Positions 1 to 64,000 of a stretch of DNA of 64,000 nt are shown one piece after another. The stretch's first letter is position 1. The number at the start of each line of letters is the position of its first letter. Both the position numbers and the translations under genes were made by a program. The stretch spans positions 62,001 to 126,000 of the forward strand of contig KE546976.1 in assembly GCA_000442125.1 (NCBI GenBank), given 5' to 3'. The notes below the pieces were generated by a model. It was not told where the DNA came from and did no database searches. It saw only the letters and a list, made by a program, of their open reading frames with translations. Source of the DNA: Opeltia flavorubescens (lineage: Eukaryota > Ascomycota > Lecanoromycetes > Teloschistales > Teloschistaceae).

Positions 1-533
1 TTGTTAAAGAGTCAGTCTCCTGTATGTATACCAAGAACTTACTAGGAATGGGATGTAATGGCTTCACCAGAGATTTTGAATTATTCCGATAGGACGCTGT
101 GATACGTAAATGGAGTCCTTGGACAGATCAATGTTCGGGGCGCTTGTCTTTTAGGTCAGAAATGAGCTTGTGGACCGCGATACTTCATCATTCCATATAT
201 CCGATGAACCAGTACGAGTCCTGCGTTTTTTACGTTGTATTATTCTCTTAGCTAGATTTTTACACCCATCATTCAAAACGCCATACTATACGGCTTGGAA
301 AGAAAACATAAATCAACAGAAGACCTGCCGACGCCTTTTCCTGTGCTCTTTTGCTCTGGCCAGATAGCATCGATATCGATACAGAATTCTTGGGATAGGA
401 GACGGTTCTCAAAAGAAGATATATCGAATAACATTTGGGACCATAAAGGGGACCCGCAAATGTTGTGGAACTGAACAGAATAAATAAAGTCTGTAAAACT
501 GGCAGAGTGAGAGACTTACAGAGCGGCCACCGA
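1..533. other. Gene-poor left edge
   Basis: This is the downstream flank of the minus-strand FIG1 gene. Only short open stretches without family resemblance are present. I see no RNA gene or repeat in it. Confidence 0.5.
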
Positions 534-1660
534 TCAAAAGTCGTCGGAATCGCCTGAACCAAGAGAAGAAGTACCCTTGATGCTCGAATCCTGATCTCCA
601 CCAGCTCCAGTGAATATCGACGAGACACCTATGGCGAAGGAAAATGAGAACGTAGCTGCAAGCCATTGCAAAACTTGCAAGCCTGTTCCAGGTTCAATAA
701 GCAGTGAGTTCGCGACGACACTGGTGGACGATGCCGAGGTACGATTCACAATCTTTGCGAGCTGTGTCGTAGCAAGAGAGGCTCCAAATGCAAGGGCCGT
801 CGAAGTCCAAATAAAGAAGAGCATCAGACGCCTTTGGACCATCATTTTGCGTGCAGTGGTGGGCTTGCGTTGTGCGCTCTTCCTACTAAACTGCAAGAGG
901 AGGACGAACAGGAGGCCGAGGAGGAAGAAAATGCCGCCGGCGAGGAGGACCCAAGATATGGTCTTGGACTGATTATCGAGCGCAATCTTGAGTAGAGCTC
1001 TGACACGGGGATTTGAAAGAGTGTTTGATCGAGCTATCGAAGAGCACGTGATGTCAGTAGTCATGTAGATCAGACAGGAAACATTATGACGGTATGAGAA
1101 GCGCAACACGAACAGCAAGATTGTAGATAGAAAGAGCATACCTGTATCCACGTTGACAGAAATCCTCTCGACCACTTGATCGGTAGAGGAACCTGATGAG
1201 GAGACGCAGGTGAGCGCAGGGGCTATACCTGCGCATATACCTTTCCATGAAACGTGTAAGTATCAAATCAAGTATCAGACAGGAAGCAAGGTAGCTTACC
1301 AAAGTACCCAGCTCGCAGCTCAAATAATGATGGGCCAGCGCCTTTGGATTGTTTGAAACTTGGATCGCGGTACGAGAAGTTGAATATACTTGCGATACCG
1401 GGCGAATTAGAGACGCAACCAACTGCTGCCAATACTATTCCATGGGACATAATGTCAGCAATTACTCAATCTATGATAAGAACAAAGGGCTGCTGGAAGG
1501 ATAATATCCTCTTGTTATGGGTCTTGATGTGAAATCTGCTTTTTCAATCCCCGCCTAAGAAGAAGCTCTTGTCCACTTCGGAGAGGAGCACTTTAGAGAG
1601 GGACAGAACTGTAAGAAGGTTTGACTCACCATAGAAGATCAAGATAGGTATGATCAGCAT
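534..1660 (-). CDS. FIG1: Fig1-family Ca2+ regulator / membrane fusion protein
   Basis: This gene probably encodes the Fig1 component of the low-affinity calcium uptake system, a plasma-membrane protein acting in mating and hyphal fusion. Four exons close in frame: 1660-1630, 1464-1300, 1240-1142 and 1033-534. The second exon carries the family signature around GCVSNSPGI, and the exon 2/3 junction rebuilds ELRAGYFGIC, the conserved Fig1 loop (G-Y-F-G-x-C). Hydrophobic segments follow: one ends near KIALDNQSKTISWVLLAGG, one covers FFLLGLLFVLLLQF, then two more before a Ser/Asp-rich cytoplasmic tail. The modelled protein has 264 residues. The true N-terminus is uncertain. The frame is open and hydrophobic upstream of the ATG at 1660 back to a possible acceptor near 1697, so TM1 may start in an unrecognised upstream exon. 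The family call is firm; the start is not. Confidence 0.8.
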
Positions 1661-2942
1661 GTAGACAGCGATTCGAACTTTGATAGTGGCTGGCACGAAT
1701 CAGCGAGTGGAAGTTTTCCATTCTCGATGGGCGACTGACGAGAATTTGTTTGGATCAAGAGACTCATTGCGTCAAATGATAACCTGACTAGATGACAAAG
1801 CTCAAAGGACAGGGAAAGAGATCTACCGTACAGAGTGTACGCTAAAGATCAGAATGGCAGACGGCCGGCGTCTCTAATTCCTCAAGATGTCAAGAGATCT
1901 CGAATGTTCGAGACGTTGCGCAGTGAGAAGAATAGGGGGAAGACAAGATCTTCGGACGGAAATGAGGACAAGAACCTGAAAGAAATAGATTAAAGTATAC
2001 GGAATGAAAGCAGCTTTTCTGATCTCTGCTCACCGGCTCGATCTCCACCTGTACTTATATACTTATTGTGACTTCTCAGTGGCCATTCGATTTTGAATGC
2101 CGGAAAGAGCTCATCCTGGTATTCCAGACCCAGTTCACAGATCAAACACATCTTGTTTGACCAACCTGATACACATTGGAGTAAAAGAGACCAACATAGA
2201 TGTCGGCCAACATCGGCCATTCCCATAGGTCCGTCCAACATAGTTTGACGGATGTGCAGGGATGGGCTGCTTTGTATCGGAAGCCGCCGTCTAAAGTGGG
2301 ATCACCCAGGACCTTGGCCTTGATTGTGCATGGATGCAAGGTCGCTAACGCTGTCGTCGCCATCGCCATTGGTCGATGAGACAGGCAAAGTGTCATGCAA
2401 CCGGTGTTCATGGCGTGTCTGCTCAAAATAAAAATCGGGCGCGTCGAGTTGGGTCACTATTCGACGTTCTGGCTGCATAAACTCAAGCCGGCTGATCACT
2501 TACTCTGATGGGAAATGGTCTCCCGACGCTCCAGACGACTCTACCTGAGGGTGTGATTGAAGGTTTTCACGTTAGCGGTGAACTACCAATGAAACAGCTT
2601 GATATATCGGTATGGCACAGGAATGGGACGAGATCGATGGTGAGACGGAACAATCAGGCAACAGCGACAAATTCTTCAATTTAGTTGGTTGGGACGTTGT
2701 CCGCGCCGCTCGGCTAGTTTAGCGCCGCATAAGTCGAGCCGTAACCGCTATGCCAAGACCGCTGATACATGCCGATTGGCCGACAGCATTTTTGTGGCGT
2801 TCAGTGTGTGCACTGCGAGACAATCCCCTTTCAACACCAGATTCACAATCCTTCCTCGAGGTCAAGAAATTACAATTTAGAGCCTCTGAAGAAGTTATCA
2901 TTTACAGGAATAGATTATCACCTTCCTCCCTTACCCAGTATA
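1661..2942. other. Intergenic spacer between FIG1 and kinase-like gene
   Basis: The spacer holds the divergent upstream regions of the FIG1 gene (-) and the kinase-fold gene (+), and possibly a first FIG1 exon near 1700-1860. Open frames of up to about 95 codons at 1990-2500 overlap one another on the same strand and resemble nothing I know. No repeat was seen. Confidence 0.4.
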
Positions 2943-3927
2943 ATGGCCCACAGACCGCGCTTCATTGATGAGAGCCTGGACAATCGTCTCGTCAAGTTTC
3001 CTGATCAAACAACGTGGCAATTGACGAAGCAGCTTACCGAGAAGCCTTGGGAGGGCTCGCGTCCGGAAGAACGAGAAGGGAGCTATTGGTCACCGAGTGA
3101 GGTTCACGCCGTGTACGAATGCCTACAAACAGGCATAACCCACCCCCGCCGAGTCGCAATCATGAAAATTCGTATAGAGTAAGTTGTCACTGACCACCAT
3201 CATACTTGAATCAACTAAGTCGACTCAGGGTACCATATGAACTGCCTCCCAGTGATGATCCCAAAGAGCGTGCGAAAGAAGCGTCTGGAATGCGACTCAG
3301 CCTTGATACAAAATTCGAGATCCAAAATCTTGAGAGGCTTACAGCTGCTGGGTGTGCCTTCACACCAAAGCTCCTCGCTGTTCAGATAGATATCCAGGAT
3401 GAAACGGTGTTGCAATACCCGCAGGATAACAAATACCGCTACTATGGTCGGCCTGGTTCAAAGTTATGGATGCCTGGAGGTTACATCGTTTATATTCTCA
3501 TGGAGAAACTTCCAGCCGAACCCTTAGCCTATGACTTGTTTTGGGATGAGAAGGTCTTCACAAAGCACGACCGGGACCAAGTTCGACATGCTTTCAAAAA
3601 AGCCTACATGTAAGTCACCTTCTTTGATTCGTCGACCATGTGCTGACGAATGAACAGCGAGGTCAGAAAACTTGGGTTCTATCATGAAGACACTAAGATA
3701 CAGAACTTGATGTGGAACAAGGATGCAAAGAAGTGGTAAGTGTACCCAGACCCATGGGGCCCACGCCCATCAAAGCAACGACTTAATTCCCGGTTTTTTG
3801 TAGTTACATCATCGATTGGGAGATGGCCGCCTACGACCCTGCCACATGGGCCAAACCTCCAATTTGGTTTGAAGATGAGTACTATAGATGGCACCTTGCT
3901 CGTAGACGAGAAGAGCCCCATTGTTAA
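2943..3927 (+). CDS. Protein kinase-fold (aminoglycoside phosphotransferase/RIO-like) protein
   Basis: Four exons (2943-3178, 3229-3609, 3658-3735, 3804-3927) give 272 residues and close in frame with canonical GT-AG borders. The protein has a compact kinase fold. A candidate strand-3 lysine is K75 in VAIMKIR. A catalytic loop of the H-x-D-x4-N type is H215-E-D217-TKIQ-N222, and the metal-binding DFG equivalent is D236-W-E. Hydrophobic strand GYIVYILMEKLP marks the hinge. All key residues are kept, so phosphotransfer is plausible, but the substrate is unknown. The domain is short and N- and C-terminal extensions are minimal, unlike Ser/Thr kinases with APE and a full C-lobe. The next gene on the same strand, 642 bases on, encodes a PD-(D/E)XK-like protein. 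The start at 2943 is the first ATG giving a homogeneous reading frame; the upstream open frame looks non-coding. Confidence 0.75.
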
Positions 3928-4569
3928 GCGCTGGATGTCAGTGTCTAGTATCGGTTGTCTAAGGACATGAATCTTATCAAGCGTATTCGTGAAAACTGTC
4001 GTCTCATAAGCTGTGCTTTACTACTTTAAAATCAACTTTACATGGGTCGTGAACCAGATTTTGCATGAAGCTACGGTCTGTAAGTCGTTACAGGTATGGC
4101 TTGAGACTCCTGTAATCTGATGCCGGGCGATTAATGATTTCAGAACTTCTGTTGTAGTCTTGCTATTCTGGGCCAAGTAGTGAGTCATTCTTAGCAGGCA
4201 ATCCTCCGCTGCTCAGCAATCTCCGTGTCTCCCCGTGTCCCTAATTTACTGCATCACATGGTTTCCAGTGACTGACTAGCCGCGCGCGACCTGTAGGATA
4301 ATATGAAACATCATAGTCGAGTACGTTCGATCCTGGCGCTTATGTGTCCCAGAGGTTCCACTCCCGGTTCAATGGTCTGTCGATCACATCAGTTATATAA
4401 AAGCGGCCTGTATAACTTTCGAAGTTTCTGTTTGTATAGCCCATTAACCTCAGCAAGTCCGACAATCTCAATTTCATCTTTATTTACACACTCAAATCCA
4501 GACTCCGAGTCCTTTCTTTGTCATCTCGAATTCTGTTACCCGTCATCATAAGCTGCCCTTAGACGCCAA
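3928..4569 (+). promoter_or_regulatory. Spacer with TATA box for the PD-(D/E)XK-like gene
   Basis: A good TATA element (TATATAAAA, 4394-4402) lies about 170 bases before the ATG at 4570 and is followed by a pyrimidine-rich leader. This argues that the downstream gene has its own promoter and is not an extension of the kinase-like gene. The rest of the spacer shows no gene. Confidence 0.5.
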
Positions 4570-6339
4570 ATGGCTCAGGGACACACATCACGAGACCTTA
4601 CCAAAGCTGCTGTACCTAACATCAAGTGGGCCCCGAATCGCACGGAAACTGAAAGCGTAGCTGGCCTCAGATATGTTGGAACCCTGTCAAAATGGAAAGA
4701 TTTTGAGCAAGATGTTCGTGCGACATTCAACACCCATACATGGTCGTCCACAGAACTCGCATGGAAGAATAATCCAGCTCCATTGGATAGGTAATTTCTA
4801 ATCCTCGGAATCCCAGATTTCTTTCAATAACAAGCTGTATCTTTGCTAATTCCGATCGTTGAATGTAGCGACAACGTGAGATGTGGGAATGAGACCGGTG
4901 TTGTTGGTCGCTTCCAGCAGCATATTGGTCAGGTCATGACTACCGTCGGTTTACATACCGGAATGAAACTCTATTTCGGGGACTGGCACTCTAGGCAGCC
5001 GTACCTCGTACCGGATCTGACCATTTGGGATGAGAGCGAATTGGAGTCTTTAGTCGTTGGGGAAGCCAAAACTCCGTGGACTGTTCACCTTCGGGATGAT
5101 ATGCTGGGAGCTGGCCGGACCGCCGCGGAGTTCCTGGCCAGATTTACACGCCACGCTGGTAACTTCGTTGCACAACGCTTATTTTCGGCTTCGAAGCTAA
5201 TTCTCCATCATTATACAGGGCAAGTAGCTAAATACTTGAACGAGTTTGAACGCAAGTACGGATTTTTGACGACCTACGAAGATACAGTCTTTTTTAAGCA
5301 GGAACCCTACGTGATCAATGGTAAGTTATCTCGCATCCATGTTCGAGAGTGATTAGTATGAGACCAGATCTCTGGTCTCAATCAATTTTCTATTATTTAT
5401 TAAGGAATGGCAATCGGTGCCCCATCACGTTACAAGAGATCTGAGCCTTACAGGATTTAGTCTTGACCCTTGGACTCAACGTTTAGTCATTTGCGACTAA
5501 TCAAGCATCTAATAGGGAATACAATCAACGTCCTCTGGTACTCTAATCCTATTAGCCACAAGGCGCACTCCAAAGAAGTGCACGATACCACGAATGTTGC
5601 GGCGTACAAGGACATGGTATCTGTTCGAGAGTGTATGCTCTATCTGATGAAAGTAAGGGATGATCCAGACTGGCAGACTGAGAAACACAATGACCGATGG
5701 GTTATGAGCATAGCCGTAAGTAATCCAGATCTGCACTCAATGACTGCCATGAATCCCGATGGTTGCTTGCAACGTCTTCTTTCGAACCAAGGTTTTCATC
5801 CGACCCTTTCGCTTCTGTTCGCTCGAAGATAGCATTGAAGGTCAAGCTTCATAGACTGGCTGGATGTCGCTTGATATGAGTGAGCTCATGAGATTTTGCT
5901 GACGAGAACGAATTAGGAAGCACGTGAACGGGGCATGAAAGCCGAATTTCTTAAGGACGTGGTCTCCGATTCCTCTAAACTGGGAGATATGCTTGCCAAT
6001 CCTTCCAAACGTAAGGAACATCCCACTTCCTCGTCTTCGCAGGGTTCCAAATCGGGTGGACAAAAGCAATCCTACGGCAAAGCACCGTCCATCAATTCTT
6101 ACGCGCATTCGGGCCAAAAACAGCAATATTCCGCCAAGGACCTCACTGCCGTGACAGAAAAGATGCATAGACTCGACATCAACAAGCTGCCGACAACTCC
6201 AGTGCAATGGAACCCTCGCGACAGGAAATTCATCTGCCCCAAATTTAAGTGCGTAGCGGACTCGTACGAGAAAATCGATGGGTACCCTATTGTGCTCGTC
6301 AAGGGTCGCAAGTATCTTGGTGATGTGCAAAAGCATTGA
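4570..6339 (+). CDS. PD-(D/E)XK nuclease-fold-like fungal protein
   Basis: Four exons (4570-4790, 4869-5320, 5516-5715, 5917-6339) give 431 residues and close in frame. The second exon encodes what reads as a complete PD-(D/E)XK core: helix glutamate E82 (ETGVVGRFQQ), P122-D123-LTIWDE, then G138-E139-A-K141. After a few helices come the strands INVLWYSNPISHKA and SVRECMLYL. The fourth exon is a Ser/Gln/Lys-rich linker followed by a compact C-terminal segment (about residues 375-431). The first-exon part (73 residues) ends in a segment seen in fungal proteins of this kind (LSKWKDFEQDVRATFN). The architecture recalls nuclease-like domains of eukaryotic Crinkler-type proteins, but no Crinkler header is visible. 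Intron 2 (5321-5515) is unusually long for this window and carries a perfect hairpin. The nuclease activity is inferred only from the residue pattern. Confidence 0.65.
5359..5380. repeat. Perfect inverted repeat inside an intron
   Basis: TGAGACCAGA and its exact reverse complement are separated by two bases. The hairpin lies 38 bases after the donor of intron 2 of the PD-(D/E)XK-like gene and may bring donor and acceptor closer. No mobile-element ends are recognisable around it. Confidence 0.6.
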
Positions 6340-7029
6340 TAAGGTTGTGTTTCCAGCTCAACACATGTAACGATGTTCCCCGGAGGAATTTTGAGTTATA
6401 GATTGATTCCGCGTTGTTTTTGCAGCTCTGATTGATATTATTGTCTATTTTGTACCTTGAAGTTTACACCCTTGGATTTCTGTTCCCATGTACTAGTATT
6501 CGCAAATGCAATCCCGATCCTCATTCAATCGCGGGTTCCTTGAGTGTTTGCAAACAGCTGACCGGTCGTTCCTGCCATCGAAGTCATACGACTCCAGAAG
6601 CTAAACCCTCGATGGCGCCAATCGATATCTCGAAGTGCGATGTCGTTGATATCGCCCTGCCAACCATCTATGGGATCGAGCAACGGAGTATATCACACAT
6701 GCAACTTCCACATCCTCATCACTTCCTCAGATAAATACATCATCGATTCGGTGCAGTCAGTCTAATCAATAGTAATCATACTGAAGAGATCTTGAAGCAA
6801 TTAAAACAAGCATTATTAGATCCAGAAATCCATCATCCACTGAACTCGAATGCAAAAACCAACCCTGTTAGCCTTCAACTGCCATCTATAAACAGGAACA
6901 ATCTACCAAAAACTTAACTTCACATCACCATCATCACCAAAGGAATCAAGAAGTCTCGAAGAAATTTTTCCATACTCGGATTTTTTTTCATTCCTAATCC
7001 AAGCACTACCTATCCATCCAGCCCCACCT
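6340..7029. other. Intergenic spacer
   Basis: This is a convergent spacer between the PD-(D/E)XK-like gene (+) and the 153-residue gene (-). An open stretch at 6432-6734 has no protein-like features. Nothing else was seen. Confidence 0.4.
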
Positions 7030-7491
7030 TCACTTAGAAACCGCCCCCCTCCTCGTCCCCCTCCACTTCTCAAACCTCAACCCCTTCTGCTCCTTCCCCT
7101 CCTGCTTACTAAACCAGCACCCCATGAACCCCTCCAAAAACTCCTCCCAAAGCTCATACTCATTCGCCTCCTCAAAGATCCTCCCCACCCCCTCTCTAAC
7201 CTCCCCTAGCTTAATCTTCATCTCATCAGATTTCTCTGTGCCTTTGCCGTACTTGTCTATGACGTGAAGGAAGTTAGTGTAGTGGGATGGGGAGAGACGG
7301 CCGTGGACTTTGTAGATGTAGGCTGTGGCGATACGAAGGCGTTCTTCGCGGTTGTAGTAGGGGGCAAGGTGATCGTAGAGGTATTGGTCGTTGTAGGTGA
7401 TTATGAGGAGGCGTTTGGCGGCATCTTTTTGGGTTTGAATTTTTGAGGATGTGGGTTTTGTGGGTTTGGAAGAAGAAGGGCGTGAAGACAT
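7030..7491 (-). CDS. Hypothetical 153-residue protein
   Basis: This is an intronless open reading frame of 153 codons with a Ser/Thr/Lys-rich start and a mainly helical, charged body. Visible landmarks are a Tyr-rich stretch around residues 32-48 (ITYNDQYLYDHLAPYYN), a helix with ATAYIYKVHGRL, and a C-terminal helix rich in Glu and aromatic residues (ANEYELWEEFLEGF). No signal peptide, membrane span or catalytic motif is visible. The steady amino-acid composition, lack of low-complexity frame slippage and clean ATG support a real gene. The complementary strand is open for only 60 codons. I do not recognise a family and propose no function. Confidence 0.5.
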   Translation of the reverse strand: MSSRPSSSKPTKPTSSKIQTQKDAAKRLLIITYNDQYLYDHLAPYYNREERLRIATAYIYKVHGRLSPSHYTNFLHVIDKYGKGTEKSDEMKIKLGEVREGVGRIFEEANEYELWEEFLEGFMGCWFSKQEGKEQKGLRFEKWRGTRRGAVSK

Positions 7492-9072
7492 GGTGAATTG
7501 GCTTAGAGGGTGATAGTGTAGTATGTACTATTGAGTTTTGTTTTTGATTCTGGTTTTTCCGAGATTTGGGTTGAGGCTAGGTTAGGAAGTTTTTCTGGGA
7601 TGGATTTTGTGTGGAACTGAAGAATTCGGGGGGTATCGACTTCTCTATTTATATCAGTTGAAGATGCGCTCTGCTAAAATGCACAATGGCATTGTAAAGG
7701 TATTTCTTTTGAGTCTCTTTTTTTCTATCTCTTTGTATTCCGATACAAGGCCGAAAGTGCTTTGACCAGACAATGCATTGTTCAAAAACTACAAGAGGTT
7801 CTTTGTCGTACATGCTCAAAGCCAGCCACCTGAGAATCGCAGCATGATTGATATCTTGAAATCCACTGACCGCCAAATACATCTTCTCATTTCGAGTATC
7901 GCGATGGCACAAGGTCCACATTTTCCACGACTGCGTCATGGCCCACGGTTGCAATGACATGATGTTCCGCGGTCGCCGGGCACTGATGCTGATAATCAAA
8001 GGCGATCCTCAGAAGGATAGGTATAAAGTACCCAAGACCTAGAAACCAAATACAGCCTAGCGCCATGCCTTTTTGCTCACGCCTTTGTGACAATTAGGTT
8101 TTGTAGTAATGGCTTGTTGGGTTTGACGAATCATACTCACTTTGTTGTTTCACTTGGCACTTTTTCAATTATCGTCTTGACTCGCTTTTGACAGATTAAG
8201 CAGTCTACCCACTCCGGGTTTCTACCTACCCCCTGAATAGGTCTGACAAGGCCGGCATTGCCGATTTCCAGGAGATCCATAACGAGAATGCACTTCGACT
8301 ATAACCCAGGGGCCGGTCCTCCTCGAAATGCAATCGATAAAAACTGGCGGTAACAGCGATACGCTCGCTCACTCAAAAATCGCTAGGTTGCTCGTCGCTA
8401 ACCTGATGGAATATGAGGCGGGGAATAGGCAGCTGAAAAGAGTGTTGTAATGATAGGATTTGCGCAGAACACAGATACGGAGGAAGAGTAAGATTCAGGC
8501 TGGGATGTAATTGACATCTAATTTCTTCCCGCATCGATCCCATTTGGGTTGAAGACGCGGCTGAAATTGGGGGCCATCAGCCCTGGGCTGAAGCGCATCG
8601 GTATGATTACGACATCGAACATGGATCCATGCAAAGCTAATCATACAGAGTATAATCAACAGCAATCTTGGACGCTATTAGAAAACTTCGCCTCGAGTTG
8701 GTCAAAGGAACCGATCAAGCTGTATACAATACCTAGAACAAGGGAAACAACGAAAGTCGAGCAACACAGTATAAAGATTCTGCGCCAAGCTTTTTCTTAG
8801 TTGCCGTAGAGCCGCTCCATACACCTAATCTATGCAGCCAATAACACGCCCAGGTTTGATCTAAAGATTGTGCACAGGAGCTCTTTCGAAGCACTTATCG
8901 TGCGCTTTCCGTGCATGCGATTTTTATCAAGAATGAACGAAGACCGGCTGCGCTTTTCTCGTGCAAAGTTCGTGCACTGTACGGGCAGCTTTGATGGGGT
9001 GATCTGCACATGGAAGTGAAATCTTGGCATCCGAATCGGGCGATTGTCGCGGAAAGTGCCGAATTAATGTAA
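7492..9072. other. Gene-poor spacer
   Basis: About 1.6 kb separates two minus-strand genes. Short open frames (up to 116 codons at 7649-7999) show no domain features and no start or splice context that convinces me. No repeat was detected by eye. Confidence 0.4.
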
Positions 9073-11235
9073 TTACAAGTAGACGATTTCCCTGATCCCT
9101 GAATCCTTCTGGGATGAATGGTAGTTTCCCGGGGCAATAACACCATTCCGGTCAATCATTTCCACAAGCAGGTGGCTATTGTCGCGGCAATGATATCCTC
9201 GGTCATAGCATCGTTGACACACGTCAAAATCCCCTCTTTCGCTGACATTGCAGTGGAAGAATGGTAAAGGTAGCGGGCGAATTAGACAATAGTCGCAATA
9301 TCCTACGCCAATCAAGCTCGTTGGCATCCTATCAAAAAAGTCTGTATTAGGATGCAGCACGTGCCTCGGATCAGGTGCTGTGTGAGACGGTGGAAACATC
9401 TCGAGTAAGATTCGTGCTGCCGGCCTATCGTTCGGTTCCCTGGCACGGCAAGCGCTGATGATCTCCCGGTAGTATAGCGGGATATCATCCGGTAGAGGCG
9501 GTAGATCGATAGCATCAGAATGCGACGCTTCTCTCCGTTCTAGACTATTACGCGTGTGAGAAGGGTTCTCTGCTAGAAGCCAGAGGACCGCCCCCATCTC
9601 AAAGATGTCTGCCTTTGACGTTACATCCGGGCAATCTGCCTCGCATGTATCAGGAGAGCCGAATTCAAGATGTTGAAATTCAGGAGGGTACCAGCCGCTG
9701 CCGGTGCGGCCCATCTCAAATTTGCTCGTGAACCATTGAAATTGAATATCTTTGGCGTCGATGATGACAGGAGACCTATAGACATACAGTAGCCCAGCAA
9801 CGAAGCCATTGTTGTGAAGTTGAGATACCCCTTCGACAAATTGCCTTGCCCAACTCTCGCGCTTAGCCCACGAAATTCCTTGCACTTGTGCCATCTGCTC
9901 AAGGCTTCGCGTAGCTTCAGCGCATTCAATGAGTACACTCTTGATTCGCTTATTCTCATAATTAACGACAACACCAGCCAATGGGGCAAAAGCTTCTTTC
10001 CCTTTCATACAATGTAGAACTCGGATGTTGTAAAGTATCTGGCGACTGGGAACAACGCTGGCACATACATGTTCGACGACTGCTCTACCATTAAGGCATG
10101 AAAGGAACAGGAACGGGGCTCTTCGAACTTCAACCTTTATGACTTCTCTCTCCATATATCTAGCACACCCAAGATCTTCAATGAAGCCCCACGCATCAGC
10201 AAAATTCTCGGAAAGCCCGGTTAACACGGATGGACGTTGTGGATTGTATCTTGAGTCACGGGTCTGGATGTCCCGTCCTGTTGATAAAGATACAGTAACA
10301 TGTGCGCCGTCAACAAGCTCTTCTGCCGCCATGAGAAGGTGCAGTCTAGACTGCAAAGTGTACGGCAGAGCAGCACTACCGGCCATGCTTCCATACTCTT
10401 CGGAGGAACGACCTTCTCGCGACGAAAGCTGCGCAGCAGTCCAATATACCGAAGAGCGATATATTTCAGCTGTGCTGCTAATTCTGCACCATTGTCTAGA
10501 TGAATTTATGAGGAAAAGCTCGTAACAATTTATCATGCAATCGTCAAGTATTTCTTTCTGGTATGAGCTAATGACGATCAGACGAGACATTGGCAGTCGA
10601 TCCATATTTGTATATGCTTCAGGAAAGAAGTTTGGCGAGAGCTCGAGCGGGCCAGCAGGATCCGGTTGATGTGTTTGCCCTGTGTTGTGGAACGTTGATC
10701 CACTTGAAAGTAAGTGATGTATATTGTTGATAGCTATGGATTGGGAATGGACAACCCGATTGTTTGTTGAGACTGCGTGTTGAATATCTACTAGTCGTCG
10801 GTTGTGAATCGAAGCTGTTACCGCGGACATGTTAAGCGAAGACATGTTGTTGGCACTTATTGCTACCAGCAGACTTAGTCGGTTTTCCTTGAGTGTATCC
10901 TGAAGTCCGAAAACGTTGGATCGGTTTCTTGCCCATGCCCTTCGACGAGCTCTAGCAGTTGAACCTTGCTCGCAAAGTACTTTAGATCTGATAACGTTGT
11001 GAAGCTGCCCAAGCGTTAGTGTCGCTCTATGCAGAGCTGCCGCAATCGCTGGAGGGACTGATTGCGTCTGTTCGTCTTTTATGTCTTTGACCAAGCTTGC
11101 GAAGTCCTCGACTTGTTCCTGCAGAGCCTTGAGCTCCTCAGACGCTCGATAGACCAATTTTACCCTTCTGATGGCCTCCTTGACGAGCGTTGCTAGGGTG
11201 AGAACACTCGCGAACGTCGCGACTACCTCAGCCAT
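9073..11235 (-). CDS. Helical (HeLo/STAND-N-like) - pseudokinase - ZZ finger protein
   Basis: A single 720-codon exon. Residues 1-160 form an amphipathic helical bundle starting MAEVVATFASVLTLATLVKE, typical of the fungal N-terminal domain of STAND/HeLo-like proteins (PF17111-like). Residues 400-612 follow a protein-kinase C-lobe plan: helix SWARQFVEGVSQLHNNG (461-477), a PPEF in place of APE (517-520), SKADIFEMGAVLWLL (540-554) and CRAREPNDRP (596-605). The catalytic loop is degenerate: where H-x-D should stand the protein reads GFVAGLLYVYRSPVIID (477-493), and no DFG is seen, so I read it as a pseudokinase. Residues 647-688 are a ZZ-type zinc finger with C647-x2-C650, C662, C673-x2-C676 and C683/H688. 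Helical domain plus pseudokinase is the layout of MLKL and plant MLKL-like cell-death executors. Death or incompatibility function is inference. Confidence 0.75.
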   Translation of the reverse strand: MAEVVATFASVLTLATLVKEAIRRVKLVYRASEELKALQEQVEDFASLVKDIKDEQTQSVPPAIAAALHRATLTLGQLHNVIRSKVLCEQGSTARARRRAWARNRSNVFGLQDTLKENRLSLLVAISANNMSSLNMSAVTASIHNRRLVDIQHAVSTNNRVVHSQSIAINNIHHLLSSGSTFHNTGQTHQPDPAGPLELSPNFFPEAYTNMDRLPMSRLIVISSYQKEILDDCMINCYELFLINSSRQWCRISSTAEIYRSSVYWTAAQLSSREGRSSEEYGSMAGSAALPYTLQSRLHLLMAAEELVDGAHVTVSLSTGRDIQTRDSRYNPQRPSVLTGLSENFADAWGFIEDLGCARYMEREVIKVEVRRAPFLFLSCLNGRAVVEHVCASVVPSRQILYNIRVLHCMKGKEAFAPLAGVVVNYENKRIKSVLIECAEATRSLEQMAQVQGISWAKRESWARQFVEGVSQLHNNGFVAGLLYVYRSPVIIDAKDIQFQWFTSKFEMGRTGSGWYPPEFQHLEFGSPDTCEADCPDVTSKADIFEMGAVLWLLAENPSHTRNSLERREASHSDAIDLPPLPDDIPLYYREIISACRAREPNDRPAARILLEMFPPSHTAPDPRHVLHPNTDFFDRMPTSLIGVGYCDYCLIRPLPLPFFHCNVSERGDFDVCQRCYDRGYHCRDNSHLLVEMIDRNGVIAPGNYHSSQKDSGIREIVYL

Positions 11236-11756
11236 GATGATGTAGATGAGAGTCCACTTCGACGAGAAAACATAAGCACAGCTGGTTAGAAGGACAAATG
11301 TCTTCTATGAATCTCTCGAAAAGAGCGGTCTGAGCATGTGGAATTGCGTTCTTTCCGAGTCCACCCGAAGAATTCATAGTTTCTGGGTTGAGCTGGGATC
11401 GTTGTCCAATAATCAGCATTTTGAGATGGCGGATTCACAAAAGTCCGAAAGGCTTCTACAGCATTGGAGGAAATCCCAAAAATGAGGCTTATGCATCGTA
11501 CCCAACCTAGATGTTTGCTACAAAAGCGGTCGCGATGATGAGGCAGCCAGTAAATTATTGAAAGTCGCTGGACAAGGCAACCACAAACCAAAGAGCCTGG
11601 GCCAAAAGAGACCCCAGAAGTGTTAAGACGGGGCTTTTTTCGATAAGAGTCCTGCGATTTCATGACTGGTAAGAGCGAGTACTGTAGTACCATCAACGNT
11701 TCTTCTGGATCCAACAGTCGAGTCATTTTGACTGATCCAAACCCGAATACTTAGGG

Positions 11757-11870
11757 AGTTCGCCTTCTGCCAATAATGCGCTCCTTTCGCGGCGGGGCAG
11801 GGCCTTCATGCCCACTCTAACGAGGCCGAAGCACACCACAATCTATATGTATGTTTACCCCGCCACGACC
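11757..11870. repeat. Degenerate repeat, copy 1
   Basis: It is similar by eye on the same strand to 16536-16655. Shared blocks include AATGC..GCTC/TCTTC, GGCGGGGC.G.GCCT, ACGAGGC.GAAGC.CA and CCCC.CCA.GACCA. The outer GGCGGGGC and CCCCGCCA blocks are inverted relative to one another, so each copy looks like a degenerate fold-back element. It lies upstream of the helical-pseudokinase gene. Confidence 0.55.
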
Positions 11871-11873
11871 ACT

Positions 11874-11891
11874 TCTGTCCGTTCGGACAGA
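11874..11891. repeat. Perfect short inverted repeat
   Basis: TCTGTCCG and its exact complement are separated by two bases, directly after repeat copy 1. It could be a protein-binding palindrome or part of the repeat; the second copy lacks it. Confidence 0.5.
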
Positions 11892-13569
11892 GTGAAACTC
11901 CGATCATATTCTTCATCATGCATGATGCTTCTTTTGGGATGAAGAAATCCATACGATCGTACGCTAAATGGTAACACGTTAAGCTAGTCCTAACCTAGAC
12001 TAGCGTACTCGTCGTACTCATGACTGCTCTGTAAACATTTTTCCTTTGTCAATGGAATTCATGCACACTCATATCCATGGAATGTACGGTCATCAACAGC
12101 CTTCCCAAAACAATGCCTTTTACTGAGAGAAGAGACAGTATGAAATGTGGTCCATGGTTTCTCGTAGATGCAACGGTGGTAACATGAATCTGACTGAGGT
12201 GGGCAGGTACCCTAAACATCGGCTGTCAAGACTTGCTCACTAGTACTGCGCCAACCAGCTTTCATCCGAGACTGCAAGTGAAACAGGAGCCAGGCATACC
12301 CTACAACTATATGTATTGCAACTGGTCGTGACGGAAACTTGACGTTTCTCACATCGCACAATCCTGGGTCAGAGGCCAGCTAGAGCCCATGAACAGCATC
12401 GAAATCCGAATGCGCATACACCAACTGATGTTTCGATTTCAGTAGCAGGTTACGAAAGAGTATTTGTGTAGGTACGTATATTATGGAGCTTCTGGGGGTT
12501 GGATGAAAGCTAAGATGAAACCAAGTCTCGGCTTTTGCTTCCTTTGGGTATTGAGAGCTCTGAAGTCATTCCACTTTCGAATCGGCAATTCTAATCATCA
12601 CATACGACTTATCTGGTCAAGAAAAGCGATAAGCCAGGGTGCCGCCCCAGATGGCATTACGATAACACCAATGGTAGTATATTTTACCGACCAGATCCAA
12701 CTTCGGGCGGAGGTGCGGGTACACCCGCGACATCAATGCGAGCTTAAGTCAATCCCATTTGGTAATGATCATCTTCACTCTATATGCAGTCACCCTTTCT
12801 CTCAGACACAGTACGTTACAATTAACCCCTTTCCGCGCTAGTGTTTTTGATCTCTTGGCAATCCTTGCGAGCCCCTGAATTCCATACCTACCGCGGCGCG
12901 ACAGGACATTGTGGTCATGTCACTCAATCAAAACATAATAGTCACACAAATATGCCTGTTTCTATCGTTCACGTTCATTCCCCTTTCTCCATCAATCTAG
13001 ATGATGTTCTCACCTCGGGGTAAAGCTGTCAATGTCCACAGAGCGATCACGCATGGGGCAAACGCAGCTCCACTACTTTCGGTCTTCACGATGGCCGAAC
13101 ACTACATCCCTGTGAGCGCCAGTCTAGGTTGTAATAATCCACTCGGAGATTGCTATTGTCAGAATAAATCATGACACAGAAGAATAAACTTATTGATCTA
13201 CCGGCAGTTATCCGGGATCTGGCCAGGCCTATTACATGGGCATACCAATAGGGACCGAAAAGGAGACCTTATGAAGCCCAGGAGAATATATACTAGGACC
13301 AGGGACCGCAACAATAGCCGAAAGCGACCAAGTATCCGAAGCTGCAAGGGCCAAGAAGTTTCAAAGTTTGTCCTCATCAGAACATGTTCTCCGTAGCACA
13401 GCCTGGTTTCCCCTTATGTTTCTTGTTTGGGCAGCTGTTGGACATCTATCGATTGCGAGGCAGATGTCTTGCCCATGTCCTTTTAGATACTCTCACGGCC
13501 AGATTGACTGTTTGAAGGACTTCGCCCCATTAGCCCCGGACAAGATTGAGGGCTCTCCATCTCAGGAGG

Positions 13570-13610
13570 CCAATTCTACGCCTCATCCAATCTGTCTCCA
13601 GCTATATAAA
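13570..13610 (+). promoter_or_regulatory. CCAAT and TATA elements of the secreted protein gene
   Basis: CCAAT (13570-13574) and TATATAAA (13603-13610) are well spaced about 120-155 bases before the ATG at 13725 and are followed by a pyrimidine-rich leader. This suggests a strong, possibly inducible promoter. Confidence 0.55.
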
Positions 13611-13724
13611 GCGTCCCAAATTTGTCTTCTAACTTGATTCCATCAGCCTGTCATATTCCACAAGCATATCACACTCTCTTGTCTTATACCATTCTTGAGT
13701 TTTCCAACGTTCCTTGAATTCATC

Positions 13725-14411
13725 ATGCATTCATTACAACTTATATCAGTGCTCCTTTCTTTCGCCAGCCTTGGAATGAGTTGCGCTTCCGTAAGCGGCG
13801 TCAAATTCACCGCCTACGGTTTCCCCGACGCATCCGGAACGCCCGCATACGCTTGCAACGGAAACACTGTCGTCGCCTCTCAACCCGGCGGTAAGACCGT
13901 CCTAGGTGACGGTTCGTTCGGAAAACCCTATTCCGCCGCCGCGGCTGGGAATTCTGTGTTTGCGAAATGCGAACTCCTATACATACCGCTTTTGAAGAAA
14001 TATTTCCGGATCCAAGATGACTGTTCTGGCTGCGGTAAATTTCCACCCTTGACCCAATTATACTGCTCTAAAAAAAAAAGAAATACGCTGACGGGAGAAA
14101 ATTCTTGAAATCCAGTCGCGAAACAAGCAGATCTATACATCGCGCAATTCAACTCCGACGTCGGGCAAACAAGCTGCGAGAACCAATTCGGCGCCTTCGA
14201 CATCGGAAAACCCTTACATCAAGTCCTAAAAGACCCTGGTGCGGGTCGCCCAACCAATACCCAGCCTCTTTTCACCCAGGGCGGCGGATGCTTCAGCAGT
14301 CCGTCTCAGGGACGTGTGTTTCCAAATAATGATGGAGCGGCTACATGCGGAGCTGCTGCAAAAAGGACTACTGCGGAGGGTACAAAGGTGGCGAGGGAAT
14401 TTAGGGCATGA
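13725..14411 (+). CDS. Secreted double-psi-barrel-like protein
   Basis: Two exons (13725-14034, 14116-14411) give 201 residues. Residues 1-19 are a signal peptide (HSLQLISVLLSFASLGMSC). The mature protein begins near VKFTAYGFPDASGTPAYACN and carries FRIQDDCSGC directly before the splice; the second exon continues VAKQADLYIAQFNSD, then a Cys-poor Gly/Pro-rich tail. The pattern of an acidic DDC-x-x-C motif followed by a D-L-Y-I strand is that of fungal double-psi beta-barrel (barwin/RlpA-like, endoglucanase-45-related) secreted proteins. No catalytic acid pair can be assigned with certainty, so a carbohydrate-binding or cell-wall-loosening role is only a suggestion. The small size, secretion and strong core promoter fit an extracellular or effector-like product. 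It lies between two helical-domain genes. Confidence 0.75.
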
Positions 14412-15630
14412 GAGAGCGAGAGAGAACGAAGGTGGAGATGGTGGTTGAGTGGAGTTTTTTCATCAAATATTTTGAGACTAGGATTGTGCCCGGCGTTATC
14501 GATACTACTTTTCTATACGAACGACTTCGAGAAATTCAGGATTTGTGGTTATTTGCCCAATCTATACTTTATCACCTGTGTGGTATCAACAATTCCACGT
14601 GTTTTTCATCGAAAAGACTTCTTTGAGACCTGTTCTTCATTCGACTGACAAACTAGCCGTGAGTGGTATCGAAACGGATTTATAGTCGCATATACTAGGC
14701 TATGAATTGCTTCTTACGAGGATTGGAACTAGATTTGTGATGATACTTTAGTAACAGCGGCTGTTTTTGATTGTGGGTCATCCAAAGAACCAGACTAATC
14801 GGTGAAGGGCCAGTGCACAGTATGATATATGCGTGTCATCCCATGATGTTGAGCTCGCGAGGTCGAAGTTCCTTGAAGGCAGTTTCAATCAACGACAAAG
14901 TAATACTGCATCTCGTCCCATCTATGCCAGGGATGAGCATCCTCTCAATCAGCATTGATAATTTCGCATTGAAATGGGGAAAATGAGCAGACGGGTAACG
15001 TTCCGAGAAATTTTGATGATTTTGATGAAATATCTTGCTGGCGAAGCGCAAATATTAGCTTATTGCAGTCTTGAAATTGAATCATTCGAGCTAGGCTATG
15101 CTTGTTCGTTCGTGGTTAGTGGGTTATTCTGAAATGCATCTGCGAATTCTCTTGCAATGATTGCGAATTTGGGCGAAGTAGGTTGAGCAATCTAGCAGTT
15201 ACATCGGCAGGAATACATCATAGCTGCATAGCTACATTGGTTTCGAAAGGAAGAGTCTGAACCGTTGCTGACACGTCGAACCCTGGGCCGAGTGCTTTTT
15301 CCAGCTTTTATGATCGGAGCTAATTTGTTAACACGAGCGCAAACATGCTCAATATATCTCGGACTATCTCGCAAGGGCCATCACTACCTCGCAACTTTCC
15401 CGAAATGCATCATCAAAACTTCACAAATTCTATAATCATCTCAATCATCATTACATACGGCACTTCGCGAAATATATATTCGAGCTACATTTCACCATTT
15501 CTTCAACATACAAAATCAATCAGACATACTTCGCTTCTCACCAATCACCAAAATCTCCACCTTCACCCACCATCTCTGCTCTCAAACTATTTCTCACTTC
15601 CCATCATCCTCCTTCGAAAAACCAGTCATT

Positions 15631-15867
15631 ATGAACACCACGGCAGCCATGACGTCGCCAGAAACCACTATCCTGGAGCAAATCCTCGCCCTCTTGAACA
15701 CAGTCCTACTTCAAAGCCAAGAGAACAACCGCGCTCTTGCTGACATCTGTGAATACAAGAGTATACCATGCGACAAGGGAGCAGTTTTGAAGGCGCCGTC
15801 GATACTGGCGATTGTCATGATTGTCATTTTTGTGACATGGGTCCCGATGGGAAGAGGAAGGCAGTGA
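15631..15867 (+). CDS. Possible small membrane protein (weak)
   Basis: This 78-codon frame has a helical N-terminal half (TTILEQILALLNTVLLQSQ) and a C-terminal hydrophobic stretch (SILAIVMIVIFVTW). It is preceded by a long pyrimidine- and CA-rich leader that resembles a fungal 5' UTR. A second frame downstream (15768-16019) contains a Cys-rich segment (CHDCHFC), so an unrecognised splice could join the two. I cannot decide between a real short gene and chance. Confidence 0.25.
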   Translation: MNTTAAMTSPETTILEQILALLNTVLLQSQENNRALADICEYKSIPCDKGAVLKAPSILAIVMIVIFVTWVPMGRGRQ

Positions 15868-16044
15868 TCCAACAGGGTGTGAGGTCTTATGCTATGGTAA
15901 TACCGTCAACAGTAATGCGGAATATTCTGAGGGCGGATTTTTGGATTCAGGAACATGCCTCTAAGCTCACTAACCCTTTCTCGCGGCTGTATAAATGTGC
16001 ATCACTCTATGTACTGTGAAGATTCGTATAAAGTGCTTTAGAGT

Positions 16045-16140
16045 CTATCGTTTCATGCTGTTAGATAAAAGCTTGCGCCAAAAAGGGTCCTTACGGTGGA
16101 CTTGACTGGTGCACAACATAGACTGACTTTGGATATCGAT
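16045..16140. repeat. Degenerate dispersed repeat, copy 1
   Basis: It is similar on the same strand to 25795-25905. Shared blocks are GGG.TCC, GGTGG.CTTGA, GTGCA.AA.ATAG..TGA.TTTGG. Identity is roughly two thirds by eye. No ends or coding capacity are visible. Confidence 0.5.
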
Positions 16141-16535
16141 ACATGCATTTGTACATAGTTTGTTTTCATGTTATTTGGGCCAGTCACATGGGCATTCTGC
16201 TCAGTGATGGCGATTCGCCTGCACTAATCCCAACCCGGCACTAGTGCCTCAAGACCAACTCTTGGGCATTCTCCGTAGATTTCTTTCCCGAGTGAATGCA
16301 ACCCATGCACACATACATTCATCCGACGTGTACAGTGATATTGGCAACGGCTATCATTGCTTGCATTTTAGATCGCCTGATCGAACTTTCACGATGGACC
16401 GCTTCGTGAGGCTTTGACGTGTGTGGAGAGAGGAAGATGGCTCGTGGCCATGGAACGCTCGATGAGAAACCCCGAAAGTCTTGTCTCCCTCGTCTGTTCA
16501 CTGAGGGTTTGTCGGTCCATCGAAGGTAAGCACAG

Positions 16536-16655
16536 TTTTCCGCATGCTACTAATGCACGCTCTTCATACGGTATGGCGGGGCGGAGCCTGCATGCAACCT
16601 CAACGAGGCTGAAGCGCATCACCCTTTGAACGATATGCCCCACCATGACCATCCT
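16536..16655. repeat. Degenerate repeat, copy 2
   Basis: This is the partner of 11757-11870, ending about 100 bases before the ATG of the helical-LIM gene. It has the same internal inverted GGCGGGGC / GCCCCACC blocks. Confidence 0.55.
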
Positions 16656-16754
16656 CGACTGTGATGAAGCTAGAAGCTTTTTCCAAGACCACTTTTAGCC
16701 ATTGCAACAGTGATCCATACGTACTTACACCGCAAGCCACAACAAGTCACTGCA

Positions 16755-18411
16755 ATGGCCGATCCAGGATCAATCCTTTCCATCATTGCAGGAGCGGCTA
16801 GCCTTGCCTCTCAAGGCGTCAAACTGATTCGGGATCTACATAACATATTGGAGCAATACAATTACGCCGATCTAACCATCACGTCAATAGAGACAAATTT
16901 GGAAACGGTGACTTGGGCTTGGTCAGAAATCCAAGTGACCTTGGAGAGCTGGTCAGGCAACTCACAGAGCGATCTCGGTTTTGATACAAATACTTTGAAT
17001 CATGTGAGTCGTGCTCTCAGAGGAGGTCGCCTTGTAATAGCGGCACTGCAAGATGACTTGGGAGCGTTCAAATCGACGTCATCTTCCTCTGCAAGCAACA
17101 TCATCATGAAGACTGGGTTTCGAAATAAGACCAAGATTGTTTGGAATGAGAAGCTGCTCAAGGATCACCAGGAAAGAATTAGAGATCAGGTCAACTCAAT
17201 GAATCTTCTCATAAATGTCTTGAACTTGTATATATCCCAGATGAGGGCAAAACGTGACTACTATTTAGCACTTGCTGATATGCTTTAAGATCAACAGCTT
17301 CCATTCGCAGAGTGACACTTAACAGGAGTCTTTGCGTGCTCCAGAGATCTGATGAAAGCGCGTTCTCAATCGTCCCAAGCAAACTCTCAACCGATGTCTC
17401 GGACCGTGATAGCCGCCTGAGCATCAGTAGCGAAGTCCCTATGGCCTATCATGAATTAAGCATCGATTCGGACTTATTCGCAGCCAGAGTTTACAAAAGG
17501 AACTACCGGACTGCTTTGATTCGGGACTTATTCCGCAAGGCTAAGCGAGAAGGCTCAGAAATGCAACAGCCGCCAAGTCAACCCATGTCGTCAATCCAGC
17601 AAATCAGCGCATCGGAACAGGTACTTAGTACCAATGCAGACTCGATTGAATCAGATATTGGTATACCGCACCCATGATAACCAACGTCTTGTTGTGTTGC
17701 TATTCTAATGAATATCCTGCAGGAGATATGCCCAAATTCTACCAATGCTATTTTTGCAGTAGCTCCATTGACGTGGAGGAGAGTTTGTACCTCGATAGTC
17801 AGGGATCACCGATATGCCGCGATTGCGCCAAAAGCTGTAGCGCATGTGGTGATAAGATCCAGGGCGGAACGGTATCAATCGAAGATCAAAATCTTTGTTC
17901 ATCATGCTACCGCTTTCGCTGTTGCGATTGCAAGAAGAATATTCACAACTCGGGATATACAAGAATGTCCCAGGGTTACTTCTGTATGGACTGTTACAAC
18001 CACTCGAAAGGCGATGAGGAGATGAAGGCTGTAAAGTTTGGGTTCGCTAGACTAGTCCCGCAGGAACGATCTCTATCAGAAAAATCCGCGGAACACTCTC
18101 TCCAGAGACAACGCTCGCGTAAATTAATGCTACCCAGCCTGAGTCCTCCTGCAATTGAGGAAATACCGGCAACACTAGGAAAAGCCCAACATCAGACCGG
18201 TCGGCCGGCACCTACAGCCTTTCATTACGACAACCCATCAAATCCTGTAAAAAGAGATACTGCGAGAGAAACTTTATCTCAATCCACACTCCAACCCCAC
18301 TACCTTTATTATACCACACCACGATACCAACTCGAAAGAAAATTTCAGCAGGCCCGACACGGATTTTCCCAGCGCATTTCCACCGCCAGGACCTTCACGG
18401 ATCCTAAATAG
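16755..18411 (+). CDS. Helical (HeLo/STAND-N-like) - LIM zinc-knuckle protein
   Basis: Three exons (16755-17227, 17311-17660, 17723-18411) give 503 residues and close in frame. Residues 1-160 start MADPGSILSIIAGAASLASQ and continue with amphipathic helices, as in the fungal N-terminal domain of STAND proteins (PF17111-like). The middle is polar and Ser-rich. Residues 283-367 carry regularly spaced CxxC pairs: C283-x2-C286, C306-x2-C309, C313-x2-C316, then CSSC, CCDC and CMDC, the pattern of LIM domains. The C-terminal third is basic and disordered. A GTATAT donor at 17228 and an acceptor at 17310 are needed to leave the first frame; the second junction uses GTATAC. No nucleotide-binding or kinase domain is present. 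It may be an adaptor or signalling partner for a helical-domain executor; this is inference from domain pairing. Confidence 0.7.
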
Positions 18412-19114
18412 AAACGCTAGATAGATTCCACCAAGTGAAGTTGAAGATAAGATTGATTATATACATGTGTTTCTGTCAATCCCTTATGTTGGGTGAAAAT
18501 CACATAATATCGAGATTTCGAGTAATCGAGTACTCAAGTTCTCTTCACGAACTTTGTATAGAGAGAGTGACTTCTATGTAATATGGCTTGACGATAGAAT
18601 AAGAGGATCATTGAAGTGACTGATAGGCTCTTGTACATATATACAAAATTACTGTCGTGCCCACAAGTTATAGATGAATACCTCTCATTCGTTATTTAAT
18701 CCTCAACGATTAATATTTCGATACCCCCCCATTGACCAGAAAGCTCTCAATAGTCGAGAAGAAGTAGGTTTCTAGGCCACCTACCTCTGATTCGTCCGGT
18801 GTACATATCTAGTGCATGAATCAACAGTATAGAGACTTTATACGCAGTGGACCTGTCAACTCGGCGCAAGGAAGTTGCAATTTTGCAGGGAAATAATAAA
18901 ATCCTTGGCTATTTTGAGAAGCCATATATATTTCTCTCGACGGGAATGATTTCAGCAAGAAATTCAGTAACAGATAGTTGTTAAGATAGCTTCTACGATG
19001 GAGGCGGAATCATCATACTTTCTCCATCTACAAGCAAAAGGAGACGTGAAAGGTTCTTGAAGTCTAAGGTATATCATGATCATTCATACTCACAATCTAA
19101 TTTCAACTCCTATT
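18412..19114. other. Convergent spacer
   Basis: An AT-rich 0.7 kb stretch lies between the converging helical-LIM and secreted Cys-rich genes. It contains likely 3' UTRs; no gene or repeat was seen. Confidence 0.4.
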
Positions 19115-20261
19115 TTAAGTATTTATAACACCCACCCCCGACCCACTCCCCACAACATGCCCACCTCCACCCGCCAACTCCGGATCCGACACCGACCCCG
19201 GACACGAATACGCATCAAGCAATCCATTCCTCATAGCCGGACACTCAAAAGCCCAATCATTGATATTATCACAAGGATTGCCTCTTCGTGCTGGCGGTAG
19301 AGCTCTCCGTGTAGGTCTTTCGTTTGAGTCTAGGATGCATCTCAGCGCAAGGGGAAGATCTATGCCGTAGCAGCCAGCGAGACAAGCGAGAGATCCTGCG
19401 GCTGGGAGGACGAATCCGGTCCTATAATAGAGAGAGAGTCTTGGGTTAGTGATTATATTCGTACAGCTAGTAGTTTTATTTGGGTCGTGGAGAGTGGGGA
19501 GGGGATTAGTGGTGCTTTGGATTCGTGGAAACAGGACGGCAGAAGATTTTTTTTGCTCACCACCATGACATAGTAGCCACCCACTCAATACAAAGAGCCG
19601 AACAACCTGCGAGCCCGCCCACAGCCCCAATAACACACGTCAAAGGGCCGGCATCACCGCGCCCTTCCAACCGTTCCAAGGCGTCTCGTCGTTTTCGGCG
19701 ACTCGCGGAAATTGGACACGAAGTCGCGTTCATGGGTAATTTCTGACCGTTCGATAATTCATCCATCGGTTTCGGCGGCGTATCATCCCCAGGCGCCTTG
19801 AAGCAATTCCCATTCCCATCCGACGGATAGAGCACAAACAACGGATCTCGTGTCCGATTGCCATTCTTATCGAAGCCCAGAGCGCCGCCAACAGTGCCAC
19901 CGCAACCGTCAGGGCCAGCGCCTTTCGCACCAGCACCGTTGATATAGTTGTAGGCAGCGTAGCAGCTATCTTTTGTCGGGACTGTGTTGCCAATTTCCCA
20001 CATGTAGAATGCGGTGCATTTGCCAACCGTTATGTTTTGGATCGGATCGCTCTGTGGCTGGGCAACTTTCTCGCAAACTTGGGTAGCGGCTTCTCTACAA
20101 TCTGATACGCAGGCTCCGGTATTATTGCACGCAGGATCGCTACTCCATCGGTAGAAGACTGTTGGATTGGGGGAAGTGGCATCGGAGAGCTGCGGTAATG
20201 CAACGGCGAGCGAGGGAAATAGGAGGACGGCAAAGGAATTGATGACAGTCGGAACCAACAT
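19115..20261 (-). CDS. Secreted Cys-rich protein with Y3-lectin-like domain and Kex2-type site
   Basis: Two exons (20261-19561, 19421-19115) give 335 residues; an in-frame ATG 12 codons upstream (20297) is possible but the signal peptide fits the inner start (LVPTVINSFAVLLFPSLAVA). Residues 35-155 have paired cysteines, VGKCTAFYMWEIGNT, DGCGGTVGGALGFDKNGN and DPLFVLYPSDGNGNCF, resembling the fungal glycan-binding Y3-like fold. A strong dibasic cluster R188-RKRR192 follows, as cleaved by the Golgi protease Kex2. Beyond it lies a second module with a Gly/Ala-rich hydrophobic core (GAVGGLAGC, WWTGFVLPAAGSLACLAGC) and more cysteines, then a Gly-rich tail. The layout of pro-domain, Kex2 site and hydrophobic Cys-rich module is shared with secreted antimicrobial or killer-type proteins, but activity cannot be judged here. 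The Y3 assignment is moderate. Confidence 0.6.
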
Positions 20262-20297
20262 CGTTCCCCTTTGGCGTGTGTTCAGGGCAGAAGTCAA

Positions 20298-21803
20298 TTG
20301 TGCGGAGCGAATTGATGGTTCACTGCTGGATGGATAAACGGAGGTGGACCATGCGAACTTTTAAACTCGCCTCGGGAAGCCATGTCGTCCATGCGAAGCG
20401 TCAGCCTCACTGAGAGCCCAAGACGACCAAACAACGAGTATGTTTCGCCATCTATTTCCGTGCTGAAGAAGCATGAAAGACGTGAGGTCAAAAGTAATCG
20501 GCTATTAATGCGGCAATCGCGTAAAGCTGTATGCGACCGAAACCGACACACAGGACTTTTTGGTATAGCCACCCATAGTACCAAAGCGGTCCAGAGACAA
20601 TTTCTTTGGACTCACCAAATAGTTTCTAATCACTTTCATTACAGAACCCGGTGCTAGAATACCATCTTTAAATATCACCATCCTAGGCTTTCTCCGAAGC
20701 AGCTGAGTATCACGGCTAGCATTATAGAATAGAAGAAGTGCCTTCTAGGATGTAACGAGCAAGCATTTCGAATAAAAATAGAGGAATTGGTCCTGAAGAT
20801 GTAGTTTATGTTTAGCTACATACTTAAAAGGATCAAAATATCATTTAAGCTCATGACTGGATGGTTTTCACAGAACAGCAATGATCTAACAACATCAAGC
20901 TAGTCCTACCCGGGCTTAGCAGGATGTGGGCTTATCCGAAAATACTGCAACAGTCTTGACTTGACGTCCTTTACGTTCTCATAGCCAATAAGACGTGAGA
21001 AAAGTAACATCAGAGTATTTGCAACTCGTACATCCCAACAAGTGCATATTTCAAGCCTGCTCACAGCACTCATCCTCAATTCCTAGCTGGGAGGCTTCCT
21101 CCACTCTGGCATCGACTTAAAGTATAAAGCCTGGAAACCCGACCAGACCGCTAGCACTTCAGATAACTCTATCACCCTTGTCGAGAAGTAAAGGATAGCA
21201 GTGCGCGACATAGGACGTGTTGCTATCATTTGCCTAGTCTTTTCTCATCAGCCTTATCTCCACTCCCTTCCCCAGCCATGAAGCACAGTGTTCCTGTCTA
21301 TGTTAAAAGTCTTGCTCGACTTACCGATAACATATTGACATGGGTCTTTGATTGAGGATTTTGAAATTTGGAATCCCATTATCATTGCGCCGAATTTTTC
21401 TACCACACAGGATTCGAAATCGAAATTGTCAGAGGAATATCATCATTTGAAAGTGGGGGAATCAACATTCAGTATATTTCGGAAGGTTTTATAGATTGCA
21501 GCGTGGATATCTAAGGTGTTATGCGTTTGATAGGTGAAGAATACCTGGGGTTTACATTACCGAACGGCTTCAAAAACGCTAGATCTAGTTCCGGGCGAGA
21601 AGAAAGTGATTCTAATGACTTATCAAGGAAGCGATCAGTAAGTATTCGTTCAAAATCTTATCTCAATGATCCGCATCAAAGTTAACCATACTCTCTTCCC
21701 TGCATTTGACCCCGAATACCCATTGCTCCACCAACAAGTAAGACACCCCTCTCACACTTCCATATATTGCAGACAGGATATTACTCAAAACCCCAAACTA
21801 ATA
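20298..21803. other. Gene-poor spacer
   Basis: About 1.5 kb separates the secreted Cys-rich gene from the first member of the tandem family. I see no supported gene. The sequence is AT-rich with no obvious terminal repeats. Confidence 0.4.
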
Positions 21804-22984
21804 CTAGTCGACATCCAGCGCTTCAAGCTCCCCGCACCCCAATATCATCAGCTTTGGTCGGAACTCCATAGGCCGCTCCTTTGTACGTGGGTAGCACGCT
21901 CTACGCCATTCAATAGCTGGTTCCTTCCCTTCTCGGTCCACATCAACAGCGCCATAATCAGGTTTTTCGGAAGCATCTTCCTTATTCTCCTCATCTTCCT
22001 CTTCCTCCCCCTCATCATCATCATCATCATCGTCATCAATCGAAATCCCCTCTTCATCAGTAGAGCTGCACTTATTATCAACCTTCGCCTCATACGCGTT
22101 CTTTCTCCTCTCAGCCACCTCCAAATCAACCTTCTCCAACCCCATCATCATTTCCGCCTCCTCATGAGGATCAAAAGGACGGAGTCTCAACTTATCGGCC
22201 AATCCTTGAAACATCCGGCGTTGCTCTTCGTCCGGCTCTGGCTTCAGCGCTTCGTGGATGGTAGCGCTGGCCATGTAAGGCACAATTTTGCACATAATTG
22301 AAGTCCGTAGGGAGATCTCCTTGACCGGGAGAATGAGATACGCTTCGGCAATGAAGTTGTAATCGGAAGATGGAGATCCATGGAATAATTTGATAGTCTT
22401 ATTCATGAGAAAGTACAGCCTCATGGGGGAGTATGTAGAAAAGGCCTGCTACCTGGTCAGCGAAGAGGTGTGTATCTCTGGAAGTATTTATTGGCAGAAA
22501 GATCTCTTCCAGTCGGAAGATTTCCTACCTGGATATCATTCTCGAACCCCGCTCCCCCATTCCATCTTACGAAATTGTGGTAAAAGTAATCGGTCTCCTT
22601 ATCATGCCTGGTCCACATTTCTCCCGCCAACATTCCGTTATACTGCGGTCCCGGGCTATCAAATTCAGGCGCGACAATCTCGTCAGGGCGAAGATGTGAA
22701 GAGGTCTTGCAGGCACCATCAAGACATCTGGATAGGCGGAGCCACCCTTCAATACGCTCCTCGAAAGACATATCGAAGAGATAATTGCCTATCATCTTTG
22801 TCATCTCCTCAGGCAGGTTGTGTAGAGCTGCTGATGAGGGAGCATGTCGGACGCAGCACTGGAGAGTAGTGATAGCTGGTTTAGTCTGAACGTAGGCTTC
22901 AAGACGAGCGCAAAGCTGTGGTAGAGAAACTCGTGCAGCGAATGCGATGGTAAGATCTCGAGACTGTACCAGATCATCCTCCAT
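21804..22984 (-). CDS. Tandem family member A
   Basis: Two exons (22984-22529, 22445-21804) give 365 residues; an upstream in-frame ATG (23056) would add 24. Exon 1 holds the family core: LTIAFAARVSLPQLCARLEA, a Cys/Arg-rich helix, then NLPEEMTKMIGNYLF, which resembles the first helix of an F-box (LPxE..xxI), and IEGWLRLSRCLDGAC. Exon 2 begins AFSTYSPMRLYFL and ends with the family terminus MEFRPKLMILGCGELEALD. This copy alone has an acidic insert with an eight-Asp run (encoded around 22012-22040) followed by a Glu-rich stretch. The family has no name I recognise; a substrate-adaptor role for the F-box-like helix is speculative. Three intact paralogues follow upstream on the same strand. Confidence 0.7.
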
Positions 22985-23805
22985 GAACACGGTCGCGGTC
23001 GTTAATTCGTGGGTTGGAGATTCGATGGACGGTGGTATGACAGAGGGCTGACGCAATGTAATGATGTAAGAATCTTGTGGGGACGAAGAAGAAGAGAGCG
23101 GTGGATTCTTTCACATGTATGTGTGCTAGGGTTGTCAGAAATATATTCCATGTTTCTTGTTGTTTTATGCTGATGAAGCTAGACTCTTGTTTGTCAAAAG
23201 ATATCTGTTGTTGGTAACATCAATATTGTCACAAATCAAAAATACCAACATAAAGCTGTAGTCGTACATCTTGGCAATCATCACATAATCAAATACTGTG
23301 GCTGCTTCGAACAGAAATCACACACAGAGGTTTAATCCCACGACCATGTGATTCAAAGTCACGCAATTGCGATGCTAGAGCAAGGTAGCTCAGTTATGGA
23401 GGCCATATCGTAAATCATGTAAGGAAGTCAATAGGAAATCCAATGCTCGAGATCGAGCTATTCAAGCATCCGAGTTGAGACGCAGCATGGGTGCCTTTCA
23501 CACTACAATCCAGGCTTCCTTCACAGAGTCAGGCATAGGACCATTCCCAGTACACGTGATTACAAAAGTCCAAGCTACCATGACGACTAGGACTGGCGTC
23601 ATGGTAAATCGCAAGTCGTCTCAAAAACGCAACGTCACGAATTCCAAATGAGAGCTCTAATACAAGGCAAGATTGCGCTGTATGACCGTATTTCGCATCT
23701 AGGAAAGCGCCAAGAAAATGAGTGGGAAAATCTTGTAATGCTTGTATTTCATCTTTCAACCTTTCAATCAGGCCAATAAGGGCGCTTTCACCGCGATGGA
23801 GGAGG
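22985..23805. other. Spacer between family members A and B
   Basis: It contains the upstream region of A and the probable 3' UTR of B. A 104-codon minus-strand frame at 23529-23843 overlaps the end of B in another frame and looks spurious. Nothing else was seen. Confidence 0.4.
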
Positions 23806-24949
23806 TTACTCAGGGACCATGTTTCTCGCTTGAAAATCTCCACACGTCAAAAACATTAGCTGAGGCTTGAATTCGACCGTTTCCGAAGTTTTAGGCAAGG
23901 CACGCCAGGATAGTGTCTGCTCCGATACGTTCCCGTGGTTGCTGGCGATAGATTGACTTGACTTCAAATCCTGCCTGCTTTCTATATTGGTTCCAATCCT
24001 CACATAGTCGTCTTCTTCCACATAATCGCCGTAGATACGGGAATCCTGGCTTTTGGATATAGGTGGCCGCGGGAATTTCCAATCGTCGTAGTCGGCAATT
24101 TGCTTAAGCTTCAGGATGGATGCGAATCTCTCGAAAGATTTGCATTGGTCGCCCGTTATTTCTTTGAAGAGTGAAATATTGAGAGCACCTTCGATGTAGA
24201 GAGGAGTGTGACCGTATCGCGTATAGCTCTCAATTGGTGTTCGAGCAAGCGAAAAAATCAAAAAGGCTTTGACGAGGGTAGCCCATCCCAGAAAACCGTC
24301 GGTGTAATGCTTTTTGAAAATGATGTATGGGCGAATGCCAGTATCATGAGCAAGAGTCTGTCCGGTTTGAAACTGTTAGCCAAGACTTTGAAAGTTTCAC
24401 AAAGGGTTCCGGATGTGATTGTGGTATCGTAGATCATAGGCAATTGAGGAAGTCTTGGTGTACGTACGTCGATAGTTTCCACGACGTTCGGATTCTGTTG
24501 GAGACGAGTCATCAGCTAGGATTTCACGAAGTTACCGGGACAATGTAGATGACGGCAGGAATTACAAATAATCATCGAAGTCTCAATAGCTCTTGTGTGT
24601 ATGTACGCACCAAACGATGGACCGCAGCCCAGTGTGGAGATGTGCGGTCTGTATTACACATCCTAGTCCATTCCTCCAACTTAGCTTGATGGAGCTTTGC
24701 AGATGTAGAAGTCCGAACCCAGTCTCGGATCTCAGCATCGTGATTCAAATCGTAGAGCTCCCTGGATATCATCGAAATGACCACTGGCGGTAAGCTTCTG
24801 ATGACTGGTGAATGTGCACCTTGGATGGCAAGTCGGAATGCAGTTGTACTCGTTTGGGTATTACAATAGGCTTGCAGGCCAGCACAAAGCTTCGGTAGGG
24901 GTACCCTCACGGCCCATGCTGTAGTGAGAACTTCAGGTTCGGGCAGCAT
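23806..24949 (-). CDS. Tandem family member B (divergent)
   Basis: Three exons (24949-24611, 24515-24468, 24357-23806) give 312 residues. Exon 1 has the core in weakened form: LTTAWAVRVPLPKLCAGLQA, SLPPVVISMISRELYDL, IRDWVRT. An extra 16-codon exon follows, and exon 3 starts TLAHDTGIRPYIIFKKHY, matching TTEQNHGIRPYVMVNHH of member C. The terminus VEFKPQLMFLTCGDFQA is conserved. The second Cys of the CLxxxC segment and the surrounding SHL are missing, and the LPEE motif has become LPPV, so this copy may be drifting, but its frame is intact. Function is unknown, as for the other members. Confidence 0.65.
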
Positions 24950-26269
24950 GACGGCGATGAAATATAATTTGAGAAAGAAAGGATCGGAAGTCTACGAAGT
25001 CAGGTGGTAATTTAAATATGATTGTGGCAGGCCAATCAAATGAAGCACACTGAGCCAATACGCGGGATCCCTGATACGCTAGGCTTCATCGGGAGCTTGG
25101 GCAATTGGCTTCACATATACCTCAGCCTATGTCTTAAGGCCGTCAGTGCTCTGGTCTACAAGAAATACATGCCAATACGGTGGCCGTAGACCAGCGACGA
25201 TGGCGTCCAAAATCACGGTAAGTCTCCCACGTTAGAATTGTGCTACCGGGATTGTAAGTTTGTATCCTATCCCTTGCTATGGCACTAAAAGTAGGGGCTA
25301 TCAGGACTATGTCGCCTTCGTCTCATTCTTGATCGCTATACAGGCTCATAGTCGATGATGTTACCGAATTATCAGATATATGTTTAAGACTACTAGAATG
25401 TCGATCTATCATAGAGGGTGTACGCCAAGCTTTTTGATGCAGGGGATGGGAAAATTAATCGTTTTAGATTTGAACCCTTTCTATACTTGTGGCCATTCTG
25501 GTAAGGGGATTTCCACCTCATATCTTTTGTGTTTCATGTCGATAGTAATGAGTCCAAATTGAAAAGAAAATACCGACAGTGGAATAGGAGACGCCTTCTT
25601 TTACGAGAAACTACCTTGTCTAAGAACCCTTATTCGAACGAGCATTTAGTGGAACACCTGTTTGAACTATCTGACTGCTAGCTGTTTTGAACTCAACCCC
25701 GACTGTTGTAGACTTAACAGGACAGGAAATGGTCGTATTGCAACCTACGGTCTAGGCTTCCTTTCGTCGTTGCAACAGTGGTAATGATTTCGACATCAAA
25801 TCTATCTTAGTAGCTGTCAAATGAAATTCTGCACTAAAAGGGGGTCCCACAGTGGGCTTGATTCAGTGCAGAATATAGGTTGATTTTGGCTATTGACAGT
25901 AGCACTAGCCAACGAATTGCAGACTGAAAATATACACTGCGATGCGGAAATCCATGTTATAGTCGTATATATAAGGGCGTGCGGCATTGCCGCACACGCC
26001 AAGACAAGGAGGCTGTATACGCACTAGTAGATATCGATCAGTTAGCGATAAGCCATCCTAACTGCTAAAGGAAAGAATCACTTTTACTACTACTAGATCT
26101 CTGCACTTACTATTAGAACCCTGGTCTAAATTTGACCTTGCGAACGGGAAAGAAGCATATTCGGTCCCGAAAAAATAACATCAAGTAAGAAAGCAAGTAG
26201 ATTCTCTTCTTTGTATATTATAAGACTCGCATCACTACATTCCACGTCCCTTAGGCTTTTGCCCACTCT
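24950..26269. other. Spacer between family members B and C
   Basis: About 1.3 kb with a degenerate repeat at 25795-25905 (partner of 16045-16140). No gene is supported; a 61-codon frame at 25817-26002 is contained in the repeat. Confidence 0.4.
25795..25905. repeat. Degenerate dispersed repeat, copy 2
   Basis: This is the partner of 16045-16140. Within this copy TGCACT at 25829 and AGTGCA at 25865 form a small inverted pair. Confidence 0.5.
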
Positions 26270-27314
26270 TTATGCATCATTCTCGTAGGGAAAATAGGTG
26301 CGCCATTTCTGCGGTTCAAGTTCTCCACACGCAAGGGCCATAAGCTGAGGTTTGAAATCATACGTCCGCCGTTTAGGCTTCGGTTTATGGTTAACCTGTT
26401 TGTGCCCTTCCTTAAGGTCACTGGATGGCATTTGCCTGTCAATAACTTCAAATTCAAGCTCCAAAGCTCTATCCTCCTCTGGGTCATATGGACGAAGCTT
26501 AAGCTTTGAGGCAGCCGCGCGCAAAGCTTGATGCTGATCGTCGGTTAATCCCTTGAACGACAGCGGATCGAGGACGCTGTTGACAGCGAAAGCAGCAGCG
26601 TTCTCACCAGGCGTTGACATCACGGGGGTTTCCGCGAGAGGGAGTATTAGATAGGCCTGGGGTTCGAATTCGCGATCATCGTCCATAAGCGAGTATTTGG
26701 GGCCTGACCGATGATGGTTCACCATAACATACGGGCGAATGCCATGGTTCTGTTCGGTAGTCTATCAGAAATGATTGTTAGCAAACGTTCAGATGGGCAT
26801 GCGAACCATGACGGGGAGAAGTTTCGGAGTCATTGCAGGCCGAATTATATCCTCGCCATCCTCTAATACGTACCAAGAATTGCTTCGCAACATCCGTATA
26901 TCCGTTCAATATCCTCAAGAACTCTTCCCAGCGCTTGAGACTACCCTGTCCAAGTATTTCTACAGGAAAGCCTTGTAGATTAGAAGGATAGTCCTGAGTA
27001 CGAACGGGTACGCCAGCAAGAATTTGACAGTCCCGATGGAGGGAACAAATATTGCACATACGATCTAAACACCAGGCGATGCGCACCCAGTATTCGATGA
27101 GTTCCTGATAGTATGCTTCGCGAATCTCGTCGGCGATCATCGAAATGATCTCTTCTGGTAAGCGACTCATAGCTGAGGAAGTTGAATGTCGGATGGAAAA
27201 GCGAAATGCTGTAATCCACGAGCTTGTATCAACCAGAGCTGTGAGTCGAGCGCAAAGCTGGGGCAGCGAAACTCTCGCCGCCCATGCAACGGTCAATTTC
27301 TGAGGCTGTAGCAT
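26270..27314 (-). CDS. Tandem family member C
   Basis: Two exons (27314-26874, 26761-26270) give 310 residues. Core: LTVAWAARVSLPQLCARLTA, an FRFSIRHS segment, RLPEEIISMIADEIRE (F-box-like first helix) and IEYWVRIAWCLDRMCNICSL. The end of exon 1 (KRWEEFLRILNGYTDVAKQF) is shared with member D. Exon 2: GIRPYVMVNHH, then a segment with ILPLAETP and a helix LRAAASKLKLRPYDPEEDRA, ending YDFKPQLMALACGELEPQKW. The start at 27314 is chosen because member B starts at the same place; an upstream in-frame ATG at 27377 adds 21 residues. No signal peptide, membrane span or catalytic motif is visible. Confidence 0.7.
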
Positions 27315-28009
27315 AGTGGTGACTGTGATTGTGTATAGGTTTAAGGCTGTTCTGGTAAGAGTTGAAACCAAGCTCAATTTTTATTTCATGTCATCTTTAT
27401 AATAATGGTCATCGCACGGACGCAAAAGCTGCTCTTTGTATTGCTGCACAACGGATGAATAAAGAAGCATAGGTATCCTTATAAGAGTAACAACGAAATT
27501 GTTATTAGCATAAGTTGTACCCTTCTTTGTTCACTCAAAGAAACTTTTCCAGACCGGTCGCGTGTCACTAAGGCTCGAGGTATTAATTTCTTCTCACGGT
27601 AAAGTCTATACCTGATCGACTACAAGAACGGCGTCATCTCGTGCCATGTTAGCTTCTGTCTGAAGGGACACAAAATTCCCATGTTAGAAAGACGGCCAGC
27701 TTGGATCAGCTTCGATCGAGAAGGGGGCCTGATCTCAAGTACCCTTTAATGGTCTCTTGCAAGAACAAGCAATACGTAGAACTTGACATGATTGTAGATA
27801 TCATAAATAAGATCCTTGCCGATACACATGGCAAATACTCGGTCCATACAACGGTCTTACTATTACACATCATTAAAAATCCTGAAAATGCTGGAACAAA
27901 CCTTAAAACATAGATAAATTCTACCTTCTTCAACCTAATCCCAATCCCGAACCCAAAAAAAACAAATACCTCGTCCTTATTCTGCCTCCATACGATTTCA
28001 ACGTCCAAA
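27315..28009. other. Spacer between family members C and D
   Basis: This stretch holds the upstream region of C and 3' flank of D. No supported gene or repeat was seen. Confidence 0.4.
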
Positions 28010-29059
28010 TTAGGCGCAACCGTGGGTTTTCCAGAAATGCGCCTGCAATCCGCCAAAGGCAGCCACATCTTCCACGCCTAAGACCCCAAATTCAGGCTGG
28101 AATTTCCAGTTTTTTCCATCTCTGTGTGGTAATGACAGCACGAGCGGTTTGATTTTGGATGTGTCTTCTGGCCCGTTCGTATCCGGAACGTAATCAAGCT
28201 CTCTATCTGACATCGTGCCAGTACCTCGCTCATTACTATCCTCAACGTTCCCGGAAATACGCGTTCCAAAGACCTTGTCGATATCCAGGTCATGGTTATA
28301 TATCTGGTCGCTCAATTGCTCTTCCTCGTGCTCATCATAAGGATGAAGTTTCAGCATAGTAGCCGCAGCATGAAACTCTTGAATCCGAGCATCTGAAGGA
28401 TGTTGCCCACTTGAAGGAGCCCAACTTAATCGTTGTTCGAAGGGATCATAAATAATAATATAAGCGTACGTATCTTTGAAGCCTCCAGGTCCGTCGTGCG
28501 GAGGCTCTTCGATACAGAATAGTGGGATAATGGGCGAATACTTGGAGAAGCACTGTCAAAGTTAGCCAGAATTGCTCACGAAAAGCACCAGTAGAGAACA
28601 TACCTGAACGCGTTTCGCAAAGGCTGAGTCACCTTCCAGATTCATCAAACTCTCACGGAAATCCTCCACGTCCTTCGCATGTCTCTCCCGCGCTATCAGG
28701 GCCATCTTCGACTCATAGGCCTCGGTAAAGTTATCGTAGCCCGGGGGACAGAGTTCAGCATAGGAAAGATGCGACACGCTACCACATTCCTCCCTGAGGC
28801 ATATTTCAAGCCGAACCCATTTTTCGATCTCATCCTCGAAGGCCATTTGACGGACCTGGTCCCCGATCATAGATACAAGCTCCTCCGGTACCTTGTTTAA
28901 AATAGATTCTGGAGGTACATGTCGGAAAATAGCTCGAAAGGCGGTGATACCAGGCTGAGTCTCAACATGGGCCACTAGTCGGGCGCAAAGCTGCGGTAGA
29001 GAAACTTGTGCATGATAAGTAACAGGAATATAGTGGTATGAGCTCCAATGTCTTACCAT
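28010..29059 (-). CDS. Tandem family member D
   Basis: Two exons (29059-28604, 28552-28010) give 332 residues. Core: VSLPQLCARLVAHVETQPG, ITAFRAIFRHVPP, KVPEELVSMIGDQVRQM and IEKWVRLEICLREECGSVSHL. The exon 1 end (DVEDFRESLMNLEGDSAFAKRVQ) matches member C. Exon 2 begins CFSKYSPIIPLF, equivalent to AFSTYSPMRLYF of member A, and has YAYIIIYDPFEQRL and MLKLHPYDEHEEEQL. The shared C-terminal motif is partly preserved (WKFQPEFGVLGVED), then the protein runs on for about 15 more residues. The initiator shown is the only ATG before the core. Function is unknown. Confidence 0.7.
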
Positions 29060-31439
29060 GATCTCGACTCTTGAGGTTCTTATAGTGATCGTGTTGGTCA
29101 GTAGAGTATGATTTTGCTGTCGAAAGTGTATTTGATTGTGAAAGGAAAGGAGATGGAATCAGAAGTTGCCAGACGTATATAGGCCTCTAAAAAATGTCTT
29201 TGTTCTGTACAAAGGATTGCATCTGTGTCGATCAACCATCAGCACGCCTCTTTTGATATTCTGCCTCATGGGCCAACAATTTCCTAGAAGTGACAAGACT
29301 TTTGAGTATCTACTATCATCATGAGAAGATGAACATTGTGTTTCACGCCAAGAGTCGTTGTTGACTAGGATAACGTAATTCGAACTTGAGGCCTCCGGAC
29401 GTCTGCCCGCATGAAGATGAACTCTTTGTTCTCCCTTTGACCAATAATGCAGATATGGGAGGCTTTTGTTTGAACGAGGAACGCCAGAGATGGGGATTAT
29501 CGTTTGGAGCAGTTGATTCAAGACCGTATAACTGAATATGCCATAAGTCCAGACAGTGGATAATAAGCCGATCATCGAGGGAGAGACACCTTCTTGCACT
29601 AGAAATCAGCACCATCTATATGAATTCCTTGTTAGACAGGTGTGTTACCATTAATTTGACACAGATACAGGAGGCTCAGCTTGCTTCACGTCCACTTCCG
29701 AAGGTATCCTCTCTCTTGTTGCTGTAATGGTCGGTTTTTCACTAATGATCAAATCAAACGGACGAGAAAAGGCTACATCGCGTTTTCCGGTTTGGGTTTT
29801 CTCTTACATTACGTCAGCCATTTATCTTACCTTAGACCGAGTGCAAACGCTTGTCCAGCAGCACCACCTGATATCAGTTAAGAGAAACATACAAGCGATC
29901 CTGTCGATCACAGGCACCAAATATCTCATCAGGAGCGTTAGTACAGGCGGGAATATATAAATACGCACGATATAGCTGACTCCGTCATAGATTTGTACCG
30001 TGCGCTCTATTTCTGATGGACTGAACGACGTTTTAAGACAAATGCTCACGTGTTGTAAGGAGATGCATTGATAACTCGTCACATCGACAGTGTGGAATCA
30101 TATCCAGACCATCCTGGCATTCTCGAAATGGTCTATGACAGACGACAATGGGTGCGAAGTCCTGGATCTGTCGTCCGTTTGATAAGGTGATGCTATTCGA
30201 GATAGACTTCAGAGTGATTTTATTGTGAGATGCTGGCAATACATTCATTCTCCAGGATTACTTGGTTATACATGATCGACCCTGAATCCGGGAATAGAGA
30301 TATAAAATCAGCCTTGGCATATCCCTGTCCCAAATTTTAGTGTCATGCAGGGAGGTATTTGCACTGCGCTTGATGAGACTGAGTGGCGGATGCTGGCGGT
30401 CGACGAAACGGGGGCCGCGCTTCTTGAACCCTACCGCGCTTGAGCTAAACGAGCGATTATCATGGCTCGTCAAGTGAAACTTTGAGCCGGTTATGATCAG
30501 CTAGCTTGAAACTCCTCAGTCGCTTTACTGCCCAATAACGTTTATTCAACCATCCACGCCATGTTAAAAATGGTTTGCAACGTGAGGGACAACGGCAGCC
30601 GCTAAACTGCCCGCCTAGACTGCCTGTCAGGGGGTGCCTTAGCTATACTCGGGGCTAGGTTTAGCGGCTACCGTAGGCCCTCACGTTGCGAACCATTTTT
30701 AATATGACGTGCCATCTACGCCCTTATATCTTTAACCCATCTGCTTTTTATACTTTGGTGCGATTGCTTTACAAGACTTTTGATACAAATACAATTTTAC
30801 CGCTTGCAATGATTTCGCAAGGCGGCGGACTTTTTCCAGGGTGGAGTTTAATATATTCTGATAAGGCAATTCATTTTCACGATAAAACTCAAAGCTGTAC
30901 TTGTTCTAATTTGGAATTTGCCTCATTGTATTACTGCTTACTGCATGGGGATCTGCTGTATACATCACGATCATAGTCCACGAAGAGTTACCCCAAAAAA
31001 TTAATAATCATTTGATATAAGACTATAGATTCTCGATAAATATGCTTTAATCTCATCCAGCGCCTAGAATTGCTACATGTACTTCCTTCCATTCTTCAAC
31101 AAGTAATATTTTGGTAGCAGTGAGCCAAACTCCAGTACTCACACAAAAGGAAAATACAAAATCCCAATCTCCCTCCATTTACACTATGGAGATGGGGGTA
31201 TTGGAGGGAAAAGGAGGGGTGGATGGGAAGGGTGGGCGAAAATGCTCTGCGGAGATAGGTGGTATTAGTAGGAGATGTCAATGGTCGTATAAAAGATACG
31301 AAGGACGAATATTGAGGTTTGGATGGCCGATCAAGTCATACCTGGTTGCTGGCTCATTTGGAAAACCTTACCAGGATATACACCCTTGATTCATAAAGTC
31401 TCCAACTTCCAGTACCTCCAACCAATCCGCCCACTGCTA
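29060..31439. other. Gene-poor spacer with MITE
   Basis: About 2.4 kb separates member D from the decayed member E. It contains the MITE at 30555-30712. Open frames of up to 146 codons (29159-29599) resemble neither the tandem family nor anything else I know. A possible remnant of the second exon of member E lies near 31180-31240. Confidence 0.45.
30555..30712. mobile_element. 158-bp MITE with terminal inverted repeats and 5-bp target duplication
   Basis: The ends are CACGCCATGTTAAAAATGG on the left and the reverse complement of CACGTCATATTAAAAATGG on the right. Pairing continues inward through GCAACGTGAGGG and AGCCGCTAAAC, so about 60 bases of each arm match. CCATC flanks both sides (30550-30554 and 30713-30717), consistent with a 5-bp target-site duplication. 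There is no coding capacity. The transposase superfamily cannot be assigned from this alone. Confidence 0.8.
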
Positions 31440-31818
31440 TAGCTACAACAATTCTCGGACATTTTGGAAAGAGGTGGTGTCTTTGAGGAATCTAGTATAG
31501 TCATCGACATCGTTCATCGCGTCAAATTGATCTCCTGGATGCGGCCGCGCGTGCCAATTTTTCGGGAAAAAAGTTGTCTCGATATTTGATATCTTTTATC
31601 TACGGCTCGATACCGTGCTGGTAGAAATCATGTTCTGCGGGCTTTGGAGGCGATCATCGCTATGAGGGGTTGTCAAGAGTTGATGATGGAGGTGTATGGT
31701 TGATTACGCAGCGGGATGTTGTGGTGGTCGATTTGGTCAAGTTATGAGCTACTAGACGAGCGCAAAGTTGAGGGAATGAGACTTTCATGGTGAACGCGAT
31801 GGTGAAGTCTTGTGGCAT
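31440..31818 (-). pseudogene. Tandem family member E (decayed)
   Basis: Starting at the ATG at 31818, the frame reads MPQDFTIAFTMKVSFPQLCA and continues ARLVAH, clearly the family core. It then runs through VINHTPPSSTLDN to an in-frame stop where intact copies have LPEEI. Shifting frame restores the AMIAS segment (equivalent of SMIAD), and further on DDYTRFLKDTTSFQNVREL matches the exon 1 end of members C and D. So the copy has at least one stop and frame change, and most of exon 2 is not recognisable. It is the most upstream member of the array. Confidence 0.7.
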
Positions 31819-32548
31819 TGTGATGGTTGATTGGGTTCTCCTGGTGGGGGAGAGAGAGAAGAGTCATCATTTTCCAAGGCACAACCTCTGATTCTCGGCA
31901 GTGGAGATCCAGAAGCAAATATATACAATCCGTTCGAAAGAAAACAAACAACGACAAAGGCAAAGAGATTTTATACATAGTTTAACAGAAACCACATAAG
32001 GATCTCGAAAGATGTCGAGAAAAAAAGGAGGGGCAAATTCCATATCAAGGACGGTGTTAGTTTAACAGCCTGGCTGAGGGAATGGCTAAGTAAATCATCC
32101 AAAGATTGAATATCAACACACAGAGGGAATACACTTACTCAGTGGCATCATCCATCAGTAGGGACCGCATTGAATAGCTACTACTGCAATAAATAGAGTT
32201 TCATGGACCGAACAAAAAGTAAAAAAGGGCGCAAAAAGTAGGGTTGTTTAGTGTTTGAAACACGTTCAATCCAAATTTCAATCCCCGTGATACTGATGAA
32301 AATTAACTATGATTGAGGAGGAGTGTAAGCATCATTTCTACACTTATAGCGATGCACCACTATTTACCTCCCCCCCCACCCCCCNNNNNNNNNNNNNNNN
32401 NNNNNNNNNNNNNNNNNNNNNNNNNNNNNNNNNNCCCCCCCTATCATCCCACAACTCAAGTAATAAGATCATTACGCCCAATCCACCGATCCCCCCTCAT
32501 CCATCTTCGCCCCATTTGGAAATCTAGCCAAGAGACACTTTCATATCT
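31819..32548. other. Spacer containing assembly gap
   Basis: It holds the 50-base run of N at 32385-32434, flanked on both sides by poly-C (about 32370-32384 and 32435-32440). The gap probably marks a homopolymer the assembly could not cross. No gene was seen. Confidence 0.5.
32385..32434. other. Assembly gap (50 N)
   Basis: Fifty consecutive N, flanked by poly-C on both sides. The fixed round length suggests a placeholder, not a measured distance. Confidence 0.95.
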
Positions 32549-34631
32549 CTATATCGTATACCTAAAATTCTCCGACCCCTCAATGACCTTCTCCCCTCTA
32601 TCAGCCTTCTTATTGGCTCTGATGAAGAACCCACTGAGTATGAGCACGAAGATGATGACCAGACAGTTGCACCTACAAGCACCAGATCCAGTCAGCAACC
32701 TTTCCCTTTCCAAAAGCAACGGGCGAAACAAAGAGCAAGAACTCACGCAATCGCCGCCCCAATCCCCGGAAGATACCTCGGTTTATCCTGCGTCCTAAAG
32801 ATCGTCCCACCAGCAATACCCCCAATGCCTCCAAACGCGACAAACAGCGCCGAGCAAAACGCCCGCTTCCACTGCCCGCGCACATTGTTGGCTTGATAGG
32901 CCAGAGAAGTGGGGATATTTGCGTTCGTGCCGGCGGTGACAAGGAAGACGCCGAAATAGCGGGCGCCGTTTGAGGAAGCGAAACCCATGATAGGTAGGCC
33001 GACGAGGGCGATGATGGCGTTGCCAATGAGGATGGGGCCACGGGAATGAAGGCGGTCGCCGATGTAGGCAGAGAGGTAGATGAGGATGCAGGCTAGGCCG
33101 TACTGTGGGGTGGTGTTAGAGGGTTGTAGATTCTATTGAAAGGGGGAAGACAGAGGGTGTGCATGAGGTATGAACGAATGATTGCGCAACTGAATTACTA
33201 CATACCGGAGGTGCAGTCAGGCACTGTGCAGCTGCTATGCTAAAGCCCATCCCATTTCTCAGGATGATGGGCAAGAAGACGGATATGGAGGTGGTGACGG
33301 TGATGATGAAGCTGTGCGATCATTAGCACTGCTTGATGAAAGCCATATGCAATCACATAACAGTGATAACGGTAAGAGGACGGATGAGAAGGGATAGAGA
33401 ACATACAATGATATTAATGCAAACATCCAAATCTTCGGATCGAGAGCAGGTGTGAGAAACCGCTTTAGCGTGAACGGCTCAGGTATGGCATCATCTCGAT
33501 CTTTGTTAATCCTTCGAACGATGAAGTCGCGCTCTTTCGTATTAAGGAAGCGCCACGACCGATCTGACTTCTCAGGAAAGTCTACGAGGGTGAAGTAGGC
33601 GACAAAGGAAACAAGACATGTCAGCTATGCTGATGCATTAGAACTCTTGTCATGTCGTATGATATGGATCTTTCGTGGAGGTAAGGAAGACTTACAATGC
33701 CCTCCATGATGAAGATCCAACGCCATCCGGCTTCGCCGCCAACGCCGTCCATCTGCATCAAACCATAGGCTAAGATTCCAGAAAATGCGTTTGCAATGCA
33801 ACCAAGGATGTAAAAAGAAGAGAATCTCTTGCCGACGTCGTCTAGATGAGTTCGTCAGGAGACGTTGGGGAATATGATTGATTCGTAATTCACTCACAGC
33901 GAGAATACCACGTCGCCAGCAAATACGCAATGCTAGGGTAGATGCCGGACTCGAAGATGCCAAGGACAATTCGAAGAGCTAGCATATGGGTCCAGCTCTT
34001 GACAAAGCCAAAAGACTGAGTGTAGTGAGTACTTCGGCTGTCCACGAATGATATCGGGAATATGGTTCATACCATGGCTATCAGACCCCATAATATCGTG
34101 ATCACAGCGAGGAATATCCGAGGACCTATCTGTCGGCAAAGGTATGTCGCCAGCGGCTGGAATAGCACATAGAATGCGTAAAACACAAGGACAATGGTTG
34201 ACTGCATCCCGTAATCAGTGGAAAGGCAATTCGGTTGCGGCCTGGCCTTCAGCAGCATGACATACGTATCGGAATCCCACATCCAATTTCAGGTCCTTGG
34301 TCATCCTAAGCGCATCAAGATACCGTGATCAGCACAATCAATCCCACAATTGCTCGAGGTTGAAAAGCGTTAATCTGGTAATAAGAAGATAGACCAACCC
34401 AGCAATAGAAGCCGCCCCCAAATTGCCACGATCAATCAGCGAAAAACAATACAGCAGCCCACAAGTGATAACAAGCCTCCGGTCGACGCGATGAATGATG
34501 GCTCTCTGCTCCTGATAACTGTATATCGGATCATTGTCAAGGTCTTTGTTGGACGCTGATTCCTCCATATTCAATTCATCCCGACTATTCGCACTATCGT
34601 CGCTGGATTTCTCTTGAAGCTCTGAATGCAT
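32549..34631 (-). CDS. MFS anion:cation symporter (allantoate permease/Dal5-like)
   Basis: Nine exons (34631-34399, 34305-34266, 34201-34073, 34015-33898, 33841-33696, 33624-33407, 33311-33206, 33102-32747, 32672-32549) give 489 residues and close in frame. This is the usual length and plan of ACS-family transporters for organic anions such as allantoate, nicotinate or pantothenate precursors. Landmarks: cytoplasmic KDLDNDPIYSYQEQRAIIHR, then TM1 LVITCGLLYCFSLIDRGNLG, GAASIAGMTKDLKLDVGFRY, ALRIVLGIFESGIYPSIAYL with LATWYSR, WRWIFIMEGI and the second half ending ANKKADRG. About 12 membrane spans are expected. The first intron uses a less common GTTGGT donor. The substrate cannot be read from sequence. 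The neighbouring MFS gene belongs to a different subfamily, so this is not a tandem duplication. Confidence 0.8.
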
Positions 34632-35525
34632 GCTGGTGATGGACGATGATACACTTGAACGACGATGACACAACAATCAGTCAGTCAATGAAGGATTTTG
34701 CAGTGGGAAACTAAGCGGGCTCTTGTGTACACACGTGGTAATCCGACAATTGAATAGCTGCCATCGTTTCTTCAAAGGGCAGCGTCACTGCCTATGTATC
34801 ATGTGTGGAAATCCTCGACCACTAAGGTCAATGATGAATTGATGATGCTCGGTTGCAGTGTGGAGGAGATGGTCAAGAGAATAATTGGGGGGGTTGGAAG
34901 GATGCATCCGCGACCGCATGCATGATGCCGTCATGACCCGATTCTGCCCCGCAATGTGACACAAAATGCTTCAAACGAGCGGGAAGCATCTCTGAAGTCG
35001 TGGGGATTTCTGTGTGATTGATATCTAGCGGAGCGAACGATTCGTTAACGTGATTAAGGTTCAAGGGACCGATTTTAGGCGACATGCTAGTCACGTTTTC
35101 AACCGTTGATGGTTTCGTCATTAAGGAAGCTCAGATTTGAAGCAGACGAACAGCAATTTTCCAGCACGGGGTGAGAGTTCGGGTTGAGCAATTTTAAAGG
35201 CACTTTCAACTTATACATGAGAGGTTGAAGAGGTTGAAGGCTTAATAGATGTCGGTTGAAAGCTCTTTTGTTGCTTGAAACATCGACAAGACGACGATCC
35301 AATCAGCAGTTGGCTTGGCATTACTGTTCCCTATTCGTACACCTGCGGCCTTGGGCTGCCAAATTTACTTGCAGCAATCTGTTTTGGTAAACGCAGAAAC
35401 ATACTTCGGCTCCATTCTTACCCGCTTTGATCTGTCCCATAAACACTAGCTCCTATCCGTTCCCTCAGCGCAATTCCCTACATCAATCTCCCTCCCCACC
35501 CTCCTTTCCCCTTCAAAACCCCTCC
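34632..35525. other. Spacer between MFS genes
   Basis: It contains the upstream region of the ACS transporter and the 3' flank of the DHA1-type transporter, with a C-rich stretch towards 35.5 kb. No gene is supported. Confidence 0.4.
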
Positions 35526-37354
35526 CTACCGTCCCCTCCGCCCCATCCTCTCCCCCATCCCCTCCCTCCACCCCTTCCCCCGCCTCCTCAAACTACCCAC
35601 CACCCCAAACCCACTCACCACCATCACCGCCGCCGCAGCCGTAAAAACCCATCCATTCCCCCAGCCCTCAAGCCAAGGCTGCGCAACCGCAAACCCCACC
35701 GTCCCAAAAAGGTTTCTGCCCATAGAATTCAGCGCCACCGCGGATGCAGTCCTCGAAGGTAAAAATTCCGTGAGCATAGTAGTAACAAGCCCGAAGATGA
35801 TCATGGCCGAGAAGCCGGAGAGGAAGTTGGGGATCATCTATTACGATTCCCTTGTGTCAGCACATAATCCCCAATATAGCAACCAGCCTAGGAACTCAAA
35901 AGGAGGTGAAAGAAGCAATTACCGCAACAGCCCAATGCCCTCCCCCCTGCACAACCCATCCATAAGCCAAGAAACCCCCAGCATACCCCACAACACCCAC
36001 CCACGCATTCTCCATCGCCCTCTCCTCTGGCACAAACACCGATCTTCCTTCACTATCATACCGTCCCTTCTTCCTCGCCTCCCGATGCATGACGTAATCG
36101 CTCCATCTACCCCCTAAGATCGAGCCAAGGACATTCCCCAGCCCGATGGGCAGGTAGAAGAGTCCGACGACGGTTGTTGACATTGCGTATGGGGGGTTGG
36201 AGAACGTGTCCTGAACGCTGATGGATTGGAGGGCTAGGGTGCCGAAGGTGAAGGATGCGAAGAGGATTGTTGTTGTGAGGGCTGGGAAGCGGAGGTAGGA
36301 GAGGCAGAGGAAGGGGTCGAGGAGGATGTGTTTGAGGGATGTGAGCCGGCTTTGTGGTTTCGGTGGCGGGTTTTGTGTGTCATGAGTCCGAGTCGGCGTT
36401 GGAGACGAGGCATGCCCCGCTGTCTGAGAACCTTCCTGCTTCTCTCCTTCAAGCGGTACATTGCCCGCATCCTGTGCCAAACGCCGCTGTGGAAAAACCT
36501 CCAACGTCTCCGGCAGACAAAACAAAATCATCAGCAGCACCAACCCCCCATAAACAGCAAGAAACCACTGCGTAGCTCTCCACCCCCACCCCTGCGTCAA
36601 CACCCCCGCCAGCACCGGCCCCAACGTCGTCCCACCCACCAACGGCCCCAAATAGAAAACCCCCATCGCAGTCCCCCTCTCCCTAACCTCCCAAATATCA
36701 CTAATAGTCCCCGCGCCAATAGCCTGCACGGAGGACGCCGCGCTTTGACTCAAGACGCGCATGGCAATGAGCATGCCGATAGAATTCGAGAGAGCGGCAA
36801 GGACGCTCCATATGACGAAGAGGATGAAAGAGACTATGTAGACGGTGCGACGGCCGGAGGTCTCTGAGAAAGACGACCACCAGAGGGGGCAGAATGCGAT
36901 GCTAATTTTTGAGAGGGAGAGGGAAAGATTTGTGATTGAGAGGGAAGCGTGGAGGTCGGTGGAGGTATCTTGGAGGGCGGCTGATCAAAATTTTAGGGTT
37001 AGCACACGTGCGACCATTAAGTATATTTATAAAACATATTTGCCGTGGGTTGGGGATGGGTATCAAGTAGGAGAACTTACGATACATCATATTCTCCCCC
37101 GTCGTGACCAGGGCCGCAGCCGCAGCGACGATGAATGTAATGGTCCACTTTATGCTTCGGGAGTAATGTTTCGCATTTTCAACTTCGGCGATGACAGTCA
37201 AGCGGCTGAGAAGACCTCTTCTTTTGGGTTTGGGGACCTGGACAGCATTTGTCGGATGGCAGAAACGTGCCTGGGTTTGGATATCAAGACTCGGCTTCTT
37301 AGGTGACGATGAGGATGATGTTGTTGGCGTGGTATAAGAAGTCAACGAAGCCAT
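35526..37354 (-). CDS. MFS drug:H+ antiporter (DHA1 family)
   Basis: Three exons (37354-37081, 36980-35923, 35837-35526) give 547 residues. The cytoplasmic N-terminus is Ser/Thr/Lys-rich. TM1 lies around KWTITFIVAAAAALVTTGEN, followed by MMYPALQDTSTDLHASLSIT, FSETSGRRTVYIVSFILFV (motif A region), GAGTISDIWEVRERGTAMGV and GPLVGGTTLGPVLAGVLTQG (motif C-like, GPxxGG), then ATQWFLAVYGGLVLLMILFC. The central loop is long and polar (about residues 210-260). The second half has YLPIGLGNVLGSILGGRWSD. These are features of fungal 12-TM multidrug or polyamine exporters. The start at 37354 is preferred; an in-frame ATG 25 codons upstream exists. With the O-methyltransferase and FAD oxidase nearby it could export a metabolite, but the genes are separated by unrelated ones. 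Confidence 0.8.
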
Positions 37355-38871
37355 GATGAAGGTGGGGGGACTTTCGCAATTGATTTCGGAACTTTCGATG
37401 ACGGGTTGGTGGCTGGTTGGTAACCTCAAGGAATGGTGGCTGCTCTGTATGTCCCTATAATGGAAAAGAACGATACACCGGCCGTCCTAAAGTTCGGGAA
37501 TGAAACCTTTATGTTAGACCAGTTGGTAGTCCATTGCTGGACATGTTCCTCGTAGAAACAACCGAGCGCTGTTGATCACAATGACACGGAAGAAACCCTC
37601 AAGGTATATTTGACGAAACGCTTTGGCAGACTTGGTAGGGTATTCGGACCTTGAACGAGAGCTGGAGGCCATCGTCATACCATGGCTTTACCTCCATAAC
37701 ATTAGTACATTGCACGGGCCTCATCATGAGCAACTGGCAATCCTTAGTTCTCCTGAATATCCTCAAAAGAAACCTAATCAGTGATAGCCAATGTTCTATC
37801 CTTCCATAATCGGATACGGTGGTGGTTTCTAGAGCATCACAAAACGCCTAGCCGTTGGTGACTGGCATAAGCTCCATGTACCCCATACTTGCACTGTCCT
37901 GATCAAGCGAGGGCAATGCCGGACCAATGCGCAGATCCTGGTACATTCGGCAAGCCAATCGCAATCCTTATCGTGCGTTGCCATTCTCGCAAATCTCATT
38001 CTGTACAAAATCTTTGGTAATGAACCATGTCAAAATTTAAGCAGATGAAGCGGAGGAACGTTGAATCGGTGGTATGAAAAGTAAACTCATATGCGCGCCT
38101 ATGAGTGCTCTTGATTTGTTGGCATGCAGGTTCAACGTCCGTGCAGACGCGTTATGACCGTTTGATTGCATGACTAGACCCACGACAACCCCCTGTACGT
38201 CAACAACGCCTAGATCTGGCAGCAAAAATCTCCAAGAAGTATACTCTGATCGCATCTGTACCGAGATTGGAGTAGCCGAGACCATGCAAGATTGACCTTT
38301 TCAGACTCAACGTCATGTCAGAGGCTCAACTAAACAGTAATGAGAACATTTCGTTACGCTCGAATTCGGATTCAGACAGTAGAACGGTGTAAAAAGGGGA
38401 TGACGGTTCGTTCAAATAACGAGCAAGGATAAAAGTAAAAAATGCGACGAGGAGACAAGTGTCAGAATGGAGATCAGCTACCTACTGGAGCCGAACATTC
38501 GCTCATGCAATTCCCTCTGCGTCCCATGTCAAGCGAGGCCCCAATCAAGGGGCTCATATTGGGCTGCAGCTTCATAGCAGTGAGTGGTGGTGGAAACACG
38601 GAAGCTACACGGGGATCATCGGCAATTGCTCTAAGAGCGAGGAGGAATATTAACATGGTCATAGCCCAGCAATGATTAAGGCCTTTGCCTGTAGCCCAAA
38701 AAAGCGGTCTCTCGCTTAAACATCTAGTATCGCTTGCTCTACCTTTCAATGGTGGTGAATTAGCAGTCCGCGTGTACAGAGAGCAGGGCCAAACGTACCT
38801 AATTCTGTCAATTCAAATCAAGCTATTTCCTCCCGTCCAGTCTACAAGGGACAGTCGTCCTTCAGTTGATC
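37355..38871. other. Gene-poor spacer
   Basis: About 1.5 kb. It is the upstream region of the DHA1 transporter and 3' flank of the deaminase-like gene. Open frames up to about 90 codons overlap antisense to one another and look spurious. Confidence 0.4.
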
Positions 38872-40327
38872 TCACAGCAATCCTTTCAACAAAAGAACCT
38901 CGGATTTGGTCACATAGACGGAATTAGCTCCCGAAGCACCCGTCGAGCTATGACCACCTGGCGACACTGGACTTTCCAAGGCATCAACGAGATCACGAAC
39001 CTTCCCGCCTTCCCATCCACCCTTGTTATTGGTCCAGAAAACTCTTTTGATGCCAGCTGAATGCATGTAGGATATGCATCGATAGCATGGGCGCGACTGA
39101 GAGGCAGTCAATAAGGGACCTTTGGATTCTGACGGTGGTATCGGCTTGTTATCCTGTTTCGGCGAAGGGAAACGTAGTTCCTCGTGTAGTGAACCTGTCG
39201 GGGTGCTGGGCTTGGAAGGATTTGCGGGTTCAGCGGAATTCCCCTCCACCTCTGTGATATTGCTTTTGCCCTCCTTTAGTGCTGTGGATTGGTCACGCTC
39301 ACAACCGCAATCAAAATGATCGACTTTGCCTGCTCTTCCAAGACGTGCAACATAGAGATCAGCGCCATTGAGTCGAGGCACCTTCATGCGTTCGGCGGTA
39401 TGGTATGATCTTGTTATGATTCGATTTTGTGGCTGCACAAGGTTGGCGGGCTTATCATGTTGTTGTTGCTGTTGTTGTAAGTGTCGGTGTGTCGAAGTCT
39501 GATCTTTCCTGTGAGGGGTGTGATGACGATTCTGACTCCCATCTGGCCGGCCGTACTGATACTGAATGCGGTGTTTCTCGTTGCTGTTGTTCGTAGACTG
39601 CCGCACCTTCAGCGATTCGGCCGCCTGAAACCTGAGACTGTTGATTTTGGAATGGTGGTGGACATTGTTGTTCCCTGTGTTCCGACGCATCGATTTGTTG
39701 TCCTTCTCGTTCTGATCCTCCTCTTTCTTCTCCTCGTCCTCGTCCTCGTTGTAGCATTGTTTCTGATAGAGTTGGAGAGAATCGAGATGCAGAGGCTTCA
39801 AAACAAGACTGTTGAACGTGGGACTCGCCACGGCGCTCCGAGAGAGTGGCCTGTTCCTCCGCAGCCCGACAGATATCTTTGGTGTAGGCTTTGAGGTGCA
39901 GTAAACGGGACTGTCGTTTAGAACGGCTCGGTAATTTGAAGCACGGTTTTTCCAACCACTGGGCGGAACGAGCGGTGCCTTGGCAGGCAATGGCGGCGGA
40001 GAGTGAAAGGGCGGAGCTGATAGCCATCATTTCGGAGTGCATTGAGAGAGGTGTATTCAGCAAGGAGGTAGCACCAGTGCCAATGGGATTGGATGGATTG
40101 GTCGGCTTCTTGAGCTTCGGCTTAAACGTGTCGGGCTCAGCAAAGGGACCAGCAGAGGGCAAGCGTGCATTGTTCTGATTGCCGCCATCGAAGCCCGGGC
40201 GATAGTCGTTGTAACCCTTACCGATAACCTTCCCGCCGCGAACAATGATGCACCCATGGCGATAATGAAGGGATGACAAGGAGGCCTGCTCGAGGCAGAG
40301 AGAAAGGTAATTATCGCTGCGAGACAT
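38872..40327 (-). CDS. Cytidine/deoxycytidylate deaminase-fold protein with long insert
   Basis: Start MSRSDNYLSLCLEQASLSSL at 40327. Residues 5-120 give a deaminase N-half: YRHGCIIVRGGKVIGKGYND, then LSMHSEMMAI with the zinc ligand and general-base pair H97-x-E99. The second pair of ligands, P-C-Y-R-C in SRPCYRCISYMHSAGIKRVF, lies at about 39076-39090, over 300 codons later, instead of the usual few dozen. The insert is low-complexity (Gln/Arg/Glu/Gly-rich), although LNGADLYVARLGRAGK within it looks folded. Two open frames overlap in the insert (first frame to 39455, second from 39990), so a splice or frameshift between about 39730 and 39455 is needed; a weak 70-base GT-AG intron would restore frame but I cannot confirm it. 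Nucleic-acid or nucleotide deamination is inferred from the ligands only. Confidence 0.65.
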
Positions 40328-41658
40328 GATCTGAGACTGCTGATTGACAAGATTTGATCTAGGGTGAGAAGATAAATTTGAGAATAGCTTGACGGTTGAG
40401 TCTTGAATGCTGCTTGCTTGCTTATCTGCGTGCTTAATTGGTTTGTGTGGGCTTGCTGTCGTGGTAATCTCGCGATGATCAGGAAAATGGTCAAGCGAAA
40501 TAGAATTGAGAGGGGCGTACAACCGCCGCTAGGGCTAGCCCCATGAGCCGCCTCAAGTATTTCATACCCACCAGCATGGGTCTATAATTGAGTCACCTTC
40601 GATAATCTCCTGTTAAATCGTGACTAGAGCTTTCCTATACATCAGGAAAATTCTTGCTCCAAATTCTTGAAATGGACTTGCTGAGCTATTGCACGTGATG
40701 ACAAGACGCCAAGACGCTATCTCATCAAGCTTTGTTCGTCAATACAACATACCAAGCTTCCGCCTAATGCAAAAAGCAATCGGAAAAGTTATCACAACAG
40801 GCACTGGTCGTGGCCATTGAACGCGGCGTATTCGTCGTCTGGAAAGGAACTTGTAACCGAGAATGACGTTGTTATCTCGACTTTCCCATCTATGAACTTT
40901 CAGGGATCAGTACAGCCCTGTGCGACCCGAAGTAGACCCTATCTATAAACCACACGAATCAACCAATCAAGCTTGCAGCTGATAGTTCCTTCGATGTTGT
41001 ACCTGACCGCAGATTCCCCCACAGAAACATATTCCAAACTCCGAACAATGTTCTCTTCCCTCCAATAATTATCAGTTTCCGTTACCAATCAATTCTTCTT
41101 CAGCTCCTAGATTAGCCGTCTCGGGTCCTTCGAGGTTGACGGCTGGCGGTGAACTTGGATTCCACCCTGATCGAATGAGATCTCCTGAAATCAATAGCTA
41201 GTTGTTGGAGTGCCGCCTAGTCATGCACACACTCAGATTGCGTCAGTGGGCCGTCAATTAGTGCTGACTGTCATGAGTAGATCTTTCATGGCTCGTGTAT
41301 CCTAGGCATTTCGCTACGAACCTTCTCCTCTTGCTTATGGAGACATAGCTGGCAGAAGGATTGCGGCTTGACCGTCAGAGTGTTCGAGTTGCGCAATGAT
41401 CTTCGTGATTGTCGTACAGATGGGGTTACCTTGTTGTCTCTGCAGTGGTATAGATCCGGTGAAATCCGTACCTGAGTAGGTCAAAAGCTCGTCGTTGAAA
41501 GTGAAATAAGAGGTAGCCCTATGTTTTCATTCGTCTTCCTTTCACTTGATTTCAGCTGTACCTGCATTTCTTGAATTCTGCTCGCCTAGCCTTGTCGTGT
41601 CTAGCCAGATCCTTTATTCCTTCTTGCTACAGATTTACTCAACCTTGAACATCCAAAT
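40328..41658. other. Divergent promoter spacer
   Basis: It lies between the deaminase-like gene (-) and the O-methyltransferase gene (+). An alternative in-frame upstream ATG for the deaminase (40522) is included. No other gene or repeat was seen. Confidence 0.4.
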
Positions 41659-43230
41659 ATGGCGTCTACACCGGAATATCCATCCCTCATACAGCATCTC
41701 CAATCAATTGACAAGACCATAGATGGCCACAGGCTGCCACGAGACAACAATTTGCGAAGGGAGGCGCTCAAAATTGCAAAATCGGTGGTCGCTAAGCTCG
41801 AAGATCCGCAGGAAGTCGTCCTCCACTATGGACAAGAAGTAACTATTGGCCAATCAGTCAATGGCCACAGAGCCCGGCACTGATAGGATTTTCAGCGAGT
41901 CTGGCAACAAGCTTGCCTGCGTTTAGGAATCGACCTAAAGCTATTTCATATCATTGCCTCAAAGAATGGCTCTCCAATATCCGCCGATGATCTAGCTACG
42001 GAGGCCAATGCAGAGACACTTTTAATCGGTGAGTATTGCACACGATACTGGTTGTTCTATGAATGACATCGCCACCTCATCACAGTCCGAATCATGCGCG
42101 TAATCACCACAACCGGTTTCGCCGCCGAAGCAGGCCCTCAACGCTACGTTCAAACAGCCTTGACAAAAGCGATCACCATACCAGCTCTTGAAGTGACTAT
42201 CAAAGGCCAGTACGTACCCATACCTCCCCGCCCTTCCAAAACCCCAACCCCTTCAATATTATACCCAAAGACAAAAAACCGAGGGAGAAAATACCCAGAG
42301 CTTACCATTCTCCCCCCTCCCCCCACAGAACAGACTACGCCCTCCAAATCTCCACCCAATTCCCCTCCTACTTCGCAACCCACGGCTACGCGTGCCCCAC
42401 CTCCCCCACCTCCACCCCCTTCCAACACGTCTACCAAACCCGCGAAACATTCTTCCAATGGCTCCACTCAGACCCCTCCCGCCGCCGCGACGTAGAACTC
42501 CGCATGGAAGCCCTGCGCACAAGCCGCGAGCACTGGACTACATGGTTCCCCGTATCCAAAAACCTCTTGTCAGGCTCCAACCAAGACGAAGATCCAGAAT
42601 CAGTGTTACTAGTCGATGTGGGCGGCGGCGCGGGTGAAGACATAAAGAAATTCCTAAAAAAGTTCCCGGACGCAAAGGGCAGGGTTGTACTTGAAGACCT
42701 CCCCGCCGTCCTAGAAGGAGTGAAGGGGTTGGATGAGAGGATCGAGATGGTGGGGCATGATTTCTTCAATGAGCAGCCCGTGAAAGGTGAGTTGCCATAC
42801 CCCCTTCCCCTCAAAGGCCATACCCAAAGAAACCCCCCAGAAAACCCCTCAACTTACCTCCCCCTTTCCCTTAGGAGCGCGTATATACTACACCCACCAC
42901 GTCCTCCACAACCACCCCGACTCCTCCGCCCTCAAAATCCTCCGCCACCTACACTCAGCCATGACTCCTCACCCTCCCAATTCAACCCCAACACCTCCCA
43001 CCCACACCTCCACACTCATCCTCAACGAATCCATCCTCCCCGACACAAATTGTCCCGCTCTCTTCGCAGCCGCAGATCTAAACATGATGAGCATATTAGC
43101 AGGGATGAAGAGGTCTAAGCAGCAATGGGTTGAATTATTGGTAGAGGCTGGGTTTAGCAGGGAGAAGGTGAAGGTATGGGATGGAGGAGGGGCGGGGGAG
43201 GAGGATGGGGTTATTGAGGCGGGGGTTTGA
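41659..43230 (+). CDS. SAM-dependent O-methyltransferase (COMT-like)
   Basis: Five exons (41659-41838, 41896-42028, 42086-42209, 42329-42786, 42875-43230) give 416 residues and close in frame. The N-terminal helical part ends with a winged-helix segment (ACLRLGIDLKLFHIIASKNG, IMRVITTTGFAAEAG). SAM motif I is LLVDVGGGAGEDIKKF, followed by acidic VVLEDLPAVLEG and VGHDFFNEQPVKGA. YTHHVLHNHPDSSALKILRH is the catalytic His region of plant/fungal COMT-like enzymes, and LILNESILPD plus DLNMMSILAGMKRSKQQW completes the fold. Such enzymes methylate phenolic hydroxyls of secondary metabolites. The gene converges on a berberine-bridge-type oxidase, a plausible functional partner. The exon 3 donor at 42210 is chosen because it restores QTDYALQIS. 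Confidence 0.85.
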
Positions 43231-43429
43231 GCTCGGCTTGGGAGTGAAGAGGTGGATTGAGAGGATAGGGGGATGGAGGAGGCTGGTAGGAGTGTAAAGG
43301 GGGAGTAGAAGAGAGCTTTCGTGAGGCAAGCAGAGCTACCAAAAACCATGATAGGGTTGGAACTTCCTTCGCCTAGATCCATAGATTTATATAGACCCTC
43401 TATATCAAAATCGAGGAAAACGTCCACAT

Positions 43430-45091
43430 TCATATCCCCATATCGTCTACACCAGATACCGTCCCCTCCGGATCCGCCACCCCCCTCACCCGTCCAATCC
43501 TCTCATACTTCTCCCTATCCTCAAAATAAAACCCCCAAACTCTATCCATATCCCAATCCCCATAACTCGCCCACAACACCCTCTTATCCTGCTTACTATA
43601 ACAACTCCCCTCCCCATTCATGATCCTATCATTAGCCGCTTGCCACTTATTCGCCAGGCGTTTCCCCTCCTCCCCCTCCCTATAGAAGCAATCCAAGACC
43701 TGACAAACGGTAGAATCCCTCCAACTATACGCAGTGCCATTATCCCTATTGGCCGAAAACCGAGAATATTTCCCGCCGTAAGCTTGGATCTGTACTGAGA
43801 GGAAACAATTATCCCACAGCGGTAAATCACCGCCTAGGATATTGACGACTTGGTTGATCTGATCGGCGACTTTATCGACCCATTTATCCTTTACCAAGGT
43901 TGTGGAATTGGTCATAAAAGTGCGCTTATCGTAGGGAAGGTCGTATTCCCTCGGTCGCGCGAAGAGCCACTCGCCCGTCATCTGGGACATGGGTTCCACG
44001 ATGTTCGCAGCGTGAATACACCAATACTTGATGAAGTTATCAAGATCCCTGAACTTCTTAAACCACGCATCGACTTTGTCCGTATATTTATCCTCTGCAT
44101 CCATGGGAACCCACTGCGCGTACAGCACAACGGAAGCAGGCCATTTCGTGTCTCCATTCACACCTATCGCGTCGGCAATGCGCTGAAAGAGGTCCAGTTT
44201 GGTATCGTGCAGTTCAGGCATGAGATCAAAGATGCGGAAGGAAGAGCTGAGTACACTGACACAAATATCGAAGTTGCGTGGGAAATCAGGATCATCGGCC
44301 ATGGCTGCTACTTCATGGAGAAGCTTCTTCACTATCGTCTCGTTATAAAGCCAGATTCCTTTGAAGCCATGTGGTCTAGCTCCTGTTTCAGGGAAGTCGT
44401 GGTCCTTATCGTGATGAACCTCGATGGTATAATGGGTAATGATACCAAAGTTCCCCGGACTACCACCAAGGATGGCATAAAACAGCTCAGAATTCGACGC
44501 TTTGGTGACTTCTTGGATCTCGGCATTGTGGTCGATCATCCTAATGCCCCTGATATGATCTCCGAAGAGCCCAAAACTCCGTCCAAGTTGACCGTACCCG
44601 CCAGTCTGAGCGTGTCCACCAAGATGTACATCTTTGCATTGCCCATGAGGTACGAATAATTGGTTCTTTCGAAGGAAATCATTGAACTCGCCAAGGCTGT
44701 GGCTGACGCTGGCATAGACTAGATGCTCATTGCTGTTCGGAGCTGCCGGCGGTGGTAACAGGACCAAATCTTTGGGACCCTTGTATGAATATTTGAGATT
44801 CAACTGGATGCCTTTACCATGAGTAGAGCAAGCGCCGCTATACTGGTGACCACCACTCATCACTGAAACTACATAACCATGATCTTTCGCATATTTAATT
44901 GCTGTCTGAATGTCGATGTCATTTTGAGGCGATTCATTCCGTGGAAGAACGATCAAACCAGGGAACATGTCATGGTCAATCTGATGACTCGAGGTCGCGT
45001 ATTCGACATTGTTGGCATCATACTTCTGCTTCGCGAGAGGTTCTGTAGAATTAGGAAATTGAAGCCCTTTGAAATCCTGGATTGTCTCCAT
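43430..45091 (-). CDS. Berberine-bridge-enzyme-like FAD oxidoreductase
   Basis: An intronless 553-codon gene. The FAD-binding PCMH domain spans roughly residues 40-220: FPGLIVLPRNE, VVSVMSGGHQYSGAC with the conserved His that may carry FAD covalently, GKGIQLNLKYSY, then VHLGGHAQTGGYGQLGRSFG and ILGGSPGNFGIITHYTIEV. The C-terminal part has the BBE-type end with CFYREGEEGKRLANKWQAAN and FYFEDREKYERIGRVRGVAD. No signal peptide is visible, so the enzyme is probably intracellular, unlike many secreted BBE-like sugar oxidases. A palindromic GTATATAC lies 80 bases upstream. Substrate unknown. The convergent neighbour is an O-methyltransferase, 200 bases away. Confidence 0.85.
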   Translation of the reverse strand: METIQDFKGLQFPNSTEPLAKQKYDANNVEYATSSHQIDHDMFPGLIVLPRNESPQNDIDIQTAIKYAKDHGYVVSVMSGGHQYSGACSTHGKGIQLNLKYSYKGPKDLVLLPPPAAPNSNEHLVYASVSHSLGEFNDFLRKNQLFVPHGQCKDVHLGGHAQTGGYGQLGRSFGLFGDHIRGIRMIDHNAEIQEVTKASNSELFYAILGGSPGNFGIITHYTIEVHHDKDHDFPETGARPHGFKGIWLYNETIVKKLLHEVAAMADDPDFPRNFDICVSVLSSSFRIFDLMPELHDTKLDLFQRIADAIGVNGDTKWPASVVLYAQWVPMDAEDKYTDKVDAWFKKFRDLDNFIKYWCIHAANIVEPMSQMTGEWLFARPREYDLPYDKRTFMTNSTTLVKDKWVDKVADQINQVVNILGGDLPLWDNCFLSVQIQAYGGKYSRFSANRDNGTAYSWRDSTVCQVLDCFYREGEEGKRLANKWQAANDRIMNGEGSCYSKQDKRVLWASYGDWDMDRVWGFYFEDREKYERIGRVRGVADPEGTVSGVDDMGI

Positions 45092-45724
45092 TGGATGTGT
45101 ATGGGAAGGCAGAAAGAGGAGGATCTGGTAAGCCTGGAAAAGAATTCATGGTACCGGATGTTGTTCAGGGTATATACCCTTCAATGCTGTTCCACAATTG
45201 GGTGTCTGGAACACGCGTTGCCAGCGGCTTCTGGTAGGACCCGCTGAACAACGGTGAGGTTGGCGTAAAGGCCTCATGTCATAGGTCAAGAAGACTGCTA
45301 CTGAAGCCTGTCATCATCTAGAGCAAAGCCTCAACTATCCAGCCAGTCACATGGGTTCTAGGACCGCAACTCATGGCCGGGCCGAGCTTTGTTGCATTAC
45401 CTGTGGTTGCACAGCGGTAGCGTGACAGACAGCTGTTCCTCTAGGAGGTTCGCAAGGATGAAAAGGCTCAGCTGAAAGCTCTCTTGTGGATTTTAGAGTA
45501 AGCGATCCTAGCGGAAGAGGCTGCGCCGTTGGATTTGTTCCAGCTGACTGCTACCTCCATTTCACGATGAGGAGCTCATGAAAGCTTTCAACCTATGAAA
45601 TACGCCCAGTGGCTTCGGACCCCGGTCGCGGCCGCTGTCAATACCGTGCCCCGCACCAGCAGGCTGAGAGACAAGGCCATGCAATTACCATGGGAAAGGG
45701 CGGAGAAGCGGTCGACATTTGTGG
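45092..45724 (-). promoter_or_regulatory. Upstream region of FAD oxidase with TATA-like palindrome
   Basis: GGGTATATACCC (45169-45180) is a perfect 12-base palindrome about 80 bases before the ATG at 45091 and may act as the TATA box. The remainder holds the 3' flank of the small membrane protein gene. Confidence 0.4.
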
Positions 45725-46329
45725 TTATGTACCCATCCATTGAAAAGCTCCGACGATTCCCCAGCCCAAGACCAGAAGTACCATCATTTGCCGAATTTCC
45801 TTGCTCGACTCAATTCCCTCGTTGTACCCACCCACGAATGGTACCTTTGCCTTTGCCTTCCAGTAAGTTCGATTGTGTACAAAAGCGGCAACGATTGCTG
45901 TTACGTTGAGTGGCGATAGGATCATTCGTACTGTCGGTGAGGCTGGCGACCCGATCGTGATGCCGAGGAACACTGCGAGGGAGCTGACAAGGCTGAATGC
46001 GATCTAGTGGAGGATTTAACCTGTCAGCATGGGTATCCCTCCAATAGAGAAGTTTATTGGCTGTCATCAGTCACGAGCATGATGTTCGTCGTAGGCAGCG
46101 AGGAGGATGAGGGTGAGGAATCGAAAGTACGTACTGCGGCGGCAGAGCTTGCTTGGGTGACTCTGGTCTTGTAGAGTTCATGAGCTGCTGTATCAGAATG
46201 CTTGGCGGCTCGTTCGCTACGCTCCTCGTATTTACGAAGGTTGACGATAGCTGTGTAGGATTTGCGCGCAGCATACAATGTGAGTGCAGACAAAGAAAGA
46301 GAGATGGTAGCACTCAGTATTCGTGACAT
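45725..46329 (-). CDS. Small membrane protein, unknown
   Basis: Two exons (46329-46135, 46003-45725) give 157 residues. TM1 lies near the N-terminus (LSATISLSLSALTLYAA), followed by a charged helix (SYTAIVNLRKYEERSERAAK). Exon 2 adds two membrane spans: IAFSLVSSLAVFLGITIG and MMVLLVLGWGIVGAFQWMG, with a loop containing VHNRTYWKAKAKVPFVGGYN. The intron of 131 bases contains several alternative GT and AG sites; the simple splice is chosen because it is in frame and gives a coherent hydrophobic segment. I do not recognise the family. Confidence 0.6.
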
Positions 46330-47013
46330 TGTGTGGTTGGGGTTCCAATAAAAAGGCTATGTTTCATTCAGTGCATGTACACGAAATGCTGTGCTTCATA
46401 TGTATTGGACTGGAGACATGGGTCTGCCTCGAAGGCAAGAAGGAGCTACTACCTGGAGATTGCTCCAATGACAGTGAAATGACCAGTCCTTCGGTGACGA
46501 CCTTTTCTTGGAGATAATCTCGAAAAATACTTATGAGCGGCTTAGCTCATCGGTACATCTTCGGCTATCCTGTCACCCCTCGGGAGGAGCAGGGCCGGTG
46601 TTCATTGATGGCACGAATCTATCAAGAGTCTCGCCGGTCTACGAAAAGGTTTGCTATATAAGAGGTAGGATTAAGACAATATATTCGTCATCCATCAAAT
46701 AGAAATAGGCAATACGGCACCGTAACACAACAATACAATTCAAGCATGCGTCCGAAGACAAACATTCCTAAGAGCTCTATGACGGTATACAGATGTAAGG
46801 ACCGAGGTCCTGTTGAGGGCCCGTAAAGATATTTCTTCCTAAATTGAGTAATGATACATCGACCATCACAACCCACCGACTGGCCTCTCACCCTCAGGAA
46901 ATCACCAAAAAACCCTTCTCGTCATCTACTAATTTCCGAGAAGACATCACCTCCCTTCCCTACCCAACGAGCTATCGACCCCCCAACCTTCTCAAACAAA
47001 CCCCCCCCCCCTT
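46330..47013. other. Intergenic spacer
   Basis: It contains upstream sequence of the small membrane protein and 3' flank of the first small secreted protein, with a poly-C stretch near 46993-47010. No gene was seen. Confidence 0.4.
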
Positions 47014-47397
47014 CTAAATCCCCAAATCATTCCACCCCTTCCTCGCCCCCTCGTCGACCTTTTTCCCCTTCGCGGCTCCCTGCACCCCCACCGGCACCTC
47101 ACTTCCGACATAAAGATAATCCTTCTCCCCCAAATCCTTGCTCAATCGGTAAGAGTTCTCTACAGGGCCATCGTTGTGTTGAGTGCCGTCGTCGCGTTTG
47201 ACATTTTCATAGAGGTGAGAGTGTCCTTTGCATTTGCGGAGGTTGTGGACTGTGGTTAGGTCGGGGCAGGAGGAGAGGATGGAGGCCGGGGGTGGGGCTA
47301 GGGCCGGGAGGGGGAGGGAGAGGGTTGGGGTGGTGAGGAGGGTGAGGAGGATGATGATGAGGGTGGTGAGGAGGGTGGGGAGGGTTGGGAGCTGCAT
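47014..47397 (-). CDS. Small secreted protein, paired family, copy 1
   Basis: An intronless gene of 127 codons. Residues 1-27 are a long hydrophobic signal peptide rich in Leu and Thr. The mature part carries DLTTVHNLRKCKGHSHLYEN, VKRDDGTQHNDG and ENSYRLSKDLGEKDYLYVG. A second protein of exactly the same length at 50616-50999 aligns along this segment (shared pattern D-x-T...N...C-x-G...Y..VK.DD...H...NSY.LS.DL....YL). There are two cysteines in the mature part. No known domain is recognised; an effector-like or cell-surface role is only a possibility. Confidence 0.7.
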   Translation of the reverse strand: MQLPTLPTLLTTLIIILLTLLTTPTLSLPLPALAPPPASILSSCPDLTTVHNLRKCKGHSHLYENVKRDDGTQHNDGPVENSYRLSKDLGEKDYLYVGSEVPVGVQGAAKGKKVDEGARKGWNDLGI

Positions 47398-48170
47398 CGT
47401 TGATGCCGGTGTTTGATAATTTGGAGAAGTTTGTGGTGAGCGAAAGCTTTTGGTGGATTCGCAGATATTTGATAGGTTCGGAAAGTCAAAAAGGAGCGTA
47501 TGTTACGTAAACCAACGAGCGAGGACCTGTTTGCAGGTTTAAGGAATGGAGAAGATTGGATAACTGAAAGGGGAGGGGAACTTGTACTTGAGTGAGTCTG
47601 GACGGTAGAAATCAAGTAATTCATAACCACGTGGATAAAAAGATTGAGGAGATAATGAAGAACATTCATTTGCATTCATCGGGTCTTAGATGTGGTCGAT
47701 TTTCTCGTTGCATCATTCTTTCACTTCGCTTCTCGTGGTAATGATTATCGCTATCCGTCATTAAAACGATGAAACATCAGGCAACACCCCGTGAAGCACC
47801 GATTCATAATATCGCTTGCAGAGCGGATTCGAATGTCGCAAAAGAATGGGCGATGAATGATGCAGAAACTTCATGACGAATAGATGATCTTGAGAACGTT
47901 CCGAAGGCTAAGTAAAGAGAAGCAGTTGATAGTGTGCCACTAATTCAGCGGGCGGCTCTGACAAATATACAACATGCAGGCCGGAAGGTTGAATGATGGG
48001 AGCAGCAGGAGATGATACACGAGAATATACATATATACAAATGAACAGTAATATTGACACAGAAAATTTTCGATCTGAACGCTGGCTCAAGATCTTCTGG
48101 CAGCAACATCAGCCAGATGACATTACCGTACCCGCCAACCTACCATCCCATAAATCATGACACCACTCAT
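47398..48170. other. Intergenic spacer
   Basis: This is the upstream region of the first small secreted protein and 3' flank of the receptor-like gene. No supported gene or repeat. Confidence 0.4.
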
Positions 48171-49566
48171 TCATCTCGCATGATACAGAGCCTGTAAACT
48201 TTGTACCGTCTCATCACTATCCTCGCTTTGTCCATCTGTTTCCCCAAAAGCTCTTCTCTCCGCATCCCTCCAAGCCCGCGGGGTCTGCCACGACGCATGC
48301 GGCACGTGACTTGTTGATGATACCCCTCCGATCTCGACATCATGATGCGGGCCCGAAAGCTTCTGCGGCCATGGCGCTCGTTGCATAGCGCTTGCGTGGC
48401 TGGATTTGAAGCGTAGAGAAGAAGGAATGAAGTTTTTGAGGATGGGCATGCGCCTGAGGAGGGGGGTGAGAGCGGGGAGGCAAGCGACGATGATGGCGAT
48501 GTTGACTTCTAGCGCCACTGTTTGGGGAGAAAAGAGTCAGTGATTTGAAATCGGGGTGGCATGCAGAAAAGACGAGGTCGCATAGCAATGGAAGGTACTA
48601 ACTCCAAATTTTGATATCGATAATTCCCCAGCTAGGATCAGAGCCTGAACCGGAATTGTAAGCAATGTATTGGCGGACAATCGCGACTGCGCAGATGCTG
48701 TTCCACGAATTAGCCTTTTTCGTCCATGGACTAGAGTAGGTAAGAAATGGAGAGGTTCAACATACAAAGCGCCGGTTGCGAAAACCAAGACGATTCCAAT
48801 CTTCCTCTGAGAACCCAATTGCATATTCCATACCAGCGGGATCGGCATGACCATGAGTACGAAGTCTGTTATGACATTGCAAAAGCCGTAGACGTTCTCG
48901 GTGTTGTAGGCTTTGGGGTTACATTTCGTTTTAGGGTCCATGAGAAGCGAGAGATTCCAGGATGCTTTGACGGGCCTGCAAGCGAAGATGGCAAGGAGAA
49001 CAGCAGTCGTAGCCCAGATGCCAAGAATTGCGCCAGTTACCCAGGCTGTGATGCGAAACCCCTTGTCGACATGGAAGATGCGGTAAAGGAAGACCAAGAG
49101 AGAGACTTTTGCCAGAGTGATAGCCACCATGTAGAGATACCCATCCACGGCAATTGTCTGAATTCGAGTCAATACCATGTCGAACACCTTTACAAAATAT
49201 GCTCACAGTCAGGTACCCGTTGTAGTATTCCGGAGGAATATCCCAGAAGTGACGTCCAGCGCCATAGTCATAACGTCCGACACAGTCGACAGCAGTGCGC
49301 GCGATAGCAAATATCAAGGCGATGATACAGGTATCTATTCTCGGTCAGCTCGGTTCTGGCTCGCCAACTTTAAGTTTCATTGCCTAGAGAAGGGAATGCT
49401 AACAGTCATCCCAGCCAGGAGATTTGACCAGAAAGAACTTGGTATAGCATCGTAAAATGACAATGACGAATGCGAAGGAGATGGTAATCAGATCGGTATG
49501 GGTGACCTTCCAAGCCTGTGAAGGTGGATTATTGTAGTAATTGTGTGGATGCGAGAAAGCCGACAT
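48171..49566 (-). CDS. Fungal rhodopsin-domain / PTH11-like membrane protein
   Basis: Five exons (49566-49404, 49334-49207, 49157-48766, 48697-48603, 48517-48171) give 374 residues and close in frame. Seven hydrophobic segments are visible. Diagnostic features are CYTKFFLVKSPGWDDYTCII, KVSLLVFLYRIFHVDKGFRI, FACRPVKASWNLSLLMDPKT, CNPKAYNTENVYGFCNVITD, VLMVMPIPLVWNMQLGSQRK and IRQYIAY-type loop VRQYIAYNSG, ending WMALEVNIAIIVACLPALTP with a polar cytoplasmic tail. This is the typical order of the fungal rhodopsin domain (PF20684) of PTH11-related receptors. The ligand is unknown. The extended CFEM-type Cys domain seen in some PTH11 receptors is absent. It lies between two homologous small secreted protein genes. 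Confidence 0.8.
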
Positions 49567-50615
49567 GTCGGTGATTTGGATGTGTTTTGATGCGCCAGTT
49601 GGCAGTGGTCCTTTGCGTCGCCCATGAACTCCTTGTGACCAGCCGGAGGAAGTCGCACAGTTGGGAAGAAAGAAGAGGAGAACATGGTGAGGGCGGGTTC
49701 CTGGATTATTGATGGATTGCTGTAGTGCACAGACTCAAGCCAGGCGAATAGTTTCGAGACTGACGATGGAGCAGGCTAATCCTTAGAAAGACGCTGATCG
49801 TTCGTGGAATTTACGATAAAGGTAAAGATAACCACGTGCATCGGAGGATTATTCTGCATTGTGGGGATCGGGCAAGGGTTAAGCATGGATTCAGCAGTAC
49901 TATTTTGGCGTACAACGAATGATGCCAGGCACGGACTTTGAAATGTTGATGGATTAACGCTTGATTGGGGACGGACCCCAAGCGTTTTGGCTCTTAATTG
50001 GAGCGCATGACATCCTTTTGGTACCGTGTTGTCTCGACGGACTCGGATTTTTCCGACGGGCTAAGCCTTAGCAGCTCATGACGTCACTAGACTCATCCTT
50101 TGGCTGATCTATACAGCCGAAGTGATACCGGTAGACTAAGCCGCAATAGTAATTGCTTCCTTCTCATCTCCATTGGAAAGTCACCATTAACAGACGCGCA
50201 TTTCGCATTCATACATAATTCATCCACTGCCAGAAGTCTCGAGATAAAGAAACAGCCGTAACTGAATCTACAGAGTGTAAATTGCAAGACCAAGAGAAAA
50301 AGAAAGAGGGAACAATCCACGAAAAATATCTGCAAAAGGAAAAGTCATTGTTTCCCATTTCAATCATGTCTAGTGATACACCCGTCCTGGCCCACAAACT
50401 TTCCAAGAATGATGCAGCCCTATTCACCAATCTGCCCAGGGAGAAGAGCCCTTAGATAACCCAGAAAAGTCTCATAGTCGTATGAAGCTGAGTAGATTAT
50501 CCATATCCATATGCAGCAGCCTTTCACCAATCAGCCAAATGCCCCATCCCTCTCTGACCATTGCAATTACTCACCCACCAGCTCCCAAAATGCCCCCCTC
50601 CCCCACATCCCCCGT
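49567..50615. other. Intergenic spacer
   Basis: It holds the promoter of the receptor-like gene and the 3' flank of the second small secreted protein. Short open frames here show no protein-like features. Confidence 0.4.
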
Positions 50616-50999
50616 TCAGTTGGCATGCTGGAACAAAAACCAGAGAGCCTCCATCGGCAAATCATGACATCCCCCTTTCGTATCCTTGTCCTTCGGCGCA
50701 AACGGCTTCGCAGATTCGAAGATAAGATACTCATGCTTCTTCAAATCCCTGCTCAGCCAGTAAGAATTACTTGCATGGCTGACTTGGTGAGCGTTGTTGT
50801 CGTCGGTTTTAACGTCGCTATAGGGTTTGTATCCACCTGTACAACCAGGATTCTGGTAGACTGTAATATCGAGCTGGCCGGGGCGGCGGGGGGTGCCTGC
50901 GCCTGTGACTCCGACGGATTCGGGGATGGGAGTGGCGATGGTGATGGCAGGGAGGAAGTTGAGGGCGAGGAGGGTGGTGAGGAAGAGGAAGAGGTCCAT
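50616..50999 (-). CDS. Small secreted protein, paired family, copy 2
   Basis: An intronless gene of 127 codons. A signal peptide (DLFLFLTTLLALNFLPAITI) precedes the mature part. LDITVYQNPGCTGGYKPYSD, VKTDDNNAHQ and SNSYWLSRDLKKHEYLIFES align with copy 1 at 47014-47397. The C-termini differ: this copy ends in a Cys/Trp-containing segment (GGCHDLPMEALWFLF). The two copies have the same length and orientation, with only the receptor-like gene between them, indicating an old local duplication. No known domain is recognised. Confidence 0.7.
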   Translation of the reverse strand: MDLFLFLTTLLALNFLPAITIATPIPESVGVTGAGTPRRPGQLDITVYQNPGCTGGYKPYSDVKTDDNNAHQVSHASNSYWLSRDLKKHEYLIFESAKPFAPKDKDTKGGCHDLPMEALWFLFQHAN

Positions 51000-51698
51000 G
51001 GTTGTATTGGTGGAGGGCTATGGATATTGTTCAGATTGGTTATGGAGAATAGAGTCGCGTATGTTGATCTTGAGTATCTGTCTTGTGATCTGGAGGCTGG
51101 AGAAGTAAGGAAATTGGATGGAATCAACCCCCCTCGTCCTGGAGTGAACTCGGATGGTCAACGTTGTTTAATCTCTACCTAGAGAAGGAGGATTGGAGAA
51201 TGAAGCTGATCATTCAAATTCATCCGGTCTTGACAATGTTTCATCAAGACGTCTTTGCGATGCTTTCAGTATGGATTTGTCTGTAACAATGACGGCTGTA
51301 CTTCATTCAGTCGATGAAGTCTCGATCATCGTGCCGTAGAGCGTTGATGATTAGGGGCATGATAGCGGTACGCATAATGACTCACGAGATCGTAGAAAGA
51401 AGATTTGGGAGAATTGACCCTCATGTCGAATACTTGTGAGTGACTGAATTACTGCAGTAATGATGTAGACAATCACGAGATAAGACAGTCATCCCCTTCT
51501 GCCATAGTCGTCTTGTCGAAACACAGACATCTCGAGATGGTTTTAGCATACTGTCCAAGCAAGTGAGGTGTGCCTCTTCAGCGGATTTGACGAGCCTGAT
51601 GAGGCTCCACACGCTCCGCTGCGTTTACAGGCACTTCATCGAGAGTTTATCATCATCCTAATATCGTGGCTTGCACGGCAGTTGCAATTATGGGTTGC
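51000..51698. other. Intergenic spacer
   Basis: It is the upstream region of the second small secreted protein and 3' flank of the MYND gene. Nothing else was seen. Confidence 0.4.
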
Positions 51699-52364
51699 TC
51701 ATTGATAATGCATCGACGGAACTCCGCTAAGATCAAACCCCATCTTCTTCCCCAAACGACTTTTCTCCCCTTCCTCAAAGACCTGACTACTCGACCGCGT
51801 TCTGTAGAATGCCAAGGTCTTCACCAGAGTAGCTTTGGTAAACTCTTCTGGCGTGTGAGTATTGGCTGGTCCACTCCTGATGATCGCAACATCTCCATAT
51901 GGGGTGGTGTTACATAATTTGGTTGCTATCATGTTCTGCGGCTTGACTTCTTCTTTGCCTCGAGTTTGACCATAGACAAAGTAGTACCATGTGTCCGTTC
52001 CCTGATGATCGTAGAACTTGCCTATTTCGTACGGACTGGTCCAGCCTAATTTTTGCTTGAGCTCCTTGATCTCGCCGGATTCGGTGCCATAGTTCAGAAG
52101 ATGGAAGGGCTCGACGCACTCGGAGATGTTATCAAAGGAAGAGGCTGCATCTGTAGTCGGAGAACGAGCACGCAACAGGAAGCAATTGAATTTCTTGGCT
52201 GCAGTGCATGTTCTTCTGTGGAGAGGCCAGTGAGAGGTTTGGCATCCTTTGCTGCAGTACGAGACTTCTTTGCAGCCAGCACAACGGTTGGTAGCAGACT
52301 GGGAACAGGAGTCAGCTGCGCAGATTGATGTCATAGTTGCAGTGGTATGTTCTTGTGAGTCCAC
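51699..52364 (-). CDS. MYND zinc finger protein
   Basis: An intronless gene of 221 codons. Residues 14-53 form a MYND finger: C15-x4-C20, C28-x2-C31, then SYCSKGCQTSHWPLHRRTC with the remaining Cys and His ligands. MYND fingers mediate protein contacts. The remaining 165 residues form a compact domain without catalytic features, starting KKFNCFLLRARS and including GWTSPYEIGKFYDHQGTDTW and TYFV-type strand WYYFVYGQTRG. The finger and tail arrangement is common among small fungal MYND proteins of unknown role. A shorter start at the second Met (residue 11) would also keep the finger. Confidence 0.75.
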   Translation of the reverse strand: MDSQEHTTATMTSICAADSCSQSATNRCAGCKEVSYCSKGCQTSHWPLHRRTCTAAKKFNCFLLRARSPTTDAASSFDNISECVEPFHLLNYGTESGEIKELKQKLGWTSPYEIGKFYDHQGTDTWYYFVYGQTRGKEEVKPQNMIATKLCNTTPYGDVAIIRSGPANTHTPEEFTKATLVKTLAFYRTRSSSQVFEEGEKSRLGKKMGFDLSGVPSMHYQ

Positions 52365-52995
52365 AGGAAATGCCCCGATTCATTGTTTACCTTTAGCTAC
52401 TTTGAGCTAGCATGCCTCCATTCTGCCCCATTGGCCTTAGCATCGACGGGAGATGTACGGAGGCGAGCCGGGCCCGAGTTCCCAGAGTCGAGAACTTCAG
52501 ACCACGACTTTGAAAAATTGTCACTGCTTGTACTCTCTTTTATGTGGTAGAGTCAAAATGGGTAGATCTTCAATTGTTGTGTGGGATAAAGCTATGCTAA
52601 GAGTATGGATCCAGCTATCGTCCAGTCCGTTGAATCGGCCTCGTGTTTAGAAGTCCAAGGTATCCTACCACATCTGAACAATGAGCAGCTACGAATCACA
52701 GGTTCCAACAGGAGCGTCCTAGAGGTAGTGATTGCCAAATCTATGGACGGGAAGAGAACCACTTGGCCAGGTCAACGGTTACTGAGATGGAAAGAGCCAC
52801 CCGGAACCTGCATCTTCTGATGCGGTGAATCTGCGTGACGAGAGCCATGAAGGCTCTCACAGACCAGTCTTGAGACGGCAGAATTAAGTCAGTACAATTA
52901 TCATCCTGTCATTCACAGCATTCTTCGTTCGTATCGCTAGTCCCAAGTCATCCTCTATATTGCATTCAGATATCGAGTCATTTTCTGCGAGCGAT
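52365..52995. promoter_or_regulatory. Divergent promoter spacer
   Basis: This 0.6 kb lies between the MYND gene (-) and the DUF7730-like gene (+) and must contain both promoters. No distinct motif or additional gene was seen. Confidence 0.4.
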
Positions 52996-54078
52996 ATGTA
53001 TGGTATAGAATTCGAACTCAAGATGACCCAAGGACGCGGCCATGTTCTACGGCGGAAGACGCCCACAGTCATCAAAATCCTACTACTGCCCATCATCATT
53101 CCAATCGTCTGTGTTTTGATATGGGGGCAATGCCTACGGGCCCTCTTCTCTTCAAGACCAGTGAGAAACAATTCACGCAGTCGTAATTTTATTGCAGAGG
53201 TAGAGCATGCGCGCGCAGATCTAGCAGAAAGAGAACTGCTAAGTGAAGCGCCACCAATGCTTCCCGTTATTCGAAAGCGGGCCTTGACGATTCCCTTACC
53301 TCCTATCCCCATCGCAAGACAGCTATGGCAGAAAGCCCCAGAGACGTACGATCAATCACAATCATCTTTCTTCCGCCGCCTTCCTCCTGAGGTCCGCGAG
53401 CAAATCTACCGAATCTGTCTCGTACCCGATCAACGATCCTTGCACATCTTCAGGAGAACCGACAAACGGCTGGGTCACTATTTCTGTACCAACGAAAACG
53501 GTATGCACCGTCTGCCACAACTGTTTAAGTGGGAATTCTACAAGGAACCCTATGGCGGCACTGGAGCCTGGCGGAAAGAGATGAACATCCGTTCGGAGGA
53601 GTCAAGTAGCCTGCTCTCGTTGATAAAAACTTGTAGACGAGCGTAGGATTCTCCTACGCTACTTTCTTTCTTCCGTCCATAGGCAGCTGACCCATCGAAC
53701 AGATACACAGAAGCGGTCCATACCCTCTACGCAGCAAACGTTTTCTGTCTCCAAGACCATCGTACTCTGCAATACTTTCGCCTTACCGTGCTCCCTCAAA
53801 GCCTCCTCGACATCAAGAAGATCCAACTTCCCTGGATCTATGTACACGCTGGATTCCCCGGATCAATCGCTCAATTGAATATGGTCTTGCAAATGCTCAA
53901 TTCCCGTTTTCCTAGCTTGAAGGAGATCAGGCTCCTTCATGAGACTATTCTGGCCAACGGGGTTACTCCTCGGAGTTTCTACGAGGAAGCGGAAAATTTG
54001 ATCGCACAAACCGGGCAAAAAACTTTGGCAAAGATTATTGTTGATGCTATAGGCGCTACAAGAGGAGATTCCGTATGA
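52996..54078 (+). CDS. DUF7730-like protein with N-terminal membrane anchor
   Basis: Two exons (52996-53642, 53703-54078) give 340 residues. A single membrane segment lies near the start (VIKILLLPIIIPIVCVLIWG). From about residue 118 comes the domain: SFFRRLPPEVREQIYRICL (F-box-like first helix), DQRSLHIFRRTDKRLGHYFC, and at the splice TCRRAYTEAVHTLYAANVF, a signature of the fungal DUF7730 / F-box-like family, followed by Leu-rich LPWIYVH and FPSLKEIRLLHE. Such proteins are numerous in ascomycetes and lack a known function. The membrane anchor before the domain is somewhat unusual. The start is the ATG preceding the membrane segment; an upstream non-ATG extension was rejected. Confidence 0.7.
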
Positions 54079-54124
54079 ATATCTCGTTGTACCGATCGTG
54101 ATAACCCCAAACCACACTTTCGCT

Positions 54125-55213
54125 TCACATGACCACCCGACTGACATGATACTCCACCGTGACCGGCTTCCCTTCCTCAATCACAAATCGTCCACATGCT
54201 ACGAACACTCCATCCTCAAGTGCCTTCAACTTCTCATCTCCAGTGTCGAACTTAAGGTGTGTAACTACACAACGACTCGGAAGTCAGCCTTGCATCAGCA
54301 ATGCCTCCATCATTTCAATCTCCTGCCCATCCTCCATGAAATCCCCCCAAATTCCAAACCTAATGCATAGCTCAAGAAAATGAAATACACTTACAAGAAT
54401 TCCCCCACGCCGTCGTCTTCGCCTCCGGACTCCCAGAAAGCACCAATTCAAGCTCCGGCGTAATGTCCACAACACCCGTATAATGCAAAAAGATCGAGCT
54501 GCCTGGATCTTTATTCCTGCAAGCCCCCAAGAAGTCAGCCAGGAACTGTCCAATTGACCACTTCATCTCGAAACCAGTCCAAACCTCTCCACTTCCCCAA
54601 TGCGCCCGTTCTCGTTCCCCGTGCTTTCATGCAAGCCCCTCTCTCCGCCTCCATACAAATCCCTTCCCTTCCCTATTCCCCTCCGCTAACCCCACCCTCC
54701 AAAAAACAAAAAAAACCAAGTCACAAACCTCAAAACCCCACGCGCATCCAACCGCATATGTTTCCCATCCGGATCAACACCGATATAATCATTCCCCACC
54801 CCTTCAAAATCCGCCTCAATCTTCGGCTCGAAGCCCTCGCAAGAAGTTGCGGTACCACCAGTCATGGGCTAGAGAATGCGTGTACTGTCAGTGGGCTTTG
54901 AAGTGGAAATGGGGAGTCGGGGAAAGAGGAGGGAGGAGAGAGGGAGAGATGGGAGAGGATGGAAAACGAGGAGAGGGAGAGGAGAAGGGTTGAGATGAGA
55001 AGGGAGAAGAGGAAGAGAAGGGACATAGAGAAGAGGGGGAGAGGAGAATGGGAAAGAGGGAAGAGAAGTGAGAGAAGTGAGAGGAAGGGAAGAACGAACA
55101 ACAGCATTCAACCCATACCCCTTAGACGTCGAGCCGATAGAAACCGGTGCTGCGATTTCGACGAGGATCGTCATGGCGGGCTGGAGTTTGGGGAAAGCTT
55201 CTTGTGAAGCCAT
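54125..55213 (-). CDS. DUF3237 (UPF0311) family protein
   Basis: Four exons (55213-55100, 54868-54729, 54516-54395, 54264-54125) give 171 residues. The family plan is complete: PAMTILVEIAAPVSIGSTSK, NAVPMTGGTATSCEGFEPKI, VGNDYIGVDPDGKHMRLDAR, the SIFLHYTGVVDITPELE segment and a final FVACGRFVIEE strand. DUF3237 proteins are small single-domain beta-barrels of unknown reaction. Intron 1 (55099-54869, 231 bases) is unusually long and is mostly a polypurine tract on the plus strand. Its donor reads GTTCGT, chosen because it restores the conserved AVPMTGG. The stop lies 47 bases past the end of the convergent DUF7730-like gene. Confidence 0.75.
54903..55097. repeat. Polypurine tract inside an intron
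   Basis: About 190 bases consist almost only of G and A on the plus strand, broken by a handful of pyrimidines (short runs GAGAGG, GGGAGA, GAAGAG). It occupies most of intron 1 of the DUF3237 gene, so the transcript is pyrimidine-rich there. Confidence 0.7.
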
Positions 55214-56274
55214 TATGTCAAAGCAAACAAAATCCAACAAAATTTTCGAATTAATTTTATGAATCCCTTGAAAAGAATTGTCGAAATGAACAATAATTGC
55301 GATCGATATCAATGGTTTGATAAAAGACGGTGTTTCTATCGAATTAATGAGGTTCCCCGCATATTCCCCGAAAGACAACGTAATCATACATGCCCACCCA
55401 TGAAATATAACCACCTTGTGCAAAATAAATGTACTGACCTTTGAATACAGTACAAAAGATACAACAAATATCATTGTAACTACGGTCAAGCAATTACGAC
55501 TCTAGAAACATTGACATAAAACGTTTCGGTGAAAAAAACAATAAATTATTACTATTTACACAGGGAGTTCCAAATGATGAGAACAAACGTTCAATTCGAT
55601 GAATGCGAATCGCGTCGGGCGCAACGATAGACATTATGCGGAGACGGGCAAGGACTGGCGGTACTAGTGATCAAATGCAGCACTTCCGAGACATCATGAC
55701 ACCAGTGCCAACACAGATTGGAGTCATTTTCATGAGATCAAATAAATGTGTTCACAAAGATGAGGAATCGGTGGATCGATCGATAGAAGAATGGACACAA
55801 TGGTCTTACAGCCTAAAATTGAAGACTCATGTGTGTGCACATTCTTTGGTTGGATGTAGTGTCCAGGCTTTCCTTTTGCCAGGAAATAAGACAGATTTAG
55901 CACACTAAAAGGTTTGCACAATCTTTCGACGTAAGCAACAATGTATGAAGTCTGATAATGACACCACTTCGTGATATATCATAGCACGACCTGCTGAAGC
56001 TAGCAATCTTTTGACTGTGAGATCGAATGCATTGCATTTTTCTGCCGTGCCTAAGAGAAAATACACTAGTGTCTTGGCGTTTTCGCCGCGTAGAACCACA
56101 GCTTCCTAAGCTCCAACTTTATTATTGACAAGCACCATGACCTGCAACTGACACACAAGGCCACTCTATTAGCCCAAATTGTAGCTCATAGAAGCAGCGC
56201 CTAGGGTCTTGCCTATAATTGGATACTGCCCTGATAGCCAACCTCCACCGATCCCCCAGCGGAAGACCCTCACT
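55214..56274. other. Divergent spacer before the core gene block
   Basis: About 1.1 kb between the DUF3237 gene (-) and PRE5 (+). AT-rich in its first half, no supported gene; the promoter of PRE5 must be in the last few hundred bases. Confidence 0.4.
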
Positions 56275-57230
56275 ATGTTCCGCAACAATTACGACAACGA
56301 TGCAATCACCTTGTACAGCTACCAATCCTCTTCCTTCCTTTCCTTCTTGTTCTAACCTGCATACAGCTCCCCCCAAGGTCGAATCTTCCAGATAGAATAC
56401 GCCTCCGAAGCAGTCAAGCAAGGCTCAGTCACAGTAGGCCTGTGCAGCAAAACCCACGTCGTCCTCGTCGCCCTCAAGGTTCGTTGCCTCCCTTCCCATC
56501 CTTCCCTTACATTCCAAATTCCTCCAACAGAAATATTTCAGACAGACACTAACCCCCAACCCCACAACAGAGAAATGCCGAAGACCTCTCCTCCTACCAA
56601 AAAAAAATCATCAGCGTCGACACCCATCTCGGACTCTCCCTCGCCGGCCTCGCCTCCGACGCCCGCGTCCTCTCAAATTTCATGAAACGACAAGCCCTCG
56701 CCTCGAAAATGACCTACGGCCGCCCCATCCCCATCGAGCGCATCGTCGACCAAATCGGTGACCGCGCGCAGACAAACACGCAGAACTATTCCAATAGACC
56801 ATACGGCGTGGGACTACTGGTAGCAGGCGTCGACGACACAGGGCCGCATCTGTTCGAATTCCAACCTAGCGGAATGACGCAAGAGATGGCTGCGTGTGCG
56901 ATCGGGGCGAGGAGTCAGATGGCACGGACGTATTTGGAGAGGAATCTGGAGAGTTTTCCTGATTGCGGGAGGGAGGAGTTGGTGACGCATGGGTTGAAGG
57001 CGTTGAAGGAGAGTCTGAATCAGGACAAGGAGTTGACGATTGAGAATGCGAGTGTGGGGGTTGTGGGGGTGAGTGGTGGTGGGGAAGGGGGAGGGAAGAG
57101 GAAGTTGGAGGGGTTTAAACTTTACGATGGGGAGGAGATGGCGCCGTTGTTGGAGAGGGCGTTGGCGGGTGAGGGGGTGAAGGTGCAAGGGGAGGGGGAA
57201 GGTCAGGGTGAGAGTATGGATACTTCATGA
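56275..57230 (+). CDS. PRE5: 20S proteasome subunit alpha type-6 (alpha6)
   Basis: Three exons (56275-56312, 56367-56478, 56571-57230) give 269 residues. The tiny first exon encodes [12 protein letters not shown], completed by exon 2 as [20 protein letters not shown], the proteasome alpha-subunit signature. It continues [78 protein letters not shown] and [20 protein letters not shown], all matching alpha6 (PSMA1/Pre5). The alpha ring gates the 20S core particle and docks the regulatory particle. Exon 1 and the intron positions are typical of ascomycete proteasome genes. The C-terminal tail (from about residue 225) is longer than usual and Gly/Glu-rich. Confidence 0.93.
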
Positions 57231-57383
57231 TAGAATTGTGTGGGAATGTACACATATTTGCATTGATCAGATCTCAAAGGTTTTGAATTTGTCATAGAGC
57301 CTCGTAAATCGTAACTCGTGTATCGCTAGACGCCTCGCTATGCAGGATAACTCATGCCAGATCGACGCAACCGCAAAAGCCTT

Positions 57384-58164
57384 CTACTTCTGACTCCAGT
57401 CCAACTTGAATTGATCTTCCGAGACCTTATAATCTCTCAGCAGCGTGACCACCTCCTCAGCATCCAGTGCCTCCTTCAGGATCCCCCCGTTCCCTGAAGA
57501 GACGAAGCCAGCCCCCACAGCCGTTCGTACCCATTGCAACAAGCCATCCCAATACCCCTCAACATTCAGCACCACAACTCCCTTCCCATGAATCCCCAGC
57601 ATGTTCCACGTAACCATCTCCATCAACTCCTCCATCGTACCATATCCCCCAGACAGCGCAACGAACCCACTCCCAGGTCCACCCTCCTGAACCTCCTTCG
57701 CCATCATTGCCTTCCTAGTATGCATACTCGACACAACCGTTGTCCGACCGTAAGATTGATTTTCAGTGTCGCCGCCTGTGAACTCCCTTTCCAAGCCTAA
57801 TATCGCTTCGGGGATTATGCCGTGGACTGCGGAAGGACCAGAGAGCTCGGTGAGAGTGCGGGCGACTTCTCCCATGAGACCGGCTGTGCCACCGCCGTAG
57901 ACGAGAGAGATGTTGTGCTTGTGAAAGGCTTGAGCGAGGGATCGGGCAGCTTCGCGATGGACGGGCGTTGTGCCGGGGGAGGCGCCGCAGCTAGGTCCGA
58001 TGTTAGCAAAGACATTCAATTGTACTCGGGTAATGTGGAGGAGTAGATCCCGAAAGGTAAAGTTATGTGAGGTCCACTTACAAGACACAGACTACGGGGC
58101 CTTTGCTGGATGTTGATGGTGGAGCAACGCCTTCAGTGGGAGTTGCTGCCGTATTCGAGGCCAT
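57384..58164 (-). CDS. LOG-family cytokinin-type phosphoribohydrolase
   Basis: Two exons (58164-58082, 57990-57384) give 229 residues. The splice rebuilds VCVFCGASPGTTPVH, the start of the Rossmann fold, after an N-terminal Ala/Thr/Pro-rich leader. HNISLVYGGGTAGLMGEVAR, then MHTRKAMMAK, and the catalytic signature SGGYGTMEELMEMVTWNMLG (PGGxGTxxE form with Ser for Pro) identify a LOG-type enzyme, which releases ribose 5-phosphate from cytokinin nucleotides or related N6-modified or purine monophosphates. Former database names call it a lysine decarboxylase family protein. It faces CLPTM1 across a 280-base spacer. Confidence 0.88.
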
Positions 58165-58444
58165 GGCCGAAGGGCGGGATGTTTGGCTAATAGATCAAAG
58201 AGAGTAGGCTTGATGCTATACGTTTAGAAATGAGCGAATGATCAAAAAGACTCTGTCAAACACAAACTCCTGGTACGCACAACAGGCTATCATGTTTCGT
58301 TGCACAGAGACAGTGACTCACTGTCAACGATAAGGCTGATTGCTCGCGGACCCTTGACGCCAAGACATTTTCTGCCGAGGACAAACCTAGCTTCCAACTA
58401 TCCCCAGATTTCTAATCCCACACCATCTCGCTACAGCTTAGGAC
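58165..58444. promoter_or_regulatory. Bidirectional promoter spacer (LOG / CLPTM1)
   Basis: The 280 bases between divergent start codons must serve both genes. No strong TATA box is evident; a short GC-rich stretch lies in the middle. Confidence 0.45.
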
Positions 58445-60464
58445 ATGCCGGAAGTAGCTCGCCAGGATCAAGCAGGTGGCGATGCTGCTCCAGCCAGTGT
58501 AAGCTCTCGAATCTAATTTGATCTTCCTGTCTATACTAACAACTTTTCAGTCCCGCTTCCAGTCCGCCATTCAAGCTCTCGGCATCTTTTTCCTTGTCCA
58601 ATTCCTCGTCAGTCAATTCTTAGGAAGCGGCAGTAAGAATGCATCCACTGGCGGTAGCTCAGTCGTACCGTCTTTCGGTGATAGACCAGCTTCGGAGTCA
58701 GAAGTAACCAACTACAATTCGATTCCTCAAATGATCGCTCCAATATGGCCCTTGAACAGTACTCTGGATATCAGCATTTACATTGCTCCATCCTTGGTCA
58801 TGCCATCACTGAGCTCTGCAAGCAAAGACAGCCTGGTTCTCGAAGAGAAGGGGTTCACGCTGGGGAATTGGAAAGACAGCCGCCAGGTCGACACCACCTT
58901 CAAGGTCCCTCCTGAAGTCCAGAACAACGGCACTTTGTGGGCGCACTTCTATGTCGCTCTCCAAGGCTATCAATTAGATCCAGGAGCTAAAGGATACGAC
59001 CCCGCCAATGCCCACCACTTCTCTCATCCATTGAACCAGGTTTTGCCGAAGAAAAAGGTCAAAAAGACAAGGAAGCTGGTAGGTGGATCCAACAACGAGC
59101 CTACGGATGATGGTATCCAAGAGGTCTCAGGGCCGATTCTCGCTTCGTACTATCACCCCAATTTCACCATGTCCTTTATCCCGGACTCCGGCACTCAGAG
59201 CTACGTGAACATACACCCGGCCGTCCGGCAGTATGTTCAGCTGGAGGAATCAGGAGCCAGAGACGCTTCGGGACAGAATGGATGGTATTATCCAATTCTT
59301 TTCGTCAACACGTTCTGGCAACTCAAAGACCATATGACCGAATTGAACTCTACCGTCAAAGAATTACCATTGCATATCGATCTCAACAACCTTGCGAACT
59401 GGAAATTCAGTCTATATGCTAGCATCGGCGAGGGCCAGAAACAGAATCAGCAGAAAGCTGCCAGTGGCGGACCAATGCCTGCTGGCGGTGATGGCAGCGA
59501 ATTCGATGAGTTCAAGAGGGTACTCATCGATACCAACATCTACCTCCTGTCAACAACTGCTATCGTCACAGTCCTCCATATGGTTTTCGAAGGGCTTGCT
59601 TTCAAGAGCGACATCTCACATTGGCGGAATAAGAAGGACAATGTTGGGATCTCTTTTCGTACCATCCTTGCCAACGTCTTCATGCAACTGGTCGTCTTCC
59701 TCTACCTGCTGGACAACAGTGATGGAACGTCATGGATGATTCTCTTTGGTCAAGGAACCGGAATCCTTCTCGAAGCCTGGAAGATCACCAAAACAGTAGA
59801 TGTTCGCATTCGAGAGGCAGCGCCTGATTCATGGTTGCCGTACAAAGTCACCTTTGAAGATAAGCACAAGCTTTCCGAGACCGAAGAGAAGACCAAAGAA
59901 TACGACGAGATTGCCTTTAGGTATCTGTACATGATTGCTGTCCCTCTTCTCGGCGCCTACGCTGTGTACAGTCTTCTGTACGAGACCCACAAAAGCTGGT
60001 ATAGCTTCGTCATTACCACTCTCGTGGGTAGTGTCTATGCATATGGTTTCCTCATGATGGTGCCTAGCCTGTATATCAATTATCGTCTAAAGGTACAAGG
60101 CTCTCCCTCATATTCTCAGCAATGTTGACGTATCCTACAGAGCGTTGCACATATGCCGGCCAAGGCCATGACATACAAATTCCTAAACACTTTCATTGAT
60201 GATCTCTTTGCATTTACGATCAAGATGCCTACCCTCCATCGGTTGGCGACCTTGAGAGACGATGTAATCTTCTTTGTTTACATATATCAAGCTTGGGCGT
60301 ACAAAGTCGATTACACAAGGGTAAATGAGTTTGGTCAGGGGGGAGATGATGAGCCCGTAGAAGAGAAGCTTGCCAACAAACCATTGTCGGCCCCTCCCAA
60401 TGGGAACACGTCAGAAGCAAAGGTGACAGGGGTGGAGAAAGAGACGGCAAAGAAAAGGAAATGA
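58445..60464 (+). CDS. CLPTM1 family transmembrane protein
   Basis: Three exons (58445-58498, 58551-60092, 60141-60464) give 639 residues. The N-terminus MPEVARQDQAGG is followed by TM1 ALGIFFLVQFLVSQFLG, a large luminal domain (WPLNSTLDISIYIAPS, TLWAHFYVALQGYQLDPGAK, SYYHPNFTMSF-like ASYYHPNFTMSFIPDSG), then the conserved ISHWRNKKDNVGISFRTILA, YLLDNSDGTSWMILFGQGTG, LLEAWKITKTVDV, and the last TMs ending AMTYKFLNTFIDDLFAFTIK, MPTLHRLATLRDDVIFFVY. This is the cleft lip and palate transmembrane protein 1 family, ER/plasma membrane proteins; human CLPTM1 retains GABA-A receptors in the ER. The exon 2/3 splice is required because the reading frame ends soon after the donor. The tail is polar and lysine-rich. 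Confidence 0.92.
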
Positions 60465-60738
60465 GCTGTGCAGTTGAAGATGAATAGGACACAATGATCA
60501 GCAATGATGTCGTGGTCCGAAATGTTCAAAAAACCAAACAAATCGGTATGATGCAGTTACGCTGTCGTGCAGGATAATAAAGGCTGATTCTGCGTATCAC
60601 GATTTGTGTCCATATTTTCTGAATCACATCCACTTCTTCTCAAAACAAGATACATCTGTGACAAGCCCCCAAATACCTTTCTGTTGGAGAAAACTTTCGT
60701 TGTTATTGCAGCATCAATTGTGAGGAAATTCACAGAAG

Positions 60739-62120
60739 ATGTCTACTGTTCTGATCAACAGTCACAGCGGAGTGATGAATGCGGCGGCGGGATCAGCCCG
60801 TTCCGATTCCGCTCTTTCAGACCTGCTCCAGAAGCATTTCGAGTTCAGCAAAGATTTCAAACTTCTCGTCAACCTTCTCAACGATCCAGATATCACATCT
60901 ATCCTAGATCGATTGAACATTGCACCCACCCGGTGGATCATTGCCTTTGAATACATTTCTGCGTTGAAGAAGAAGATGGAGTTGGATCCATATCATTTCG
61001 ATGAAGTCACCGAGATGCAGACAGAGTTGGTTGAAAAGGGTTGTGCCAGTGATGAAGGTATCTGCAGCTCGCCTCTTGATCCCTTTTTTTTATTCATCGT
61101 ATTGACGAAGATGATCTAGTCAAGAACCTCGTCAGAGAAGCTGCGGATCTGGCAAAGCAGCTCAAAGCAGACCAGGATCCGGGTTCGGAAGCTGCGATAA
61201 GAGCTCATAATCTTCGCCTCTTGGATGAGACACTGACATCATTCGCTCACCTAAGCCAAGCGTGGGATGTTTTCAGCAAGAGGGCTCGCGTCTACGAGAC
61301 TCGTAGCATAGCGTTCTATGCAAGTCTCACGGAGCTAGGCGACTTCAAGCAAGACGAGACTACTCACCAACGTGGCATCGAGTACGCCAAAAAACACCTT
61401 CAACAACTGTCCGGACCACTCTTGACTCTCCAGCGCGCGCACGTCTGCCAGTTCGAAGAAAAGTCCGCAGAGCAGGCTTCAGCACCAAAGACCAACGCCA
61501 TGAAGCTCGTTTCAACCTCCGCCATCGGCCAAGAAATCCTGCTCGCAACAACCGCATACTCTGGCCTGAGGAAGGGACATGAGGAGCACGGTCCTCTTAT
61601 CGCCGCGAAAACTCAAGAGTACATGGATGCCGCGAAGAACTATTACGACCTCCTCTGCATGGGCAAAGTGCTGCAGAGCAAGATGGAATTGAGGTTCAAA
61701 GCGAGGCATAGGGCTGCAGAGCGCCTGGATGTTGCGGGCAATGAGCACTTGGCTGTGGCTGTTAAGAATAAGGCCAATCATGAGGCCATGTGCGTGTTTG
61801 CGCGTGCCACTGGTGGGAGGAAGCTCATGGATAAGGCGGTGGAGTTGGTCCACCGGGTGAACAAACTGTATGGTCAGAATCCGGAGATGGGGTATGACTG
61901 GGCGCGTAATCAAGTGTTTGCGCTGGAGAAGGTGGTGGAAGGGGAGAAGGAGGAGGATGATGTTAAGGGGAAGGGGAAGGAGGTGGAGGGGACGGTGGAG
62001 GAGGTGGAGGAGGGAGAGGCGGAAGAGGTGGCAGAGGAAGAGGAGAAGCTTGCAAAGGCAGGTAAGAGCAAGGGGAAGGGCAGGGGGAAGAAGAAGGGAA
62101 AGGGGAAGGGGAAGAAGTGA
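60739..62120 (+). CDS. Unknown helical protein with basic C-terminal tail
   Basis: Two exons (60739-61057, 61111-62120) give 442 residues. The first ~330 residues are largely helical, with Leu heptads (DSALSDLLQKHFEFSKDFKL, HNLRLLDETLTSFAHLSQAW). No catalytic motif is seen. An acidic stretch rich in Glu, Val and Gly follows from about residue 365, then a strongly basic terminal run (GKSKGKGRGKKKGKGKGKK). The acidic-then-basic tail suggests nucleic-acid or chaperone-type binding, but this is only composition. The intron ends in a T-rich tract directly before the acceptor at 61110. The gene is in the conserved block between CLPTM1 and SLD7. I do not recognise the family. Confidence 0.7.
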
Positions 62121-62432
62121 CTTGCACGGTGGAGTAAGGGGACGAGGATACTTGTTTTGGCCGCCGCTGCAGGCCAAATCGTATCAGATGAAACCGATAC
62201 CCGGATTTTTACGACCCTGCTATCATGTAGTAGTATGATACCGTCTTTCTTGTATATGTCGTTGTGATAAGGGGTTGACGTGGTTGACGTAAGGTGACGT
62301 TTCCCGTGACTTCGGAGTTAGCGTCTACCGAAGCGATGAGACGCGTCTTTCAATCTCGATAATCACGTCCTCTTCACTGAATACTGCACAATACCGTAAT
62401 CGACTGGGCATGCACCATGAAGTCAGCAAGGT
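62121..62432. other. Short intergenic spacer
   Basis: It holds the 3' flank of the basic-tailed gene and the promoter of SLD7. No additional gene was seen. Confidence 0.4.
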
Positions 62433-63837
62433 ATGGATCTATGGCACGGTCGCATCGACTTCGATGATGGGCGGAAGGAAGTTCATGGTCTAGACTCCCG
62501 GACTCGCTAGAATTCCACCCACTGACGCGTTAGTAGACCTCCATTTCTCCCATCCTCATGTCAAAGATCATTGTCTACCACACAATGCTTCCCTCAGATT
62601 CTTGGGTACTGTTGAGACGGTAGATATTCCCTTCTACCTAGTCTCAGGTCCTTCACTGGATGTCTGGACCACCAACGAACACACATCGAAGTGGCTACAC
62701 CAATGCTTGATCGATGATGCCAACGACGATGGAGGTTCATGTTCACATCCGACTTCACAAAGATCGGGAACGCAGTCGCAACATGGTATACTTCTAGGAG
62801 TACAAAGCCAGCATGACGGCGCCGCACCGAAGGGTTTAAAGACCACGGAGATCTTACTGTACGCTGCAACCGGGCAAACATCACAGCAAGACTATACCCC
62901 ACCATCACCACCAGCTTCTTCCTCCCCAAGCCCAGAAGTCCTCCCAGATAATGCCACCCCTAAAATCAGACTCTATGCACTCCCACTCTCCTCAGAGATC
63001 TTCAAGGTCCTCGACCGCGCGCCCGCCCTCCACGTACTAGACACGGATCCCGAGAACCAGAACTTCTACTATCTTCCTCCACCTTCGAACCCACAATCAT
63101 CCCAACAAGAGACCACCCAAGCGCGGAAACGCCTAAAAGTCGAGACCCTTTTCCAAGATGCGACGCAAAACCGGCGTTTGCAGAAGAAACAAGGCGGTCA
63201 AGGTGTTGCAAAAATCATGGCTGGTGACCAGACCTTGAGATCTCAGTTCCCTTCCTCGGTTTTACCGCAGACAGTTCATACCATTGAGAAACCACCAGCG
63301 CGCAGGAAACCTCTCGGCCGCTCCTTCACCACAGGCACCCTTCCAGCCTTCCGCGCGCCCACAGCTTCTTCCTCAACAAGCACCAGCACAACAGCCCACC
63401 CAAATAATCAGCGGCGAGCCTCCCTCCTCCGCACCTCCAGCGCGCTCTCACCATCCATCGATGGCGCCGAATCCCCCATTCCAGTCCCAGAGAATGAAGC
63501 TGGTGGGAATATCGAGCAATCGAACAAAACATCCTTACGACGCGTCATAATGTCAGGCATGAGGATGTATGGATTCGAGCTGAATGTCAAGAAGAACACC
63601 GGTTCGAATGATGCGTCTGTTCCCTCTACCAGTGCTGCGGCCATAACCACCTCCCCAGATGAATACAAGAATATCTACCATCAAACGTACAAAGCCACTG
63701 CTTTCGTCTTTCGAAGTCATTTCTCCAGGCAGATGCTCCCTCAAGAGGTGCTTCGCGATACGGTAGATGGGTTTCTGGGACGGTTTTGTCGGGATCCACT
63801 TGCGGGTGGGGGGGAGGAGGAGGATGTGTTAGGATGA
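62433..63837 (+). CDS. SLD7: Replication initiation factor Sld7
   Basis: Two exons (62433-62487, 62534-63837) give 452 residues. Exon 1 is tiny: MDLWHGRIDFDDGRKEVH, after which exon 2 continues VDLHFSHPHV and NASLRFLGTVETVDIPFYLV, then SGPSLDVWTTNEHTSKWLHQ. The centre is disordered and Ser/Pro/Gln-rich. The C-terminal module (about residues 345-440) reads TSLRRVIMSGMRMYGFELNV, EYKNIYHQTYKATAFVFRSH and VLRDTVDGFLGRFC, the Sld7 C-terminal domain, which dimerises and, in yeast, binds Sld3 to aid origin firing and Cdc45 loading. The donor GTCTAG at 62488 is weak, but intron 1 contains a good CTGAC branch site, and the splice is required because the exon 2 frame has no upstream ATG. Confidence 0.78.
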
Positions 63838-64000
63838 TGAGAGGATGTAGCCAAGGGTTCAGACTTTGCAGGTGATTACCGTGCTTTCGTAGGCATGGCC
63901 CGATCTATGCGAGAAACATGCTGCATAGAAACCTTAGGGGTACTTCAGATATGGGAGGACTATGCCCCAGAGGGAAATAGGGGATATAGGAAGAAATGGA
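63838..64000. other. Right edge
   Basis: This is the downstream flank of SLD7; nothing else is supported. Confidence 0.5.

Follow-up and report, generated by a model that had tools for sequence, protein, structure and literature searches.

Membrane attack by a helical bundle that becomes active on demand is described for both MLKL and HET-S (PMC12881547; PMC10197012). Parts of a 2025 review add that some HELL domains sit in proteins with a kinase or pseudokinase domain, in an arrangement that recalls MLKL (PMC12881547). The Pfam family PF17111 (PigL_N), with which the present analysis is concerned, is named HeLo-like in PMC9815663.

Here, we describe a fungal gene within a window of 64,000 nt, i.e., the whole stretch of DNA that was analyzed (C12:62001-126000 of a genome assembly of 34.4 Mb in 23 contigs). 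The genes of this assembly, with its HeLo and DUF7580 families, suggest a filamentous fungus. A sequence-only reading of this DNA had proposed an MLKL-like layout in a fungus, and this is borne out: a predicted four-helix bundle and an apparently catalytically dead kinase lie in one chain. The order of parts is a HeLo-like bundle, a middle region, a pseudokinase and a degenerate ZZ-type finger (Table 1). The gene is real and looks intact, and a role in cell death or in signaling is plausible.

Anatomy of the predicted protein

Coordinates and strand of the gene had been placed correctly, and the reading frame is unbroken from start to stop. An in-frame candidate for a consensus intron (114 bases, at residue 671) was rejected, because its removal would delete ZZ residues that are common to the C1 paralogue.

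Table 1. Features of the gene and of its predicted protein; coordinates are those of the window.
Feature	Residues	Coordinates	Strand	Basis or remark
Whole gene		9073..11235	(-)	Single intronless ORF, 720 aa plus stop; aligns over its full length with the C1 paralogue
HeLo-like (PF17111/PigL_N-type) four-helix bundle	1-131	10843..11235	(-)	Sequence and predicted fold
Remainder of last predicted helix (up to residue 173), linker	132-194	10654..10842	(-)	Block pLDDT 55-74
Middle region	195-354	10174..10653	(-)	Common to C1 paralogue; without known domain
Pseudokinase	355-617	9385..10173	(-)	Homology and loss of catalytic residues
Degenerate ZZ-type zinc finger	647-688	9172..9297	(-)	Alignment with three same-genome ZZ-type modules

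The helical bundle that had been noticed at the N-terminus is supported by predicted fold and by homology. Helices are predicted at residues 2-28, 32-55, 62-91 and from 94 onward, and the structure model (pLDDT 77) is a four-helix bundle with a hydrophobic first helix, with no sign of a different fold. The best structural matches include the coiled coil of potato Rx, the executioner domain of MLKL, and NRG1.1; a PDB sequence search with the same N-terminus did not find MLKL. By sequence, the protein stays below the Pfam cut-off for PF17111 (13.8 bits vs. 27.2, E 0.037), and the C1 protein has no Pfam match to this family at E up to 10. In contrast, hhalign relates the N-terminus to nine PF17111 domains of the same genome, six of which exceed the Pfam cut-off, at 96.9% (E 1.4e-10), and against a 13-member same-genome profile (eight members over the cut-off) it outscores all 2000 shuffles. 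Because these two comparisons detect a relationship where the Pfam cut-off is missed, the N-terminus is filed here as HeLo-like by homology, and not as a Pfam-called member of PF17111. The adjoining residues 132-194 might be brace-like, judging by position only. HeLo-like domains are abundant in this genome, with 29 places at E up to 0.1, of which 10 exceed the Pfam cut-off. One of them, on C23 (PigL_N E 3e-8), is followed by an ORF that looks ankyrin-like by eye, a candidate fusion.

The kinase-like part had been recognized as a degenerate C-lobe. Degenerate it is, by alignment, yet its extent had been drawn too short: an N-lobe is present as well, because homology to the C8 relative (see below) begins at residue 355. 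In an alignment guided by four kinases of the same genome, one of them a piece without N-lobe, the catalytic Lys is replaced by Glu388, the αC Glu by Asn403 and the Asp of the HRD motif by Leu482, and the DFG place is without Asp. The reported absence of an H-x-D loop and of DFG is thus upheld, as is the retention of APE-like, DxxxFG-like and Arg-anchoring positions (PPE 517-519, Asp543 with Gly548, and Arg604). By our own count, the segment from the DFG place to PPE is short, about 12-17 residues, in the window protein, C1 and C8 alike. We take the domain to be TKL-like. A single-sequence structure model of residues 196-639 reached a pLDDT of only 32 and was left out of all fold searches; the kinase fold therefore rests on sequence. 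From kinase homology combined with lost catalytic residues, residues 355-617 are assigned as a predicted pseudokinase.

Direct comparison with the Pfam Pkinase model leaves the window protein (E 0.0077) and C1 (E 0.049) below the cut-off, whereas C8 lies far above it (E 6.7e-14). NCBIfam yields one match, a defense-system kinase model at E 0.1, which was taken as a generic kinase match. Searched against the PDB as a single sequence, the window protein finds MLKL first (E 6.4e-8, residues 433-620). A three-member profile again ranks MLKL first at 1.6e-11, with GCN2, RIPK1, TTK and IRAK4 close behind. C8 alone prefers GCN2, and MLKL is absent from its 12 matches at 1e-5; closeness to MLKL is therefore not a trait of the whole kinase family.

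The ZZ finger that had been claimed for the C-terminus is recognizable beside three ZZ-type modules of the same genome, but it falls below the Pfam cut-off and has lost a ligand, a point that had gone unnoted. The predicted ligand positions are C647, C650, C662, (S665), C673, C676, C683 and H688, and Ser665 stands where C1, L006 (NBR1-like by eye) and L007 have a zinc-ligand Cys. The pairing of these ligands is presumably that of the ZZ type. Since only seven of eight ligands are kept, we regard the module, from its sequence, as a degenerate ZZ-type finger and not as a full member of PF00569. Pfam lists no PF00569 match for the window protein, and its match to ZZ_ADA2 (E 0.91) is below the cut-off. 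The C1 finger, at 22.9 bits, exceeds the Pfam ZZ cut-off (21.4) in the genome search, whereas a scan of the C1 protein puts it below, at 17.5 bits (E 0.0036); for the window finger, neither kind of search lists a ZZ match. L007:1-3075 (-) is itself a fungal NLR-like gene with NPHP3_N, winged helix and ankyrin repeats; its ZZ-like module, for which Pfam offers ZZ_ADA2 at only E 4.8, is flanked by the P-loop domain on one side and the winged helix on the other.

Relatives and gene neighborhoods in the same genome

Fungal relatives were sought within this genome, where a search with the window protein led to ten places, the window gene among them; two of the ten are substantial relatives, C1 and C8. 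The C1 paralogue, modeled by us on consensus signals with three introns, has 785 aa and aligns at 25% identity (blastp E 2.9e-54, residues 1-717 on 1-782). It has its parts in the same order as the window protein and has also lost all four catalytic positions. C8, an ORF of 844 aa, matches only the kinase part (355-615, E 1.1e-23); it is without HeLo or ZZ domain, keeps the Lys, the Glu, the Asp of a QGD motif and the Asn, and has DIN in place of DFG. Reverse searches were made with the middle and kinase parts of each relative: the one with C1 returned three places, which are the same three genes, and the one with C8 returned nine, led by the same three genes and followed by more distant kinases. 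The middle region of the window protein compared with C8 reaches only 0.6% in hhalign, and a profile of the window and C1 middle regions ranks only shuffles among the matches listed; the blastp alignment of C1 with C8 (C1 261-664 on C8 221-575) is the sole one that extends into this region. Beyond the genome, searches for relatives gave 3 stretches fitting the pattern among viral contigs and 94 among bacterial and archaeal genomes, with none confirmed in either set.

No partner kinase gene was found near the window gene among the kinase matches listed (126 of 205 candidates scored). Another HeLo-like gene is situated 5.5 kb from the window gene, at window positions 16755-18408 (+), with tentative exon joins. 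Against the same HeLo-like profile, its N-terminus reaches 18.4 bits (best of 2000 shuffles, 12.8); hhalign gives 89.5%, and Pfam has no match at E 0.1. A LIM-type finger below the cut-off (E 0.00095) follows. From about 21800 to 31850 (-), the window also contains a gene family in tandem, with some five divergent copies that show up as ORFs of two kinds.

The genome also contains proteins in which a HeLo domain (PF14479) and DUF7580 (PF24476) share one open frame, with both domains over the cut-off at C16:1095073, C22:275023 and C8:230748, although the HeLo match at the last of these amounts to only 25.5 bits. At C3:2045572, a strong HeLo match is accompanied by a DUF7580 match below the cut-off. 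When scanned, the C16 and C22 proteins showed HeLo, DUF7580 and, below the cut-off, Pkinase, and they lacked ZZ matches at E up to 0.1; by eye, their translations have HKS in the HRD place. The DUF7580 places show a tendency to be close to kinase genes. Of 14 such places, 6 have a kinase gene within 10 kb (P 8.6e-5 under uniform placement), 4 within 6 kb (P 0.0013) and 2 within 3 kb (P 0.026), in a post hoc count that includes two DUF7580 places below the cut-off, uses 105 of 145 kinase rows and ignores gene clustering.

On C22, a kinase gene with ankyrin repeats (L055:220-2547, -) is divergent from a HeLo+DUF7580 gene (L079:3-1622, +), possibly a RIPK/MLKL-like gene pair. The arrangement is the same as that of ffkA and pskA in Aspergillus nidulans, where the pseudokinase gene pskA is transcribed divergently to ffkA (PMC4557415) and where ankyrin repeats are listed for FfkA (PMC3591445). 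The likeness consists of gene order and the ankyrin kinase; the word HeLo is absent from the latter source. Elsewhere, a kinase gene with a C-terminal zinc-binding-like stretch (L078:2-1177, -) adjoins a DUF7580-type kinase-like gene (L078:2398-3999, +), in which DUF7580 and Pkinase are both just under the cut-off. Another frame, L077:421-3546 (+), combines DUF7580 with a protease-like stretch and, by eye only, recalls SltB of A. nidulans.

Possible function and competing readings

A role as executor or sensor of cell death, as the sequence-only reading had suggested, is plausible by analogy with MLKL and HET-S. Our tentative first choice is that the HeLo-like/pseudokinase/ZZ protein acts as an MLKL-style switch, a signaling scaffold being nearly as likely. 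In its resting state, the four-helix bundle would be kept inactive by the pseudokinase and by the long helix that follows the bundle. The pseudokinase, which is not expected to phosphorylate, and the finger might serve as docking surfaces for an upstream protein, whose binding, or phosphorylation in trans, would free or oligomerize the bundle. The hydrophobic first helix of the freed bundle could then target a membrane, leading to local cell death or damage signaling.

For the protein to be a scaffold instead, the bundle would only oligomerize or recruit, and pseudokinase and ZZ finger would assemble a stress or developmental complex. That HeLo-like domains are so common in the genome, and that one of them may be fused to an ankyrin-like part, would suit this role, as would the example of SltB, a fungal pseudokinase protein that acts in cation tolerance and for which scaffold and competitor roles are discussed (PMC4557415). 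Such a function has a fair chance of being the true one; however, the bundle, with its hydrophobic first helix and its resemblance in fold to those of MLKL, Rx and NRG1, fits a role at membranes at least equally well. A different concern is that only C1 might still function, the window copy being a decaying duplicate that is turning into a pseudogene and has already shed introns, one zinc ligand and its catalytic residues. The Ser665 substitution points in this direction, and so does the lack of the three introns modeled in C1. Still, we judge decay to be unlikely, since a stop-free frame of 720 codons that aligns to C1 throughout at 25% identity is hard to explain without selection, and since C1 is also devoid of catalytic residues, so that their loss is not special to the window copy. 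It would be more surprising yet, and is very improbable in our view, if the domain were active after all, as an atypical kinase working with unusual residues: some so-called pseudokinases, such as WNK, do transfer phosphate (PMC4557415), but here all four catalytic positions that were checked are replaced, and in two copies.

The switch reading can be extended into a proposal that we consider rather doubtful, namely that the MLKL layout was built more than once in fungi. A HeLo-like killer bundle would have been joined to a fungal TKL-like kinase, with catalysis lost in both fused copies and kept in the unfused relative, and a ZZ sensor would have been added. Taken together with the kinase genes beside HeLo+DUF7580 pseudokinase genes, kinase-controlled, necroptosis-like death might then be a repeated invention of filamentous fungi. 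Should the bundle indeed kill under the control of the dead kinase, fungi would provide independent and genetically easy models of a pseudokinase that restrains a membrane-active bundle. Moreover, with the trio within one genome (two dead kinases with the bundle, one catalytically intact kinase without it), comparative genomics can test whether fusion or the loss of catalysis came first.

Comparison with known systems

In MLKL, as by prediction in the window protein, a four-helix bundle at the N-terminus precedes a TKL-like kinase that is catalytically dead. A PDB sequence search with the kinase part ranks MLKL first, and the bundle, too, has MLKL among its best structural matches. The window protein differs by its middle region, its ZZ finger and its short activation segment. 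Furthermore, its kinase part is related to the fungal protein C8, which has kept its catalytic residues and does not lead to MLKL in searches, and the nearest relatives found for it are genes of the same genome. Orthology with MLKL was considered and not adopted; MLKL leads the matches only narrowly over GCN2, RIPK1, TTK and IRAK4, and C8 prefers GCN2. Probably, the protein arose independently in fungi, by fusion of a HeLo-like domain to a member of a fungal TKL-like kinase family.

Among plant proteins, MLKLs share the idea of a bundle plus a kinase (PMC12881547), and the coiled-coil domains of Rx and NRG1.1 share the bundle fold, a relation at the level of fold only. HELLP and the HeLo-like N-termini of fungal NLRs (PF17111) have the same type of N-terminal bundle; by description, these proteins are distinguished by an amyloid motif or by NLR membership, whereas in the window protein a pseudokinase and a ZZ finger follow the bundle. 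In the HeLo+DUF7580 proteins, a HeLo-type bundle likewise precedes a kinase-like domain that is dead, but these proteins combine another HeLo subtype (PF14479, compared to the PF17111 type of the window) with another pseudokinase family. The window protein matches neither PF14479 nor PF24476 at E up to 10 and is absent from the genome-wide places of both. In the literature searched, where the finger was sought under ZZ names, a HeLo-like/pseudokinase/ZZ fusion was not met. Because fungal proteins with a HELL domain and a kinase or pseudokinase domain are described in PMC12881547 and the genome itself holds HeLo+DUF7580 proteins, the MLKL-like layout in fungi is of a known kind; the combination of a PF17111-type bundle with this pseudokinase family and a ZZ-type finger is a variant that seems to be new.
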